Assembly (NCBI RefSeq): GCF_014204835.1
Contig: NZ_JACHMD010000001.1
Location: 806,001 to 870,000 of the forward strand
Direction: 5' to 3'
DNA from: Microbacterium marinum
GTDB lineage: Bacteria > Actinomycetota > Actinomycetes > Actinomycetales > Microbacteriaceae
Length of the DNA: 64,000 bases
Under the pieces are notes generated by a model, which was not told where the DNA came from, made no database searches, and saw only the letters and a list, made by a program, of their open reading frames with translations. This document shows, in pieces, positions 1 to 64,000 of the stretch (its first letter is position 1; the number at the start of each line of letters is the position of its first letter). The translations under genes and the position numbers were made by a program.

Positions 1-595
1 GCACGGCATCCCGGGGGAGCGGATCCTCCAGCCCGGCGACATCGTCTCCATCGACTGCGGCGCGCAGTTCCGCGGCTGGAACGGCGACTCGGCGATCACC
101 CTCGTCGTCCCCGACCCGAACCGGCCCGAGCTGGTCGCCGCCCGTCAGCGCCTCTCCGAGGTGACCGAGGGTTCGCTGTGGGCCGGCATTGCCGCGCTCG
201 CCTCCGCGTCGCGCGTCGGTGAGATCGGCGACGCCGTGCAGACGCACATCGAGGCGTCGGGGGAGGGGTACGGCATCCTCCGCGACTACGTCGGGCACGG
301 CATCGGCCGCAAGATGCACGAGGGGCCCACGGTCTTCAACTACCGCGTCGCCGATCTCGGGCCCGAGGTGCGCCCCGGCCTGTGTGTCGCGATCGAGCCG
401 ATGGTGGTCGGCGGCGATGAGGCGACCCTCGTCGAGGACGACGACTGGACGGTCTCGACCGTGGACGGCAGCGACGGCTCCCATTGGGAACATAGCGTCG
501 CGGTGCACGATGGAGGTATCTGGGTCCTGACCGCCGCGGACGGCGGAGCCGCAGGACTCGCCGCGTTCGGTGTCACACCCGTTCCGATCGACTGA
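1..595 (+). CDS. map: Methionine aminopeptidase type I (5'-truncated by window edge)
   Basis: The frame is open from base 2 to the stop at 593-595, so the N-terminal part lies outside the window. The enzyme removes the initiator methionine from nascent proteins in the cytoplasm. All five metal ligands expected of the pita-bread fold are visible in order: Asp in SIDCG, Asp in GWNGDSA, His in GHGIGRKMHE, Glu in IEPM and Glu in HWEHSV. The family match is unambiguous. map lies upstream of infA in many actinobacterial ribosomal clusters, which fits this position. The next gene starts 11 bases downstream, suggesting cotranscription. Confidence 0.95.
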   Translation, partial: HGIPGERILQPGDIVSIDCGAQFRGWNGDSAITLVVPDPNRPELVAARQRLSEVTEGSLWAGIAALASASRVGEIGDAVQTHIEASGEGYGILRDYVGHGIGRKMHEGPTVFNYRVADLGPEVRPGLCVAIEPMVVGGDEATLVEDDDWTVSTVDGSDGSHWEHSVAVHDGGIWVLTAADGGAAGLAAFGVTPVPID

Positions 596-606
596 GGGGT
601 ACGAGC

Positions 607-1284
607 ATGACCGCGGCTGCGGGGAAGACGAACTGGTTCGCCGTCTGGGTCAGCGTGGCGGTGGTGGCCGTTCTGGCCGTCGTCGTCGGACTGGTCGTCT
701 GGATGAACAACAGCGCGAGCGCGCCGGGTCCCGTCCCCGCCTCGAGCGGCATCGATCAGGAGACCGGGGCGATCACCTTCGGCGACGGACCCGACACGGT
801 CGCCACCTGGGTCGACTTCATGTGCCCCTACTGCGGTCAGTTCGAAGAGACCGAGGGCAAGACGATCGCCGAGCTCGTCGACGACGGCAGCGTGACCCTC
901 GAGGTGTACCCCGTGTCGATCCTCGACCGCCTCTCGCAGGGCACCGAGTACTCGAGTCGTGCCGCCTCGGCGATGTACGCCGTCGCCGACGCCGACCCCG
1001 AGAACGCCTACTCCTTCTTCCGCGCCCTGTTCGAGGAGCAGCCGGCCGAGCAGACCGCCGGCATGACCGACGAGGAGCTCGTGCAGCTGGCGAAGGATGC
1101 CGGTGTGGATGTGACCGCTGATCTCGAATCGGCGATCCTCGACCACGAGTTCATCGAGTTCGCGAAGTCGCAGGAGCTGCCGGAGGGCGCGTCCGGAACG
1201 CCGACCCTGAAGGTCAACGACGAACTGGTGCAGGTGACGTTCGACCCCGAGGTCGACATCCTCGCCAACCTCACCTCGCAGTGA
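607..1284 (+). CDS. Membrane-anchored DsbA/thioredoxin-fold protein
   Basis: 225 residues. An N-terminal membrane segment (about 10-33) is followed by a short Ala/Pro/Ser linker and a thioredoxin-fold domain with a Cys73-Pro-Tyr-Cys76 active site in the sequence DFMCPYCGQFEE. The C-terminal half has the DsbA helical insertion and a late GTPTLKVND stretch containing the usual cis-proline. It is probably an extracytoplasmic disulfide oxidoreductase tethered to the membrane, of the type Actinobacteria use to fold secreted proteins. ATG 607 lies 11 bases after map and is preceded by a GAGGGG-type ribosome binding site. Substrates cannot be deduced. Confidence 0.88.
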   Translation: MTAAAGKTNWFAVWVSVAVVAVLAVVVGLVVWMNNSASAPGPVPASSGIDQETGAITFGDGPDTVATWVDFMCPYCGQFEETEGKTIAELVDDGSVTLEVYPVSILDRLSQGTEYSSRAASAMYAVADADPENAYSFFRALFEEQPAEQTAGMTDEELVQLAKDAGVDVTADLESAILDHEFIEFAKSQELPEGASGTPTLKVNDELVQVTFDPEVDILANLTSQ

Positions 1285-1305
1285 CGCCGAATCCGACGCG
1301 CCCGA

Positions 1306-1335
1306 GTGGCGGGTCGGGAAAATATCACGTACACT
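1306..1335 (+). promoter_or_regulatory. Putative sigma70-type promoter of the infA operon
   Basis: The -35-like GTGGCG (1306-1311) and -10-like TACACT (1330-1335) are separated by 18 bases. They are followed at 1338-1350 by ATCTTTGGTGCCT. The same arrangement precedes rplM (55920-55964), with the 13-mer identical and at the same distance from the -10. The predicted leader to the infA start is about 80 bases. Promoter function is inferred from position and the duplicated layout, not measured. Confidence 0.55.
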
Positions 1336-1427
1336 GAATCTTTGGTGCCTTGCGCCTTTCTCGGCGTGTCACCGACACATCCCCACCCACCGCAGACCGA
1401 CCGGTCTGCACAACTGTAAGCGAGCGT

Positions 1428-1649
1428 ATGGCGAAGAAAGACGGTGTCATCGAGATCGAAGGTGTGATCTCCGAGGCTCTGCCGAACGCGATGTTCCGCG
1501 TCGAGCTGAGCAACGGTCACAAGGTCCTCGCCACGATCTCCGGCAAGATGCGGCAGAACTACATCCGCATCATCCCCGAGGACCGCGTCGTCGTGGAGCT
1601 GTCGCCCTACGACCTCACCCGCGGTCGCATCGTCTACCGCTACCGCTGA
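1428..1649 (+). CDS. infA: Translation initiation factor IF-1
   Basis: 73 residues, the standard length, beginning [14 protein letters not shown] and ending RGRIVYRYR. It is a single OB-fold (S1-like) domain that binds the ribosomal A site during initiation. ATG 1428 is chosen over the longer open frame from 1350 because family members start at MAKKD. It opens the infA-rpmJ-rpsM-rpsK-rpoA-rplQ cluster and probably has its own promoter just upstream. Confidence 0.97.
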
Positions 1650-1715
1650 GACCGGTCGAGAAGTAACGCCCCGTGCCGTCAGGCGCGTCGGCGAAGACAG
1701 CGAATCAGGAAAATC

Positions 1716-1832
1716 ATGAAGGTCAACCCCTCCGTCAAGCCCATCTGCGACCACTGCAAGGTCATCCGCCGCCACGGTCGCGTCATGGTCATCTGCAAGT
1801 CGAACCCGCGTCACAAGCAGCGCCAGGGCTGA
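1716..1832 (+). CDS. rpmJ: 50S ribosomal protein L36
   Basis: A very short gene of 38 residues, beginning [14 protein letters not shown] and ending NPRHKQRQG. It carries the zinc-binding set Cys11, Cys14, Cys27 and His33, so this is the zinc-containing (C+) form. A Gly/Ala-rich Shine-Dalgarno stretch (CAGGAAAATC) precedes ATG 1716. Its position between infA and rpsM is the conserved bacterial order. Confidence 0.97.
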
Positions 1833-1980
1833 TCGGATGCCGCGTCCGCGCGGCCCCGCAGGCTCATAACTCAATACACACAACGGCAGGATCAGAACCC
1901 GCACTGCGGGGGACACCTCGGGTCGGAGGCCCGGGCACCGATCCTGCTCCACACCTCCACCGACTCCTAGGAGACATCGC

Positions 1981-2355
1981 ATGGCACGTCTTGCCGGCGT
2001 TGACATCCCGCGCGACAAGCGCGTGGTGATCGCCCTCACCTACATCTACGGCATCGGCCGTACCCGCTCCGTCGAGATCCTCGGCTCCACCGGAATCGAC
2101 GAGTCGATCCGCGTCAAGGACCTCACCGACGAGCAGCTCGTGGCCCTCCGCGACCACATCGAAGGCACCTACAAGGTGGAGGGTGACCTTCGCCGCGAGG
2201 TCGCCGCTGACATCCGCCGCAAGGTCGAGATCGGCTCGTACGAGGGCATCCGCCACCGTCGTGGCCTCCCCGTGCGCGGTCAGCGCACGAAGACCAACGC
2301 GCGTACCCGCAAGGGTCCCAAGCGCACCGTCGCCGGCAAGAAGAAGGCGCGCTAA
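1981..2355 (+). CDS. rpsM: 30S ribosomal protein S13
   Basis: 124 residues, beginning [16 protein letters not shown] and ending in a basic tail ([13 protein letters not shown]) that contacts tRNA and 16S rRNA in the 30S head. The start is preceded by a strong AGGAG. About 150 bases separate it from rpmJ; rpsK follows 34 bases downstream. Length and sequence are normal for the family. Confidence 0.98.
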
Positions 2356-2389
2356 AGCGCGGCCGCCACAGGTTTAGGAGAACACGCAC

Positions 2390-2788
2390 ATGGCACAGGC
2401 CAAGTCCGCAGCGCGCAAGCCGCGCCGCAAGGAGAAGAAGAACATCGCGCTGGGCCAGGCCCACATCAAGTCGACGTTCAACAACACGATCGTTTCGATC
2501 ACCGACCCGTCGGGCGCCGTCATCAGCTGGGCCTCCTCGGGTGGCGTCGGCTTCAAGGGCTCGCGCAAGTCGACCCCGTACGCCGCCGGCATGGCCGCCG
2601 AGTCCGCTGCGCGTCAGGCGCAGGAGCACGGCGTCAAGAAGGTCGACGTCTTCGTCAAGGGCCCCGGCTCGGGCCGCGAGACCGCGATCCGTTCGCTGAC
2701 GGCCGCCGGCCTCGAGGTGGGCTCCATCCAGGACGTCACCCCCCAGGCTCACAACGGCTGCCGCCCCCCGAAGCGTCGCCGCGTCTGA
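2390..2788 (+). CDS. rpsK: 30S ribosomal protein S11
   Basis: 132 residues. The core with [10 protein letters not shown], the glycine-rich middle and the C-terminal [12 protein letters not shown] are diagnostic of S11, which sits on the 30S platform near the mRNA exit. The basic N-terminus ([15 protein letters not shown]) is of the actinobacterial type. An AGGAGAAC ribosome binding site precedes ATG 2390. It belongs to the alpha operon together with rpsM, rpoA and rplQ. Confidence 0.98.
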
Positions 2789-2911
2789 TCGCTTTTCACG
2801 GATGCCGGTGAGCTGCGCAGCACTGCGCGGCCCCGGCATCCCGGACACAACTCAACACCTCTTGTAACTGCACGTGTCATATAGCGGTCACGTGACTGAA
2901 AGGAACACATA

Positions 2912-3901
2912 GTGCTCATTGCACAGCGTCCCACTCTGACCGAGGAGAAGATCGGCGAGTTCCGGAGCCGGTTCGTCGTCGAGCCCCTCGAGCCGGGCTT
3001 CGGCTACACGATCGGCAACGCGCTGCGTCGCAGCCTGCTGTCGTCGATCCCGGGTGCCGCGGTCACCAGCATCCGCATCGACGGCGTGCTGCACGAGTTC
3101 AGCACGGTCCCCGGTGTGAAGGAGGATGTCACCGAGATCATCCTCAACATCAAGCAGCTGGTGGTTTCGAGCGAGCGCGACGAGCCCATCACGGCGTACC
3201 TTCGCAAGACCGGCGCCGGTGAGGTCACCGCCGCCGACATCTCGGCTCCCGCCGGTGTCGAGGTGCACAACCCGGAGCTCGTCATCGCGACGCTCAACGA
3301 CTCGGCGAAGTTCGAGCTCGAGCTGACGATCGAGCGTGGCCGTGGCTACGTCTCGGCGACGCAGAACCGCAACGAGTACGCCGAGGCCGGTCAGATCCCC
3401 GTCGACTCGATCTACTCGCCCGTCCTCAAGGTCAGCTACCGCGTCGACGCCACCCGTGCCGGTGAGCGCACCGACTTCGACAAGCTCATCCTCGATGTCG
3501 AGACCAAGCCCTCGATCACCCCCCGCGACGCTGTCGCGTCGGCCGGTCGCACGCTGGTCGAGCTGTTCGGTCTCGCCCGCGAGCTGAACGTCGAGGCCGA
3601 GGGCATCGAGATCGGCCCCGCGCCGGTCGCCGAGGTCATGACCAACGAGCTGTCGATGCCGATCGAGGACCTCGACCTGTCGGTCCGGTCGTACAACTGC
3701 CTCAAGCGCGAGGGCATCAACACGGTGTCCGAGCTCGTCGCCCTGTCGGAGACGCAGCTCATGAACATCCGCAACTTCGGCCAGAAGTCGGTCGACGAGG
3801 TGCGCGACAAGCTCGTCTCGCTCGGGCTGTCGCTGAAGGACTCGGTTCCCGGGTTCGACGGCGCGCACTTCTACGGCGGCTACGACGACGAGACCGTCTG
3901 A
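2912..3901 (+). CDS. rpoA: RNA polymerase alpha subunit
   Basis: 329 residues from a GTG start, with AAAGGAAC upstream. The N-terminal dimerisation domain (about 1-225) contains the conserved [18 protein letters not shown] stretch. The C-terminal DNA- and activator-binding domain (about 245-315) contains NCLKREGI and [11 protein letters not shown]. It is the assembly platform of RNA polymerase. It is cotranscribed with rplQ 47 bases downstream. Nothing is unusual. Confidence 0.98.
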
Positions 3902-3948
3902 CCTACGCCGGTCCGACCGACTGATCTTTTTCACCAGGAGTAACTGAC

Positions 3949-4545
3949 ATGCCCAAGCCCACGAAGGGTGCCCGCCTCGGCGGCGGCCCCGCCCACGAGC
4001 GCCTGCTGCTTGCGAACCTCGCCGCTGCGCTGTTCACCCACAAGTCGATCACCACGACCGAGACCAAGGCCAAGCGCCTGCGTCCGTTCGCGGAGCGTCT
4101 GGTCACGTTCGCCAAGCGCGGCGACCTGCACGCCCGTCGTCGTGTGCTGTCGGTCATCGGCGACAAGTCCGTCGTGCACGAGCTCTTCGCCGAGATCGCG
4201 CCGCTGGTCGCCGAGCGTGAGGGTGGCTACACCCGCATCACGAAGGTCGGCAACCGTAAGGGTGACAACGCGCCCATGGCCGTGATCGAGCTCGTTCTCG
4301 AGCCCGTCACCCCGAAGGCGAAGTCGTCGAAGAAGGCTGCTGCCGCCGCTCCGGCCGCTGCTGCGCCGGCTGCTGACGAGACCGCTGCGGACGAGACCGC
4401 TGCCGACGAGACCGCGACCGAGGCTCCGGCCGAGGAGACGGCCGCGACCGAGGCTCCGGCCGAGGATGCTGCGGCTGACGCCGGTGCCGAGTCGCCCGAA
4501 GAGGGTGCCGCGGCTGAGGCTGCTGCCGAGGACGCCGCCAAGTAA
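3949..4545 (+). CDS. rplQ: 50S ribosomal protein L17 with a long Ala/Glu tail
   Basis: The first 120 or so residues are a normal L17 ([20 protein letters not shown] at the start). They are followed by roughly 75 residues made almost only of Ala, Glu, Asp, Thr and Pro with internal repeats ([20 protein letters not shown]). L17 binds 23S rRNA near the exit tunnel. Acidic, disordered tails of this type are known on actinobacterial L17, and this one is clearly longer than the E. coli protein (127 residues). It ends the operon; a terminator follows 24 bases after the stop. Confidence 0.96.
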
Positions 4546-4568
4546 GACTCCCTCTCTGAGGGAACTCA

Positions 4569-4596
4569 GGGCCCGCCCCCGTTTCGGGGCGGGCCC
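4569..4596 (+). terminator. Intrinsic terminator after rplQ
   Basis: A GC-rich hairpin with an 11-base perfect stem (GGGCCCGCCCC, 4569-4579, pairing with 4586-4596), a 6-base loop and a pyrimidine-rich TCTCTC tail. It lies between rplQ and the convergent acetyltransferase gene and may work in both directions. Confidence 0.8.
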
Positions 4597-4687
4597 TCTC
4601 TCGTGCCTGGAGCTGCTGCGACTGCGGCGAAGCAGCGGGTCGGCGCGCCGGTCGTCGGGCGTGCGCCTGTGGCTGGGGTCGCCGGTC

Positions 4688-5731
4688 TCAGAGACGGCGG
4701 ACGAGGGCGACGTCTCGCTCGGTGAACGCGAAGCCGAGGCCTTCGTAGAGCGTGTTCGCGCCGGTGGGGGAGTCGGTGTCGACGTCGAGGACGGCCTTTT
4801 CGAGGTTCGCGTCGGCGATCGCTCGGAGCGCGGCGGACACGACGAGGGGCGCCAGCCCACGCCGGCGGTGCGAGCGGATCACACCGATCAGGTCGATGTA
4901 CGCGTGGCTCGCCCCCAGCGCCGCGAAATCGTCTTCGTTGACCGAGGCGAGGCAGAAGGCGACGATCGTGCCTTCGGCATCCACCGCCATGCGGGAGAGA
5001 TCGGGACGGAAGAAGTCTCCGCCCACGAACTGCTGCCACCGCTCCGGGTTGGAGGGGAGGCTGCCCCAGTGGTCGCGGAACGCGTCGTTGCGGGCGGCCA
5101 GAGCGTCGCTGTCACGGGCGCGGTCGTAGGTCACCACGGTGATGCCCTCGGGCGTCGTGACATCGGGCAGCGCGTCGCCGAGGTCGCGGACCATCGTCGA
5201 GAACCAGCGCTCGGGAACGTACGACAGCCGCTCGGCGATCGCGACGTGGCCGAGGTTGTCCTCGCGGGCGTAGACCTTCAGCAGGCCCTCGGATCCGCCG
5301 CCTTCCAGGGCGACTGCCGCTGTGGCGACCTGCTCGGCACCGCGGGCGTCGAGCCAGCGCAGCAGCGCACCGCCGATGCCGCGTCGACGCCAGTCGGGGT
5401 GGACGGCGTCGCCGATGTCGACCGAGAGCTTGCCGTCGACCCGGGAGGGATGCAGCATCGCGGTGCCCGCGGCTACCAACTCGCCGCCGGGCGCGATCGC
5501 GACGAGGGTGTCGCGTCGGGCGTCGACGTGGCTGAGTTCGAAGATGTCGGCGATGTCCTGTCGGGGGGTGATCCACGTCGGGTGATCGATGGCGTCGGAT
5601 GCCGCGAACACGGCGTGGATCGCGTCGATGTCGTCGGTCGTGGCGGCACGCCACTCCGTGATGTCGGGGTGCTGCGGGGCGGTCGGAGCGACCGGGCGGC
5701 CGACGCGGTCGGAGAGGCGGGAGCTGGTCAC
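4688..5731 (-). CDS. Tandem GNAT-family N-acetyltransferase
   Basis: 347 residues with two GNAT folds. The first (about 20-175) has the acetyl-CoA loop in DWRRRGIGGALLRWL. The second (about 195-347) has RSHRRRGLAPLVVSAALRAI followed by the conserved C-terminal NTLYEGLGF. Two-domain GNATs include mycothiol synthase, but the identity here is not assured and the substrate is unknown. It is transcribed towards rplQ and separates the ribosomal operon from truA. ATG 5731 gives full coverage of the first domain. Confidence 0.82.
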   Translation of the reverse strand: MTSSRLSDRVGRPVAPTAPQHPDITEWRAATTDDIDAIHAVFAASDAIDHPTWITPRQDIADIFELSHVDARRDTLVAIAPGGELVAAGTAMLHPSRVDGKLSVDIGDAVHPDWRRRGIGGALLRWLDARGAEQVATAAVALEGGGSEGLLKVYAREDNLGHVAIAERLSYVPERWFSTMVRDLGDALPDVTTPEGITVVTYDRARDSDALAARNDAFRDHWGSLPSNPERWQQFVGGDFFRPDLSRMAVDAEGTIVAFCLASVNEDDFAALGASHAYIDLIGVIRSHRRRGLAPLVVSAALRAIADANLEKAVLDVDTDSPTGANTLYEGLGFAFTERDVALVRRL

Positions 5732-5785
5732 GTCGCCATATTACGCGCGCGGTATGTAGTGCCGGGGGTCTCGAGACGGCGTTGG

Positions 5786-7771
5786 TCAGCGCTTGTCGCC
5801 GAAGACCTCGCCGACCGACCACTGGGCGAGCTCGACGCGGTACTGCAGTTCGGCGCGTTCGTTCTCGACGCCGTTGATCGTCTCCTCGACGGTGTCGGCG
5901 AAGATGCGACCGCCTGCGCCGCCGGGATGGATCTTGTCGCCGGCGAGCAGGTCCGCGTGGGGTCGGATCGCCCCCGACCAGTCGGCGACGACGACGCCCG
6001 GCGTCTTCGCCGCGAAGCGGTCGATCGTGCGGTTCACGCCCGGGATCCAGTCGCGCGGGGCGAACGCCGTGACGAGGACGAGGGTCCGCTTCGGTCCGAT
6101 GTCCTCCCGCAGCCGTTTCAGGTCGTCCGGGTCGACGGCGCCGTTCGTGCCGAGCCCCACGACGACGTAGTCGCGCAGCCGGTCGCGCTCGGCGAGCCGC
6201 GCGACGATGTCGGCGCCCGTCGACATCGACCGGGAGACCTTCGCGTCGACGTCGATGCCCGGCATCCCCTCGAGAAGGCTCGGGGCCGAGGCGAGCATGA
6301 CGGAGTCGCCCACCGCGGTCACGCGCGCACCGGCGACCTGCGCGGGTGCAGGAGGTGCGGGGCGTCCGTCGGGGGCGACGCAGAGCCCGTCGTCGTCGGA
6401 GAGGTTCGCCGTAGCGCACTCCGGCGGGAGCGGGGCGGCGTCGCGGCGGATCGCCGCCCCGGGCAGGGTCGCGCCGGGTGAGGACGAGGTGGATGCCGCG
6501 TCGAGCGCGTACTGGCCGCGCGCGACGACCGACTCGCTCGAGCCCATGTCGGGGGCGTGGGCGACCGCCGCGGTCGTCCCCGCGACCACGAGGGCGCCGG
6601 CCGCGACGCCGGCGGTCGCGGCGGCGCGGCGTGTGGGCCGGCCGCGGAGGGCTCGGTCGAGCGCGCGTGCCGAGCCGCGGAGTCCGCGCCGGCGCACCGG
6701 CTGCTCGACGAACCGGTACGACAGCTCCGTCGCGATGAGGGTGAGGATGAGCGAGAGCGCGCCGATCTCGAGCGGGACGGCCACGTCGGGGGAGCTGCCG
6801 GTGGTGGCGTAGGTGAGCAGCACCACGAGCGGCCAGTGCCACAGGTAGAGGCCGAACGAGCGTTCGCCGATCCACCGCATCGTCGCGACGTCGAGCGCCC
6901 GGCCGAGCCATGCGCCGGGGCGGACGGCCGCCGCGATTGCGACGACCGTGAGCGCGGATGCCGCGACGAGCAGCCACGGGAAGGCGACGGCATCCGAGGG
7001 GGAGGGCAGGAGCGCGAGGGCGACAAGGGCCGCGACCGCCAACGCGCCGACGGCGCCGGGGACGCCGCGGGTGCGCGAGGCGGGACGGACGAACGCGAGC
7101 GCGACTCCGAGGAGCAGCCCGTACGCGTGCGTGTCGGTGCCGTAGTAGACGCGGGTGACGCCGTCGCCGACGAGGACGGCGGCCCAGACGGCGGATGCCG
7201 CGGCCAGCGCGACCGCGAACGCGACGCGCCACCGGCGCAGCAGCAGGACGGCGGGTAGGAGCAGCGGCCAGAGCAGGTAGAACTGCTCCTCGACGCCGAG
7301 CGACCAGAGGTTGCGGAGGAGCTCGGGGGAGGTGGAATCGAAGGAGCCCGCGCCGAAGTATGCGGAGCCCGAAGCGATCGCGACCCAGTTGTACGCGAAG
7401 GTGGCAGCGCCGGCGATCTGGGTGCCGAGGCCGACGAGGACGTCGCCGCCGACCATCCACGCGAGGCTCGCGCAGACGAGCACCATGACCGCGATCGCAG
7501 GGAGCAGGCGCCTCGCCCGGCGGCGCCAGAACGCGCCGAGCGCGATGCTGCCGGTCTCGTCGCGTTCGCGCAGGAGCAGCGTCGTGATGAGGAAGCCGGA
7601 GATGACGAAGAACACGTCGACGCCGACGAATCCGAGCGGCAGGGTCGCGGCGCCGGGCATCCCGTCCCGCCCGGGGAGGGCGGGGAAGAGGTGGTAGACG
7701 ACGACGAGCAGAACGGCGACGGCGCGCAGGCCGTCGAGCCCTGCGAGGCGCGCGGAGGGGGGACGTGTCAT
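5786..7771 (-). CDS. OafA/YrhL-type membrane acyltransferase with C-terminal SGNH domain
   Basis: 661 residues. An acyltransferase-3 domain of about ten membrane helices (about 10-370) contains VGVDVFFVISGFLIT and later DRTLRG-type basic linkers. It is followed by an extracytoplasmic SGNH hydrolase-like domain with the nucleophile block VGDSVML (near 488) and the catalytic GDKIHPGG (near 613). Such fusions O-acetylate cell-surface glycans such as peptidoglycan, capsule or lipoglycan, carrying the acyl group across the membrane to the SGNH domain. ATG 7771 is chosen because it begins the first conserved block (MTRPPSARLAGLDGLRA); the frame is open further upstream but those residues look non-coding. 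The target glycan is unknown. Confidence 0.88.
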   Translation of the reverse strand: MTRPPSARLAGLDGLRAVAVLLVVVYHLFPALPGRDGMPGAATLPLGFVGVDVFFVISGFLITTLLLRERDETGSIALGAFWRRRARRLLPAIAVMVLVCASLAWMVGGDVLVGLGTQIAGAATFAYNWVAIASGSAYFGAGSFDSTSPELLRNLWSLGVEEQFYLLWPLLLPAVLLLRRWRVAFAVALAAASAVWAAVLVGDGVTRVYYGTDTHAYGLLLGVALAFVRPASRTRGVPGAVGALAVAALVALALLPSPSDAVAFPWLLVAASALTVVAIAAAVRPGAWLGRALDVATMRWIGERSFGLYLWHWPLVVLLTYATTGSSPDVAVPLEIGALSLILTLIATELSYRFVEQPVRRRGLRGSARALDRALRGRPTRRAAATAGVAAGALVVAGTTAAVAHAPDMGSSESVVARGQYALDAASTSSSPGATLPGAAIRRDAAPLPPECATANLSDDDGLCVAPDGRPAPPAPAQVAGARVTAVGDSVMLASAPSLLEGMPGIDVDAKVSRSMSTGADIVARLAERDRLRDYVVVGLGTNGAVDPDDLKRLREDIGPKRTLVLVTAFAPRDWIPGVNRTIDRFAAKTPGVVVADWSGAIRPHADLLAGDKIHPGGAGGRIFADTVEETINGVENERAELQYRVELAQWSVGEVFGDKR

Positions 7772-8018
7772 GGCAAAAAGTGGCGGGTTCGGTGGGGGCC
7801 GAAGGGCGCGGTCTGGGGGGAGACGCGCGGGCGATGGGGGTCGCGGCATCCAGTGTAGGTCGGTGTTCCGGAGAGTCCGGTGAGCGACCCCTGGCAACGG
7901 CACGATCACGGGCCTGCCGCGGCGGGTCGGAGCGCGGTACCGTGGAGGAAGACACCGACCGCGCCGCTGATGGCTCCGCGATCCGGCAGGCGCGTCGCCC
8001 GATGAAGGGATGGACACC

Positions 8019-8861
8019 ATGGCCGGACAGATCGTCGTCGGAGTGACGGGAGCGCGCGTGTCGCGCCGGGCCGTCGACTGGGCCACAGCCCGGGCCGTGC
8101 AGTGGAAGCAGTCCGTCGAGTTGGTCTCCGTCGTCGGCGGCGCGATCGGGACTGTCGGCGAGGCCGAGGTGCTGGGCGCCGCGCAGACCGCGACGCAGCA
8201 GCTGCTCGACGGCGAGGCCGAGCGGGTGCGCACGGCCGGGGTGACCGTGTCGACGCGGGTCGAGTCGGGCAACCCCGTCACGAAGCTGATCGAGGCGTCG
8301 GCGGATGCCGCGCTGCTGGTCATCGGCAGCGACTACCGCGGCGCGGGGACGGGGCCGGCACGCGGCGTGCACGGCATCCGTATCGCGGCGGGGGCGAAGA
8401 GTCCCGTCGTCGTCGTGCCCGACCGTGACCTGGGTGAGGGGTCGGGGGTCGTTGTCGGCATCGACGGGTCGAGCGTGTCGGAGCATGCGATTGAGTTCGC
8501 GGCGGCGGAGGCTGACCGGCTGAGTGAGCAGCTCATCGCGGTGAGCGCGTGGACGCCGCTGCACACGCCGCGCAACGCGATGGAGGTCTACCCCGATCTG
8601 TACCTCGCGAATATGCAGTCGACGACGGAGGAGATTCTCGCGCTGTCGCTCGCGGGCCTGTCGTCGCGCTACCCCGACCTGAAGGTCGTACGTCGCGCCG
8701 AGCGGGGACACCCGTCGCAGGTGCTGAGCGAGATCGCCGGCGACGCGCGCATGGTCGTCGTCGGCACGCACGGACGGGGCGCGATCGCCCGGTTCCTGCT
8801 CGGGTCGATCAGCCAGGAGGTCCTGTCGCACCTGCCCACGGTGACGGCCGTGGTGCGGTGA
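8019..8861 (+). CDS. Universal stress protein with two Usp domains
   Basis: About 280 residues in two tandem Usp (UspA) domains, roughly 1-140 and 145-280. The second domain keeps the ATP-binding signature GTHGRGAIARFLLGS, while the first is more divergent (GSDYRGAGTGPARG). ATG 8019 is preferred over 8010 because the AAGGG ribosome binding site lies 8-9 bases before it. Tandem Usp proteins are common in Actinobacteria and are linked to dormancy, hypoxia and oxidative stress; the role here is inferred from family only. No dedicated regulatory site was seen in the 250-base gap upstream. Confidence 0.9.
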   Translation: MAGQIVVGVTGARVSRRAVDWATARAVQWKQSVELVSVVGGAIGTVGEAEVLGAAQTATQQLLDGEAERVRTAGVTVSTRVESGNPVTKLIEASADAALLVIGSDYRGAGTGPARGVHGIRIAAGAKSPVVVVPDRDLGEGSGVVVGIDGSSVSEHAIEFAAAEADRLSEQLIAVSAWTPLHTPRNAMEVYPDLYLANMQSTTEEILALSLAGLSSRYPDLKVVRRAERGHPSQVLSEIAGDARMVVVGTHGRGAIARFLLGSISQEVLSHLPTVTAVVR

Positions 8862-8892
8862 GCCGCCGCTGGTTCTCTGACACAGTTGCTGC

Positions 8893-9807
8893 ATGAGTTC
8901 TGCTGACCCTGCGCCGCACGTCCTCGTGATCGGCGAGGCCCTCATCGACATCGTCGTGCGCGACGGCCGCGAGGCCGAGCACGTCGGCGGCAGTCCGGCG
9001 AACGTCGCGGTCGGTGTCGCGCGTCAGGAGGTCGCGACGACCCTGCTGACCTCACTCGGTCGTGACAGTCGTGGGCGCCGCATCGCCGCGCAGGTGGAGT
9101 CGTCGGGTGCGCAGGTCGCCGACGCGTCGTGGACGGATGCCGCGACCGCCACTGCGCGGGCGGAGATCCAGCCCGACGGGTCGGCGCGGTACGAGTTCCG
9201 CATCGACTGGACGCTCAACGCCGACGCCGCGGCGGAGCTCGTGGATGCGGCATCCCTCGTGCACGCCGGGTCGATCGCGCTGTTCCTGCAACCGGGTGGC
9301 GAGACGGCGCTCGCCGCGCTCGAGCGCGCGAAGGCGCGCGGCGCCGTGGTGACGGTGGACCCGAACATCCGGCCCGCGCTGGTCGGCGACGACGCGCTCG
9401 CGGTGGCAGAGCGTGCGTTCGCGGCGGCGTCGATCGTGAAGCTGAGCGACGAGGATGCCGCGGAGCTCTACCCCGGCAGGTCGCCGCGCGAGGTGCTCGA
9501 GGCGATCGCGGGGCATGGTCCGCGGGTGGTCGTGATGACGCGCGGCGGCGAGGGCGCGATCGCTCTCGGTGCGGGCGGGGTGGTGGAGCAGGAGCCGCTG
9601 CGGGTCGAGGTCGCCGACACCATCGGGGCCGGCGACGCGTTCATGGCGAGCCTCGTCGCGAGCGCGGTGGGCGACGCCGGGCTGCTCGCGGGCGATGCCG
9701 ATGCGCTCGAGCGGGCGCTCCGCCGGGCGGCGGTGACCGCGGGCGTCACGGTATCGCGGCCCGGCGCCGACCCGCCGTCGCGTGGCGAGGTCGACGACCT
9801 GGTGTGA
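8893..9807 (+). CDS. PfkB-family carbohydrate kinase, fructokinase-like
   Basis: 304 residues. The N-terminal PfkB signature is present (HVGGSPANVAVGVARQ, near 30-45), as is the C-terminal ATP and catalytic motif DTIGAGDAF (242-250), in which Asp248 is the expected base. The anion hole GAGD is intact. The sequence most resembles fructokinases and sugar kinases rather than adenosine or ribose kinases, but the substrate cannot be settled. It lies between the Usp gene and truA on the same strand with short gaps. Confidence 0.85.
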   Translation: MSSADPAPHVLVIGEALIDIVVRDGREAEHVGGSPANVAVGVARQEVATTLLTSLGRDSRGRRIAAQVESSGAQVADASWTDAATATARAEIQPDGSARYEFRIDWTLNADAAAELVDAASLVHAGSIALFLQPGGETALAALERAKARGAVVTVDPNIRPALVGDDALAVAERAFAAASIVKLSDEDAAELYPGRSPREVLEAIAGHGPRVVVMTRGGEGAIALGAGGVVEQEPLRVEVADTIGAGDAFMASLVASAVGDAGLLAGDADALERALRRAAVTAGVTVSRPGADPPSRGEVDDLV

Positions 9808-9853
9808 GGCGCCCGCCGCATGGCGCCCCGATCCCGCCGACTAGGCTGAGGCC

Positions 9854-10702
9854 GTGCGCCTGCGGATCGATCTCGCCTATGACGGCACCGACTTCAGGGG
9901 TTGGGCGCGCCAGCCCACCCTGCGCACCGTGCAGGGGACGCTCGAGGCGGCCATCGCTCGCATCCTCGGCGGGGACCCGCGCCTCGTCGTCGCCGGGCGA
10001 ACGGATGCCGGCGTGCACGCGTCGGCCCAGGTCGCGCACCTCGATCTCACGGAGGCGCAGGAGCATCGGCTGCGCGCGGGTCGGAATCCCGACCCGACGG
10101 CGCTCGCCGCTCGCCTGAACGGTGTGCTCGGTGCATATCACGATGTGGCGGTGCATCGCGTGCAGGTCGCGCCTGAGGGTTTCGACGCCCGCTTCTCGGC
10201 GGTGTGGCGCCGCTATTCCTACCGGCTCGCCGATCGCACGACGGGGTACGACCCGCTCGACCGCGCCCGCACGACCTATGTGAACGCCCACCTCGATGTT
10301 GAGGCGATGGATGCCGCCGCGCGCGGCCTGCGCGGCCTGCACGACTTCGCCGCCTACTGCAAGCCGCGCGAAGAGGCGACCACGATCCGCACGCTGCTCG
10401 AGTACGACTGGCACCGCGATGAGCGGGGGACCCTCGTGGCGAACGTGAAGGCCGATGCGTTCTGCCACAGCATGGTGCGTGCGCTGGTCGGCGGCTGCGT
10501 GGCCGTCGGCGAGGGTCGGCTCACGCCCGCGCACCTGGCGGAGATCCGCGACCAGCTGCAGCGCGTCAATGAGGTCAAGGTGCTCGCGGCCCGGGGGCTC
10601 ACGCTCACCGAGGTCGGGTATCCCGCGGACGATCTGCTCGCCGCGCGCGCCGAGCAGACCCGCGCCCGCCGCGAGCTCGGAAGCCCCGCTGAGTCTGCGT
10701 GA
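9854..10702 (+). CDS. truA: tRNA pseudouridine(38-40) synthase
   Basis: 282 residues from GTG 9854. The N-terminal MRLRIDLAYDGTDFRGWARQ and the catalytic motif AGRTDAGVHA with Asp51 identify TruA, which isomerises uridines 38-40 in the anticodon arm. In many bacteria truA follows rplQ directly. Here five kilobases with four other genes lie between them. A strong bidirectional terminator follows. Confidence 0.96.
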   Translation: MRLRIDLAYDGTDFRGWARQPTLRTVQGTLEAAIARILGGDPRLVVAGRTDAGVHASAQVAHLDLTEAQEHRLRAGRNPDPTALAARLNGVLGAYHDVAVHRVQVAPEGFDARFSAVWRRYSYRLADRTTGYDPLDRARTTYVNAHLDVEAMDAAARGLRGLHDFAAYCKPREEATTIRTLLEYDWHRDERGTLVANVKADAFCHSMVRALVGGCVAVGEGRLTPAHLAEIRDQLQRVNEVKVLAARGLTLTEVGYPADDLLAARAEQTRARRELGSPAESA

Positions 10703-10744
10703 GGTCGCGCCGCGGGCTGGTCGCGATGGGCGCCGCGCAGACAC

Positions 10745-10780
10745 AGAAGAACCCCCGGACCGTGGCCCGGGGGTTCTTCT
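10745..10780. terminator. Bidirectional terminator between truA and the convergent surface-protein gene
   Basis: A 14-base perfect stem (AGAAGAACCCCCGG, 10745-10758, pairing with 10767-10780) with an 8-base loop. The A-rich left end and T-rich right end provide a pairing-weak tail in both directions, which fits the convergent genes on either side. Confidence 0.9.
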
Positions 10781-10801
10781 TATGCGATGGTTCGCGAGTG
10801 C

Positions 10802-11374
10802 TTACGCTGCCTGGCGCGAGCGGCGCACCGAGGTGGCCACTGCGATGCTGGCACCGGCGAGGACGAGGACGCCACCGCCGACCCAGATGCCGAGGAGCTG
10901 GTCGCTGTCGAAGCCGTTGACGGGAAGGACGCCGCCGTCAACGTCGCCACCGGTCGCCGCGACCCGGATGGTGATCGGGTCGAGATCGGTGCCGCTCGGC
11001 GTGCCCTCTGTCGCCAGGGTGTACGTGCCCGAGGCGTCCTCGGGCAGCGTGACGACTGCCTCGGGGTTGGAGACCGGCTTCGTGACCGACGTCGAGGCGT
11101 CAGCCGAAGCGGCGATACGGGCGAGGCTTGCGCCCGTGATGCCCTCGCCGCTCAGGGTGAACGTGACGGAGGTGTCGGAGTCGGGAAGTGCGCTGACGTT
11201 GACGAACAGCGTCACGGGTCCGCCCGGGGCGATGGTGACGGTACCGCCGGGTGCGACGGTGACGGCACCGCCGGGTGCGACGGGAGTGTAAGCGTTCGCG
11301 ACGGCCGGAGCCGCGAAGACCGCCGCTGCGGCAAGAGCGAGAGCCGCCGCTGCCTTGCTGATCTTGTTCTTCAT
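10802..11374 (-). CDS. Secreted surface protein with LPVNG-type C-terminal anchor
   Basis: 190 residues from ATG 11374. A signal peptide (about 1-28, ending AVANA) is followed by a Gly/Pro-rich repeat (VAPGGAVTVAPGGTVTIAPG), an all-beta middle, then LPVNG, a hydrophobic helix (LLGIWVGGGVLVLAGASIAV) and a basic tail (RRSRQA). This is the layout of a sortase substrate, but Asn replaces the Thr of LPxTG. The C-terminus is nearly the same as that of the protein at 18388-18942. The function is unknown. The longer open frame to 11434 lacks a signal-like start and is not used. Confidence 0.8.
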   Translation of the reverse strand: MKNKISKAAAALALAAAAVFAAPAVANAYTPVAPGGAVTVAPGGTVTIAPGGPVTLFVNVSALPDSDTSVTFTLSGEGITGASLARIAASADASTSVTKPVSNPEAVVTLPEDASGTYTLATEGTPSGTDLDPITIRVAATGGDVDGGVLPVNGFDSDQLLGIWVGGGVLVLAGASIAVATSVRRSRQAA

Positions 11375-11599
11375 GGTTTCTGCTTTCGGTCGTCGTGACA
11401 GAGGACGAGAAAGAGACCTGAAGCCCCAACCCATGCCCCCTGATGGTTGGACATGACTAAGTATTCAGGAATCGCTCAGGGACTGCAAGTTAGGAGAGTT
11501 TCGAGAAGGTAAACTTTCGCAACCTCTCGAGGCCGCCGCAGACTGCCCGACACGCCCGACCTGAATAGACTGGCCGCACAGCAGCCTGAAGGGGATCTC

Positions 11600-12250
11600 A
11601 TGCGCCACGGTACGCGCCGCCACGCTCGGTGGGCAGCGGCATCCGCTCTGGTCGCCGGAGCGATCGTGCTCGCGGGCTGCGGTCCGTCGCCGTGGGCGCT
11701 GCAGAGCCCGGAGCCGACGGTGACTGATCCGGCCGGGAGCGCGGCGCCGACCGACGTCGCTCCGCCGGTCGAGAACGACCTGTCGGGCGGCTCCACCGAG
11801 CGCCAGGTGACCGCGGGCGCGGTGACGGCGACCATCGACTACTGGTCGACGCTCCGCATGGACAAATGGACGCCCAACGCCGTCAAGCCCGTCAGCCTGT
11901 CGATGATCACGAAGGTCAAGCCCAACGACGGTCAGAAGGTCTACCTGCAGAAGGCGACCATGCTCGCCGTGCCGGCCAACGCGACCGAGTCGTTCGAGGC
12001 ACTGACCCCGCAGGTCGACGAGTCGTCGCTCAACGGCACCCCCGGCTACCTCGTGCTCTCGCCGTACAGCTATTCGCAGACTTTCAATGTCGGCCAGGTG
12101 CCGGCTGAGGCGACGTACGTCACTGTGCAGTTCACCTTCGACTACCTCGTGCAGACGACGCCGAAGTCGAAGGAGTACGCGAAGCAGACGGCGAGCGACA
12201 CCCTCACCATCGCGATCGCGCAGCCCGCCGACGACGGCGCCGAAGACTGA
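11600..12250 (+). CDS. Putative lipoprotein, function unknown
   Basis: 216 residues. A basic N-terminus, a hydrophobic stretch and a lipobox (VLAGC, Cys near residue 29) mark a lipid-anchored exported protein. The rest is a soluble beta-rich domain without a recognised catalytic motif. Its sequence resembles the next gene (12461-13300) in layout: a Pro/Thr linker, then a domain ending in a stretch like YTLTIAIAQP. The two probably form a paralogous pair in one unit with the GT2 gene at 13352, which would place them in export or handling of its product. Confidence 0.72.
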   Translation: MRHGTRRHARWAAASALVAGAIVLAGCGPSPWALQSPEPTVTDPAGSAAPTDVAPPVENDLSGGSTERQVTAGAVTATIDYWSTLRMDKWTPNAVKPVSLSMITKVKPNDGQKVYLQKATMLAVPANATESFEALTPQVDESSLNGTPGYLVLSPYSYSQTFNVGQVPAEATYVTVQFTFDYLVQTTPKSKEYAKQTASDTLTIAIAQPADDGAED

Positions 12251-12460
12251 CATCGCGCGCCGAGAGGGCGCGTACCCGGGGGAACCTCAAGAAAACCTCA
12301 AGATCCGCAAGGCGAGGTAAAGACCACCGCGAGGGTCCCGCAGATCCGGTCGATCCGGCCGATCGTGCCCGTAGGTTGATGGACGTACCACCGGCGGCGG
12401 TCACCCGAAACCGCCGCCGGTCCTTCTTCCTCATCCACTCCGTCTTCGAACGAGGCACCC

Positions 12461-13300
12461 ATGTCGATCCGACTCTCGCGCCGCGCCCGCGTCGCCGCCG
12501 TCGCCGCGCTCACGGCCGCAGCCATCTCGCTGACCGGCTGCGCTCAGGTCATCGACGCGTTCAACTCCATCTCCAGCCCGAACGAGGCGGCTGCGACGCC
12601 GGCGCCGAACGCGACGCCCGTCACCGGTGAGGTCGAGATGCCCTTCGACTCCCAGTTCACGTACGACGGCTCCGTGCAGATGACGTACGAGATCGCCGAC
12701 GGGCTGCAGATCATCCTCGACTTCTGGGCCGTCGACTCCAAGCGCACGCGCGAGTGGTACCCCGACAACCCGAAGACGTTCGGCTTCGCGGTGAACGTCA
12801 AGGACACCCGCGTCGACGAGAAGGCCGTCCTGAAGCAGAAGCGTCGGGTGTTCCTCTCGAACGTGAGCATCAGCTCGCAGACGGCGCAGACGTCGAACCA
12901 GGTGAGCTCGCCGTTCCAGTTCAGCTCCGACCCCCGCACGCTGGTGCCGACCGACACCATCCGTTCCAGCAAGGGTCTGCTGATCAACAGCTACCAGGGT
13001 GGTCTGCTCGTTCCCGAGACGACGATCAACCAGCTGCCGCAGGACACCTACGGCATCACGCTGCAGTTCGCGCTCGACATCTGGGTCGAGGGCACCGCGA
13101 ACGATTCGAAGAGCTTCACCCAGCAGACGGTCTACCCGGTGATCCCGATCGCGATCTATCCTCGTGAGACGGAGACGGATGCCGCGACGGGCAGCACAAC
13201 GGACGGCACCACGACCGACGGCACGACCGGTGACGGCACGACCGGGACCGACGGGTGGACGACGACCGGCGGCAACGGCTCGGGCCCGACGACCCCCTGA
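12461..13300 (+). CDS. Putative lipoprotein, paralogue of the preceding gene
   Basis: 279 residues with a signal peptide and lipobox (SLTGC, Cys near 27), a Pro/Ala linker, and a beta-rich domain (about 60-235). It ends in a Thr/Gly/Asp repeat tail (TTDGTTTDGTTGDG and similar) that is probably disordered or wall-spanning. No enzyme motif is visible. The GT2 gene starts 51 bases downstream on the same strand, so cotranscription is likely. Its role is inferred only from that neighbourhood. Confidence 0.75.
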   Translation: MSIRLSRRARVAAVAALTAAAISLTGCAQVIDAFNSISSPNEAAATPAPNATPVTGEVEMPFDSQFTYDGSVQMTYEIADGLQIILDFWAVDSKRTREWYPDNPKTFGFAVNVKDTRVDEKAVLKQKRRVFLSNVSISSQTAQTSNQVSSPFQFSSDPRTLVPTDTIRSSKGLLINSYQGGLLVPETTINQLPQDTYGITLQFALDIWVEGTANDSKSFTQQTVYPVIPIAIYPRETETDAATGSTTDGTTTDGTTGDGTTGTDGWTTTGGNGSGPTTP

Positions 13301-13351
13301 CGGGTCGCATCCGCGTAATCTCAGAGTCGACGTCCACAACAAGGAACTGAC

Positions 13352-15055
13352 GTGACGAGTCCGTACATCCCCGGCCCGCAGGGCTGGCAGCAGGCGCAGC
13401 CGCAGCAGCCGCAGGGCTGGCAGCAGCCCGCGCAGCAGTGGCAGCAGCCGGCTCAGGACGGTCAGCAGTGGCAGCCGGCGCCGCAGTACCAGGCGCGGCA
13501 GGAGCAGTGGCAGCCTGCCGCCCAGCCCGCCGAACCCCAGTGGCAGGAGCCGCAGTACGGTAAGGGCCAGTGGCAGGAGGCTCCGCAGGGGTCGTGGGAT
13601 GCCGCCGGCGACCAGTCCTACCCGGGCGCCGTGGGCACGTCGCAGGACCTGCTGCCCGTCGACGAGTTCGCCGACGACTTCGCGTCGGTCCTCGAGAACA
13701 CCTCGGTGCACCGGTCGACGATCGGCTGCGTCATTCCGGCGTACAACGAGGCCGAGTCGATCGCCGACGTCATCCGCTCGCTCCTCGAGCAGAGCCGCGT
13801 GCCCGACGTCATCCACGTCGTGGTGAACAACACGTCCGACGACACGGTCGCGATCGCGTCGGAGTTCTCGGGCCCGCACGAGGTGGAGACCGAGCTCGGT
13901 CTGCAGTTCACCGAGGTGTTCGTCCACGACATCGGCAAGAACCCCGACAAGAAGGTCGGCGCGCTGAACTACGGCTACGCGCTCGTCGAGGGCTACGACT
14001 ACCTGCTGGGCGTCGACGGCGACACCACGGCCGACCGCCGCGCGGTCGAGTACCTCGAGAACGAGGCGGTCTCCGACTCGCGCATCGGCGGCATCTCGGC
14101 GATCTACACGATCGACGACCGCCCCATCAAGGGCTTCATCGCGAAGTGGCTGATCACCGGTCAGCGCACGCAGTTCGCGGCCTTCAACCTGCAGAACCTG
14201 CTCCGCGGCCGCAACATGGCGGTGCTCGGCGGCCAGTTCTCGATCTTCTCGACGACCGCGCTCCGCGACGTCATGAAGGCGAACCACCAGAACTCGCCGT
14301 GGGTGAAGGACTCCGAGGTCGAGGACTCGCTCCTCTCCCTGCAGATCAAGTCGGCGGGCTACCTCACCAAGATCAGCCCGTTCGCCCGCGCAGACGTGGG
14401 CGGCATGACCACGCTGAAGGGCTACGACGCCCAGCAGGTGAAGTGGACGTACGGCGCCATCGAGCTCATGTGGCCCGGCCAGCGCGGTGACACGAAGGGC
14501 CAGCCCTTCCACCCGAACCTGCGCCTGCGCTGGTTCGAGCAGTTCTCGATGCTCACCAACCTGTTCGTGCGCGTCGTGTTCATCACGCTGCTCGTGGCAT
14601 CCCTGTCCATCAACGCGTTCGTGTTCTCGGCCTGGTGGCTCATCCCGCCGTTCATCGCCGCGGCGCTGAACTACCGCATGGCACGGGCGATGGAGAAGTC
14701 GAACTCGCGTGACGTCGCCTTCGCGGTGCTGCTCTTCCCAGCCGAGATTTTCATGTGGATCCGCATCAGTCACTTCATCCGATCGTGGAGCCGCTTCCTC
14801 TCGAAGAAGAAGGTCGACAACTGGGCCCTGCAGGCCCGCGCCGAGAAGGGCGGGGCGAGCCTCGGCCACTGGGCGCCGTTCATCATCCTCGCCATCGTGG
14901 CCGTCGCCATGGCCGCCATCTGGAACCTGCTCGACCCCGTCACCCAGTCGGCGATCCTCTGGGTCGGCTGGCCGGTGCTCGGTATCGTCACCGTGCTCCA
15001 GACCCTCACGATGGCTTTCAAACTGTTCCAGCGACACCAGGGCTACAAGGTCTGA
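13352..15055 (+). CDS. Processive GT2 synthase with Gln/Trp-rich N-terminal region
   Basis: 567 residues from a GTG start. Residues 1-95 are low-complexity repeats of Gln, Trp and Pro (QGWQQ, QQWQQP). A GT2 domain (about 120-370) follows with VIPAYNEAES, the metal-binding DGDT and a QQVKW motif, the layout of a D,D,D,QxxRW processive beta-glycosyltransferase. Four or so membrane helices lie between about 405 and 560. This is the family of cellulose, chitin and hyaluronan synthases; the polymer is not known. A GH6 glucanase is encoded 1.6 kb away. In Streptomyces a cellulose-synthase-like gene (cslA) also sits near a GH6 gene, but the glxA oxidase found there is absent here. Confidence 0.85.
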   Translation: MTSPYIPGPQGWQQAQPQQPQGWQQPAQQWQQPAQDGQQWQPAPQYQARQEQWQPAAQPAEPQWQEPQYGKGQWQEAPQGSWDAAGDQSYPGAVGTSQDLLPVDEFADDFASVLENTSVHRSTIGCVIPAYNEAESIADVIRSLLEQSRVPDVIHVVVNNTSDDTVAIASEFSGPHEVETELGLQFTEVFVHDIGKNPDKKVGALNYGYALVEGYDYLLGVDGDTTADRRAVEYLENEAVSDSRIGGISAIYTIDDRPIKGFIAKWLITGQRTQFAAFNLQNLLRGRNMAVLGGQFSIFSTTALRDVMKANHQNSPWVKDSEVEDSLLSLQIKSAGYLTKISPFARADVGGMTTLKGYDAQQVKWTYGAIELMWPGQRGDTKGQPFHPNLRLRWFEQFSMLTNLFVRVVFITLLVASLSINAFVFSAWWLIPPFIAAALNYRMARAMEKSNSRDVAFAVLLFPAEIFMWIRISHFIRSWSRFLSKKKVDNWALQARAEKGGASLGHWAPFIILAIVAVAMAAIWNLLDPVTQSAILWVGWPVLGIVTVLQTLTMAFKLFQRHQGYKV

Positions 15056-15078
15056 CCCCGAAATCAGATCAGCCCACG

Positions 15079-15112
15079 CGAAACCCCCGGTCCGAAAGTG
15101 CCGGGGGTTTCG
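15079..15112. terminator. Terminator after the GT2 synthase gene
   Basis: A 12-base perfect stem (CGAAACCCCCGG, 15079-15090, pairing with 15101-15112), with a 10-base loop and TTG-rich sequence after it. It separates the plus-strand synthase gene from the convergent response-regulator gene and may serve both. Confidence 0.85.
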
Positions 15113-15140
15113 TTGTTGATGGATGCCGCGGCATCCCCGA

Positions 15141-16163
15141 TCAGGCAGAGGTGACGGTCTCGGAGGTGAGCCGGTAGCCGACGCCGCGCACGGTCTCGAT
15201 GTAGCGCGGGTTGTTCGGGTTGTCGCCGAGCTTGCGGCGGAGGTTCGTCATGTGCGCCTCGATGGCGCGCTTGTCGGCCTCGCCGACGAAGTAGCTCGTG
15301 ACGTACGACTCGCCGCGGAGGACGAGCGTGAGGTCGGCCTTGCTGCGCACGCGGCGCTTGGACTCCATGAGGGTGGAGAGCAGGTCGAACTCGGTGCGGG
15401 TGAGGGTGAGTTCACGGCCGCTGACGAGCACGACGCGGTGCTCGGCGTGCACGGCGAGGTCGCGGTGGATGTTCCAGCCGGGGCCGCCCACGGGCGGGGT
15501 CTGCGGCGACATCGGGGCGACGTCGGTGCCGGGGCGGTATCCGTTCGGCGGGCCACCGTAAGCCGGCCCCCCGTTCGGCGGCAGCACGACCGCCTGGCCG
15601 CCCTGGTGAGGGGCGACCGGCTGCTGCGACGGGGCCGGGTAGACGGGCGTCATGATGCGCTCGTCGAACACGGGCGTCGTGGGCGCGAGGTCGGGCTGCA
15701 TCGGCTCGGCCGGGCGTGCGCCGGGGAACGAGGGTCCCGCGGCTTCCTGCCGGGGAGCTGCGGGTTGGACGGTCGACCCGGTGCGAGGGCGCCGCAGCAG
15801 CGATTCGACGCGGGCGCGGAGCTCGCGGGGGCGGAAAGGCTTCACGACGTACTCGTCGGCGCCGGCGCCGAGGCCGAGGACGACGTCGGCCTCTTCTTCG
15901 AGGCCGGTGATCATGATGATGTACGTGTCGCTCTGGGCGCGGATGCGCCGGGCGGCTTCGAAGCCGTCGATGCCCGGCATGTTGACGTCGAGCGTGGTGA
16001 TGAGTGGCTGGTACGACAGCACCGCACGGACGCCGTCGATGCCGTTGCCGACCGAGACGGTCGAGAACCCGGCCGCTTCGAGCACCTCGACGATCAGGTG
16101 ACGGATGTCGGGGTCGTCCTCGACGATCACCGCTGTCTTGTGCAGCGTGCTCGGGTCACTCAT
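15141..16163 (-). CDS. OmpR/PhoB-family response regulator with a long linker
   Basis: 340 residues. The receiver domain (about 10-125) keeps the phospho-acceptor Asp in TTLDVNMPGIDG and the Lys in VVKPFRPRE. A long Pro/Gly/Ala-rich linker of about 110 residues follows, then a winged-helix DNA-binding domain (about 245-335) ending in RYIETVRGVGYRL. No sensor kinase gene is adjacent; the nearest is at 21953. The long disordered linker is unusual for this family. It probably regulates surface-polymer genes nearby, but no binding site was identified. Confidence 0.9.
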   Translation of the reverse strand: MSDPSTLHKTAVIVEDDPDIRHLIVEVLEAAGFSTVSVGNGIDGVRAVLSYQPLITTLDVNMPGIDGFEAARRIRAQSDTYIIMITGLEEEADVVLGLGAGADEYVVKPFRPRELRARVESLLRRPRTGSTVQPAAPRQEAAGPSFPGARPAEPMQPDLAPTTPVFDERIMTPVYPAPSQQPVAPHQGGQAVVLPPNGGPAYGGPPNGYRPGTDVAPMSPQTPPVGGPGWNIHRDLAVHAEHRVVLVSGRELTLTRTEFDLLSTLMESKRRVRSKADLTLVLRGESYVTSYFVGEADKRAIEAHMTNLRRKLGDNPNNPRYIETVRGVGYRLTSETVTSA

Positions 16164-16244
16164 CTACCTTGGCTCCCAGCGTCCCGTGATATGAGGTCAG
16201 CCCTCATGCTACACAGGGGGCGCGGATGCCCTCGCCAGCACGTC

Positions 16245-16581
16245 CACGTGGCAGTACTTGTCGCTATCGGGGTGGGGTTGCGGCGTGTTGTGCCACCTGG
16301 ACGGGTGGGTGCCGGGGTCCGGGTGCCGCGCCGCTGGTTCAGGTGGCAGGTGTTGTCGGTTTCGGGGTGGGGTTGCGGCGTGTTGTGCCACCTGAGGGGT
16401 GGGTGCGGGGCCCGGGTGCCGCGCCGCTGGTTCAGGTGGCAGGAGTGGTCGCTTCGCGGGTGGGGTTGCGGCGTGTTGGGCCACCTGAGGGGTGGGTGCC
16501 GGGGTCCGGATGCCGCGCCGCTGGTTCAGGTGGCAGGTGTTGTCGGTTTCGGGGTGGGGTTGCGGCGTGTTGTGCCACCTG
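16245..16581. repeat. Four spaced copies of a 55-bp palindrome-flanked repeat
   Basis: Copies lie at 16245-16299, 16340-16394, 16433-16487 and 16527-16581, with a 93-95 bp period. Each begins with CAGGTGGCAG (CACGTGGCAG in the first) and ends with GCCACCTG, so each can form a hairpin, with a conserved GGGGTGGGGTTGCGGCGTGT inside. The 38-41 bp between copies is also conserved (with ccgcgccgctggtt), so this is a tandem repeat and not a CRISPR array. The stretch 16164-16640 contains no convincing gene. It separates the response-regulator and GH6 genes. Confidence 0.85.
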
Positions 16582-16640
16582 GACGGCGAATCACGGATGC
16601 CGCGGGTCGGCGCGCGTCGCAAGTGCGAGCGCCCCGCAGG

Positions 16641-17651
16641 TCAGCGCGCGTCGCGGGTGAGCTCGACGGCGGCGCGGGGCCAGAAGACGCCGGCCTTGGG
16701 GCCGCCGTTGCATTCGCCGTCGCTCTCGCCAGGCGGCTTGATCCACAGGTTGGTGTCGACGATGTCGTCGCCGAGGGTGCCGCCGGGCTCGCCGACCTTC
16801 TGCCACGGCGGGTTGCACCATTCGCCGCCCGACGACGCGGCGCCGTTGCGCGACGTGTCGACGAGGGCGTGCGCGCCGTCGAGCTTGGCGGAGAGCTCCG
16901 CGGCATAGGCGAACTCGTCGCTGCTCGACTGATAGTTCGACACGTTCGTCGCGAACCCTCGCACCTTCCCGACGACGCCGGTCTGGCGGATGAGGTCGGC
17001 CATCTGGTCGGCGCCGAGCCAGTTGCTGTGGCCGCCGTCGACGTAGATCCAGGTGTTCGGCGCGCTCAGCTCGTCGACCGCGGCGCTCAGCTGCCGGGCG
17101 CGGTCGGCGATGTTGCCGCAGTCGGGGGCGAGGGCGATGCTGTCGGGCTCGAGCACGACGATCTTCTGCAGGTCGGGCGCGGTGTCGAGGGCGCGGCCGA
17201 TCTCGTCGAGCCAGCGCGGGTAGTCCTCTTCGGACAGTCCGCCGGAGGAGTAGTTGCCGCAGTCGCGGCCGGGCAGGCCGTAGACGACGACGGCGAGGGT
17301 GCGGCCCTGGTCGCGTGCCTGCGAGATGAGGCTGATGACGGTGTCGCCCGCCTCGCCGATGGGGTCTTGCTCGGGAGTGAGCCAGTAGGCGGTGGGCTGC
17401 TCGGACAGCCAGGTGGCGGCATCCTTCTCATCGCCGTTCAGGTCGTCGAGCGCCGCCTTCGCCTTCGACTGCGAGGGGGCGACGACCGTCGTCCCGACGC
17501 CGGGGGACTGGGCCGTGAGGGCGTAGAACCCGCGGGTCACGAGGTTGCCCACCGTCCCGATGATGACGATGACCAGGACGAGGACGGCGACGATGGCGAC
17601 GGGGACGAGTACGCGGGCCGGGGGCATCCGCAGCTTCTTCCTGGGAGCCAC
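16641..17651 (-). CDS. Membrane-anchored glycoside hydrolase family 6 (endoglucanase-like)
   Basis: 336 residues. An N-terminal membrane anchor (about 13-36) is followed by a GH6 domain. It holds VVYGLPGRDCGNY with Asp130 as the expected acid, VLEPDSIA with Asp170, YVDGGHSNWLG, and DTSRNG with Asp265 as the expected base, then LWIKPPGESDG. All key residues of GH6 cellulases are present, so activity on beta-1,4-glucan is likely. As an anchored enzyme next to a processive GT2 synthase it may trim or release a polymer rather than degrade external cellulose (inference). It is divergent from the EEP-family gene at 17683. Confidence 0.9.
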   Translation of the reverse strand: MAPRKKLRMPPARVLVPVAIVAVLVLVIVIIGTVGNLVTRGFYALTAQSPGVGTTVVAPSQSKAKAALDDLNGDEKDAATWLSEQPTAYWLTPEQDPIGEAGDTVISLISQARDQGRTLAVVVYGLPGRDCGNYSSGGLSEEDYPRWLDEIGRALDTAPDLQKIVVLEPDSIALAPDCGNIADRARQLSAAVDELSAPNTWIYVDGGHSNWLGADQMADLIRQTGVVGKVRGFATNVSNYQSSSDEFAYAAELSAKLDGAHALVDTSRNGAASSGGEWCNPPWQKVGEPGGTLGDDIVDTNLWIKPPGESDGECNGGPKAGVFWPRAAVELTRDAR

Positions 17652-17682
17652 TCTTGAACTCTAGTCATAGGCTTGATGCTCG

Positions 17683-18378
17683 ATGATCACTGTCGTCTCG
17701 TACAACCTGCGCAAGCACGCCGCTGCCGGCGAGCTGGTCGAGCTGGTGACCCAGCACGACGTGGACGTGTTGTGCCTGCAAGAGGTCGACACAACTGACA
17801 TGCCCGAGCGCATCGGCGGACTGAAGCTGGCGGATGCCACGCGGCAGAACCGTCTGGGACTCGCGATCTACTACCGCGAGAACGGCTTCCGCGCCGGCCC
17901 GAGCCGCACGTTCTCGCTGAAGAAGTCGCTGCACGACATCGTGCTCAAGCCGGCCGACGAGCGCATGCTCGGCCTGCACCTGCGCGATATCGACAACGGC
18001 ACCGACTTCATCGTGGCGTCGTTCCACGCGGCGCCGCTGACGGCGCTGAACTCGCTGCGCCGGCATCAGATCCGCGCGGCGTTGAAGGAACTGTCGACGC
18101 TCGGCAAAGGCGACCCGATCCTGATGGTCGGCGACTTCAACTACCCGGTGTTCAAGGAGAACCTCGGACAGGTGGTGCGCGAGAGCGGCTACGAGCTGAG
18201 CCTGAGCGATGCGCGCACGTACACGCGCTACAAGTTCTTCCGCGGTCACTACGACTTCGCGACGTCGACGGGATTCGAGATCGAGCAGGTGACGACGCTG
18301 CCGCAGGGGGCGAGCGACCACCTGCCGATCCTCGTGACGGCGACGCCGATCACGCGCAAGAAGCCGTCGGCCGCGTAA
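17683..18378 (+). CDS. Endonuclease/exonuclease/phosphatase (EEP) family protein
   Basis: 231 residues with the family's metal and catalytic blocks in order: SYNLRKH, CLQEVD, the catalytic VGDFNYP and the C-terminal ASDHLPI. The fold covers DNases, sphingomyelinases and phosphoinositide phosphatases, so the substrate cannot be named. No signal peptide is visible, so it is probably cytoplasmic. ATG 17683 leads directly into the conserved core. Confidence 0.85.
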   Translation: MITVVSYNLRKHAAAGELVELVTQHDVDVLCLQEVDTTDMPERIGGLKLADATRQNRLGLAIYYRENGFRAGPSRTFSLKKSLHDIVLKPADERMLGLHLRDIDNGTDFIVASFHAAPLTALNSLRRHQIRAALKELSTLGKGDPILMVGDFNYPVFKENLGQVVRESGYELSLSDARTYTRYKFFRGHYDFATSTGFEIEQVTTLPQGASDHLPILVTATPITRKKPSAA

Positions 18379-18387
18379 CGCGGGGCG

Positions 18388-18942
18388 TCAGTCGTCGGTG
18401 TTCGCGCGGTGGCGGCGGAGCGCCGCGGCGCCGACGATGACCACGCCGGCGAGCAGCAGTGCGCCGCCGCCGACCCAGAGGCCGAGCAGCTGGTTGCTGT
18501 CGAAGCCGCTGATGGGGAGTGCGCCGCCTTCGCCGGAGGCGTCGATCACGGCGCTGGCGGTGCCGCCCGCCGAGGTCGGCGAGACGGCGGCGATGTTGTA
18601 GACGCCCCGGGCGTCGGAGGGCAGCGTGATCTCGACGGGGGCCAGTGCGCCGTCGCGGTCGGACTCGCGCACGGTGCTCGCGGTGGAGATCTCGGTGCGG
18701 ACCATGCCGAAGCTCGCGTTCGCACCGTTCTCGCCGGTGACGGTGATGGTCACACGCTCTTCGGCACCGAAGGTGCGGTCGTCGCACGCGAACACGATGA
18801 CGCCGCCGGGGCTCACGCTGCCGTCGGCAGAGCAGGCGTCGACCGGCGGGTAGATCGTCGACGCGGATGCCGCGGCGGGCACGGCGACGAGCATCGCCGC
18901 GCCGAGAAGGGCGGGGACGAGCAGGCGGGGCGTGCGAGGCAT
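18388..18942 (-). CDS. Secreted surface protein with LPISG-type C-terminal anchor
   Basis: 184 residues from ATG 18942. A signal peptide (about 1-30, ending AAASA) is followed by an exported beta-sandwich-like domain with two Cys residues, then LPISG, a membrane helix (LLGLWVGGGALLLAGVVIVG) and a basic RRHR tail. The C-terminal block GFDSNQLLG matches the GFDSDQLLG of the protein at 10802-11374, so the two share an anchor. Ser replaces Thr in the LPxTG position. The function is unknown; wall attachment by a sortase is inferred. Confidence 0.8.
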   Translation of the reverse strand: MPRTPRLLVPALLGAAMLVAVPAAASASTIYPPVDACSADGSVSPGGVIVFACDDRTFGAEERVTITVTGENGANASFGMVRTEISTASTVRESDRDGALAPVEITLPSDARGVYNIAAVSPTSAGGTASAVIDASGEGGALPISGFDSNQLLGLWVGGGALLLAGVVIVGAAALRRHRANTDD

Positions 18943-19019
18943 TGGGGAGCTGCTTTCGCGAGGGCTGCGCTCGCCGTGGGGCTCGCGCCGAGGGTGGTCT
19001 CGGGAGAAGTGTACCCCGG

Positions 19020-20798
19020 TTACTCGCCGCCGCAGGAGCTCTGCAGCACGGGGGAGAGGTCGGCGTCGGCGGTGGGGGTCATCCACGCTTCGGCATCGGT
19101 GATGGCGGTGTCGGCGCGCACCGCGATCGTGATGGTCTTCGTCTCGCCGGGCTCGAGGTCCATCGTGTAGCTCAGCACCTGTCGGTCGCCGACCATGCCG
19201 CCGCCGAAGCCGGTGCCGTTTCCGTTGACCGAGGTGACGACGTCGAACCCGGCGGGCAGGTAGACCTCGCCGACCGTGCGGGCGGTGCCGGCGGGCACCC
19301 CGAACGCGCCACCGCCGGTGATGTAGCGGGGGAGGGAGGTGGCGGCATCCGTGGGGGCGCTGTTGGTCAGCGAGACGTCGAGGGTGAGGGTGCGCGGGGT
19401 GGTGCCGGGGCCGCAGCCGTCCCAGGTGAGCGTCACGTCGGGGGTGACGTAGTAGTCCATCTTCGACCCGGTGCCGTCGTTCATGTACACCCCGAGCCGG
19501 GCGGTGTCGTCGTCTGTCGCCGGAACCGGCCCCGAGAGGGTGGTCTGGGCGAGAAGCTTCTGCTCGGCGTCGTCGGCGCTCCAGAGGAGCAGGCGGTGCT
19601 CGGTGCCGGAGCGGCCGAGGGCGGTGACGAGCTTCGCCGGGTCGACGTTCCCGTCGGTGAGCGCCTGGAACACGGCCGCCGCGGCGGAGGCGAAGAACGC
19701 GTCCTGCATCCGAGGGTCTTCGTAGCGCAGGTAGACGTCGTTGAGCAGCAGCTGCACCGCGTTGTCGCTCGTGAGCTCATCGCCGGTGGGGAGCTGCACG
19801 GGGCCGGTCGCCTCGAGCAGGTACGAGAGCGCGACCGGGTCGAGCGAGATGACGCTGCCGACAGACTGCCCCTCGCGGGCGGCGAACTCCTGGGCGAGCC
19901 GGCCGGTGAGCGAGAAGTCGGGCACCTGCGTCACGTTCTGCAGGTAGCGCCCGGGCTTGAGCTGGTAGATCGTCTCGTACTCGCCGAGGTCGAGCACCGG
20001 CCGGTCGTAGCTCGCGATGTCGCTGGAGGAAAGCTGGCCGGTGAGGGCGATGCGCCCCTCGTTCGTGCGGATGACGGATGCCGCGCCGACGATGCCGCCG
20101 AGGGTGCGCCATTCTGCGTTGTTCTGCGTCACGAGCAGGTGGTCGCGGGGGCCGTCGGCGCCGAGCATCGACGGGAGGAGGCTGCTCGCGCGGGCGAGCG
20201 CGTCGGTGGCGGTGGTTGCCTGCTGGAGAAGGCCGTCGACCTCGTCGACCGCGTCTTCGACGATCGGCAGCAGAGGTCGGCGGTCGACCGCGGCGATGTC
20301 GTCGCGGGCGGATGCCGCGACGTCGGCGGCACGCCAGGACGGAGCCTCCAGCTCGGCGAACACGGTGGTGTCGATACGGCCATCGACAGGGCGGAAGGCG
20401 TCGGTGCCGAAATCGCCCGCGACGGCGGCGATCGGTGCGGCGGCGTCGGTGACGACGCGGTCGATGGCGTCGGCGACGTCGGCGACGGCGGCGAGCTGCG
20501 GACCGATCCAGGGGAGCGCTTCGGCGCCGGCCCAGATCGGGTCGGAGGTGAGATCCCGGGCGGCGGAGGTGTGCGCGCCGAGGTCGTCGATCGCGCCCGC
20601 GGCTGCACCGATGTCGTCGAGCTGCCCGGCGATCTCGCCGGCCGACTGCTGCGCCGTGCGGAGGTGGTCGTAGGCCATTGCGCCGCGCACGCCGATCCAG
20701 ACGGTCGCGATCACGGCGAGCACGACGGCGGCGAGGAGCGCCCAGACGATCACGCGACCGGCGGTGCGCGCGGGGGAGGGCAGGAACGGCTCGGGCAT
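19020..20798 (-). CDS. DUF4012 membrane protein
   Basis: 592 residues: one N-terminal membrane helix (about 13-37), an Ala-rich helical region (40-230), and the DUF4012 core. The core contains HLLVTQNNAEWRTLGG, SLDPVALSYLLEATGP and a C-terminal beta domain. DUF4012 genes are often found in Gram-positive polysaccharide loci and have no established activity. Its neighbours (a GGDEF-like gene, a sensor kinase and a WcaJ transferase on the same strand) support a role in surface-polymer production. The gap to the upstream gene is 27 bases. Confidence 0.85.
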   Translation of the reverse strand: MPEPFLPSPARTAGRVIVWALLAAVVLAVIATVWIGVRGAMAYDHLRTAQQSAGEIAGQLDDIGAAAGAIDDLGAHTSAARDLTSDPIWAGAEALPWIGPQLAAVADVADAIDRVVTDAAAPIAAVAGDFGTDAFRPVDGRIDTTVFAELEAPSWRAADVAASARDDIAAVDRRPLLPIVEDAVDEVDGLLQQATTATDALARASSLLPSMLGADGPRDHLLVTQNNAEWRTLGGIVGAASVIRTNEGRIALTGQLSSSDIASYDRPVLDLGEYETIYQLKPGRYLQNVTQVPDFSLTGRLAQEFAAREGQSVGSVISLDPVALSYLLEATGPVQLPTGDELTSDNAVQLLLNDVYLRYEDPRMQDAFFASAAAAVFQALTDGNVDPAKLVTALGRSGTEHRLLLWSADDAEQKLLAQTTLSGPVPATDDDTARLGVYMNDGTGSKMDYYVTPDVTLTWDGCGPGTTPRTLTLDVSLTNSAPTDAATSLPRYITGGGAFGVPAGTARTVGEVYLPAGFDVVTSVNGNGTGFGGGMVGDRQVLSYTMDLEPGETKTITIAVRADTAITDAEAWMTPTADADLSPVLQSSCGGE

Positions 20799-20825
20799 CG
20801 GGTCGATCCTACGGGGACGGGCTCG

Positions 20826-21956
20826 TCAGCTCGCGAAGACCGCGCGCTCCCAGCGGTCACCGCCGGAGATCTGCGCGTGCTCGGCGGCGTCGGCGGCCGA
20901 GGCGCAGAGGCGGACGAGGTCGTAGTCGGCGAGGGTGGCCGTGGCGACACCGATGCTGGCGGAGAGCCGCACCGGGATCGCCTGCTGGTCGGTGACGGTG
21001 GCGATGCGCTCGAGCAGCCTCGACAGGATCGCGCGCACGGCGGTGTCGGGGCGGGGGAGCAGCACGACGTACTGCGTCGGCGAGAGGGCGTGGATGTCGG
21101 CTTCGGGTGGCATGACCGAGCGGATGTCGTCGGCGAATCGACTCGTCACGCGATCGAATGCGCGGCCGCTGGAGGCCTCGAGGAGCTCGCCGGGATCGTC
21201 GAGGCGCACGTCGACGACCGACCACCACTTGTCGCCGATCACCTTGGCGCGGTCGAGGCGATCTTGGGCGAGGAGTCGGAAGTCGGAGATCTCACGCGTC
21301 TTGTTCTGCGCGTCACCGCCGCGCGAGATGGAGAGCAGCGTGATGATCGCGCAGATGAGGTAGACGCCGGCGACGAGTTCGTTCATCGAGCGGAGGCCGA
21401 TGATGTCGAGTTCGGTCTGGCCGGCGCCCCCTTCGAGGACGTGCACGAGACCGTCGACGAGCAGCAGCACAGTGAGCGTCGCGAAGGCGAGGTTCGCGAC
21501 GATGAGCGGAAGGGAGAGGTCGCGCAGACGCTTCTCGACCCGGCTGAGTTCATACGCTGCGAGCGCCGAGCACACACCGGCCGCGGCGAACGCGATGCGG
21601 AAGACGAGGCCGTACCACTCCGTGGTAGCCGCGAAGCCGAGCGCGATCGTGAACAGGCTGAAACCGATGATCACCGGGAAGAGCATGATCGGCTCGCGGC
21701 CGCGGCGGGCGCGCAGGCCCACCCAGAGCAGACCGGTGGCGCACAGGATGGGGCCGTTCGCCGCCGCGCGCAGGGTGGTCGAGTCGATCGTGTCGGCCGT
21801 GACGAGCAGGTAGCTCGCGACCATCGCCGTGGCGAACGCGCCTGACCAGATCGACGCGTGGCGTGAAGGGAAGGGCAAGAAGCCGAGCCCGATCATGACG
21901 ATCGTGCAGGTGGTCGCGATGGCGACGAGCACCGTGGTGACATCGACGGTCGTCAC
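20826..21956 (-). CDS. Multi-helix membrane protein with degenerate GGDEF-like domain
   Basis: 376 residues with seven or so N-terminal membrane helices (about 5-220) and a C-terminal cytoplasmic domain (about 245-370). The C-terminal domain keeps GGDEF-family landmarks (RLSASIGVAT and a preceding YVVLLPRP strand), but the signature itself is replaced by LSPTQ. The active-site Asp/Glu residues are missing, so it should not make cyclic di-GMP. It may bind GTP or partner proteins instead. Its start overlaps the end of the sensor-kinase gene by 4 bases, so the two are translationally coupled. Confidence 0.75.
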   Translation of the reverse strand: MTTVDVTTVLVAIATTCTIVMIGLGFLPFPSRHASIWSGAFATAMVASYLLVTADTIDSTTLRAAANGPILCATGLLWVGLRARRGREPIMLFPVIIGFSLFTIALGFAATTEWYGLVFRIAFAAAGVCSALAAYELSRVEKRLRDLSLPLIVANLAFATLTVLLLVDGLVHVLEGGAGQTELDIIGLRSMNELVAGVYLICAIITLLSISRGGDAQNKTREISDFRLLAQDRLDRAKVIGDKWWSVVDVRLDDPGELLEASSGRAFDRVTSRFADDIRSVMPPEADIHALSPTQYVVLLPRPDTAVRAILSRLLERIATVTDQQAIPVRLSASIGVATATLADYDLVRLCASAADAAEHAQISGGDRWERAVFAS

Positions 21957-23587
21957 GAGTCACCTCCTTCGGTGGTGGGTTCGGCGGGAAGGGTGATCGA
22001 CACGGTCGTGCCGCGGCCGAGCGTGCTCTCGACCGCGATGCTACCGCCATGGCTCTCGACGATGTCTTTCGTGATCCCCATGCCGAGGCCCGTGCCGGTG
22101 ATGCCGTCGTCTTGCACGCTCTGTGCGCGGAAGTAGGGCGTGAAGATGCGCTCGACGTCTTCGGGTGTCATGCCGATGCCGTCGTCGGCGATCGCGAGTT
22201 CGATGCGGTCGCCGACGCGGCGGGCCGTGACGCGTACGGCGCCACGGTCGGTGTACTTGATGGCGTTGCTGAGCACGTTGTCGATGACCTGTCGCAGCCG
22301 GAACTCGTCGCCAACGAGCGTGAGCGGTCCGTCAACGGTGCATTCCAGGGCGATCTCGGCGGCGGTCGCGGCGGGGGTGAAGGCTTCGACGGATGCCGCG
22401 ACGAGATGCGCGAGGTCGAAGTCGGCACGCGAGTGGTCGGCCTCGGGGGTCTGGGTGAGGATTCCTTGGATGAGGGTGAGCATGCGCTCACTCGCCGACT
22501 CGATGACTTCGAGGTGCTCACGTTGCGTGTCGGTGAGCCCGCCGCTTTCGAGGAGCAGGTCGGCGTGGCCGAGGATCGCCGTAAGGGGATTGCGAAGCTC
22601 GTGCGAGACGACGCGACTGACGTTGGGCTGCTCGCGCTGGGCTTCGGAGACGGCGGTGAGGTCTTCGAGTTCGATCAGGTACGTCGGTTCGCTGAGCGAG
22701 TTCGCCTCGGCGGTGCGAATCGAGAGACCCATGGCGCGCCAGGTACCCGCACGGTCGAAGAGCCATAGGCGTTCGCGTTCGACGGTCTCGCCGCGACCCG
22801 CGCGAGCCACGGAGGTCTGTGCCGCCGGCAGGGCGGTGCCGCGGTGGTCGGTGTATTCGACGGCACCGCCGGTGGAGAAGCGCAGGTCGCGCGGGTCGAG
22901 GGAGTACAGCGCGCGGTAGGCGGTGTTGGCGGCGACGATCTCACCGGCGGAGCTGATGCGGGCGAGGGCGACCGAGATGGAGTCGAAGACCGCGTTGACG
23001 CGCTGCTCAGCGGCTTGCACCCGGTGGAGGGTGCGGTCGAGGCGGTCGGCCTGCCGGCGGGTGAGGTGCCGAAAGGCGCGCGTCCGGCGAGCCCCGACGA
23101 TGATCGTGATGCCGAGGAAGGCGAGGGCCAGCACGACGATGAGCAGCTCGAGCACAACCGCTGACGAGTAGCCGCGAGGCCACGAGTCGATGAGGTTCAT
23201 CACGCCGGTGATGACGAGGCCGATGATCAGTTCGCGGGTGCCGTAGTAGGTCGCGATCCAGGCGATGGGGAAGACCCAGAGGTAGCCGAGGTTCGATTCG
23301 GCGATGGCGAGCAGGCCGACGCCGATGATGTCGAGCAGCGGCAACACGAGGGCTGCCCATTTGGGGTATCGCGCCCACGGGGTGACGAGCGAGGCGGTGG
23401 ATGCCGCGACGATGAGGATGATGCCCGCGAGGAAGGCGCCGTGGGTGAGGAGCAGTTCGTCGAGGATCGCGATGACGACGGCGATGGCGACGGTGCTGAA
23501 GGTGAAGATCAGCTGCCACTGCCAGACGGAGCGCGTGCGCGTGCCGATGAGCTGGCTGTCTGCCCATCTGCTCACGAAAGTCTGCAT
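21953..23587 (-). CDS. Membrane sensor histidine kinase with PAS domain
   Basis: About 544 residues. Six N-terminal membrane helices (about 15-180) are followed by a coiled stretch, a PAS-like domain (about 195-310) and a HisKA/HATPase module. The kinase module has the phospho-acceptor His in VVSHELRNPLTAI, the N box DNVLSNAIKY, and the G boxes ADDGIGM and GTGLGMGI. ATG 23587 is chosen because GGAG lies six bases upstream; the frame is open to ATG 23620 without such a site. Its direct partner is not obvious. It overlaps the GGDEF-like gene, suggesting that protein acts in the same pathway. Confidence 0.88.
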   Translation of the reverse strand: MQTFVSRWADSQLIGTRTRSVWQWQLIFTFSTVAIAVVIAILDELLLTHGAFLAGIILIVAASTASLVTPWARYPKWAALVLPLLDIIGVGLLAIAESNLGYLWVFPIAWIATYYGTRELIIGLVITGVMNLIDSWPRGYSSAVVLELLIVVLALAFLGITIIVGARRTRAFRHLTRRQADRLDRTLHRVQAAEQRVNAVFDSISVALARISSAGEIVAANTAYRALYSLDPRDLRFSTGGAVEYTDHRGTALPAAQTSVARAGRGETVERERLWLFDRAGTWRAMGLSIRTAEANSLSEPTYLIELEDLTAVSEAQREQPNVSRVVSHELRNPLTAILGHADLLLESGGLTDTQREHLEVIESASERMLTLIQGILTQTPEADHSRADFDLAHLVAASVEAFTPAATAAEIALECTVDGPLTLVGDEFRLRQVIDNVLSNAIKYTDRGAVRVTARRVGDRIELAIADDGIGMTPEDVERIFTPYFRAQSVQDDGITGTGLGMGITKDIVESHGGSIAVESTLGRGTTVSITLPAEPTTEGGDS

Positions 23588-23630
23588 GCCACGCTCCGTG
23601 GCCAGCTTAGCCACGTGCATCGGTCGGGGC

Positions 23631-25136
23631 TCAGAAGGCGGTGTCGCCGGGGGCGAGGGCGGCTCGTCCGGTCTTCACGAGGATGACGAAGTCGCCGACG
23701 AGGCTCCAGTTCTCGACGTAGGACAGGTCGAGGCGCACCGATTCATCCCAGGTGAGGCTGGAGCGTCCGCTCACCTGCCAGAGGCCGGTGATGCCCGGCT
23801 TCACGAGGAATCGCCGGTGCACGTGGTCGGCGTACTGTTCGACCTCGGCGGGCAGCGGCGGACGGGGGCCGACGAGCGACATCGATCCGCCGATGACGTT
23901 GAACAGTTGCGGCAGTTCGTCGAGGCTGAGGCGGCGCATGATGCGGCCGATGGGGGTGACCCGGGGGTCGTTCCTCATCTTGAAGAGCACCTGATTGCCG
24001 GCGTCGCGCTCGAGGGCGGCGAGATCGGCGAGGAGGTCTTCGGCGTTGGTGACCATCGAGCGGAACTTGAGCATCGTGAACTCGCGGCCGCCGTGCCCGA
24101 TGCGGGTCTGCCGGAAGAGGATGGGCCCTTCGCTGGAGAGGCGGATGGAGACGGCGAGGAAGGCGAGGAGCGGGCTGATGACGATGACGCCGAGCGTGGC
24201 CGCGGTGACGTCCATGATGCGTTTCGCGACGCGCTGGCCGCCGCTGAAGCGCGGCGTCTCCACGTGCAGGAGGGGAAGGCCCGCAACGGGCCGTGAGTTG
24301 ATGCGTGGGCCGGCGACGTCGGCGATACCGGGAGCGAGCACGAGGTGCTGGCGGCCGGCCTCGAGGCCCCACGAGATCTCTTTGACCTTGTCGGCGGGGA
24401 GTTCGTCGGTGCTCGTGACGACGACGGTGTCGGCGCCCGCGACCCGCATCGCGCGGGAGACGGCTGAGATCGATCCCATGATCGGGATCGTGGTGCCTTC
24501 GATGGTGTCGGCGACGGCGCCGGTGGGGACGCACGCGCCGACGACGTGGTAGCCCGCCGAGGGGTTGCGCAGCAGCTCGTTGGCGATCTCGACGACGGAT
24601 CGGCGCGAGCCGACCAAGAGCACGCGGGCGGAGTAGGCCCCCGCCTTGCGCTGTGCGATCAGCCACTGCCGCCAGAGCCAGCGCTCGAACAGCAGGACGA
24701 GGATGCCGAGCGGGAGGCTCAGGAGCAGGAAGCCGCGGGCGACTTCGATTCGAGTGAGGAACGCGATGATCGCGATGACGCCGAAGAGGGTGATGCTCGA
24801 GCGTGCGATTCGTGCGTACTCGGCGCTGCCCGCACCGATGACGCGGTGATCGCGGGTGTCGGCGAGGGTGAGCGCCAGCATCCAGACGGCGATCAGGGCT
24901 GCCGAGAAGGCCCAGTAGGAGATGTCGTCGTCGACGAACCCGCCGGCGATCGCGAGGTCTGCCTGTCCCATACCGAACCATGCGATCTGGGTGCCGAAGA
25001 CGACCCAGATGAGCACGAGCAGGTCGCTCACCCACAGGCGCTGCGAATAGCGGCGTCGCCAAAGATCCGGCGGTGCCACCACCTTCTGTGAGCCAGTGTC
25101 TTCGCTCATGTGCGCGTGTGACACATCGATCGCCAC
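23631..25136 (-). CDS. WcaJ/WbaP-type polyprenyl phosphate:hexose-1-phosphate transferase, copy 1
   Basis: About 501 residues. Four or five N-terminal membrane helices, a CoA-binding-like Rossmann domain (about 170-300) and the C-terminal bacterial sugar transferase domain are present. The last has one membrane helix, then KFRSMV, RRLSLDELPQLFNVI, GPRPPLP and KPGITGLWQVSGRS. It attaches the first sugar phosphate to undecaprenyl phosphate, starting repeat-unit synthesis. GTG 25136 is preferred since GAAGGG precedes it; ATG 25109 and GTG 25175 lack such a site. A close paralogue lies at 53470-55068. Confidence 0.88.
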   Translation of the reverse strand: MAIDVSHAHMSEDTGSQKVVAPPDLWRRRYSQRLWVSDLLVLIWVVFGTQIAWFGMGQADLAIAGGFVDDDISYWAFSAALIAVWMLALTLADTRDHRVIGAGSAEYARIARSSITLFGVIAIIAFLTRIEVARGFLLLSLPLGILVLLFERWLWRQWLIAQRKAGAYSARVLLVGSRRSVVEIANELLRNPSAGYHVVGACVPTGAVADTIEGTTIPIMGSISAVSRAMRVAGADTVVVTSTDELPADKVKEISWGLEAGRQHLVLAPGIADVAGPRINSRPVAGLPLLHVETPRFSGGQRVAKRIMDVTAATLGVIVISPLLAFLAVSIRLSSEGPILFRQTRIGHGGREFTMLKFRSMVTNAEDLLADLAALERDAGNQVLFKMRNDPRVTPIGRIMRRLSLDELPQLFNVIGGSMSLVGPRPPLPAEVEQYADHVHRRFLVKPGITGLWQVSGRSSLTWDESVRLDLSYVENWSLVGDFVILVKTGRAALAPGDTAF

Positions 25137-25248
25137 CCGTTCGCCCTTCCCCCCGACGATTTCCCCACCGTGCACGCTAGCAGGACCGTGTGACGCTCGG
25201 GTGTCGACAACGTCTCGCGCTGACTCGACCCGGACATGGCGCAGAGCC

Positions 25249-26886
25249 TCAGTCGGAGGCGGGCAGGATCAGTGAGGCGCGGGTGCCGTGTCCGGGGGTC
25301 GAGTCGAGTCGCACGTCGCCGTCATTGCGACGGGCCAGCTCGCGCGCGTTGGCCAATCCGAGCCCGAGGCCGGCGGCCGAGACCCCCTCGGCTTCGGCCC
25401 CGCGGTAGAACCGCTCGAACGCGTTGGACAGCGTGTCTGCCGCCATACCCGGTCCGTCGTCGGCGACGACGATGACGATGTGGTCGCCGTCGCGGTGGGC
25501 CGACATCTTCACGCTGCAGTTCGACCCGAACTTCACGGCATTGGAGACGAGGCTCCACAGCGCCCGGCGTGCGTCGATCGCGCTCGCCGCCGCAACGAGC
25601 CCAGTAGGGGCGATCGGGTCGATCGTGCTGCCGCGCGTCTCGGCGTCGGGCAGGTGGGCGGCACGCACGTCGTCGACGAGCGCGTCGACCGAGATCGGTT
25701 CGATCGTTGCTCCGGCCATTCCGGCGGAGTGGTGCAGGTCGTCGAGCAGCGACTTCAAACGTGTGGCGCTGCGATGCACGGCCTGTGACCACTCGGCCTG
25801 CTCAGTGGGCAGCTCGGCGCCGACGAGCAATTCGCTGTAGCCGAGAATGTTGGTCGCGGGGGTGCGCAGCTCGTGGCTGGTCGCGGTCACGAAATCTTCG
25901 CGCTGGCGCTCGAGATCGAGCTGCATCCCGAGGGCAGCAGCGCGTTCACGTTCTGCCTCGGCGACATCATGGGCCGCTCCGAGGGCGAGTGCTTGGCTGA
26001 CTTTGCCCTCGTAGCGCGAGGCGACGATAAGCACTGTGAAGATGCCGACCGCGCTCATGAAGGTCACGAGCGTGATCGCCGCGTCGATCTCGCCGAGGAC
26101 GGCGCCAGTGAACGACCCGGTGTTGGTGAGGACGACGGCCAGGACGGCGACCGCGATGATGACCGACTGGGCGAGCGCGACCGCCATCGGAAAGCGCAGG
26201 GTGCCCCACGTGAGGATCGCGAAGACGAGGAAGGCAAGTGGGGCGTTGGATACCGGCCCGAACGCGACGAGAATCGCGACCGCCGCGCACACGGAGTAGA
26301 TCGTGAGTTCGAGGGCACTGACGCGTTCGGGGATGGTGGGGGGCAGCAGGGCGAACGGCGCCAGCAGCATCATGGCGGAGCTGTGCGAAGCGAAGGCGAC
26401 GAGCGCTGTGCCGGTGACCGAGGTCTGCGAGAACAGGAAGCTGGCGAAGCCGATTGCGATGCCGGCGACGACGGCAGAGGCGAGCACCGCCAAGACGAAA
26501 CGCGACGCTCGGGCGAAGGAGTCGATCACGACGGGTTGGCGCCAGGCGCCGATCAGGGTGACTGCGAGTGCCACCTCGGCGGTGTTGATCGCTCCGAGAA
26601 TGACGGCGAGCGCAAGGGGGCGCCCGACCACGATGCTTGACAGCGAGGTCACCACGAAGACCACGGTGAAGGCGAGGGCTCGGCGCTCGGGCCGTGCGCG
26701 CAGCACGAACCAGAGCGAGACGCCGACGGCAGGCCACCACACCGCGATGGGAAGGCCGGTGGCGCGCAGCGAGACGGCGAAGATGCCGAGCAGGAGGATC
26801 GCGAGGGAGCTGCCGGTCCAGAAGACCCAGGGGAGGAGGCGGAGGGCGCGCGGGTGTCCGGAGTCGGTCGCGGCGCGCGTGGTCAC
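25249..26886 (-). CDS. Membrane sensor histidine kinase with MASE1-like sensor
   Basis: 545 residues. Eight or so N-terminal helices (about 20-290) contain GLPIAVWWPAVGVSL, as in MASE1 sensory domains. A coiled-coil leads to HisKA/HATPase: the acceptor His in FVTATSHELRTPA, the N box SLVSNAVKFG, and the G boxes VADDGPGMA and GLGLGLANARE. The ligand is unknown. It is divergent from the single-domain response regulator at 26974, which is its likely partner; the 87 bases between them should carry both promoters. Confidence 0.88.
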   Translation of the reverse strand: MTTRAATDSGHPRALRLLPWVFWTGSSLAILLLGIFAVSLRATGLPIAVWWPAVGVSLWFVLRARPERRALAFTVVFVVTSLSSIVVGRPLALAVILGAINTAEVALAVTLIGAWRQPVVIDSFARASRFVLAVLASAVVAGIAIGFASFLFSQTSVTGTALVAFASHSSAMMLLAPFALLPPTIPERVSALELTIYSVCAAVAILVAFGPVSNAPLAFLVFAILTWGTLRFPMAVALAQSVIIAVAVLAVVLTNTGSFTGAVLGEIDAAITLVTFMSAVGIFTVLIVASRYEGKVSQALALGAAHDVAEAERERAAALGMQLDLERQREDFVTATSHELRTPATNILGYSELLVGAELPTEQAEWSQAVHRSATRLKSLLDDLHHSAGMAGATIEPISVDALVDDVRAAHLPDAETRGSTIDPIAPTGLVAAASAIDARRALWSLVSNAVKFGSNCSVKMSAHRDGDHIVIVVADDGPGMAADTLSNAFERFYRGAEAEGVSAAGLGLGLANARELARRNDGDVRLDSTPGHGTRASLILPASD

Positions 26887-26973
26887 GGGTACACCGTACC
26901 CTCACGCGCGAAGCGCGAGTGTATCGTGAGAGCAGCGCCGCCGTGTCGGTGTGAGACAGAGCAGGTGGAGTAC

Positions 26974-27342
26974 GTGGCACACGTTCTCGTGGTGGAAGAC
27001 GACACCGACGTCGCCTCTTTGCTGCACCTCGTGTTGTCGTCCGTCGGTCACGAGGTCGACGTGGCGCATGACGGTGGCGCAGGACTCGCCGCGGCGTACG
27101 CCCGCCACCCTGACATGGTGATCCTCGACTGGATGATGCCGGTGAAGACGGGCATCGAGGTGTGCTCGACGCTGCGGGCCGATCCGGAGTTCGCCGGTAC
27201 CCGCATCATGATGATCACCGCGCGTTCGTCGCCGCAGGACATCTCCCGGGCGAAGGCCGCCGGCGCCGACGATTACTTCGTGAAGCCGTTCACGCCGCGC
27301 GAGCTCCGCGCCCGCGTCGCGACGCTGCTCGACGCCGGCTGA
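26974..27342 (+). CDS. Single-domain response regulator (receiver only)
   Basis: 122 residues from GTG 26974, with AGGTGGAG upstream. It has the acidic pair EDDTD, the acceptor Asp in VILDWMMPVKTG, the Thr in MMITARS and the Lys in YFVKPFTPREL. No output domain follows, so it acts by protein contact, perhaps as a phosphorelay intermediate. The adjacent divergent kinase (25249) is the likely partner. A longer frame from 26854 exists but starts with residues unlike the family. Confidence 0.88.
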   Translation: MAHVLVVEDDTDVASLLHLVLSSVGHEVDVAHDGGAGLAAAYARHPDMVILDWMMPVKTGIEVCSTLRADPEFAGTRIMMITARSSPQDISRAKAAGADDYFVKPFTPRELRARVATLLDAG

Positions 27343-27351
27343 TCGGGCGCG

Positions 27352-28236
27352 TCAGCGCTCGAGAGCGACCAGGTCGTCGCCGCTCCACACGCGCACCCCG
27401 GTGGCGGTGAGCGCCAGCGCGGCGGGTGCCGTGGGGTCTGCGACGTCGGCGCAGCCGATCGGTTCGTCTTCATCGCCGAGCGTCGTGACCTGCAGTCCGT
27501 CGCAGTCGGCGTCGACGACTGCTCCGACGACCTCGCCGTCGAGCACGTCGAGCGCGACGACGTCGGTGCCGACCTCGAACCACTCGCCGTCCTGCCGCAC
27601 GCTGGCGGTGCCGGCACAGATGACGGCGGTGAGGGATGCCACGGTGCGCAGGCTCCACGGCTGGTCGCAGGGCGCCTCGTAGCTTTCGCCGTCTTCGGCG
27701 ACGGTCGCACCGTCGAGGTAGGTCGACCGGGGGAGGAGCTCGTCGTAGGGCGACCAGAACGTGCCCTGCGTGAAGGTGCGGAGGGCCTGCGTCTCGCAGT
27801 CGTCCCCGACATCGGCGACGAGGTCGGCTTCGGTCTCGGCGAAGCCGATCAGGTCGCGCACCTGGCGGATGTCGCGGTAGGTCGGCGTGACGTCGTTCCA
27901 TGATTCGCCGTCGTCGTCCGATCGCTCGACGACCGGAGCGTCGTCTCCGCACGCACCGGCGGTTGCCCGCCACAGCACGCCGTCACCGACCGCGAAGAAG
28001 CGCTCGGCGGCACCGGGCGCGGCGAGCTCGATCTCAACCGTCTCGGTCGGCGAGGGGGAGGCGTCTGCGCCAAACGAGAATGACGGTGCCGGTCGGGCTC
28101 CTCCGGTCGGCTCGACGCCACGCCCGCGTTCGATTGCGAGCGCAGCGAGGGCGATGACGGCCGCAGCAAGCCCGATGACGAGCACCGCGACGACGGCGGC
28201 CGGCAGACCGCGACGCACCGCTGATCGGCGTGCCAC
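27352..28236 (-). CDS. Membrane-anchored exported protein, function unknown
   Basis: 294 residues from GTG 28236. A single N-terminal membrane helix (about 10-32) is followed by a Pro/Ser/Thr linker and an extracytoplasmic beta-rich domain (about 75-294). The domain has four or more Cys and repeated short strands with acidic turns such as SDDDGESWNDVTPTY, a pattern reminiscent of BNR or sialidase-like propeller repeats. No catalytic residues can be assigned. Its start is three bases after the stop of the tyrosine-kinase gene, so it belongs to the same transcript and may sense or bind the polymer. Confidence 0.7.
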   Translation of the reverse strand: MARRSAVRRGLPAAVVAVLVIGLAAAVIALAALAIERGRGVEPTGGARPAPSFSFGADASPSPTETVEIELAAPGAAERFFAVGDGVLWRATAGACGDDAPVVERSDDDGESWNDVTPTYRDIRQVRDLIGFAETEADLVADVGDDCETQALRTFTQGTFWSPYDELLPRSTYLDGATVAEDGESYEAPCDQPWSLRTVASLTAVICAGTASVRQDGEWFEVGTDVVALDVLDGEVVGAVVDADCDGLQVTTLGDEDEPIGCADVADPTAPAALALTATGVRVWSGDDLVALER

Positions 28237-28239
28237 GGG

Positions 28240-29736
28240 TCAGCTCGCGTCGGTGGTGCCTCGCGCCTCACGGCGGGAGTCGAAGCCGAGGTCGGCGATG
28301 CCGCCGGTTTCGACGGGGACCACGCCGATGGGAGCCTTGCGCTTGCGGCCGCGGGCCGCCTTGGGCTGCTCCTGCACATAGCCGTAGCCGCCATAACCGT
28401 AGCCGTAGGCGTTGTAGTAGGAGTCGGGACCGCGGGTGGGCACCATCGACATGACGAACCCGGCGACCTTGGCTCCGACCGTCTCGAGGGCGTTCTTGGC
28501 GCCTTCGAGCTGGTGGCGGGTGACCTTGCCGGCGGATGCCACGAGGATCGCGCCGCTGGTGCCTCGGGCGAGGATGGCGGCGTCGGTCACCGGGAGGAGT
28601 GGGGGAGCGTCGCAGAGAACGACGTCGAAGTCGCGCTCGAGCACGTCGAGGAGGGTGGCCATCTGCTTGGACCCGAGCAGCTCGCTCGGGTTCGGCGGGA
28701 TCTTGCCGGCGGGCAGAACGAAGAGGCTGCGGCCGCCCCAGGGGAGCATGACGTCGCCGACGCGGACGCGGCCGATGAGCACGTCGGTGAGGCCGACGCC
28801 GCCTTCGATGCCGAGGTATTCGGCGACCTTCGGCTGACGGAGGTCGGCATCCAGGAGGGCGACCTTCTTGCCGGCATCGGCGAGGGCGATGGCGAGGTTG
28901 ATCGTGGTGGTCGACTTGCCCTCGCTGGGGATGGAGCTGGTGACGACGAAGCTGGCGCGCCCGCCCATGTCGAGGAACTGAAGGTTGGTGCGCAGTGCGC
29001 GGAATGACTCGGCCCGCGGGCTGAGCGGGTCGGCGTGCACGATGAGCGGACGCTCTTTCGCCTTCGCGTCGAAGGCAATCGCACCGAGGGAGGGAGCCTC
29101 GGTGATCTGCTCGGCGTCGCGTGGCGTGCGGACGCGGTTGTCCAGGACGGTGCGGAGCACCGCTAGGCCGACGCCGAGCGCGAGCCCCACGAGCGCGCCG
29201 AGCGCGAGGTTGAGCGGCACGTTGGGGCTGGCGGGCTCGAGTGCGGGCTGCGCGTCGCTGACGCGGGTGAGGCGGATTGGACTGCCGCCTTCCCCGATCT
29301 CTGGTTCGATCTGTGGAACCACTGTCGACAGACTGGCGCCGATCGCATTCGCGAGTTCCGCAGCCGCGACTGGGTCGGGATCAGACACGCTGATCGTTAT
29401 GAGCGTCGTATTGAGCGCCGATGAGGCGGACACCTTTGACCGAAGCTGCGACGAGGTGATCCCGAGATCGAGTTCCGCGATCACGGGGTTGAGGACGATC
29501 GGGGTCGACACGAGGCCGACGTAGGTGTTGATGCGTGTCTGCGCAAAGTTTGCGCCCTGGGCGACCTCGGCCGTCGATCCGCCCGCCTGCGTGGAGACTG
29601 CCACGGTGCTTGACGACTCGTAGATCGGCGTGCGCGTGAGGGAGTAGCCAGCTGCGGCGCCGAGCCCGATGAGCGTGAGCACGACGATGACTAGCCAGTT
29701 CTTCCGCAGAACGCGGATGTAATCGCTGAGCTCCAT
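28240..29736 (-). CDS. Wzc/CpsCD-type polysaccharide copolymerase and BY-kinase
   Basis: 498 residues from ATG 29736. An N-terminal Wzz domain has two membrane helices (about 15-35 and 175-195). The cytoplasmic BY-kinase domain has Walker A SSIPSEGKSTT, Walker A' KVALLDADLRQPK and Walker B FDVVLCDAPP. A Tyr-rich cluster (DSYYNAYGYGYGGYGYVQ, near 445-462) is the expected autophosphorylation site. Such proteins control chain length and export of capsule or exopolysaccharide through phosphorylation cycles. The longer frame to 29778 is not needed. It probably serves the Wzx/Wzy locus at 36-55 kb or a nearby synthase. Confidence 0.92.
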   Translation of the reverse strand: MELSDYIRVLRKNWLVIVVLTLIGLGAAAGYSLTRTPIYESSSTVAVSTQAGGSTAEVAQGANFAQTRINTYVGLVSTPIVLNPVIAELDLGITSSQLRSKVSASSALNTTLITISVSDPDPVAAAELANAIGASLSTVVPQIEPEIGEGGSPIRLTRVSDAQPALEPASPNVPLNLALGALVGLALGVGLAVLRTVLDNRVRTPRDAEQITEAPSLGAIAFDAKAKERPLIVHADPLSPRAESFRALRTNLQFLDMGGRASFVVTSSIPSEGKSTTTINLAIALADAGKKVALLDADLRQPKVAEYLGIEGGVGLTDVLIGRVRVGDVMLPWGGRSLFVLPAGKIPPNPSELLGSKQMATLLDVLERDFDVVLCDAPPLLPVTDAAILARGTSGAILVASAGKVTRHQLEGAKNALETVGAKVAGFVMSMVPTRGPDSYYNAYGYGYGGYGYVQEQPKAARGRKRKAPIGVVPVETGGIADLGFDSRREARGTTDAS

Positions 29737-29784
29737 GGTGCCTCTCGTGCCCACGCCTCGAGAGGCGCCCCCGGTCATTGCGGT

Positions 29785-30690
29785 TCAGTCTGCCACACCC
29801 ATGTCACGCCGAGATGTCGCCGCGGCGTCGGCGGGCTGGGCTTGACGTCGGAGCGATGAACGTCGCGTCAGCATGAGCGCTCCGGCTCCGAGCATCAGCA
29901 CCCCGCCCGACGCTACGACAAGAAGCGAGCCGTCCTTGCCCGAGACGGCGAGCCGCTCGTCGGCGGGGGCATCGGGCGTTGGTTCCGGGACCGGGTCGTC
30001 CGCCCCCATAAACATCATCGACTGGAACGCGAGCACGGCGCCCTCTGCGTCCCGCACGTACAGCACGAAGTTCGACGCATCGGCGAGCGGCGCAGCGAAC
30101 ACGAATGCGCCGTCGCTGTCGGGTTCGACGGTGCCGAGTACCGTCGGCTCGGGGTCGAGGACAGGGTCGGGCGAGGATGCTGCTGCGCCTTCGGGCTGGT
30201 CGTGCAGCTCGATGCTGACGGGGCCGGTGTCGAGGAAGTACGTGCCCACGAGGTCGATGCCGAGCCCGCTCGGCACATTGACGATCTCGAGGTCGAGGGT
30301 GGGACCGGGGATGACGGTGACGGTCTGCGAGCTGGCGGCGCCCGGCTCGTACTCGAACGCGGCCGACTCGGCGATGACCGAGACCTCCGATCCTGCTGCG
30401 ATGCCGTGCCACTCGAGGTCGAGGGTCTCTTCCCAGACGTCTGCGAGCGGTTCGCCGTCGACGATCCAGGTGTATTCCGTGTAGGTCGGCTCGGGGGAGA
30501 GGTCGCCGCCGAGCTCGGCCGTGAGAACCTCCTGCGCCTGCGGCGACTCGGGCAGTGAGACCGTCAGCGTGCCGGTGTGCGTCGGCAGGTGATCGGTCGG
30601 CTCAGCGGATGCCGGTGCCGCGGCGCCCAGCACGATGCCGGCTACCACGAGCGCAGCGGCGACTGCGCGCGCAGGTGCGATGTGATGCAT
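29785..30690 (-). CDS. Secreted surface protein with LAVSG-type anchor
   Basis: 301 residues. A signal peptide (about 1-29, ending APASA) is followed by two beta-sandwich-like regions (about 38-130 and 130-230) without enzyme motifs and a Pro/Asp linker. LAVSG, a hydrophobic helix (LLVVASGGVLMLGAGALML) and basic residues (RRSSLRR) come next. About 25 more residues follow the basic stretch, longer than a usual sorting signal. LAxTG is the class E sortase motif in Actinobacteria; here Ser replaces Thr. The function is unknown. Confidence 0.75.
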   Translation of the reverse strand: MHHIAPARAVAAALVVAGIVLGAAAPASAEPTDHLPTHTGTLTVSLPESPQAQEVLTAELGGDLSPEPTYTEYTWIVDGEPLADVWEETLDLEWHGIAAGSEVSVIAESAAFEYEPGAASSQTVTVIPGPTLDLEIVNVPSGLGIDLVGTYFLDTGPVSIELHDQPEGAAASSPDPVLDPEPTVLGTVEPDSDGAFVFAAPLADASNFVLYVRDAEGAVLAFQSMMFMGADDPVPEPTPDAPADERLAVSGKDGSLLVVASGGVLMLGAGALMLTRRSSLRRQAQPADAAATSRRDMGVAD

Positions 30691-30829
30691 GACGGTTCCC
30701 CCTCATCGGATCCCCACGATCCGCCGCGCCCCAGCGCGTGCATCCGACAGTGAAGGAGGGATGCCGCGACTGCCAGCCGATGCAACCGGGTGTCGCCGAC
30801 GCAATCGACGACTCGGCGGCGTGAACGCG

Positions 30830-31141
30830 TCAGCCGCGCTTCGCGTGGTGCGCGAGCGTCGTTACGACGCCGCCCAGCACAAGTGCGCTGATGCCTGCGA
30901 CGATGAACACCCGCTCGAAGAACCCGCTGAGCTAGCCGAGCGCGCCTGCCCACGAGATGTCGGACGGCTCGAACAGCTCGCCGATCTCGATCCTCCACGC
31001 GAGCCCTTCGTGCCACGCGCCGAGGGCAAGCGAGAGCGGCAGCGAGCCGCACGTGATCCAGACGAGCAACACAGCTGCGCCGGCCCCCAGCGCTTCGCCG
31101 GTGCAGATGCCGCCTGCCCGGGCGTTGTCGATGCGCTCTCG
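30830..31141 (-). pseudogene. Remnant of a small membrane-protein gene with internal stop
   Basis: Read on the minus strand, this frame has membrane-like sequence (GAGAAVLLVWITCGSLPLSL and later FFERVFIVAGISALVLGGVV) interrupted by TAG at 30932-30934. It ends at TGA 30830-30832. There is no start codon before it: the frame is closed by TGA a few bases upstream of its first residues. Other frames here have implausible compositions. It looks like a decayed two-helix membrane protein; the parent family is not recognised. This region separates the surface protein at 29785 from the repeat protein at 31168. Confidence 0.55.
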
Positions 31142-31167
31142 TCAAGCATGGTCGTCTACCCCTCGGG

Positions 31168-32391
31168 TCACCGGACGGCGCGAGTCTTCGCCGACGCCTT
31201 CGCGACCGTCGTGTAGCCGGACTTCGTGCCCGTGACCTTCACGCTGATCGTCTTGCCCTTGTGTGACTTCGTGAGCGTAAGGGTGGACTTCGTCGCGCCC
31301 TTCAGTGCCTTGCTCGAGGCGTACCACTGGTACGCGAGCCGAGTGCCACTCGTCCACGTGCCCGGCTTCGCAGTGAGCTTCTTGCCGACACTCGCCGTGC
31401 CCGAAATCGTCGGGGTCTTGGCGGTGAGCGTGCCTGCCTTGACGGTGACCGATGGCGACACGAGGGTGACCGCGGCGAAGCCCGGTTTCGTCCCGGTGAC
31501 CCGAACGGAGAGTTTCTTGCCGCGAACCGACGCCGCCGGTGTGTAGGTCGCCGCAGTCGCTCTGGCGATCGCTCTGCCGTCGCTCAGCCACTGGTAGGCA
31601 AAGGAGGTGCCGGATGTCCACGTTCCGGGTTTCGCCGACACCTTCCGCCCAACGGAGGCGCCGGCGGTGATGGTCGGAACGGTGCTCCGCGTGACCTTCA
31701 CGTCGGACTCGATGCGCTGCTCACGGAACTCGCCCGGCGCGAACTCGCCCTTGACCCGAACACCGAGTCGCTTTCCGGCCAGACCAGTCGTGACTCGCAG
31801 CGTGCGGCTCGTGGCGCCCTCGATGAACTCGCCGTCCGCGGTCCAGGCATATGCCATTCGGATGCCGCTGGGCCATGCGCCCCCGGCGACGCTCACCGTT
31901 CCGCCCGTCGTCTGCGTCCCCGAAATCGTGGAAAGAGTCCGCTTTCCGCCGAGCGTGTCGAGATCAGCATCGACGCCCGACACCGTGGTCGTCGCTCCGA
32001 GCGTGAGGGTCGTCGCCGCCGACGCGAGGAACTGGTCGCTCCACCACTCCCGCCAGCCGGACTCCTTTCCGTTCGGCCCCCACGTCTCGTGGAAGAAGTC
32101 GGTGAGTTCCACACGGTACTTGCCTGCTGGAAGGTCGCGGATCGCGTACGACCCGTCGGCCTCCGCGACGTCCACGCTCTCCAACACCCACCCACCGGAG
32201 GGGGATTGCCGGTAGGCGATGGCCATGCCTTCGAACGGCAGTCCGTCGGCGCGGACGGACCCGGAGATCTTCCCGGTGATCGTCGCGCCCTCTTCTGAAG
32301 CGGCTGCGGGCGATGCGACGGCCAGGAGCGGTCCGATGAGGATCGCGGCCGTGACACTGCTGACGACGCGGGCGAACGTTGCCTTCCGCAT
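31168..32391 (-). CDS. Secreted repeat protein with CarboxypepD-like and Ig-like domains
   Basis: 407 residues from ATG 32391. A signal peptide (ending AAASE) is followed by a CarboxypepD_reg or SdrD_B-like beta domain (about 36-130), with DGSYAIRDLPAGKYRVEL. About three Ig-like or SLAP-like repeats follow, each with the core KPGTWTSGTRLAYQWYASS. The end (KTRAVR) is nearly the same as in the upstream gene. Its ATG overlaps the upstream stop in a TGATG arrangement, so translation is coupled. It is a cell-surface or secreted adhesin-like protein, with no enzyme motif seen. Confidence 0.78.
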   Translation of the reverse strand: MRKATFARVVSSVTAAILIGPLLAVASPAAASEEGATITGKISGSVRADGLPFEGMAIAYRQSPSGGWVLESVDVAEADGSYAIRDLPAGKYRVELTDFFHETWGPNGKESGWREWWSDQFLASAATTLTLGATTTVSGVDADLDTLGGKRTLSTISGTQTTGGTVSVAGGAWPSGIRMAYAWTADGEFIEGATSRTLRVTTGLAGKRLGVRVKGEFAPGEFREQRIESDVKVTRSTVPTITAGASVGRKVSAKPGTWTSGTSFAYQWLSDGRAIARATAATYTPAASVRGKKLSVRVTGTKPGFAAVTLVSPSVTVKAGTLTAKTPTISGTASVGKKLTAKPGTWTSGTRLAYQWYASSKALKGATKSTLTLTKSHKGKTISVKVTGTKSGYTTVAKASAKTRAVR

Positions 32392-34190
32392 CACCGCACC
32401 GCCCGAGTCTTCGCGGAGGTTTTCGCGACCGTCGTGTACCCGGACTTGGTGCCCGTGACCTTGACCGTGATGGTCTTCGCCTTATGGGACTTCGTCAGGG
32501 TGAGGGTGGACTTCGTTGCGCCCACGATCGCCTTGCCGCTGGCGTACCACTGGTATGAGAAGCGGCTGCCGCTCGTCCAGGTGCCCGGCTTGGCGGTGAG
32601 TCTCTTGCCGACGCTCGCTGTGCCCGAGATGGTGGGCGTCGCCGTGCGCGCGACTTTCAGTGTGGCCTTACTGGTTGCGGCTCCGGTGGTGAACCCGGAC
32701 TTCGTGCCGGTGACCTTCGCGGTGATTGCGGTCCCCGCATGCGTGGTTCCGAGCACGAGGGTGGACTTCGTCGCCCCCTTGATGGCCTTCCCGGCGGCGT
32801 ACCACTGGTACGTGAATCGAGTTCCCGAGGTCCACGCGCCGGGTTTCACCAACAACGTCGCTCCAACTGCGGCGGCTCCGGACACGGCGGGGCTGCCGAC
32901 GGTGAGGATGCGCTCGGTTGTCGCAGATGATCGGACCTGCCAGAAGTTCGCCTCCGTCATCGCGAACACTTCCACGCTCACGCGCTTGCCTGCGAGGGAT
33001 CCCGGGATCTTGAGTGTGGCAGCGGTCGCTCGCGGCACCGGGGTGCCGTCGGCGAGCCATCGGTAGGAGAGTTCCACGTTCGGCCACGCGCCGGGGCTCG
33101 CTTTGACGGTCCCGCCGACGACGGGTGTCCCGGTGACGGACGGGGCAGTGGGCTTGCCAGCGATCGTGTCGAGGTCTGCGTCGACGCCCGTACGGCTCGC
33201 CGCAGAGGTGAGATCGATTATGGTCGCGGTCGGCTGCGAATGCTTGTCTTGCCACCATTCACGACGCTCGGAGCTCGAAGTCTCGCCGTTGGTGCCGTAG
33301 TTCAAGTCGAAGGAGACCGTGTACTTCCCGGGCACGAGGCCTCTGATCGTGTAATTCCCGCGCGCATCCGTCGATGCGTAGCCCTCGTTCTCGCCGTTGT
33401 GCGCTCCCACTCGAAGGTACGACGCAGGAGGCCGGATTCCGGTGATCGTGCCCGAGATGACTCGACCGGATGACAGCGTGTGCGTGAGCGCGGTGCTGCC
33501 GCCGGGCGCAGTCACAGTCACCGTTGCGGCAGAGGAGAAGTCGTACGCGCCGCCGTGCCACTGCGTCTGGACGATGTTGTTGTTCGCACGATCGCTGTAG
33601 TCGTGTGTCGAATAGAGGATCTTGTAGACGCCGGGTCGCAACGCTGAGATCTCGAACGAGCCGTCCTCTTCAACGTCGCCGCTCGCGGCGTAGTGGGCGG
33701 AATCGACGACCGAGTACGCGTACGCAGTCGTGAAGACATCGGCGGTGTCCGTGCCCGCGGGGTAGGTGATCTTCCCGGTGATGCGGGCCTCTCGCACCAG
33801 TGCGGCGTTGATGCCGGCGCGGGTCTGTCCGGCTGTCAAGGCAATGGTGGACGCCTCGCCCATCGCGGTCTTGTCGTTCCACCACTCCCAAGCGAGGTGG
33901 TTACGCGCTACAAAACTGACCTTGTAGGTGCCGGGCTCGAGCCCCGCGATCGTGTAGGTGCCATCGGCTGCGACCTTCGACCGGCCCGCCGCCCACGGAT
34001 AGTCGGCTTCGGTGTACGCCCGAACTTCAACGTCCGCTTCGGCGAGGCTGATTCCGACCGGCGCGCTGACCGTGCCCGAAATAGACGCGCCGGTCGCGGC
34101 TGTCGCCGGCGACACGAATCCGAACATCGATCCCAGCAGGATGGCGACTGCAGCGATCGCAATCGCGCGCACGCGAGTGACCCTTTTCAT
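32391..34190 (-). CDS. Large secreted repeat protein, paralogue of the downstream gene
   Basis: 599 residues from ATG 34190. A signal peptide (about 1-32) is followed by three CarboxypepD_reg-like domains, each with a Gly-x-Y-x-I/L-x-GL-x-PGxY pattern such as DGTYTIAGLEPGTYKVSF and RGNYTIRGLVPGKYTVSF. Three Ig-like repeats at the C-terminus carry the core KPGTWTSGSRFSYQWYASG. The last repeat is almost identical to that of the downstream protein, showing recent duplication or gene conversion. It is probably a surface or matrix protein. The start is chosen for the signal peptide; the open frame continues to 34289 without support. Confidence 0.78.
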   Translation of the reverse strand: MKRVTRVRAIAIAAVAILLGSMFGFVSPATAATGASISGTVSAPVGISLAEADVEVRAYTEADYPWAAGRSKVAADGTYTIAGLEPGTYKVSFVARNHLAWEWWNDKTAMGEASTIALTAGQTRAGINAALVREARITGKITYPAGTDTADVFTTAYAYSVVDSAHYAASGDVEEDGSFEISALRPGVYKILYSTHDYSDRANNNIVQTQWHGGAYDFSSAATVTVTAPGGSTALTHTLSSGRVISGTITGIRPPASYLRVGAHNGENEGYASTDARGNYTIRGLVPGKYTVSFDLNYGTNGETSSSERREWWQDKHSQPTATIIDLTSAASRTGVDADLDTIAGKPTAPSVTGTPVVGGTVKASPGAWPNVELSYRWLADGTPVPRATAATLKIPGSLAGKRVSVEVFAMTEANFWQVRSSATTERILTVGSPAVSGAAAVGATLLVKPGAWTSGTRFTYQWYAAGKAIKGATKSTLVLGTTHAGTAITAKVTGTKSGFTTGAATSKATLKVARTATPTISGTASVGKRLTAKPGTWTSGSRFSYQWYASGKAIVGATKSTLTLTKSHKAKTITVKVTGTKSGYTTVAKTSAKTRAVR

Positions 34191-34357
34191 GATGTTCCCC
34201 CTCGGCGGTTCCCGAGTTGAACCGCCTGCGCCCCAGCGCACTGCTCCGAGAGTAGGGGAGTGGACGGGCGAGCGCCAGCGAATGCACACCCGGTGTCATC
34301 CCGCAATCCTCCGCCGAGGAATGGGCCGACCGACGGTCGCCGGAATACGCTCACGGC

Positions 34358-34606
34358 ATGCCTTCGGATGCTGCGCTCTCCCGCCCGGCCGGGGTGGTGT
34401 GGGCTCGCGTCGAGCACGGGTTCCATCTCGCGAGCGGGGCGGGCGACTTTCTCGGATACGTCGACCGTCAGGCGGACGGGGTGTTCGTCGCGTTCGACAT
34501 GCGATCGCAGCCGGTAGGCCGGTTCGGCGATCTGGTGTCGGCGATGCAGGTTGTGTCGATGGGCGCCGACGCGGCGGCACGTCGGAGTGAGGCGGCGCGC
34601 GCATGA
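34358..34606 (+). CDS. Small hypothetical protein upstream of the BLUF gene
   Basis: 82 residues, no recognised domain, no membrane segment. A short beta-rich middle (GVVWARVEHGFHLASGAGDFLGYVDR) is followed by an Ala-rich end. Its stop overlaps the start of the BLUF gene (ATGA at 34603-34606), so the two are coupled. That suggests it works with the photoreceptor, but this is inference. Confidence 0.65.
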   Translation: MPSDAALSRPAGVVWARVEHGFHLASGAGDFLGYVDRQADGVFVAFDMRSQPVGRFGDLVSAMQVVSMGADAAARRSEAARA

Positions 34607-35046
34607 GGCATGACGGACTGATCTCGGTGCTGTACTCCAGTACGGCGACGGCAGCGTTCGATGAGCGCGAGCTCGAGGCGTTGCTCGCCCAGTGTCGTGC
34701 CTCGAACGCGGATGCCGGGGTGACCGGCATGTTGCTGTACCGGGCGGGCCGATTCTTCCAGGTGCTGGAGGGTCGCGAGTCGGTGGTGCGCCCGCTCGTG
34801 GAGCGCATCGCGCTCGACGGGCGGCACCATGACATGCGGGTGCTGGTGGATTCACCGATCGAGGCTCGCGAGTTCGCGGAGTGGACGATGGGCTACGAGC
34901 GCATCGAAGCACCGACGGATGCCGCGCCGTCCGGCTTCCGCGACACGTTCGCGGACCTCGAAAACAGCGCCGACCCGAGCGCCGCACTGCGCGCCGCGCA
35001 CGAGCTGAGCCTCTGGTTCCGCGTCCGCGCGCACCGCTCGCAGTAG
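34603..35046 (+). CDS. BLUF-domain blue-light sensor
   Basis: 147 residues: a BLUF fold (about 5-97) plus a short C-terminal region without an output domain. The flavin-binding and photocycle residues are all present: Tyr11 (VLYSST), Asn35 (ASNADAG) and Gln53 (FFQVLEG), so FAD binding and blue-light signalling are expected. Short BLUF proteins act by protein contact. It lies between the repeat-protein genes and the fucose genes, which raises the possibility of light control of surface polymers. The output partner is unknown. Confidence 0.9.
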   Translation: MRHDGLISVLYSSTATAAFDERELEALLAQCRASNADAGVTGMLLYRAGRFFQVLEGRESVVRPLVERIALDGRHHDMRVLVDSPIEAREFAEWTMGYERIEAPTDAAPSGFRDTFADLENSADPSAALRAAHELSLWFRVRAHRSQ

Positions 35047-35087
35047 CGCAATCGGGGCGGGCGGATGCCGCACGCAAGAATGTCCGC

Positions 35088-35582
35088 ATGACGTTCTTGC
35101 CCGATGATCTGTACGCCCAGATCGAGCAGTCGATGCCGATTGCCTGTGTCGACTTCGTCCCCGTACGGATGACTCCCGAGGGCAAGACCGAAGTCGGGCT
35201 GATCCTTCGCGATTCGCCGTTCGGTGAGGTGTGGTGCCACCTCGGCGGCCGCGTGAATCGAGGCGAGACGATCGTGCAGGCACTTCGCCGCCACGCTCGC
35301 GACACCCTCGACGTCGACCTCGCGATCGAGCCGAACGCTCAGCCTGACTACGTTTACGAGTGGTTCCCGCCCGACATCGCCCCCACCGACGGCACCACCC
35401 ACGGCGACGACCCCCGCAAGCACGCCATCGGCCTCTCCTACGTCGTCGAGCTCACTGGGACGCCCGCACCCCGCAACGAGGCCCTGGACTTCGCTTGGTT
35501 TCCGATCGACCGGTTGGCCGCGAGCATGTGGCCGGGGTCCGATCAGTTGATCCACCTTCTTGTGAATCAGCAGCCGGGCTGA
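35088..35582 (+). CDS. DUF4916-type Nudix-related protein
   Basis: 164 residues from ATG 35088. It has a Nudix-fold region, but the Nudix box is degenerate. In GGRVNRGETIVQALRRHARD the first Gly and Glu are in place, but the REUxEE core reads RHARDT. That pattern fits DUF4916, a Nudix-fold family whose catalysis is doubtful. It starts 42 bases after the BLUF stop and is probably cotranscribed. Substrate and role are unknown. Confidence 0.75.
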   Translation: MTFLPDDLYAQIEQSMPIACVDFVPVRMTPEGKTEVGLILRDSPFGEVWCHLGGRVNRGETIVQALRRHARDTLDVDLAIEPNAQPDYVYEWFPPDIAPTDGTTHGDDPRKHAIGLSYVVELTGTPAPRNEALDFAWFPIDRLAASMWPGSDQLIHLLVNQQPG

Positions 35583-35682
35583 ACTAAACGCCACGATTGG
35601 CGAGTTCCGGGGAATGCGCTCGAACGTCAAACACGCTGTTCGTGATCAGACGAGCGCACTCGTCGTATCCCGAATGCACCGA

Positions 35683-35871
35683 TCATCTGAAGTCGTCGTC
35701 CTTGTCCATTCCGCTTGACATGTAAATGTCTTCGGCTTCATACGCGCTGAGGCTGTCGCTGTCGTTATGGTCGTCGCCGATCATGCAGCGGCAGTCCTCG
35801 CAAACCTGTTCGATGGACCCGTCAGGGTGACCGAGGTCGTACGAGCGGGTGTGTTTCGGGCCAGTTGGCAT
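35683..35871 (-). CDS. Small acidic hypothetical protein with a Cys cluster
   Basis: 62 residues from ATG 35871 (a GTG at 35889 is also open). It is Asp/Ser-rich, with a CEDCRCMIGDDH stretch that could bind a metal and a DKDDDFR end. No family is recognised. It lies convergent with the Nudix-like gene; the hundred bases after that gene hold nothing recognised. Confidence 0.5.
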   Translation of the reverse strand: MPTGPKHTRSYDLGHPDGSIEQVCEDCRCMIGDDHNDSDSLSAYEAEDIYMSSGMDKDDDFR

Positions 35872-35910
35872 GATCCCGATGCTACGCACGACCCGCGTTA
35901 TCGCACGTGC

Positions 35911-36210
35911 TTAGTTCGGCATCTCGGATCCGGCTTCGTAGTCCCCGTTCAACCAGTCCGACAGCCCCGCCATCATCTCGCCCGCAGCGACGTGCGACGG
36001 GTCGCGCCGAAACTCGGCAAAGTCCGCCTCGGATGCGAACGACGCATCCTCGACGATCACCCGCCCCTTCCGCATATCCGACGATCGCTCGACCCGCCAC
36101 GACAGCACCGATGGCAGCGCCTCGAGTGCGCGAAGCGAGGCAATCGCCGCATCGACGTCTGCTTCAGAGATGTGGTCGTACACGCGGAACAGCACGATGT
36201 GCCGGATCAC
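35911..36210 (-). CDS. Dabb (stress-responsive alpha/beta barrel) family protein
   Basis: 99 residues, the usual length for one Dabb domain. The start MIRHIVLFRVYDHISEADV and the later ASFASEADFAEFRRDPSH follow the ferredoxin-like Dabb pattern, with a conserved His4 and a late His near 74. Such proteins are dimeric, and some are cyclases or stress proteins. It lies three bases from the end of fcl on the same strand. Function not assigned. Confidence 0.82.
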   Translation of the reverse strand: MIRHIVLFRVYDHISEADVDAAIASLRALEALPSVLSWRVERSSDMRKGRVIVEDASFASEADFAEFRRDPSHVAAGEMMAGLSDWLNGDYEAGSEMPN

Positions 36211-36213
36211 GCG

Positions 36214-37197
36214 TTACTCGCGAATGGTGTCGACGTGGTCGCGGTACCAGGCGACCGTCCGCTCCAGGCCTTCCTGAAGGCTGATCTTCGCCATCCAGCC
36301 CGCCTCGGCGAGCTTCGAGACGTCGAGCAGTTTCTGCGGCGTGCCGTCGGGCTTCGTGGTGTCCCACTCAGTTTCGCCCGCGAAACCCGTGACCTGCCCG
36401 ATCGTCTCTGCGATCTCTCGGATCGTGACGTCGGTACCGGTACCCACGTTCACCTGGTCGGGGCCGTCGTAGTGCTCCATAAGGTGCAGGACGGCGTCGG
36501 CCATGTCGTCCGAGTGGAGGAACTCGCGGCGGGGTGTACCCGTGCCCCAGTTCGTGACGGAGTCGGCACCGGTCTTCGCGGCATCGTCGTAACGACGGAT
36601 GAGCGCCGGCAGCACGTGCGAACCCTTCGGCGAGAAGTTGTCGTTGGGTCCGTAGAGGTTGGTCGGCATCGCGCTGATCCACGGGAGCCCGTACTGGCGG
36701 CGAACTGCCTGGGTGTGGAGGATGCCGGCGATCTTGGCGATCGCGTATGCGTCGTTCGTGGGCTCGAGGTGCCCGGTGAGAAGCGAGTCCTCGCGGATCG
36801 GCTGCTCGGCGAACTTCGGATAGATGCACGACGAACCGAGGAACGCAACGCGCTCCACGTCGTTTGCGAGCGCCGCGTCGAGCACGTTTGTTTGGATCCG
36901 CATGTTGTCCGAGAGGAAGTCGACCGGGTACGTGCTGTTGGCGAGGATGCCACCGACCTTCGCCGCGGCGAGGACGATGTAGCGGGGCTTGATCTCCGCC
37001 ATGTACGCGAAGACGTCGTCGCGGTTCTTGAGGTCGAGTTCCGCCGAGGTCTTGCCGACGACGTGGGCGAATCCCTCCGCCTCGAGCTTGCGGACGATGG
37101 CGGAGCCGACGAGACCGCGGTGACCGGCGACGTAGAAGGTCGCGTCGCGGTCGAGTTCGCCCGGGGTGTACGCGACCCCGTCGACGGCGGCGGTCAC
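36214..37197 (-). CDS. fcl: GDP-L-fucose synthase
   Basis: 327 residues from GTG 37197, whose GTGA overlaps the gmd stop. It is an extended short-chain dehydrogenase with NADPH motif GHRGLVGSA (near 24-33), catalytic SSCIYPK and Tyr151-x3-Lys155 in AYAIAKIAG. It converts GDP-4-keto-6-deoxymannose to GDP-L-fucose by epimerisation and reduction. Together with gmd it supplies the fucose donor for the polysaccharide. A 4-residue-longer start at 37209 is possible. Confidence 0.95.
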
Positions 37198-38222
37198 GCG
37201 GTGCCCCACGATGCGAGCTTGACGGTGTCGATCCAGTCCGGTCCCTTTTCGAGCGCTTCCACGTCTGCGTCAACCATGAGCTTGGCCAGTTCCTTCCCGT
37301 GAATGGTGGGAACCCAGCCGAGCTTGTCGGCGGCCTTCGAGGGGTCGGCGATGAGTGCATCGACCTCGGTCGGCCGGAGGTACCGCTCGTCGAATTTCAC
37401 GTACTCCTGCCAGTCGAGGCCGACGTGGCCGAAGGAGGTCTCCAGGAAGTCGCGGATGGTGATGCCCGAACCGGTGCCGAGCACGAAGTCCTCGGGCTCA
37501 TCCGCCTGCAGCATCCGCCACATCCCCTCGACGTACTCGGCCGCGTAGCCCCAATCGCGGATGGAGTCGAGGTTGCCGAGGTAGACGTCCTTCTGGACCC
37601 CCGCCTTGATGCGGGCGACGGCACGGGTGATCTTGCGGGTGACGAAGGTCTCACCACGGCGCGGGGATTCGTGGTTGAAGAGGATGCCGTTCACCGCGAA
37701 CATGTCGTACGCCTCGCGGTAGTTCTTCGTGATCCAGTACGAGTAGAGCTTCGCGACACCGTAGGGAGAACGCGGGTAGAACGGGGTGTCCTCCCCCTGC
37801 GGCGGGGGAGTGGCGCCGAAGAGCTCGGAGGTGGATGCCTGGTAGAACCGGGTCTTGATCCCGGAGAGGCGAACCGCCTCGAGCAGACGGACCGTGCCCG
37901 TGCCAGTGGTGTCTGCCGTGTGCTCGGGCTCGTCGAACGAGACGCGCACGTGCGACTGCGCCGCGAGGTTGTAGACCTCGTCGGGGTTGATCTCGGCCAT
38001 GAGCGTGACCATGCGGGCGCCGTCGCTGAGATCGCCGTAGTGAAGGAAGAGCTTCGCATTCGGGTCATGCGGGTCCACGTAGAGGTGGTCGATCCGGTGC
38101 GTGTTGAAGGTAGAGGCGCGACGGATGAGCCCGTGCACCTCGTAGCCCTTCGAAAGCAGCAGCTCGGCGAGGTAAGAACCGTCCTGGCCAGTGATGCCGG
38201 TGATGAGTGCGCGCTTAGTCAA
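37194..38222 (-). CDS. gmd: GDP-mannose 4,6-dehydratase
   Basis: 342-343 residues from TTG 38222, preceded by AGGGGGAAG. This start leads directly into [19 protein letters not shown], the NADP-binding motif. The catalytic Thr132/Glu134 (STSELFG) and Tyr154/Lys158 (SPYGVAKLY) are present. It makes GDP-4-keto-6-deoxymannose. No GDP-mannose synthesis genes (manB/manC) are in the window, so that precursor is made elsewhere. Coupled to fcl by overlap. Confidence 0.95.
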
Positions 38223-38256
38223 GGTGAGCTTCCCCCTGCGTGAAGTGACCGTCTGC

Positions 38257-39528
38257 TCATTCCCCGGCCGCACGCGAGGGCCGCGCGCGGTCTCCGTCGA
38301 TGAGCGTTTCGAGAAGCGTAGCGAATGAATCGATCGCGAATGTTTCGTCGAGCACCGTCTCGCGATAACGCTTGCCGTTCTGCCCCAGCTCGTCGGCGCG
38401 AGCATGATCGCGGCCGAGCGCGAGGCTCTCCGTGAGCAACGACTTCGGGCTGCCGGCCGGCACGACGACCCCTGCTCCTGCAGAGCGAATCTCATCGGCG
38501 GTGATCCCCTTTTCATCGGTGGCGGCGATGACGGGCCGCCCGCTGGAGAAGTAGGACGTCAGTTTGCTCGGCACCGCCATCTCGCTGACGCCGGGGTACT
38601 CGTTGACGAGCAGGATGTCGGCGGCGGCCAGGGCTGCGGAGAACTCGGTGTCGGGCAGCGGGTCGATGAACTGCAGGGTGGGGGTGCCGTCGCCGAGGGC
38701 GCGCAGGCGGTCGCGTTCGCCGCCGCCGCCCATGAGCACGAAGCGCACGTTCTCGCCGCGTTCGGCCGCGAGTCGGGCGGCGTCGACGACGTTGCCGAGG
38801 CCTTGTTTGATGCCCATGTTGCCGGCGTGCAGCACGACGACCTCGTCACCCCAACCGAGGGTGGCTCTTGCGGCGGCGCGGTCGGTGGGCGGGGTGGGGG
38901 CGAGGTGCGTCCAGTTGCGTACGACGTGGATGCGTTCGCGGGGGATGTCGAAGTCGTCGCTCACGCGCTCGGCGAATCGGTCGTGGATGACGACGACGCG
39001 GTCTGCCTTCGACAGCAGCCACTTCTCGGTCAGCTGGATGATGCGGCTGCTGAGGCCGCCGGCTTGGCCGGTCTCGCGCATGCCGAGCCAGTAGAGGTCC
39101 TGCACCCAGACGATGAGGGGGGTCTGGCGGTAGAAGATCTTGAGGCGGAGGGCCGCCAGTGCTGACGAGAAGAGGGCGGGGGAGACGGCGATGACGGCGT
39201 CGGGCTGCCGGAGCGGTGCCGCGAGGAGCCTCGCTCCGAAGCTGAGTTCGGAGAGCAGACGACGGATGCCGCTGGGCTTGCGCGGCACGTAATGACGAAG
39301 GCGCAGCACGTCGGCGCCGTCGAGATGTTCGCTCCGCGACCACTGCCCGTAACCTGGCGACACACGCCACTCCGGATAATGAGGATGCGTCGTGACCACG
39401 TGAGTCCGGTATCCTCGCCTCGTCAGGCCGCGCATCATCGCACCGGTGTAGGGGGAGATCCCGGTCGGCTCGGGAGGGTAGTTGACTCCCAGTACAGTGA
39501 CTGCGGGGGCGGGACGCGACATGTTCAT
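38257..39528 (-). CDS. WcaI-like GT4 glycosyltransferase
   Basis: 423 residues. It starts [21 protein letters not shown] and has two Rossmann halves. The donor site in the second is [18 protein letters not shown], in place of the usual E-x7-E. WcaI acts in colanic-acid assembly, and the similarity in start and linkers to that family is good. Its position next to gmd and fcl suits a fucose- or mannose-using transferase. It is divergent from the acetyltransferase at 39575; about 46 bases separate them and likely carry both promoters. Confidence 0.85.
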
Positions 39529-39574
39529 GACCCTAGCCGCGCGACGGTTTCGGTCTGGTTTCAGAAGGTGGACG

Positions 39575-40144
39575 ATGTCTGATATCCCGGTGATCGACCT
39601 CTCGAAAGCCCCCGGCGAGCGAGCGGCCTGGGATCGCCCGGCGTGGGTCGTCTACCTCTGGGCAGTGTGCGAGCTGCTGTTCGTGATCAACCCGTGGCAG
39701 ATCAGTTCCGGCCTCCGGGTGCGGGTGCTGAGGGCGTTCGGCGCGGAGATCGGCGACGGTGTGGTCTTCCGCCCGCGCACGCGGGTGAAGTTCCCGTGGA
39801 AGCTGCACATCGGCGACCGTTCGTGGATCGGCGAGGGAGTGTGGTTCCATAATCAAGACCACATTCACATCGCCAACGACGTCGTCATCTCACAGGAGAC
39901 CTTCTTGACGACGGGTTCGCACGCTCATCGAAGTGACATGGCGCTCATCACCCGCCCGATTCACGTCGAGGCCGGCGCCTGGATCACCTCGCGCTGTGTG
40001 GTGCTCGGCGGAACGCGTGTGGGCCGCTCAGCGCTCGTCCGCCCGCTCACACTCCTTGACGGCAACGAGATTCCCGCCGCCGAGGTGTGGGGCGGAAACC
40101 CGGCCGCGTTCGTCGCCGACCGATTCGCAGGAGCAGCCGCATGA
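39575..40144 (+). CDS. WcaF-like hexapeptide O-acetyltransferase
   Basis: 189 residues from ATG 39575, with AAGGTGG upstream. A left-handed beta-helix with hexapeptide steps contains GDGVVFRPRTRVKFPWKLHIGDRSWIGEG and the acetyl-CoA site around TTGSHAH. The N-terminal WQISSGLRVRVLRAFGAEIG is typical of WcaF, which acetylates colanic acid precursors. It begins the plus-strand arm of the locus. It overlaps the next gene by 4 bases (ATGA). Confidence 0.88.
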   Translation: MSDIPVIDLSKAPGERAAWDRPAWVVYLWAVCELLFVINPWQISSGLRVRVLRAFGAEIGDGVVFRPRTRVKFPWKLHIGDRSWIGEGVWFHNQDHIHIANDVVISQETFLTTGSHAHRSDMALITRPIHVEAGAWITSRCVVLGGTRVGRSALVRPLTLLDGNEIPAAEVWGGNPAAFVADRFAGAAA

Positions 40145-40986
40145 CACGTATCTCGACGATCTCAGTGATCGTGCTCACCAAGAACGAAGAAGCAGGACTC
40201 GGCAACACGCTGGAGCGGCTGAAGCACTTCGATGACGTCATCGTCGTCGACTCTCTGAGCGATGATCGCACCGTAGAAATCGCGACGTCGCATGGCGCAC
40301 GCGTCGTCGACTTCGCCTGGAACGGTCAGTACCCCAAGAAGAAGCAGTGGGCGCTCGAGAACGCCGGCACGAAGAATAAGTGGGTCCTCCTTCTTGATGC
40401 TGACGAGTTTCCCTCTGGGTCTCTCGTCAAGGAACTCGCAGAGCTCCAGCCTGTGCTCGAGAGCGCGGCGGAGGGGGCTTATGACATCAACCTGCTCTAC
40501 CGGTTCGCGGGAAAGTATCTTCGTTACGGTCACGTTGTCACGAAGCGGTCATTGCTGCACGTCGAACGGGCAAGATTTCCCGTTATCGACGACTTGGGTG
40601 CCCCGGGCATTCGGGAGGTTGAGGGTCACTACCAGCCCGAGGTGCTGGCTCCCATAGGCAAGTTGGGAAACCGCATCGTTCACGATGACCGAGACCCCGT
40701 TTCGAGCTGGTTCGCGCGACACAACCGCTACTCCGATTGGGAAGCGCACCTGCGTATGAACGAGGAACTGCGGAAGGATATCGCCAGCAAGCGCACGCTG
40801 AAAGGCAAGTTCTTCGACGCGGTACCGTTCAAGCCCGCGCTCTTCTTCGGCTACGCCTATATCGCGCGGGCCGGCTTCCTCGACGGCCGCGCCGGGTTCG
40901 ACTACGCCACAGCACTCGCGACGTACTACTGGCAAATCGGAGTCAAGACTCGAGAACTTTCTCGCGGAACGGTACACGTTTCGTGA
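40141..40986 (+). CDS. GT2 glycosyltransferase (WaaE/LgtF-like)
   Basis: 281 residues. The GT2 domain has VIVLTKNEEAGL, VVDSLSDDRT, the DXD-like LLDADEFPSG and a late acceptor part (HRTLKGKF-like). No membrane helix, so a cytoplasmic enzyme acting on lipid-linked sugar. The family includes beta-1,4-glucosyltransferases, but the donor is not determined. ATG overlaps the upstream stop; its own stop overlaps the next GTG. Confidence 0.85.
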   Translation: MTRISTISVIVLTKNEEAGLGNTLERLKHFDDVIVVDSLSDDRTVEIATSHGARVVDFAWNGQYPKKKQWALENAGTKNKWVLLLDADEFPSGSLVKELAELQPVLESAAEGAYDINLLYRFAGKYLRYGHVVTKRSLLHVERARFPVIDDLGAPGIREVEGHYQPEVLAPIGKLGNRIVHDDRDPVSSWFARHNRYSDWEAHLRMNEELRKDIASKRTLKGKFFDAVPFKPALFFGYAYIARAGFLDGRAGFDYATALATYYWQIGVKTRELSRGTVHVS

Positions 40987-42410
40987 GCAAAGCCTTATCG
41001 ATCGCGGTGATCGGCGGAGGCACCGTTGCACTGTATGTCGCGGCCCGACTGGCTGCTTCTTCAGCGGTCACTGTTTATGAGGCCAACGCACGCAGCGCTG
41101 CCCCAGATCTTCTTCTCGGATCGAATCGGTCGCTCGGCTCTCACGCCGGAAGTACGGACGCGTGGTTGTCTGCATGGGGGGGGACGAGCAAGATTTGGGG
41201 TGGCCAGTTACTGCCCTGGGAGGCTTGGGAGTTCGAAGGCCTCACGGGGTCCTCGTGGCCGCTCCGATACGATGAACTGCTGCCCCACTATGAGGCGGTG
41301 CGCACTAACCTTGGCCTTCCCCCGATCCACGGCATAATCCACGAGGGTCTAAGTGGTGACGAGGAGGTCCTGCGATCCGACGAAAACTTCACGGTACGCA
41401 GATCGACGTGGATGCCCAAGAGGCAACGCGACTTCACAAGGAACTCGTCGCTCTCGCGACATCTCGCGACGGTTGCGCAAAGGCGCGGTGCGATTGTGGA
41501 TCGATTCGAGCCCCACGGAACGCAGTTTCGCATCCACTATCGTGACCTCTCGTCGCACCAGCGGTTCGTTGATGTCGTCGACCGAGTTGTCGTCGCGGCC
41601 GGCACGCTCGGAAATGTTCGCGTGCTGTCGAAGTCCTTGGGTGCGGGTGCAAACGAACACGTAGGTCACGGATTCATGGACCACGTATCGGCTCGAGTCG
41701 CGCGCTTTCAGGTTTCAGACTGGAACCTGTATCGCCGTGCTTTCGCGCACAGGCGTCGGGGCGGAGTGCGAACCACACTTAAACTCGTCACCACTCCTGC
41801 GCTAGTCCGTCGAGAGTCGGTCTTGCCTGCCTACGCTCATTGGGAGTTTGACGTACAGCAGGCGTCGCTTCGACAGCTCGGTCGCGCGAGGGTAACTGGC
41901 GAGGGCATACGTCGGATGCCTCGAGAGCTCACGCAAGTCGCAGACGCAACCGCGAGGGCTCTGGTGAGCGGGCAACGTGTCCTTCCACAGTTTGCGACAC
42001 CGTACCTGCGGGTTGACGTCGAGCAACCGCCGCGCGTCTCTCGTTCAATCACCTGGCGACCCGACCCAAACGACGGCCACCTAGACGTTGTATGGGACAT
42101 CAGTGACGCGGAGCGAGCTTCAATCAAGAGAGTGGGCGTGCTCGCGACTGAGCGAATACTCAATGCCGACTGCGGTGTCGTTTCCGCTACTCCAATCGAT
42201 AGTCACGAGTTCGTGGATACGAAGCACATGATGGGCGGAGCTCGGATGGGTCGTGAAGCACGGGACTCGGTCGTCGACTCGGACTGCCAGATCCACGACT
42301 TGGATGGGGCCTGGGTCGCTGGCGCATCAGTGTTTCCCTCGGGTGGTGTTGCGAACCCAACTTTCACCGCGCTAGCGCTGGCCGACCGAATGGTGCAACA
42401 AATTGACTGA
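40983..42410 (+). CDS. GMC-family FAD oxidoreductase
   Basis: 475 residues from GTG 40983. It has the FAD-binding GGGTVALYVAARL near the start, YDELLPHYEAVR, and a GMC C-terminal domain with the active-site His in TKHMMGGARMG and Asn in SGGVANPTFTALAL. GMC enzymes oxidise alcohol groups, including sugars and polyols. It overlaps both neighbours by a few bases, so it belongs to the polysaccharide operon. A role in making a keto-sugar or modified sugar is inferred; such pairs with an aldo/keto reductase could invert a hydroxyl. Its base composition is less GC-rich than the housekeeping genes. Confidence 0.82.
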   Translation: MSKALSIAVIGGGTVALYVAARLAASSAVTVYEANARSAAPDLLLGSNRSLGSHAGSTDAWLSAWGGTSKIWGGQLLPWEAWEFEGLTGSSWPLRYDELLPHYEAVRTNLGLPPIHGIIHEGLSGDEEVLRSDENFTVRRSTWMPKRQRDFTRNSSLSRHLATVAQRRGAIVDRFEPHGTQFRIHYRDLSSHQRFVDVVDRVVVAAGTLGNVRVLSKSLGAGANEHVGHGFMDHVSARVARFQVSDWNLYRRAFAHRRRGGVRTTLKLVTTPALVRRESVLPAYAHWEFDVQQASLRQLGRARVTGEGIRRMPRELTQVADATARALVSGQRVLPQFATPYLRVDVEQPPRVSRSITWRPDPNDGHLDVVWDISDAERASIKRVGVLATERILNADCGVVSATPIDSHEFVDTKHMMGGARMGREARDSVVDSDCQIHDLDGAWVAGASVFPSGGVANPTFTALALADRMVQQID

Positions 42411-43317
42411 TCTTGTACAGAACCGGCTGGGCCTTGGGATGGCTACGGTCATGCGTGAGCCCAATGCGGGTCGTCGCGAACGACTCCTGGACGCTGCATA
42501 CGAGCAGGGGTTCCGTTATTTCGACGTTGCGCCGATATACGGCTTTGGTACAGCCGAGGCCGAGATCGGGAAACTCGTGGGACGCGGGGCCACGGACCTA
42601 CAAGTGGCGACGAAGTTCGGCCGTGACGTGACGCAGGCTGGATCGATGATCCGCAGACTTCAGCAGCCTGCGCGATGGGTTGCAAGGGCAGTCCCCGGAG
42701 TTCGGCACGCGTTTCGCCAAACAAGCGGCGGAGTGCGTTCCACCGATGCGCCGGCCCTCGACGAGTTCAGGGCCAACCTTGACTTGAGTCTCGCGGCGCT
42801 TCGCTTGGACTCTGTAGAGACTTATCTCTCGCACGAGATCGAATGGAGCGACGAGTGGACTGCACTCTGGGAGCAGTTGCGCGCTACCGACCTGCCGATC
42901 AAGTCCATCGGCATTTCGGGTTCGCACAGTCTTCTCCAGTCGTACCCTTCGACGGTCGTCGACGGATCGCCGGTCATGCAACTTCCATTGACAGACGCGC
43001 ACCTTGACGTCCAGGCGGACGTGCTCTACGCCGCGGTCTCGACACTCCGAACGCGGTTTGGTGCACTATCTGCGGACCGCGCTGCCGTGCTTGATCGCTG
43101 GAATCTCCGTTCAGACACCGACGACTATGCGGTCACCGGCCTTCTCGTGGCGGCGGCGATCAGGCGATATCCGCAGGCTCGCGTCCTCGTGGGCACGACA
43201 TCGGTGTCTCATCTTGCTGCGTTCACGCGCGAGGTTCCCATCTGGAGCGAATCAACATCCGTTGACTGGCGAACCGTCGAAGCCGATTTGTTCGATGTGG
43301 CTGGGGCAATCGCATGA
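42403..43317 (+). CDS. Aldo/keto reductase in the polysaccharide operon
   Basis: 304 residues from TTG 42403, inside the end of the preceding gene. The AKR catalytic set is visible: Asp41 and Tyr46 in FDVAPIYGFG, Lys71 in VATKFGRD, and a His in YLSHEIEW. It is an NADPH-dependent reductase of the TIM-barrel fold. Adjacent to a GMC oxidase it may complete an oxidation-reduction epimerisation of a sugar (inference). The start is uncertain but no better codon exists before the conserved block. Confidence 0.82.
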   Translation: MTDLVQNRLGLGMATVMREPNAGRRERLLDAAYEQGFRYFDVAPIYGFGTAEAEIGKLVGRGATDLQVATKFGRDVTQAGSMIRRLQQPARWVARAVPGVRHAFRQTSGGVRSTDAPALDEFRANLDLSLAALRLDSVETYLSHEIEWSDEWTALWEQLRATDLPIKSIGISGSHSLLQSYPSTVVDGSPVMQLPLTDAHLDVQADVLYAAVSTLRTRFGALSADRAAVLDRWNLRSDTDDYAVTGLLVAAAIRRYPQARVLVGTTSVSHLAAFTREVPIWSESTSVDWRTVEADLFDVAGAIA

Positions 43318-44504
43318 AGATCGTCCAGGTGATCTCAGTCATAGCTACCAAGTACGGAGGTCCATCGACAGGGAGCGTTGAGCTGAACAAGCAGCTCAAC
43401 GCTCGCGGAGTTGACGCACTTCTCCTCACGTCCCGGCTCAACGGATCGGGACCCCAACTCTCCGATGACGAGATCGAACAACTTGTACACGGCGGCGCAC
43501 AAATCGCAGCCTACAAAGCAAGTGCCCCGCGTCGCCTCCAAAATAGCTGGGGCCTACTTCGCGCAATAGTTTGCGAGGTGAGGAGTGCGGACCTCGTCCA
43601 TATGCACGGCCAATACCTGATCCCACACGCCGCCGCATATATCGCGGCGCGTAGATGGGGGGTCCCGTACGGAATTCAGCCCCACGGTGGGCTCGAACCG
43701 TACCAGAGAGCCCAATCGCGTGTCCAGAAAGTCATCTACGGATGGCTAATCGGAAGTCGCATGCTGCGCAATGCGAGCTATGTGCAGTTTGCCTCGGAAT
43801 CAGAGGCCCAGCACGCAGCCGATGTCGTGCGTACCGAACAGGCGCGGGTCGCTCCCCTCGGCGCAACCTTGGCTCAGGAGAGGCCCATGCGTTCAGTCGA
43901 GGAGTGGCTGGAACGAACGCCCCGCGAGTCGGTCTACCTGTTCCTGGGGCGGCTAGCGAGGAAGAAGCGGCCGGAAGTCCTACTCGATGCTTGGGCTACC
44001 AGCGGGATAGGTCGAACTGGGTCGCGTCTCATCATCGCAGGTCCGGACGATGAGCTTACGGTCGCTGAGCTGAGCGAGAAGGCTCGTCACTTGGATATTG
44101 CGGACCAAGTGCTATTCACGGGCCGGGTCGACGCGCACGAGAGGTCGTGGCTGTACTCTCAATCAGGCGTCTTTGTCCTCCCGTCCGATAATGAGAATTT
44201 CGCACTCACCGTCGCGGAGGCCATGCTGAGCGGGTGCTACGCAGTCGTCACGACAAACGTCGCGGCCGCTACCCACGTGAATCGTGCGGGAGGTGGAACT
44301 GTGCTCGACGGTGTAGGTGACCTCGCGGCGACGTTGACCACGCTGGCTGCCGAGCCGTCTACAGTACGGAGCGGCGGGATTCGAGCTGCGGAGTATGCAG
44401 CCCGGGAACTCACCTGGGAACCGCTGGCCAGGTCAATCGAGGCAGAATTGCCCCTCGGGCCAACCGAAACTCCGCGGCCGCGACGGCGGAGCCGTACGGT
44501 CTGA
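43314..44504 (+). CDS. GT4-family glycosyltransferase
   Basis: 396 residues. An N-terminal acceptor domain beginning MKIVQVISVIATKYGGPSTGS is followed by a GT4 donor domain with YLFLGRLARKKRPE and DNENFALTVAEAM, which carries the ExxxxxxxE-type donor motif. It uses a nucleotide sugar to extend the repeat unit. ATG overlaps the upstream stop (ATGA). It is the last gene of the plus-strand arm; IS sequence begins 78 bases after it. Confidence 0.87.
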   Translation: MKIVQVISVIATKYGGPSTGSVELNKQLNARGVDALLLTSRLNGSGPQLSDDEIEQLVHGGAQIAAYKASAPRRLQNSWGLLRAIVCEVRSADLVHMHGQYLIPHAAAYIAARRWGVPYGIQPHGGLEPYQRAQSRVQKVIYGWLIGSRMLRNASYVQFASESEAQHAADVVRTEQARVAPLGATLAQERPMRSVEEWLERTPRESVYLFLGRLARKKRPEVLLDAWATSGIGRTGSRLIIAGPDDELTVAELSEKARHLDIADQVLFTGRVDAHERSWLYSQSGVFVLPSDNENFALTVAEAMLSGCYAVVTTNVAAATHVNRAGGGTVLDGVGDLAATLTTLAAEPSTVRSGGIRAAEYAARELTWEPLARSIEAELPLGPTETPRPRRRSRTV

Positions 44505-44633
44505 CTCGCGCACCGCTTTCTTGGTGATTACGGAGGATTGACTCGCATCCCGCCGTCGGCCAGCGGCACCTGCGACACGCCCTGACTCGCCCCGGCATGT
44601 CCGGAGACATGATTCCTTGGAAGGATCTGTCTC

Positions 44634-44957
44634 ATGGGACGTCCCAGCAAGTATCCGCGCGAGCTTCGTGAGCGCGCTGTCCGTATGGTCGCCGAGGTAC
44701 GGGGTGACTATCCGAGCGAGTACGCCGCGATGACCGCTGTCGCGCAGATGCTCGGGATCGGGTCGCCGGAAACGATCCGCACCTGGATCCGCAGGCAGCA
44801 GGTCGACGCGGGCGACCGGCCCGGAGTCACGACCGACGCCGCGGTGGAGATCAAGCGACTAAAGCGGGAGAACGCGGAACTGCGGCGGGCGAACGAGATC
44901 TTAAAGGCGGCCTCGGCCTTCTTCGCGGCCGAACTCGACCGGCCACACAAGCGATAG
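44634..44957 (+). CDS. IS3-family transposase OrfA (outer element)
   Basis: 107 residues. A helix-turn-helix domain (KYPRELRERAVRMVAEV..., QMLGIGSPETIRTWIRR) is followed by a leucine-zipper-like stretch (IKRLKRENAELRRANEILKAAS). It is full length. In this family a -1 frameshift near its end would give the full transposase, but the OrfB portion is broken here, so the element cannot move by itself. Confidence 0.93.
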   Translation: MGRPSKYPRELRERAVRMVAEVRGDYPSEYAAMTAVAQMLGIGSPETIRTWIRRQQVDAGDRPGVTTDAAVEIKRLKRENAELRRANEILKAASAFFAAELDRPHKR

Positions 44958-45181
44958 TCGGCTTCATCGACGCGCACAAGGACCGCGCCGACGGAGGGCT
45001 CCGATGGGGTGTCGAGTCGATCTGCGCCGTGCTCACCCAGCACGGCGTGAAGATCGCCCCATCGACCTACTACGACGCGAGAGATCGCGGTCCGTCACCG
45101 CGGATCGTGTCGGACGAGAGGTGGAAGCCGATCATCCTGACCACGTGGCAGACGCACCGGAAGGTGCTCGGGGCCCGGAAG
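44954..45181 (+). pseudogene. OrfB N-terminal remnant of the outer IS3 element
   Basis: The frame reading IVGFIDAHKDRADGG...WGVESICAVL...IAPSTYYDARD...TTWQTHRKVLGARK is the N-terminal part of an IS3-type OrfB. It stops making sense at the insertion junction near 45182. The region between 45182 and 45201 is not clearly from either element. Confidence 0.85.
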
Positions 45182-45245
45182 GGGTCTGCCCCGAGTTTGG
45201 TTGACATCTTGACCTGCCCCACGGATTCGGTTCCAGTCCGGGTGG

Positions 45246-46109
45246 CTAACCTGCGGCGGGGATGTCATTGATGTCGAGCGTCTCGTATTCGATGGGTGTG
45301 CGGTAGCCGAGGGCGGAGTGGCGGCGCTGACGGTTATGGAAGATCTCGATGTACTCGAAGATCGCGTTGGCGAGCTCGACCCTCGTCTTCCACTTCTTCC
45401 GGTTCAGCAGTTCGATTTGCATCGATGACCAGAAGCTTTCCATCATCGCGTTGTCGAGCCCGTCGCCGACCGATCCGAACGAGGGCAGCAGCCCGGCGGA
45501 GCGGATCTTCTCCCCGAAGAGCCAGGAGGTGAATTGCGTTCCGTGGTCCGCGTGGACGATCCCTCCGGGCTCCGGACGACGATTCCGGATGGCCATGTCG
45601 AGTGCGTTGATGACGAGCGTGGTGTCCTGCTTGGAGTCGATCGACCAGCCGATGATGCGGCGACTATAGGCGTCGAGAACGGCGGCGCAGTAGACCCAGC
45701 CTTCTCGCGTGCGGTGTTGCGTGATGTCCGTGACCCAGAGCTCGTTCGGACGAGGCCGGGCGAACTTCCGGTTCACGAGATCGTCGGCTGTGACGACACC
45801 ACGGAGCCGCTTGGTGCGGATCGGCCCGGGCAGTCCGTAGATTCCGGCTTGGTGCATAAGCTTGCACACGGTCTTGTCGCTGACGGTGACGCCCATCGCC
45901 ATGGTCAGCTCGGCGTGGACGCGACGGTATCCGTAGGTCCCGCGAGAGGTGACGTGCACCTCCCTGATCAGTCCGGTCAGCCATTGCCGGCGCAACTCGG
46001 ACTGGGTCATCGGTTTCCGCTTGACGCGGTAGTAGTGCTGCCTCGCGACCCCGAGGACGCGGCAGCAACGGTCGATCGGGATCCCGGCGTCGGCGAGGCG
46101 GTCGATCAC
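45246..46109 (-). CDS. IS3-family transposase OrfB (inner element)
   Basis: 287 residues from GTG 46109, which overlaps the OrfA stop. It contains the HTH_21-like region (MIDRLADAGIPIDRCCRVLG) and the rve integrase core with the DDE triad: Asp in WVTDITQ, Asp in VHADHGTQFTS and Glu in MMESFWSSMQ. It is full length, so the element may be active. The OrfA tail has CCCAAAAGG near the overlap, a possible -1 slippage site for making the fusion transposase. Confidence 0.93.
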   Translation of the reverse strand: MIDRLADAGIPIDRCCRVLGVARQHYYRVKRKPMTQSELRRQWLTGLIREVHVTSRGTYGYRRVHAELTMAMGVTVSDKTVCKLMHQAGIYGLPGPIRTKRLRGVVTADDLVNRKFARPRPNELWVTDITQHRTREGWVYCAAVLDAYSRRIIGWSIDSKQDTTLVINALDMAIRNRRPEPGGIVHADHGTQFTSWLFGEKIRSAGLLPSFGSVGDGLDNAMMESFWSSMQIELLNRKKWKTRVELANAIFEYIEIFHNRQRRHSALGYRTPIEYETLDINDIPAAG

Positions 46110-46402
46110 CGGGAAGAGCCTTTTGGGCGGGGACGCTCCTCGTCGAGGAACTTCGCCGCTTGCCGAACGATCAGCAGCTCGGTCTCGAGTTCACGGATGC
46201 GGCGTTTCGCTGCGCGCAGCTCCGCCGACTCCGACGACGGGACACCGGGCCGGCGGCCGTTGTCGATGTCGTCCTGGCGGATCCAGTTCGAGAGCGTGAC
46301 AGGGTGGATGCCGAGTTCCACGGCGGTCTGCTTGGCCTGTTTGCCGGCACGCACGAGCGCGACGGCACGAGCACGAAACTCCGGCGGATAGGGACGGGGC
46401 AT
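46106..46402 (-). CDS. IS3-family transposase OrfA (inner element)
   Basis: 98 residues. Helix-turn-helix (PPEFRARAVALVRAGKQ..., GIHPVTLSNWIRQDDID) followed by a coiled coil (ELRAAKRRIRELETELLIVRQ). It overlaps OrfB by 4 bases. Complete, in the usual relative position for the family. Confidence 0.92.
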   Translation of the reverse strand: MPRPYPPEFRARAVALVRAGKQAKQTAVELGIHPVTLSNWIRQDDIDNGRRPGVPSSESAELRAAKRRIRELETELLIVRQAAKFLDEERPRPKGSSR

Positions 46403-46480
46403 GAGGATGAGCCTTCCGGATCAGGCCACCAGTTAGCCACCGAAACTGGAACCCTTTCCGTGGGGCAGGTCAAGTTGTCA

Positions 46481-46867
46481 CCGGTTCGTTCCTCACGCCC
46501 GTTCACCCGCCGCCGCGAAGGCGTCACCGGGTTCGCCGGACTCACGCACCACACCGACGCCGGCAGCGTCTACACCTCGATTGCCTTCACGGACCGGCTC
46601 GTCGACGAAGGCATCGACCCCTCGGTCGGGTCCGTCGGCGACGCCTACGACAACTCCCTCGCGGAATCGCAGATCGGACTCTACAAGTCCGAACTCATCC
46701 ACCACGACGGGCCCTGGCGCGACATCGACCAGGTCGAGGCGGCAACCGCGTCCTGGGCGCTGTGGTTCAACACGCAGCGCACCCACCGCTCCATCGACGA
46801 CCTCACACCCCTCGAGGCCGAGCAACTCGACTACGCTCGCAACGAACCGGTCGGAAAAGCCGGCTGA
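46481..46867 (+). pseudogene. OrfB C-terminal remnant of the outer IS3 element
   Basis: The frame reading LTHHTDAGSVYTSIAFTDRL and DAYDNSLAESQIGLYKSELI is the end of the integrase core, with the second Asp and the Glu of the DDE triad. It ends DYARNEPVGKAG at TGA 46865-46867. The part holding the first catalytic Asp is absent from both fragments. The recognisable homology starts near 46495. Confidence 0.85.
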
Positions 46868-46913
46868 CACCAGCAAAACGCTCTCCGGACACGCCGGGGC
46901 GAGTCACCCCGGC

Positions 46914-48203
46914 TCAACTCTTCATCTGTGCCGCATCGTTGCCAGGACCCATTCGCCGCAGGCCTAGTGTCGCTTGGAGCGTCGCGGTGGCAAGGGTCGG
47001 CAGGTAGGAGGTTGCGATCAGAATCGACGCTCCGATCGCCGTTGTCACATCAGCAAGAGTAAACGCAAGAACTGCCCAGACGATGGTGGCCGGGATCATG
47101 AGCCACGCGCCCCGAATCCAACCGCGCGCCAAGTTGAACCCAGTCGCAGCTGCTCCCACCGCGCCGACGGCGCCCCCCAAGTTAAGGATCGCGTACTCAG
47201 CCTGGAGTCCTTGGTAGCTGTCGCCCAGGAGACCTAGGAGAAAAGGAGCCGCGATCTGCATCACAGCTAGTGCAGCCGCTAGAACTGCTGTCGCGCAACC
47301 GACAAGGGCGCCATAGAGCGCGAGGGTACGGGACGCAGACCGGCGGTAGCGTGCGAAACCGGGCGCAAGCGCCGAGACGAGTATCGTGCTCACGAAGCCG
47401 AAGACAAGGGTGTAACGGGACACAGCAGTCACCTGGGCCAACACTACGGTCGCCCCCACAACACCGAGAAAGAGGGCGACCCCTTGGGACTGTATGACGA
47501 GAATCAGATTGACAGGGAGCAACCGCGCGATCGCACGCCGGAGCTCCAGCGCATCGTCACCTCTTTGGCGCTTGTCGTTCAGGTCAACCTCGCGAGAGAG
47601 AGATCTTCGAAGAGCTACGGATTGTCCGAGAGTGGAAAGCCAATTGGCCATGAGCGGGACTAGCGCGCCCACTGTGCTGAGGGCTATCAAGAGGGCGCTA
47701 CCAGCGAGCCGTCCGACGGACGCCGCAATGCCGGCCGCCTGTATTGGTCCAAACCGGTAGAACAGCGACAGAGACGAACTCGCAAGCGTCACCGATATCG
47801 CGCTGAAGATGGTGAGCACCACGACCGCGACGAGGGACGCTGCAGTCGCGATGTCAGCACCGTTCAGCGTGAGCAAAATGTAGAGCGTGGGCGCACCAGC
47901 CGCAGTGAAGGCAAGCGCAATGCGACGTCTGTAACGATTCGCTAGCGCGAACAATCCGCCAAAGCCTGTACGGTCGGGCATGCGCCTGCTCGCAATTGCT
48001 ACAACTTGCGAGCTCAGACCTGATTCGCTCGTGACGTTGATCGAAGTGAGGAAGGCGATCGCCAGCGCGTAGTAGGCGTACTGATCGACAGATAGCAGGC
48101 GAGCCACAAGGATGCCCGCACATAGCCCTATGAGCTGCATAGAGATCTGGCCAAGACCAACGATCCCAAGGCGGCCTGCCCAGGTCATGAAGCGCCTATA
48201 CAT
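46914..48203 (-). CDS. Polysaccharide repeat-unit flippase (Wzx-like)
   Basis: 429 residues with about twelve membrane helices across the whole length, of the MOP/PST exporter superfamily (GQISMQLIGLCAGILVARLL at the start). It would flip undecaprenyl-linked repeat units to the outer face. Its stop lies eight bases from the end of the IS element, so it is the last gene of the minus-strand arm. The sequence has less GC than the chromosome average. Confidence 0.85.
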   Translation of the reverse strand: MYRRFMTWAGRLGIVGLGQISMQLIGLCAGILVARLLSVDQYAYYALAIAFLTSINVTSESGLSSQVVAIASRRMPDRTGFGGLFALANRYRRRIALAFTAAGAPTLYILLTLNGADIATAASLVAVVVLTIFSAISVTLASSSLSLFYRFGPIQAAGIAASVGRLAGSALLIALSTVGALVPLMANWLSTLGQSVALRRSLSREVDLNDKRQRGDDALELRRAIARLLPVNLILVIQSQGVALFLGVVGATVVLAQVTAVSRYTLVFGFVSTILVSALAPGFARYRRSASRTLALYGALVGCATAVLAAALAVMQIAAPFLLGLLGDSYQGLQAEYAILNLGGAVGAVGAAATGFNLARGWIRGAWLMIPATIVWAVLAFTLADVTTAIGASILIATSYLPTLATATLQATLGLRRMGPGNDAAQMKS

Positions 48204-48287
48204 GGCGGCGCATGTTCGCGTGGTGAGCTGAAGGGCTCGGGGCCCCAGGAGCTCCGCAGGTTCGCGAGGCTCTCCGTGTCAGCATCA

Positions 48288-49274
48288 TTAGATGATCCGG
48301 GCGCGGCGAAGAGCCGACTTGACGGAGTCGCGACCCCGACGGTTGAAGGACTTGAGCCGGTCTAGCGCGTGGCCAACTCCTCTTCGCCGTGCGGCGAGTG
48401 TCAGCCGCACTCTCGCTGAAGACGAGAGCCTTAACAGCGCTTCTTGAAGTACTTCCCGTTCGCCGGAATCATCGATCCGGTCGATGGCTGCCGCGTGGTT
48501 TGAAGCTAGTCGCGACCGAGCACGGGCTACACCGCCTTGTCCCCACTCGCGTTTTCTGAAGGCTGGCCCGATCGCGTTGTCGAACACCTCAATCAGACCC
48601 TCGATCTCTTCAACCTTCCGCGAGGCGCGCACGCCTCCATCGTCGGTCCAAACGCGATAGCGACCGACGACATCAGGGATGTAAACGTTGCCGAAACCGA
48701 CATCAGCAATTCGAACTGAGAGGTAGTAATCCTCGGCAAAGTTGCGATTCGACGAGATGTACCCTGCGCGCTGAAGGGCGTTGCGACGAAACATGATGAG
48801 GTTGGCGGCTACACGATAGCCGCGAAGAGTAGCGCGAAGTGCCGCCTCGCTCTCGTGATAAGGCCCTCGAGCCAACGAGCGTAGACGTCGGAAGTTGTCG
48901 TCTGCGTCCACCTCGACAATAGCGCCGTGTGCGTAGCCCGCAGCAGGGTACGCCATCAGTGCGTCCGAGAGTCTTTCAATCGCGCGTGCGTCCAGCTCGT
49001 CATCGGAGTCAAGCCTGACGATTAAATCACCGGTGGCGTTACGCATCGCCCAATCAACGTTTCGAGCGATGCCCTGATTCGAGGATTGTCTGTGTACTCG
49101 AACTCGCGCATCCTTGGACTCCCACTCACCCAGTACGGAAGCGGTTTCATCAGTGCTGGCGTCGTCGACGACGAGTATTTCTGACACGGGGAGTGACTGT
49201 CCGAGTGCAGATTGAATCGCTGCACCCACGAACCGTGCTTGGTTGAAGGTAGGAATGATTACCGAGACGGCCAA
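48288..49274 (-). CDS. GT2 glycosyltransferase
   Basis: 328 residues starting MAVSVIIPTFNQARFVGAAI. It has the GT-A core with the nucleotide-binding DDAS and the DXD motif in IVRLDSDDELDA. No membrane helix. It is similar to capsule GT2 enzymes; donor and acceptor are unknown. It overlaps the polymerase gene by 16 bases, showing a tight operon. Confidence 0.87.
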   Translation of the reverse strand: MAVSVIIPTFNQARFVGAAIQSALGQSLPVSEILVVDDASTDETASVLGEWESKDARVRVHRQSSNQGIARNVDWAMRNATGDLIVRLDSDDELDARAIERLSDALMAYPAAGYAHGAIVEVDADDNFRRLRSLARGPYHESEAALRATLRGYRVAANLIMFRRNALQRAGYISSNRNFAEDYYLSVRIADVGFGNVYIPDVVGRYRVWTDDGGVRASRKVEEIEGLIEVFDNAIGPAFRKREWGQGGVARARSRLASNHAAAIDRIDDSGEREVLQEALLRLSSSARVRLTLAARRRGVGHALDRLKSFNRRGRDSVKSALRRARII

Positions 49275-50677
49275 GTTGCGCTCCTCTCCGCCAGACGCCG
49301 AATGCCAGCTCGGCGAGACGCGACGGTCTTGGCTGATTGCTCCATCGCATGCTGTTCACCGTCCGCGTAAGTACCGTGGATGAGAGAATTACGCGCGTCC
49401 AGCTTGATGGATAGCCAGGTCGCAGCGATCAGTATTGCGACTCCGCCTTGTACGGAGGGCTGTTGTGTGAGGGACCCTGCGGTCGCCGTGTAGGCAAGCA
49501 GCGTGACAAGTGGCACAGTCTGCATCGAGGCGGCAGCTGCGCGTGTAACCAAATAGGCGATGGCCCATAGCGCAACGCCGAGCTTGAAGATTGCGAGCGC
49601 GAATCCAATGACTCCAAGTTCCGCAGTCCACCGCAGAGTTTCGACCTCGATCCATTGTCCTCCCGTAACGGTGACGGCGGCGATCTGATGCGAACCAGGT
49701 CCGTCGCCAATCAGGACGAAAGGTGCGGTCAGAAACCCGAACGCGTCGTTCAGAATTCGCCCGGACGTGTCTTCCGATTGAGAGGCGTCAATAAATCGTT
49801 GTCTGAAGGAATCGATAACCGTCGGAAAGGCGATAGCGGACGCCGCTATCACCGCGCAGGCGGCCGCGACGATCCCAAAGGCCCGGAGAGTCGAGCTCAT
49901 TGATCCGCGAATCAAACTAATCAGCAGAAACACTCCGAGGACGATCAATGATTGGAGAATCGCACCACGTGATCCCGAAAGCACCGCGATGAATAGCAGG
50001 CCGAGAAGTGAGACCACGCTGCGGCTCCGCTCGCTTTTGCTGCCCAGACCCCCTAGGGCGACTGCTACTCCGAGTCCTACGAAGGTCAACAGCCCAGCCG
50101 GAGCGGAAAATGTTCCGCTGGCGCGCACCGTTGTGCCTCCGTTCACAAAGATCGACTCGTCGCCACCGACTTGCAGGTTGATTGCGGCGCCCACCGGGCT
50201 CAGCACCTGTACGGTGACCACCGGAAGATTGACCATTACCAGTAAGAAGATTGCCCGGCGAATAGTCGAAATTGAGTCGGCAGTACCGAACTGGGAAATG
50301 AACAGCACCAGGAGTACAGGAGCAAGATAAGCCCTTGCTCCGAGCGCAGCGCCAACGACGGTATTCGTCTCGGCAAGAACTGACAGTGCGCCCAGGGCGA
50401 CTAGCAACAGAGTTGCTAGCCAGAACACCACGACCCATCGCGATCGGCGTCTAGGTCGCTTCACGACGAATGCCACCCAGGCGATTGAGATTAGCAGTAG
50501 CCCATCCCGCAGAAGGTAGAACAACTGATCGGCGCCCGGAAGCCATTTTCGTGCAGCGCCCTCAAGTCCCCAAAGCAAGACGTATGTGAAGATGACAACG
50601 GCCACTGAGCGATTTGCGTCGCTGCCTGACTGGACGCTGCTCACTGTTTCAGCGCGCGCTGTGACGACATTTCGCAT
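49259..50677 (-). CDS. O-antigen ligase/polymerase-like membrane protein (Wzy-like)
   Basis: 472 residues with eleven or twelve membrane helices and a long extracytoplasmic loop (about 270-345, FRQRFIDASQSEDTSGRILND...GDGPGSH). The pattern of a large late loop with SGR...GDGPGSH fits the O-antigen ligase/polymerase fold. Together with a flippase and initiating transferase it completes a Wzx/Wzy pathway. It starts six bases from the acyltransferase stop. Confidence 0.85.
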   Translation of the reverse strand: MRNVVTARAETVSSVQSGSDANRSVAVVIFTYVLLWGLEGAARKWLPGADQLFYLLRDGLLLISIAWVAFVVKRPRRRSRWVVVFWLATLLLVALGALSVLAETNTVVGAALGARAYLAPVLLVLFISQFGTADSISTIRRAIFLLVMVNLPVVTVQVLSPVGAAINLQVGGDESIFVNGGTTVRASGTFSAPAGLLTFVGLGVAVALGGLGSKSERSRSVVSLLGLLFIAVLSGSRGAILQSLIVLGVFLLISLIRGSMSSTLRAFGIVAAACAVIAASAIAFPTVIDSFRQRFIDASQSEDTSGRILNDAFGFLTAPFVLIGDGPGSHQIAAVTVTGGQWIEVETLRWTAELGVIGFALAIFKLGVALWAIAYLVTRAAAASMQTVPLVTLLAYTATAGSLTQQPSVQGGVAILIAATWLSIKLDARNSLIHGTYADGEQHAMEQSAKTVASRRAGIRRLAERSATWPSR

Positions 50678-50683
50678 TGCGGG

Positions 50684-51259
50684 TCAGTCCTCCATCCTTC
50701 GGAGTCCTTGAGCGCGCAGCTGATCCCAGTGCGAAGAAAAGTCCTCAGGCGAAAATCGCTCGCCAATCGGGCGCGCTGGACAACCCGCCACGATCGTGTT
50801 GGGTTCGACGTCCTTCGTCACGATCGCTCCCGCCGCGATTATCGCGCTATCACCAATCCTCACACCCGATAGGACAATGGCGCCAAATCCTATCCACACG
50901 TCGGACCCAATGCTGACGGGATCACTCAGAGAGTCGGCGAAATCTCCCACCCATCGTGCCTCCCGAATCGAAACGCCCGTCTGATGCATGTCGTGATCAC
51001 GTGCCCCAACGATTGCGGCGCCGTTTGCAATGAAGAGAGAATCTCCGATTCGACCATCGACTTCGATGCGTACATTGCTCCCCACACTTACGTCATTTCC
51101 GATCGCAAGAGATCGAGGGGCCCAGACCCGAGACCCAACCCCAATCACGAAGTCTGAGCCCGTGCGGACGGAGGGTGCGACAGACCGGCGTACACGCCGA
51201 GCGAGCTTTATGGATCCAATCGCCTTGCGCAAACGGACTCCGACGTCACTTCTAGTCAT
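50684..51259 (-). CDS. Hexapeptide-repeat acyltransferase
   Basis: 191 residues. A left-handed beta-helix with hexapeptide turns: [23 protein letters not shown], then [29 protein letters not shown]. It ends with [12 protein letters not shown], as in maltose/galactoside-type O-acetyltransferases. It acetylates a sugar of the repeat unit (inference). It overlaps the GT4 gene by 8 bases. Confidence 0.87.
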
Positions 51260-52478
51260 GAGTTCGCACCAATCCTTCTAAAGTTTCGCGAACGCCTGTA
51301 CGAAAGTTCGCCCAGCTGTTCCCCTGTGCCGTGTGAAGCGCTTGAGTACTCATCTCCTCGATTCGAGGTGGATTATTGAGGACCGATTCAACGGCTTTAA
51401 TGAGCGACTCCTCGCTACCGGTTTCGACGACGATCCCGCCGCCGTGAGCAACGACGTCGTCGGTCCCAGTGCCCGCAGTGACGATAGCGGGCAGGCCGTG
51501 GCCAAGTGCTTCTAGCACAGCCAACGATCGACCTTCGAACAGGCTGGGCAGTACCAATATGTGGCTGTCTCGCATGAGATCGAACACCATCGATCTATCC
51601 ACAGCGCCCACGTATTCTGCCGACGAAATGAGACGCCTCATCACAGGCAGATCGAGCCTCGGTCTGTGACCGACGAGACGAAGCCGCAGCCGGCTACCGA
51701 AATGATGTTGAAGGGCGGCGACGTAGGCGATGCCCTTCGAGGGCTGCATTCTTCCGACAAAGAGGGCGCGAAGTGGCTCCTTCCCATCCCAGGAGATCGG
51801 GTCGTGTGACGTACTTGTCGTTGGCGAACCGTACGGAATCTGTCTGACACGGGCGTGCGGATCCACCTCGCGGATGCTCTCTGTCACCTGGGAACTCGGA
51901 CTAATGATCACGTCCGCGAGACGGATTTCCTCGACGCCTGATTCTCGGTGCTTCGCTAACGTCGAAGTGTCGATCAAAGGTAGCCATTCTGGATGGATGT
52001 GCCTCTCGTTCTCCAGTAGCCGGAGTGCCGTCCTAACGGTGACGTGATGAGCCTCGAGAGCGGTGGCCACGCCTAGACGCGTCGCTCGCCGAAACAGGGA
52101 CGTACTTTGGCCGAGATACCCATAGGCGACATCATCATCCGCCCGCAGCCGGCGCGCCGCGAGCTTGTCAGTGCTGGCAGCAACCCACTGCGCCCCAAGC
52201 GCCTTTCCAGTGTCGGTCTGTCGACTCAGCGCGTCTAGCGGAATTTTCTTGATGGCCTGGCGTACGAGCTCTCGGCTCGGTGCGGTAGACAGCTGATCAC
52301 GCGAAAGCATTGCGAATACGCGCCTATTCGCCAGCCGGGAGATGGAGGCAGCGGACGCGACTGGTCGCGTTAGCCCTGTGCTGGTGCAGAACAGACGCAG
52401 AATCTGAGCATCCGTGAGTTCCTCAAGAAGCTCGCGGACGTTCTGATTGCCGGTCCCATGGGCGACGACTGTCCGCAT
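51252..52478 (-). CDS. GT4-family glycosyltransferase
   Basis: About 408 residues from ATG 52478, the first Met before good protein-like sequence ([11 protein letters not shown]). The donor domain has [13 protein letters not shown] and [21 protein letters not shown], with the E-x7-E motif. The N-terminal half is not well matched to a known subfamily. Upstream reading to 52751 is open but lacks signs of coding. Part of the minus-strand operon. Confidence 0.85.
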
Positions 52479-52543
52479 AGTTCGTACCTTCGACGGTGTA
52501 GTGATGATGGATCGTCCCTCACTGTTTGGCCGGTTGCGATTGC

Positions 52544-53389
52544 CTATGTCGGGCGACCGAGAAGAATTAGCGCACCGGCTCTGAGATAGGTCGAAAAGAA
52601 GTACATGGGTCCACGAGCGCCCCCATGGCGCAGATTGAACCTCCAGTGTGATCTCGCCGGTACGCCTTTTCGTCCAAATAGAAGTCGCAACCGATCGCGG
52701 CGCGACATCCGCTGGTCCCGCCAGGTACCCGCATGGGAATTCGCATCGCACGTGCCTACGGGACCGGATAAGAGCAACGTGGGGATCCCTGCCTTCTTCG
52801 CTCGAAGGCCGTAATCGATGTCTCCATAGCCGTGCTCGAATGCGGTGTCAATCGAGCCGAGGCAACGGTATGCGGCCCGCGGAACAAGCACGAAGTTGCC
52901 GTTGAACGCGTCGACCTGCTCTGGTGTCCCGCTTGGCAAAACTGGTCGCAAGCTAGTGGGGCGAGAAGACGAAAGCCGCGACCCAGTGTAAGTGACCTGG
53001 TCACCGGAGGATGACAACGTTGCACCTACGATGATCGACGCAGGAGACTGCCTTGCAGCAGCCAGCGCGTCGAGCACTGCCGTATCACTCAGCTGGAGAT
53101 CATCGTTCAGCCACAGCAAGAAGTCCGGGTCAGCGGAGACTGCGTGCTCATGAGCTTTCGCCATCGCGCGTGCCCAGAACAGTCCGCCGTCGCCCTCGAT
53201 AACCTGCAGAGGATGGTCCTGTGCCATGTTGTTGAGCATGGCCCCAGTACCGTCGGTGCTGCCGTCGTCGACAATGAAGATACTTAACCTGAAGTGATCG
53301 TTAATGCCGGATTGGTGTAGCAAGCGACTCAGACACTCTTCGGTCGTCGATCGCCGATTGTGGACCGCCATGAGAACAGAAACAGTCAC
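52544..53389 (-). CDS. GT2 glycosyltransferase (rhamnosyltransferase-like)
   Basis: About 281 residues if GTG 53389 is the start (VTVSVLMAVHNRRSTTEECL). The frame is open to TTG 53473, which would overlap the upstream stop. The GT-A core has VDDGSTDGTG and LWLNDDLQLSD, and the late block DIDYGLRAKKAGIP, as in many rhamnosyltransferase-like GT2 enzymes. The substrate is not determined. Confidence 0.85.
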   Translation of the reverse strand: MTVSVLMAVHNRRSTTEECLSRLLHQSGINDHFRLSIFIVDDGSTDGTGAMLNNMAQDHPLQVIEGDGGLFWARAMAKAHEHAVSADPDFLLWLNDDLQLSDTAVLDALAAARQSPASIIVGATLSSSGDQVTYTGSRLSSSRPTSLRPVLPSGTPEQVDAFNGNFVLVPRAAYRCLGSIDTAFEHGYGDIDYGLRAKKAGIPTLLLSGPVGTCDANSHAGTWRDQRMSRRDRLRLLFGRKGVPARSHWRFNLRHGGARGPMYFFSTYLRAGALILLGRPT

Positions 53390-53469
53390 AATGCCACACT
53401 TGGTCTCGAACAATGTGCTTCCTGTCTGGCCGCGTGCTAATCTCGCGCTGCTGCTTCGAGCTTTTCGCT

Positions 53470-55068
53470 TCAATGTGCCGTCTCCCCGGGTGCGAGGGCG
53501 GCTTTTGCGGTTTTCGCAAGAATCGCGACGTCGCCGACGACCGACCAGTTCTCAACGTAAGAAAGGTCCAGACGAACTGAGGCCTCCCACGAGAGAGTTG
53601 AACGACCGCTGACCTGCCAAAGCCCTGTGATTCCTGGCTTGACAAGGAAGCGCCGATGCACGTGATCAGCGTATCGTTCGACCTCTTTAGGCAACGGTGG
53701 CCTCGGCCCGACCAGCGACATTGAACCGCCGATCACATTGAAGAGCTGGTGCAACTCGTCGAGGCTGAACTTTCGCATGATGCCGCCGATCGGAGTCACA
53801 CGCGGGTCGTTCTTCATCTTGAAGAGCACTTCGTTGCCGGCATCCCGTTGCTGCTTTTCGAGTTCGGCGAGCAACTCTTCGGCATTCACAACCATCGAGC
53901 GGAACTTGATCATGGAGAACTCTTTGCCGCCGAGGCCGACACGTGTCTGGCGGAAGAAGACCGGGCCCTCGCTCGATAGCCGCACACTGATTGCGAGGAA
54001 CGCGAGAACTGGACTGATGAGGATGGAGGCGGTGAGATCCATCGTGCGCTTCGCGACACGCTGACCCCGGTTGAAGCGCGGGGTCTCTACGTGGATGAGG
54101 GGGAGGCCCGCCACCGGGCGCGTGTGAATGCGCGGGCCGGCGATGTCGATGATGCTGGGCGCGAGCACGAGGTGCTGCTTGCCGGCCTCGAGTCCCCACG
54201 AGATCTGCTTGACCTTGTCGGGCGGCAACTCGTCGGTGCTCGTCACGGCGACGGTGTCAGCGCCCGTCGCGAGGATGGCGCGGTCGACGGCGTTGACGTT
54301 GCCCATGATCGGGATGTCGGTGCCCTCGATCGTCGAGGCGATCTTGCCAGAGGGTACACACGCGCCGACGACGCGGTACCCGGCGCTGGGTGTGCGCTGC
54401 AGCTCGCGCGCGAGATGAGCGACGCTCGATTCTGAGCCAACTAGCAGCACGCGCGCCGAGTACTGACCCGACTGCCGCTTGGAGATGAGCCACTGACGCC
54501 AAAGCCAGCGCTCGAGGATGAGAACGAGCACGCCGACGGGCAGGCTGATGAGCAAGAATCCGCGGGCGACGTCAACACGCAGGAGGAAGGCGAAGATCGC
54601 GATGATGCCAAAGAGGCGCACACTCGCGTCGACGATGCGGAGGTACTCGGTGTTGCCGCTGCCGATGACCCGATCGCTGCGGGAGTCGATGAGGCTGAGC
54701 ACCCACATCCACGCGACGATGAGCAGGGCGGAGAAGAACCAGTAGGAGAGGTCGCTGAGACGGTGATCCTCGCGCATTGCGATCTCTGCGTTGCCGAGAC
54801 CGAACCAGTAGATCTGTGTGCCGTAGATCACCCAGATGAGGGCGAGGAGGTCGGTGAACCAGATGCGGCGTGCGTAGCGCTGACGCCATCGGTCTTGTGG
54901 GCGCGGAGTCGGGATCGACCCGGTGGAGGCGCTCGCGATGACCCTGGCGGGCGCGGTGAGCCGACTGTCGCTCGGCTTCTCCGAGCTTTCGGCGCTGTGC
55001 GTTGATGAGCTATCTGGAATTCGCAGCGACGTCTTTGTCGCGTCGACCTTTTGCAGGTTCGACGTCAC
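53470..55068 (-). CDS. WcaJ/WbaP-type initiating sugar-1-phosphate transferase, copy 2
   Basis: 532 residues. The same architecture as the gene at 23631: an N-terminal Ser/Thr-rich stretch (1-55), membrane helices, a Rossmann-like domain and the C-terminal sugar transferase domain with KFRSMV, RKFSLDELHQLFNVI, GPRPPLP and KPGITGLWQVSGRS. The two proteins are alike along most of their length (RVLLVGS, EGTDIPIMG, TRPVAGLPLIHVETPRF). It begins the minus-strand arm of the locus and is the likely initiator for the Wzx/Wzy repeat unit. Confidence 0.9.
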   Translation of the reverse strand: MTSNLQKVDATKTSLRIPDSSSTHSAESSEKPSDSRLTAPARVIASASTGSIPTPRPQDRWRQRYARRIWFTDLLALIWVIYGTQIYWFGLGNAEIAMREDHRLSDLSYWFFSALLIVAWMWVLSLIDSRSDRVIGSGNTEYLRIVDASVRLFGIIAIFAFLLRVDVARGFLLISLPVGVLVLILERWLWRQWLISKRQSGQYSARVLLVGSESSVAHLARELQRTPSAGYRVVGACVPSGKIASTIEGTDIPIMGNVNAVDRAILATGADTVAVTSTDELPPDKVKQISWGLEAGKQHLVLAPSIIDIAGPRIHTRPVAGLPLIHVETPRFNRGQRVAKRTMDLTASILISPVLAFLAISVRLSSEGPVFFRQTRVGLGGKEFSMIKFRSMVVNAEELLAELEKQQRDAGNEVLFKMKNDPRVTPIGGIMRKFSLDELHQLFNVIGGSMSLVGPRPPLPKEVERYADHVHRRFLVKPGITGLWQVSGRSTLSWEASVRLDLSYVENWSVVGDVAILAKTAKAALAPGETAH

Positions 55069-55177
55069 AGACCGTCCTTTCGCAAACTCGAGGCTCCCCC
55101 ACCAAAGATGCTATCAGCGGTATGTGTCGGGAACGTGACGGGAGGTGAATGTGGGGTCCCCTTTTCGGGGGACTCAG

Positions 55178-55525
55178 TCAGCGTTGGTCGTCGAGGCCGA
55201 TGCGGTTCTTCGTCACCTGCGAGACCGAGATGTCTCCGATCGGGGTGATCACGCCCAGCGCGTCAGCGATGCGCTGGGTGAGAGCGCGCAGGTCGGTCAG
55301 CTGCTTCTCGACGGACGCGACACGGCTCGCGATGGCGTCGATGGCCGCGAGCGTCTCGGCATCCCGCCCCGCGGCCTCGCGCCGCGACGTGTCGGCGTAC
55401 GCGAGCGCGATGATCTGATGCCGGCGGAGGCGGCCGATCTCGTCGGCGAGGATCCTCGCCGCACGCGCGGATGAACGGGAACCGACGCCCGTCGAACTCG
55501 ACACCTTCCGGCTTCGTACGGAGCG
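55178..55525 (-). CDS. Small coiled-coil protein, function unknown
   Basis: About 116 residues if ATG 55525 is used; the frame is open further to 55786 but those residues look like shadow. The reading ADEIGRLRRHQIIALAYADTSRREAAG...IDAIASRVASVEKQLTDLRALTQRIADALG is helical and coiled-coil-like, ending QVTKNRIGLDDQR. No family is recognised. Its 5' part overlaps an apparent plus-strand coding stretch. It lies just after the sugar transferase start region and before the rplM promoter. Confidence 0.5.
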   Translation of the reverse strand, partial: RSVRSRKVSSSTGVGSRSSARAARILADEIGRLRRHQIIALAYADTSRREAAGRDAETLAAIDAIASRVASVEKQLTDLRALTQRIADALGVITPIGDISVSQVTKNRIGLDDQR

Positions 55526-55598
55526 CATCTTCGACAGCATCCTCGCCGACCCTGGTGTCGCGGACGAGGAAGGACTGATCGGTTCCGCGCTCGACCGA

Positions 55599-55946
55599 AT
55601 GCTGCTGGGGTGGGAACACGTCATCGTCGTCTCGACATCGATCGGCGACGAGGCGCGGCCACTCCTTGAGGATCCCGACGTCGCCAGACACGTCGCGGAT
55701 GCCGTCAACGAAGCGCTCATCAATGCCGTCAAGCACTCCGCTGCACGTGAAGCTACCGTCGATATCAGCGCGAGCGGGAGCCTCATTCAGGTCACGGTCA
55801 CGTCGCCCGGACACCTGCCCGCGGTCATGCGGAGCGGTCTCGGAACGCACGAACTCGGCGCGCGGATCACGCAGGTCGACGGTGACGTCGTCTTCCGCGC
55901 CGCCATCGACGTCGACAGTTTGGCGAAGCGGCATCCGATCGCGTAG
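55599..55946 (+). CDS. HATPase-domain fragment of a sensor kinase
   Basis: 115 residues from ATG 55599. The sequence VADAVNEALINAVKHSAAREATVDI is the N box of the NarX/DesK-type HATPase domain, and GLGTHELGARITQVDG takes the place of the G box. No HisKA or membrane region is present. The same frame continues upstream to about 55419 with coding-like sequence (LDTFRLRTERIFDSILADPG) but has no start codon there. It is therefore probably the remnant of a longer kinase gene. Its stop lies within the rplM promoter. Confidence 0.6.
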   Translation: MLLGWEHVIVVSTSIGDEARPLLEDPDVARHVADAVNEALINAVKHSAAREATVDISASGSLIQVTVTSPGHLPAVMRSGLGTHELGARITQVDGDVVFRAAIDVDSLAKRHPIA

Positions 55947-55949
55947 TCT
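55920..55949 (+). promoter_or_regulatory. Putative sigma70-type promoter of the rplM operon
   Basis: The -35-like TTGGCG (55920-55925) and -10-like TAGTCT (55944-55949) are separated by 18 bases. ATCTTTGGTGCCT follows at 55952-55964, exactly as upstream of infA (1306-1350). The leader to the rplM start is about 130 bases. Confidence 0.55.
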
Positions 55950-56091
55950 TGATCTTTGGTGCCTGCGCCCTGCTGGCTGGGTACCGCGAACGTGAGCCCT
56001 CCACTGGCGTGTTCGATCGGCATCCCGAACGAACCACCCCGGAGCGGGATTCACGAACTCCTCCGTTCGAATCTATGAAAGCAGCACTACT

Positions 56092-56538
56092 GTGACGCGC
56101 ACTTACACCCCCAAGACTGGTGAGATCACCCGTCAGTGGCTGGTCATCGACGCAACCGACGTCGTCCTCGGCCGCCTCGCCTCGCACGCTGCCACGCTCC
56201 TGCGCGGCAAGCACAAGCCCACCTTCGCCAACCACGTCGACACCGGTGACTTCGTCATCGTCATCAACGCCGACAAGGTGGCCCTCACCGGCCAGAAGCT
56301 CGAGCAGAAGAAGGCCTACCGCCACTCCGGCTACCCGGGCGGCCTCAAGGCTGTCACCTACTCCGAGCTGCTCGAGAAGAACCCGGCTCGCGCCGTCGAG
56401 AAGGCCATCCGCGGCATGCTCCCCAAGAACAGCCTGGGTCGCCAGCAGCTGTCGAAGCTGAAGGTCTACACGGGTGCCGAGCACCCGCACGCGGCCCAGC
56501 AGCCCACCACATACGTCTTCGACCAGGTCGCCCAGTAA
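56092..56538 (+). CDS. rplM: 50S ribosomal protein L13
   Basis: 148 residues from GTG 56092. It contains [22 protein letters not shown] and the C-terminal [11 protein letters not shown], diagnostic of L13, an early-assembly protein of the 50S subunit. It is followed after 29 bases by rpsI in the conserved order. A separate promoter with the infA-like leader is upstream. Confidence 0.98.
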
Positions 56539-56567
56539 GCGCCGCCGAGAGAACTAAGGACTATCTA

Positions 56568-57050
56568 ATGGCGAAGATCGCTGACTCCCTCGAGACCCCC
56601 GAGAACTACACCACCGAGACCCCCGAGACCGAAGCAGCCGCGGCCCCCCGCCCCGTGCTCTCCGTTCCCGGTGCCGCCGTCGGTCGCCGCAAGCAGGCCA
56701 TCGCCCGCGTGCGCCTCGTCCCCGGCTCCGGCACCATCACGGTGAACGGTCGCACCATCGAGGACTACTTCCCCAACAAGCTGCACCAGCAGCTCATCAA
56801 CGACCCGTTCACGGTGCTCAACCTTGCCGGTGGCTACGACGTCATCGCGCGCATCTCGGGCGGTGGCCCCTCGGGCCAGGCCGGTGCGCTGCGCCTGGGC
56901 ATCGCCCGCGCGCTCAACGAGATCGACGCCGAGAACAACCGCCCCACCCTCAAGAAGGCCGGCTTCCTGTCGCGCGACGCCCGCGTCAAGGAGCGCAAGA
57001 AGGCTGGTCTCAAGAAGGCGCGTAAGGCTCCTCAGTACTCGAAGCGTTAA
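56568..57050 (+). CDS. rpsI: 30S ribosomal protein S9
   Basis: 160 residues with a 35-residue N-terminal extension rich in Glu, Thr and Pro, as is usual in Actinobacteria. The S9 core has [12 protein letters not shown]...GTITVNGR and the end with [12 protein letters not shown], whose C-terminal Lys-Arg contacts P-site tRNA. glmM starts seven bases after its stop. Confidence 0.98.
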
Positions 57051-57057
57051 TCCTTCG

Positions 57058-58401
57058 ATGGCACTGTTCGGGACGGACGGTGTGCGGGGCCTCGCAAACG
57101 GCCCCCTCACCGCCGATCTCGCGCTCACCCTGGCCCAGGCGACCGCCGTCGTCCTGGGCCAGGGTCGTATCGCGAACGCACGAAAAGCCGCCGGCCGACG
57201 CCTCACCGCCGTCGTCGCGCGCGACCCCCGCATCTCGGGACACTTCCTCGCGGCCGCCGTCAGCGCCGGCCTCGCCTCCTCCGGCGTCGACGTGCTCGAC
57301 GCCGGCGTACTGCCGACGCCCGCCGCAGCGTTCCTTGTCGGCGACGTCGACGCCGACTTCGGCGTCATGATCTCCGCCTCCCACAACCCCGCCGCCGACA
57401 ACGGCATCAAGATCTTCGCCCGCGGTGGCGTCAAGCTCCCCGACGAGGTCGAGCGACGCATCGAAGAAGCCATGGCCGGGCCAAAGCTCCTGCCCACCGG
57501 CGGCGCCGTCGGGCGCATCCGCCGCTTCGCCGACGCAGAGGACCGCTACGTCGTGCACCTGCTCGCATCGCTGCGGCAGCGGCTCCACGGCATCCACGTC
57601 GTGCTCGACTGCGCCAACGGCGCGGCGTCGGGCGTTTCACCCGAGACGTTCCGCGACGCCGGCGCCAAAGTCACCGTCATCGGCGCCGACCCCGATGGCC
57701 TCAACATCAACGACGGCATCGGCTCCACCCACCTCGACGTGCTGCAAGCCGAAGTCGTACGCGTCGGCGCCGACCTCGGCATCGCCCACGACGGCGACGC
57801 CGACCGCTGCCTCGCCGTCGACGCCGACGGCCGCATCATCGACGGCGACCAGATCATGGCGATCCTCGCCGTGTCGATGAAGAACCGTGGACTGCTCCGC
57901 GACGACACCCTCGTCGCCACCGTCATGAGCAACCTCGGGCTGCACCGTGCCATGGCAGCCCACGGGATCTCGGTGGAGACGACGGGTGTCGGCGACCGCT
58001 ATGTGCTCGAGCGCATGAACGCCGGCCGGTACTCGCTCGGCGGCGAACAGAGCGGCCACGTCATCATGAGCGAATTCGCTACCACCGGCGACGGCGTGCT
58101 CACGGGCCTGCACCTCGCGGCTGAGATGGCGCGCACCGGAAAGTCGCTGGCCGAGCTGGCTTCGGTGATGACCGTGTTTCCGCAGGTGCTCATCAACGTT
58201 CGCGGGGTTGAGCGGTCGCGGGCGACGGACGCGGATGTTGTCGCTGCTGCTGACGCTGCTTCTTTGGAGTTGGGCGATTCGGGGCGCGTGCTGTTGCGGC
58301 CCTCGGGGACCGAGGAGCTCGTGCGCGTCATGGTCGAGGCATCCACCTCGGATGTTGCTCAGGCGGTCGCGGAGCGGCTGGCGGGGGTTGTAAGGGGGTG
58401 A
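57058..58401 (+). CDS. glmM: Phosphoglucosamine mutase
   Basis: 447 residues from ATG 57058 ([15 protein letters not shown]). It has the active-site Ser in [13 protein letters not shown], the metal loop DGDADR and the sugar-binding GGEQSGH. It converts glucosamine-6-phosphate to glucosamine-1-phosphate for UDP-GlcNAc synthesis. The order rplM-rpsI-glmM is standard in Actinobacteria. A hairpin overlapping its stop codon follows. Confidence 0.97.
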
Positions 58402-58427
58402 AGGTTCGCGCTGCGGCGCACCTTCAC
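58399..58427 (+). terminator. Hairpin at the end of glmM
   Basis: GTGAAGGT (58399-58406) pairs with ACCTTCAC (58420-58427), with GCGC/GCGC pairing inside. It overlaps the glmM stop region. There is no U-tract after it, so termination is possible but uncertain. Confidence 0.45.
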
Positions 58428-58522
58428 TCGGAGCACCGCTAGTCTGAGCGCACGCCGTCTCGCGGGCTCGGCTGACTTTGTGCGTTGATCCGTTCGTTGC
58501 GCTTTCGCTCGGGGAGGCCCTG

Positions 58523-59590
58523 ATGCTCACGATCCCGTCTCCCGGGGTGCTTGCGTTCCGATCGCGTGCCGTACGGCGCGGATGCGCGGGAGCGTTGCTC
58601 GCCGGGTTGCTTCTGCTTACCGGCTGCTCGCAAGCGGGGGACGCACCGCGATCATACGGAGTCTGCGGCGAGCAGGTCACCCCCGTCGGCGCGACCGCCG
58701 CCGAGCTCCAGGCTGCGCTCGACCAAGCCCGGCCAGGCGACACGCTTGCTCTGCAACCAATCACGTACGTTGGCACGTTCACCATTGCAGCATCTGGTGC
58801 GGAGGGAGCGCCGATCACGCTGTGCGGTGCGGACGGAAGTCGCATCGATGGCGGCGACGTCGCGGAAGGATATGGACTCCATCTCAATGCCGCCTCCTTT
58901 TGGCGCATACAGGGCGTCGAGGTGACGGCCGTAGCAAAGGGGATCGTTCTCGACGCTGCCCACCACAACGAGATTGTGAACGTGGTCGTTGACGAGGTCG
59001 GGCAAGAGGGAATCCACTTGCGGTCGAACAGCTCGGACAATGCCGTCCTCGACTCGGTCGTTTCGAACACGGGGCTGACGGACCCGGAGTTCGGCGAAGG
59101 CGTGTATGTCGGATCAGCGGAGTCGAACTGGTGCCGCTACACGGACTGTGCGCCGGACGCGAGCGATCGAAACCGCATCGAAGGCAATGCCATTTCGGAT
59201 GTCAGCGCCGAGGCCATTGATGTCAAGGAGGGCACGACCGGGGGGTCCATCATCGGAAACATGCTGAGCCTTTCGTCGGACCCCGGCGTCGATTCGGTCA
59301 TTGACATCAAGGGCAATGAGTGGACTATTGCGGAGAACACGGTCACGCACCACGAACAACTCGGCATGCAAGTGCACGAGATCCTCGAGGGGTGGGGGGT
59401 GCGCAACACCATTTCAGCCAACGTCTTTGACGCGGGAGCCGGTCAGGTCAGCGTCGAAATCGTTGGGAAGGCTCGTGAAGGCGCCAACACCGTGGGCTGC
59501 GACAACGCGACGATGAGCGGAGATTCCGTGTTGAGCAACGTCACCTGCTCGTCACTTCGACGGTCATGCCCATCGTGCCCGTTCCCCTAA
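58523..59590 (+). CDS. Secreted right-handed beta-helix lipoprotein
   Basis: 355 residues from ATG 58523, with GGGGAGG upstream. A signal peptide and lipobox (LLTGC, Cys near 36) are followed by a right-handed parallel beta-helix (about 60-340). Its repeated strand-turn units include HNEIVNVVVDEVGQEGIHLRS and RNRIEGNAISDVSAEAIDVKE, of the pectate-lyase/chondroitinase-B or AlgG-epimerase type. Four late Cys residues may form disulfides. It is exported and lipid-anchored; catalytic residues cannot be assigned by eye. It heads a unit with the GT2 synthase at 59648. Lyase, epimerase or polymer-binding roles are all possible. Confidence 0.8.
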   Translation: MLTIPSPGVLAFRSRAVRRGCAGALLAGLLLLTGCSQAGDAPRSYGVCGEQVTPVGATAAELQAALDQARPGDTLALQPITYVGTFTIAASGAEGAPITLCGADGSRIDGGDVAEGYGLHLNAASFWRIQGVEVTAVAKGIVLDAAHHNEIVNVVVDEVGQEGIHLRSNSSDNAVLDSVVSNTGLTDPEFGEGVYVGSAESNWCRYTDCAPDASDRNRIEGNAISDVSAEAIDVKEGTTGGSIIGNMLSLSSDPGVDSVIDIKGNEWTIAENTVTHHEQLGMQVHEILEGWGVRNTISANVFDAGAGQVSVEIVGKAREGANTVGCDNATMSGDSVLSNVTCSSLRRSCPSCPFP

Positions 59591-59647
59591 GCTGACCAGC
59601 AGGGAAGTGCGCTGGGGAGCGCGCCTGGGGATCGTGTGGGGTGGGGA

Positions 59648-60895
59648 ATGACGCCGACGGAGTTGAGTTGGCTGATGCCGTTCGGCGTACTTGGGATCAT
59701 CTCGTGGGGATTCTGGGCGTTCCGAAAGGTGCTCTCAGCAACTGCCCGTCCGACTGAGAACGACTTCCGTACGACGACCACGGTGGTGGTCCCCTCGTAC
59801 CACGAGGATCCGGATGTCTTGCTGCGGTGTTTGGCAACGTGGCACGCGCAACGCCCAAGCCGCATCATCGTCGTGCTCGATGTCGCTGACCTCGAGGCGC
59901 AAGAGCGCATCGAGGCGCTCGGGCAGGCTGACATCACGGTGGTGATGTTCAAACACCGGGGGAAGCGCTCTGCGCTGGGTTGCGGCATGCGTATGGTCGA
60001 CACGGAGCTTGTCCTCTTCGTCGACTCAGATACCGCGTGGGAGGATGGCATGCTCGACGCGGTGCAGATGCCGTTTGTTGATCCGGCTGTCGGGGCGGTG
60101 AGCACTCGTCAGAATGTGTACCGACCCCGATCGAGCGTGTGGCGACGTGTCGCGGACTGGATTATCGATCTGCGCTACTACGACTATGCGCCAGCGATGG
60201 GCCGCTTCGGCGGCATCATCTGCGCGTCAGGGCGAACAGCGGCGTATCGAACATCGGTGATCGTGCCGCAGGTTGAAAAGCTCGAGCGCGAGATGTTCTT
60301 CGGCCGCGAGTGTGTCGCTGGCGACGACGGGCGGATGACATGGCTCGTGCTCTCGCAGGGCTACAAAGTCGCGCATCAAGACAGCGCGCGTGCGCTGTCG
60401 ATGTTCCCCGGGACGTTTCGCGCTTTCGTGAAGCAACGTGTGCGCTGGAGTCGCAACTCCTATCGGTGTTACCTCACAGCCATCGGAAGCGGATGGCTCT
60501 TCAGGCTGCCGGTCATCTCGCAGCTCACCGTCATGCAGATCTTGCTGACACCGTTCACGATGTTCGTCGCACTCGCCTACGTCGTGCTCGCGGTTCGCAG
60601 TGAGCATGCCGCGCTCTCGCTCGCGGTCGCGGTCGGCTGGGTCATCGTCGGTCGTGGCATCCGAGGGTTCTCACATCTCTGGCGGCGCCCGGAAGACCTC
60701 GCGATCCTCCCGCTCGTCGCCGGCATAATCATCTTCATCGCGCTACCGATCAAGACCTACGCGCTGTTCACGATGAACAAGCAGGGGTGGCTCACTCGTT
60801 CCGCGGGCCAGCAGGGCGGCGAAGGGCAATCTGAAGCGAGTCTCGACCGCGTCGCGCAAGATGGAATGGCCGATTCGACAACCGCGGGCGCATGA
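59648..60895 (+). CDS. Processive GT2 polysaccharide synthase (hyaluronan/alginate synthase-like)
   Basis: About 415 residues from ATG 59648 (a GTG at 59636 is also open). One N-terminal membrane helix (about 10-28) is followed by a GT2 core with VVPSYHEDP, the DXD in LFVDSDTAW, the catalytic GDDGRMT and the processivity motif KQRVRWSRNSYR (QxxRW). Several C-terminal helices (about 275-390) end in MNKQGWLTR. This set is shared by hyaluronan synthase, NodC and Alg8. It makes and exports a beta-linked polymer of unknown sugar. It overlaps the next gene by 4 bases. Confidence 0.88.
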   Translation: MTPTELSWLMPFGVLGIISWGFWAFRKVLSATARPTENDFRTTTTVVVPSYHEDPDVLLRCLATWHAQRPSRIIVVLDVADLEAQERIEALGQADITVVMFKHRGKRSALGCGMRMVDTELVLFVDSDTAWEDGMLDAVQMPFVDPAVGAVSTRQNVYRPRSSVWRRVADWIIDLRYYDYAPAMGRFGGIICASGRTAAYRTSVIVPQVEKLEREMFFGRECVAGDDGRMTWLVLSQGYKVAHQDSARALSMFPGTFRAFVKQRVRWSRNSYRCYLTAIGSGWLFRLPVISQLTVMQILLTPFTMFVALAYVVLAVRSEHAALSLAVAVGWVIVGRGIRGFSHLWRRPEDLAILPLVAGIIIFIALPIKTYALFTMNKQGWLTRSAGQQGGEGQSEASLDRVAQDGMADSTTAGA

Positions 60896-63054
60896 GTGAC
60901 GCGGAACTCACCGCGGAGGAGCGGGGCGATGTCGGATCCAAGCGTCGGCTACTCGGGCGGGGGGTCGTCGTCGTCCTGATCGGCGCTTTGGTCGGCGCGA
61001 TTGTGGTGGGCACCTTTCTGACGCGTGCGGGCCGTGCGCCGTGGCAGGAAGACGCTCGCCCGACGACGACACCGACAGCGACCTACTCGCCGTCTCCCGC
61101 ATCCTCTGCGTCAACCGCAGGTGCTGCCGCCGAACTCGTGCGCAGTGAAGACCAGCGACTGGTCGAACTGACCCGATTCGCAGCCGACGACCCCGCTACG
61201 CGGGCCGGCCTCGACACCGTCGTGCTCGGCCCGCGTCGATCGCCGTATGGTGCAGGCGACCTCATGGACAGGGGTGCACTGGCAAAGATCGACTCGTCGA
61301 CGTACGAGCTTCGCCGCCACGTCGTCGTTAGAGGAGGGGCGCATCTCGCGCTCCGCCTCCCCGGAGCGACGCTGCGGTTGAGAAGTGGTTCCGATGGGTT
61401 CGCCAGCATCGTGACGTGGGGTGGCTCGTTGACACTCCGTGGCCGACAGGACGCCGGGATGATCATCAGTTCGTGGGACGATCTTACGTCGTCGCCCGAT
61501 GCCGACGTTGACGACGGTCGCGCATACATTCGCGTACGTGACGGTGTCCTGTCAGCGGAGGACGTGACATTCGCTGCCCTCGGGTTCTGGAGCGGCCGCA
61601 CCGGTGGTGTTGCCATCACCGGTACAGAGCCCGGGGCCGTCAAAGTTCGGCTCACGCGCACGGTTCACACTGATTCTCACTATGGCGTCTACGCCGAGGG
61701 GGTAATCGAGAGCACGCTGACCAACGTTGCGATCTCTAATTCTGCGATGGAAGGGATTGTGCTCTCGAACCGCTCGCACGGCGTGGCCATCTCAGGCGGA
61801 AGCATCGTCGACGCGAGGGCGAGCGGTGTGAAGATTGATCGCGCGTCGGGGGACATCACTATCGAGCGTGTCGCGGTGCGCGGGTCGGGCGGGTACGGAG
61901 TCATGATCGATGGCTCGGCGCTCGCGGACGGTGCCAACGCTGCTGGACATGCGACGACGCGTTCGACCAGCTACACGTTGCGGTCGCTGACGCTTAATGG
62001 CAACGAGGATGGCGGTGTGCTCGCGCGAGGAGCGGACGGCGTACACCTGCTCGGGAGTGACGTCGCGGAGGATTCGATCGCCATGCGGGTTGTTGGGCCC
62101 GCATCCGATATTGCCGTTGATCGTTCGACGCTGCATTCCGACGCGTCACTGGGTTTCGTCGTGACGGATGTGCCGACCGGTGTGACGGTGACTGACAGCG
62201 AGATCGAGGGTCTCGGCACGGCGGTCCGATCCGTCTCCTCGACCGTCGAGATCTCGGGAAGTGAACTGGCAATTCAAAGCGGGCACATCGTCGAGGTGCT
62301 CGAGGACTCTGAGGCGTCACTCCGCGCAAACACTATGAGCGGATCCGGCCAGGATCCTGTCTTCACGGATGACACCAGTCATGCGACCAACGTCTCGAGC
62401 GATCAATCGGCGTGGCGGTTCCAATCCGACATTGTGACGTGGCTGCATCATCACCCGATGGTGTGGCTCTGGCTCCTCGTTCTTTTGGTTCCCCTTATCG
62501 GGTTCCCCTTCTTCCTGCGGTACAAGCGCCACCAGCGCGAACTGCAGCGGATGCTCGAGAACGCAATGATCGCCTACGCACAGGACCGCATCGACGAGTA
62601 TGACACCAGGGGTATGGTGACGCCAGCGGAGGCAGTTCGGCGCGCGGCCGCTCACGAGGTGTCCGCAGGCGCGGGCGACGACCGCGCGCCCTCCGTGCCC
62701 GATCGAAGACAACCGGAGTCGCGGCTTCCGGGGGTCGCCGACGCGAGGCACGCGGCATCCGTCGACATACCCACCGTGCGTCCTCCGGCTCTACCGACTT
62801 CGAATCAGGGCCGACTTCGAGCGCCGCGTACGCTGAACGACCTGCGCGCGGGGACGCTTGCAGGGCGGGACTTTGCAACCATGCGACAGTTCGCGGTGGC
62901 GGCGGTACTCGAATCCGGTTACCCGCTTCCTCACATCGCGCGACTTTTCAGGATCCCGATCTGGCGATTGCAGCAATGGGTGACCGAGGACTATGGAGGT
63001 GCCGAAGGGCCGTCCAGTCCCGCTGGACAGGGGCGTCCTGCGCCAAGACGCTGA
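60892..63054 (+). CDS. Membrane-anchored beta-helix protein with cytoplasmic HTH-like tail
   Basis: 720 residues. The N-terminal helix (about 22-43) and a Thr/Pro/Ser linker lead to an extracytoplasmic right-handed beta-helix (about 130-490), with units such as HGVAISGGSIVDARASGVKI. A second membrane helix (about 522-542) is followed by about 178 cytoplasmic residues. The final part (near 660-700) reads MRQFAVAAVLESGYPLPHIARLFRIPIWRLQQWV, helix-turn-helix-like. The beta-helix resembles polysaccharide lyase or epimerase scaffolds. A protein joining an outside beta-helix to an inside HTH could sense polymer and report to the cell (inference); it could also be an anchored epimerase. ATGA overlap with the synthase gene shows coupling. 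Confidence 0.78.
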   Translation: MSDAELTAEERGDVGSKRRLLGRGVVVVLIGALVGAIVVGTFLTRAGRAPWQEDARPTTTPTATYSPSPASSASTAGAAAELVRSEDQRLVELTRFAADDPATRAGLDTVVLGPRRSPYGAGDLMDRGALAKIDSSTYELRRHVVVRGGAHLALRLPGATLRLRSGSDGFASIVTWGGSLTLRGRQDAGMIISSWDDLTSSPDADVDDGRAYIRVRDGVLSAEDVTFAALGFWSGRTGGVAITGTEPGAVKVRLTRTVHTDSHYGVYAEGVIESTLTNVAISNSAMEGIVLSNRSHGVAISGGSIVDARASGVKIDRASGDITIERVAVRGSGGYGVMIDGSALADGANAAGHATTRSTSYTLRSLTLNGNEDGGVLARGADGVHLLGSDVAEDSIAMRVVGPASDIAVDRSTLHSDASLGFVVTDVPTGVTVTDSEIEGLGTAVRSVSSTVEISGSELAIQSGHIVEVLEDSEASLRANTMSGSGQDPVFTDDTSHATNVSSDQSAWRFQSDIVTWLHHHPMVWLWLLVLLVPLIGFPFFLRYKRHQRELQRMLENAMIAYAQDRIDEYDTRGMVTPAEAVRRAAAHEVSAGAGDDRAPSVPDRRQPESRLPGVADARHAASVDIPTVRPPALPTSNQGRLRAPRTLNDLRAGTLAGRDFATMRQFAVAAVLESGYPLPHIARLFRIPIWRLQQWVTEDYGGAEGPSSPAGQGRPAPRR

Positions 63055-63149
63055 AGATCTCTCAACTCGCGAGCCCTCCAGGCTGGCCAGAAGCTCGCTC
63101 TGAGCGGACTTTCGGGCACGACGTAGCATCCGCTCGCCTCGTTCGGAGG

Positions 63150-63480
63150 TCAGGGGGCCGTCTCGGGGAGGGTGCGGTCGGCCCACTGCTCGAAATCGTC
63201 GACGAGCTGCTCCCGAATGGCGTTGCCCGTGCCGCTCGCGATCTCGACGCAGCGGTCCACGAGTTCGGCAGTGGTCGGGGTGTGGGCTCTGGGGTCAGGG
63301 TGGTCGGCGGCGGGATGCTCGGGAGTGGCGTGCCGGTGGTTGGGGGCGGGGTGCTGGTGCTTGGGGCCGGGGTGGACGCGATGTCGGTTGTCGGCGCGCA
63401 CGCGGTGCCGGCAGTGAGGATCGCGGCCGCCACCGCGGCGAGCAGCACGATCCTCGGTCGGCGCAGTGTCAGCGCTGACC
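63150..63480 (-). pseudogene. Frameshifted lipoprotein remnant
   Basis: On the minus strand, one frame gives a lipoprotein N-terminus (LLAAVAAAILTAGTACAP, lipobox Cys) and a Pro/Thr linker. The next frame gives a sensible end (TAELVDRCVEIASGTGNAI...RTLPETAP) to the stop at 63150. They join at a CCCC tract near 63279; one extra C would restore a single frame. No ATG, GTG or TTG precedes the signal peptide in frame. It is either a decayed gene or partly a sequencing error. Confidence 0.6.
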
Positions 63481-63993
63481 GTCCTCGCGGCAGTGCGGTC
63501 CGGGGTCGCCGGCTTGCCGGCGTTCGCGAACATCGCGCTGGCCGGCACCTCGTCAGGGGGGAACATCGCTGTCCTCGCGGCACAGGTGGACGCGGCAGTT
63601 CGTTCCACCGAGCCCGGACTCGCAGCACTCGCCCTCGTGGTGCCGTCGCTCCTGCTCTCCGAGATCCCCGATGCCGTGCGAGCCGATGCGCAGTCCTGGC
63701 AGCAGCGTCAGGCGCAGCTCGCCGGATATCTCGGGACGACGATCGCGCCGGCGAGCCCTTGGGCGTCTCTCGCGGTGGCACCCGTCGTCGCGGGAGTACC
63801 CCCGGTCTTCGTCGCGGTTGCGGCGCACGACGAGGTCGCCTTCGGCGCGGACCGGTTCTGCCGCGCCGTCCGTGCCGGGGGAGGGCTCGCGGAGCACCGC
63901 ACCTACGCGATGACGCACGTGACCGCGACACCGCACGTCGAGGCGGCGATGATCGAAGACCTCGCCCAATTCCTGGCGGAACGGCTGGCGTAG
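63466..63993 (+). CDS. Alpha/beta hydrolase fold-3 fragment, N-terminal part missing
   Basis: 175 residues from GTG 63466. The nucleophile elbow GTSSGGN, the Asp in VAAHDEVAFG and the His in THVTATPHV form the catalytic triad of hormone-sensitive-lipase-like esterases. The upstream HGGG oxyanion block and its first strands are absent, and the frame abuts the broken lipoprotein. It is probably a 5'-truncated gene. The window ends seven bases after the stop. Confidence 0.6.
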   Translation: MSALTVLAAVRSGVAGLPAFANIALAGTSSGGNIAVLAAQVDAAVRSTEPGLAALALVVPSLLLSEIPDAVRADAQSWQQRQAQLAGYLGTTIAPASPWASLAVAPVVAGVPPVFVAVAAHDEVAFGADRFCRAVRAGGGLAEHRTYAMTHVTATPHVEAAMIEDLAQFLAERLA

Positions 63994-64000
63994 ACGCCTG

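Follow-up and report, generated by a model that had tools for sequence, protein, structure and literature searches.

A conserved synthase, lyase and beta-helix gene trio in Microbacterium marinum as a candidate polyuronate, possibly glucuronan, system

The window analysed in this study is a stretch of 64,000 nucleotides from the 3.12 Mb single-contig genome of Microbacterium marinum. Downstream of glmM (a gene named by eye), it carries three genes, designated P1, P2 and P3, which are all oriented in the same direction. The features of the locus are as follows:

58523–59590, plus strand: P1, predicted PL31 polysaccharide lyase, a lipoprotein with a beta-helix, 355 aa (Pfam Beta_helix and NosD)
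59636–60895, plus strand: P2, predicted processive GT2 polymerase, GTG start (Pfam Glyco_tranf_2_3, E 3e-26)
60892–63054, plus strand: P3, AlgG-like beta-helix protein, 720 aa (Pfam Beta_helix, E 1.6e-12)
60892–60895, plus strand: ATGA, the start of P3 on the stop of P2, with 4 bases in common (from the sequence)

P1 and P2 are separated by 45 bases. Translation of P2 and P3 may be coupled, because the P3 start codon (ATG) overlaps the P2 stop codon (TGA), and [A/G]TGA was found at the end of P2 in 28 of 40 related loci. An alternative start of P2 (ATG at 59648) agrees with a database copy of 415 aa. The original prediction had described a plus-strand trio, the last two genes overlapping, that encodes a lipid-anchored beta-helix protein, a processive GT2 with the QxxRW set and a membrane beta-helix protein, and each of these points was confirmed. 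P1 has a lipobox (LLLLTGC, residues 29–35, read by eye) in addition to its Pfam matches, P2 contains QRVRW, and the beta-helix of P3 lies between two hydrophobic stretches (residues 19–47 and 518–544, by hydropathy). The C-terminal tail of P3 (residues ~644–700) is helix-turn-helix-like and recurs in other proteins encoded by related loci.

The results computed here from sequence are the family memberships, the catalytic residues, the co-occurrence and the nearest known relatives of the dehydrogenases. Gene presence was scored by tblastn; neighbour clusters from a simple ORF caller included wrong-frame ORFs (C4 overlaps P3). A first set of 44 loci was obtained from one scan, 42 of them actinobacterial in sequence. 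P1 was detected in 41 of these 42 loci and P3 likewise in 41; L049 gave no P1 match, L026 matched the C-terminal tail of P3 alone, and the stretch of L010 stops shortly after P2. A search for the three-gene order in other Actinobacteria, as proposed with the original prediction, was extended to a second sample of 197 genomes of the class (actinomycetes), which may overlap with the first set, and again revealed co-occurrence. P2 (E 1e-100 or better) was present in 13 of the 197 genomes, and the same 13, and no others, carried P3 (8e-91 or better), adjoining P2 in all of them; weak P3 matches alone were obtained in G100 (3e-29) and G132 (2e-18). PL31 genes of the P1 type (E 1e-25 or better) were found in all 13 genomes with P2 and in 2 of the 184 lacking it (Fisher p 1.5e-18, uncorrected for kinship), and adjoined P2 in 12 of the 13, the exception being G046. 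For G079 and G017, one TGA was flagged in the P2 match; the tblastn stretches used (L072, L079) are free of stops. The system is patchy, with P2 in none of the five other genomes of the same genus in the sample.

P1 and P3 might instead be unrelated scavenging or adhesion proteins that adjoin a GT2 gene by chance. PL31 genes free of a synthase do occur, in G195 and G039, where no P2, P3 or dehydrogenase match was obtained within 18 kb around the PL31 gene; however, the exact co-occurrence of P2 with strong P3 matches, together with the position of P1 beside P2 in nearly every case, makes this reading very improbable. As the counts place the grouping beyond chance, P1, P2 and P3 represent a real, conserved system.

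Four alignments were used. A1 contained 37 of 39 P3 loci, A2 38 of 49 P1 rows and A3 30 of 42 P2 rows, each with the window added, and A4 comprised 15 P3 rows, with L069 and L075 from the class sample later searched with A4. Left out of the counts were two partial P1 rows, three P2 rows (the two halves of L047, and L049) and 13 P3 rows (11 matches to the C-terminal tail only and the two halves of L047).

Homology, fold and residues make P1 a predicted PL31 lyase, equipped with the catalytic set of PsAly (6KFN). PsAly residues K128, H154, R156, E181, Y184, E216, D219, K221, D250, K252 and H278 are all present in P1. The catalytic pair Tyr184/Lys221 corresponds to Y195/K235, and the first cation site (Glu181, Glu216, Asp219) to E192, E230 and D233; both sets are kept in 49–50 of 50 rows. 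P1 differs from PsAly in being a lipoprotein that adjoins a synthase and in the change of three residues, Y244 (to Gly), D188 and K191, the latter two being replaced by Ala and Asn, respectively, in 49 of 50 P1-type rows. As a sign of another substrate, these two replacements are weakened, because the same positions are also altered in three PL31 stretches without a synthase. The name NosD was rejected, as P1 scored 39 bits where the cut-off is 300. PsAly is the best characterised relative; in the accessible part of its description, it prefers polymannuronate, the other uronate polymers tried were not cleaved and glucuronan is not mentioned (PMC6796002). The same accessible text gives no action on heparin, xanthan or gellan. 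Glucuronan lyases have also been reported within PL31, and the published PL31 substrates that were found are uronate homopolymers.

Profile comparison identifies P3 as a remote homologue of AlgG. When the family profile A4 (15 ectodomains) was compared with the PDB, AlgG ranked first (4OZY, E 7e-21), with an alignment that takes in the region ahead of the repeats and superimposes DPHD and a later Arg; the single P3 sequence matched mannuronan epimerases weakly (E 0.004). A generic fold match is not the explanation, because a profile of PL31, which is also a beta-helix, retrieved no AlgG chain up to E 0.01. The likeness of P3 to PL6 or PL31 lyases that had been considered was abandoned, as its PDB profile matches, led by AlgG, contained no such chain. 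The relatives of P3 form a well-bounded family by the gap in E values: in a search over scored candidates, limited to 8000, 94 of 99 matches reached 1.3e-73 or better and the next stood at 7e-11. Invariant positions include D203, G209, R210, G231 and G235.

Compared with the catalytic Tyr314 and DPHD of AlgG, window P3 carries E, V, S and N in place of the Tyr, the first Asp, the His and the last Asp, respectively (EGIVLSNRSHG versus YGIDPHDRSHG). It retains the Arg that neutralises the carboxylate in AlgG, which we take to be Arg345. Among 145 P3 rows (window included), a mixture of loci and database proteins that is unevenly sampled, the His is found in 117, the Arg in 105, the first Asp in three, the Tyr in two (L046 and L049 only) and the last Asp in one (L046 only), so that most of the AlgG catalytic set is seen in L046 (YDHDR), the P3 of Kineococcus, and L049 (YDHTR). 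In the mechanism given for AlgG in the accessible text, proton abstraction is probably the task of the DPHD His, Tyr314 serves to coordinate a water molecule, and the charge of the carboxylate is neutralised by an Arg (PMC4444821). Since the catalytic residues of AlgG are absent, window P3 probably does not epimerise, and its reading as an active epimerase was rejected on residues. Kineococcus P3, with the full epimerase motif retained, might act on polyglucuronate.

For P2, the best NCBIfam model was NodC (133 bits, under the cut-off of 550) and the best solved chains were hyaluronan synthases (E 1e-20). The processive GT2 motifs GDD and QxxRW are kept in 43 of 43 rows of the P2 family, and the first Asp of DSD in 41 of 43. 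P2 shares with hyaluronan synthases and NodC the GT2 domain, QxxRW and a tryptophan motif past the last hydrophobic segment, whereas a conserved GGxGQ tail and a beta-helix partner encoded by an overlapping gene set it apart. It also reads SGRTAAY where NodC, the Lactococcus enzyme and the aligned hyaluronan synthases have GP. The Arg of SGR is present in 43/43 P2 rows and likewise in the archaeal and Curtobacterium rows, and may meet a uronate acceptor. P2 has its nearest relatives in Microbacterium. A 59-row tree gathered the actinobacterial P2 rows, including L040, into one group of 54 (100/99). NodC, the Lactococcus enzyme, a plasmid enzyme from Curtobacterium and two rows from archaea fell outside it, in an outer order that is unsure because of long branches in this midpoint-rooted tree.

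The product could also be a GlcA-containing heteropolymer (hyaluronan-like GlcA/GlcNAc, or GlcA/Glc), with P2 using two UDP-sugars and P1 cutting at 4-linked GlcA. P2 is closest to hyaluronan synthases and NodC, hyaluronan is itself a heteropolymer, and 11 among the 120 database relatives of P2 listed are named hyaluronan synthase. This alternative is nevertheless rated as unlikely, given the replacement of GP by SGR, with its Arg in every P2 row, and the restriction of the published PL31 substrates found to uronate homopolymers, PsAly being inactive on heparin, xanthan and gellan in the text available. The dehydrogenase association described below also fits it.

The fourth recurrent gene encodes a nucleotide-sugar dehydrogenase. 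In the first set it occurs in 19 of 42 loci, and in the class sample in 8 of 12; it was not found in the remaining 23 (within stretches of up to 8 kb each way) and 4 loci, nor in the operon of the window. The host genome contains a single PF00984 gene, ~225 kb from P1-P2-P3, whose product is 60% identical to the L040 enzyme. The host dehydrogenase scored 303 bits against UDP-glucose dehydrogenase (4A7P) and 176 against GDP-mannose dehydrogenase, and the L040 enzyme 331 and 190 bits, respectively. Both are thus nearest UDP-glucose enzymes, which points away from AlgD, as a pointer rather than proof, because in both PDB lists GDP-mannose dehydrogenase outscores some UDP-glucose enzymes (e.g. 1DLI). 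In NCBIfam typing of five of the 19 in-locus enzymes, the best single-function model was UDP-glucose dehydrogenase in 5/5, below the cut-offs; four were nearest TuaD, and L016 was of the PRK15057 type (632 bits, cut-off 757). The host enzyme gave the same best single-function model, below its cut-off, and no GDP-mannose model was listed in this typing. Most plasmid relatives of the host enzyme (among 60 of 592 listed) carry the label 'UDP-glucose/GDP-mannose dehydrogenase family protein' or the label 'nucleotide sugar dehydrogenase', both too general to tell the two types apart. From the dehydrogenase scores, a supply of UDP-glucuronate appears likely, and one of GDP-mannuronate less so.

The alginate system of Pseudomonas and Azotobacter (Alg8, Alg44, AlgG, AlgL, AlgD) shares with the locus a membrane GT2 synthase, a beta-helix of the AlgG family, a lyase and a nucleotide-sugar 6-dehydrogenase. 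In contrast, the locus synthase is nearest hyaluronan synthase and NodC (among NCBIfam models and solved chains), the dehydrogenase is nearest UDP-glucose enzymes, and the AlgG-like part is membrane-anchored and, in the window, devoid of the catalytic residues. AlgL belongs to PL5, whereas the locus lyase is a predicted PL31 enzyme. A counterpart of the PilZ co-polymerase Alg44 is absent from the host genome as judged by a PF07238 search, which gave no match genome-wide at E 0.001 and was positive in 5 of 14 control genomes; no PilZ domain was found among the Pfam matches of P1, P2 and P3 either. The absence of a PilZ c-di-GMP receptor noted in the original prediction therefore extends to the whole genome at this threshold. 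A true alginate (polymannuronate) system in an actinobacterium would account for the AlgG homologue, for the relationship of P1 to a polymannuronate lyase and for the two P3 rows with most of the AlgG catalytic set, but it is improbable in view of the missing PilZ match and of the sole host nucleotide-sugar dehydrogenase, which, like the L040 enzyme, is nearest UDP-glucose enzymes. In the accessible part of a survey of synthase-dependent systems, alginate operons are largely found in Pseudomonas (PMC7112194). Of the alginate-type system originally proposed, the conserved unit, the AlgG homologue and the PL31 lyase have therefore stood, whereas alginate as the polymer has become less likely because of the dehydrogenase scores, the replaced catalytic residues of window P3, the closeness of P2 to hyaluronan synthase and NodC, and the glucuronan lyases reported within PL31.

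Taken as a whole, P1-P2-P3 may form the core of a minimal synthase-dependent polyuronate system with alginate-like logic, whose most likely product would be beta-1,4-glucuronan; we put the probability of this reading at just over one half (about 0.53). Against it stand the preference of PsAly for polymannuronate, the loci in which no dehydrogenase was found, the score-based typing of the dehydrogenases, the heteropolymer made by the nearest solved relatives of P2, and the changes at PsAly positions Y244, D188 and K191. A more specific version, in which a Gram-positive beta-1,4-glucuronan locus combines a one-protein synthase with an AlgG-derived pseudo-epimerase as chain guide and a PL31 lyase as editor, is offered tentatively. 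Under the glucuronan reading, UDP-glucose 6-dehydrogenase, encoded within the locus in many relatives and at a distance here, would provide UDP-glucuronate, from which P2, as a single membrane GT2, would polymerise a beta-linked chain and pass it through the membrane. At the outer face, the emerging chain would be held, shielded or guided in the AlgG-like cleft of P3, which would have an anchor on either side of its ectodomain, be translated from the overlapping start and, in this lineage, be stripped of the epimerase residues. Stray or over-long chains might be cut through beta-elimination by P1, lipid-anchored on the outer face, in a kind of quality control comparable to that of AlgL for alginate. 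The roles of P2 in export, of P3 as a guide and of P1 in removing stray chains are suggested by analogy. According to the accessible text (PMC4444821), the complex that exports alginate includes AlgG, and mutants lacking AlgG give oligomers, as would be expected from cleavage by AlgL.

The genes and loci for glucuronan biosynthesis were still unknown according to the accessible part of a 2023 paper (PMC10180729), and no description of an operon of this kind or of a glucuronan synthase came up in searches of open-access papers. P1-P2-P3 is thus a short candidate locus, perhaps the first, for glucuronan biosynthesis genes, and the label of hyaluronan synthase carried by some P2 orthologues may mislead database users. 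If the proposal is true, the alginate plan of synthase, AlgG-like guide, lyase and dehydrogenase would operate in Gram-positive cells, built for the most part from other components, and an epimerase would be able to turn into a structural partner.

The cytoplasmic tail of P3, the AlgG-like membrane beta-helix protein of the operon, carries a domain that was recognised by eye, and a separate group of glycosyltransferase-like genes was noted elsewhere in the window:

62821-62991, + strand: helix-turn-helix-like domain in the P3 tail (about residues 644-700 of P3)
51252-55068, - strand: sugar transferase and two more glycosyltransferase-like ORFs (named by eye)

The tail domain is also present in other ORFs adjoining the operon at 10 Microbacterium loci (L012, L013, L014, L015, L018, L019, L021, L022, L023 and L024). 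When five of these ORFs were read by eye, three (L013, L015 and L019) were found to start like XRE regulators. The domain common to P3 and its neighbouring ORFs could possibly serve a regulatory or docking role. Upstream of the genes named by eye as rplM, rpsI and glmM, those at 51252-55068 perhaps form a further exopolysaccharide cluster.

Distant relatives of P2, the processive GT2 of the operon, were found in other settings. On plasmid pTCL of Curtobacterium sp. TC1 (L085), a P2-like GT2 with 30% identity is found together with a UDP-glucose/GDP-mannose dehydrogenase and with a glycosyl hydrolase, a gene set that perhaps represents a second plan for a uronate polymer. Two archaeal contigs (L050 and L052) encode GT2 relatives with 30 and 27% identity, respectively, and a GGR motif, with a short nucleotide-sugar dehydrogenase within the same stretch; searches of both stretches for matches to P1, the PL31 lipoprotein lyase, or P3 returned none.

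Among the matches listed for the host nucleotide-sugar dehydrogenase was a relative with 40% identity on Rhizobium rosettiformans plasmid NZ_CP032406.1; glucuronan production is reported for a wild strain of this species. The contig L040, titled Vibrio cholerae, contains an Arthrobacter-like version of the operon, whose dehydrogenase shares 91% identity with its counterpart at the Arthrobacter cheniae locus L036. Contamination or mislabelling of this record is probable.

In Kineococcus, P3 (L046:3063-4634) contains the complete AlgG motif YGFDPHD and retains the Arg residue; the P3 protein of locus L049 (L049:605-2383) carries YGFDPHT and likewise retains the Arg. Both proteins may be active epimerases that would act on a glucuronate polymer.
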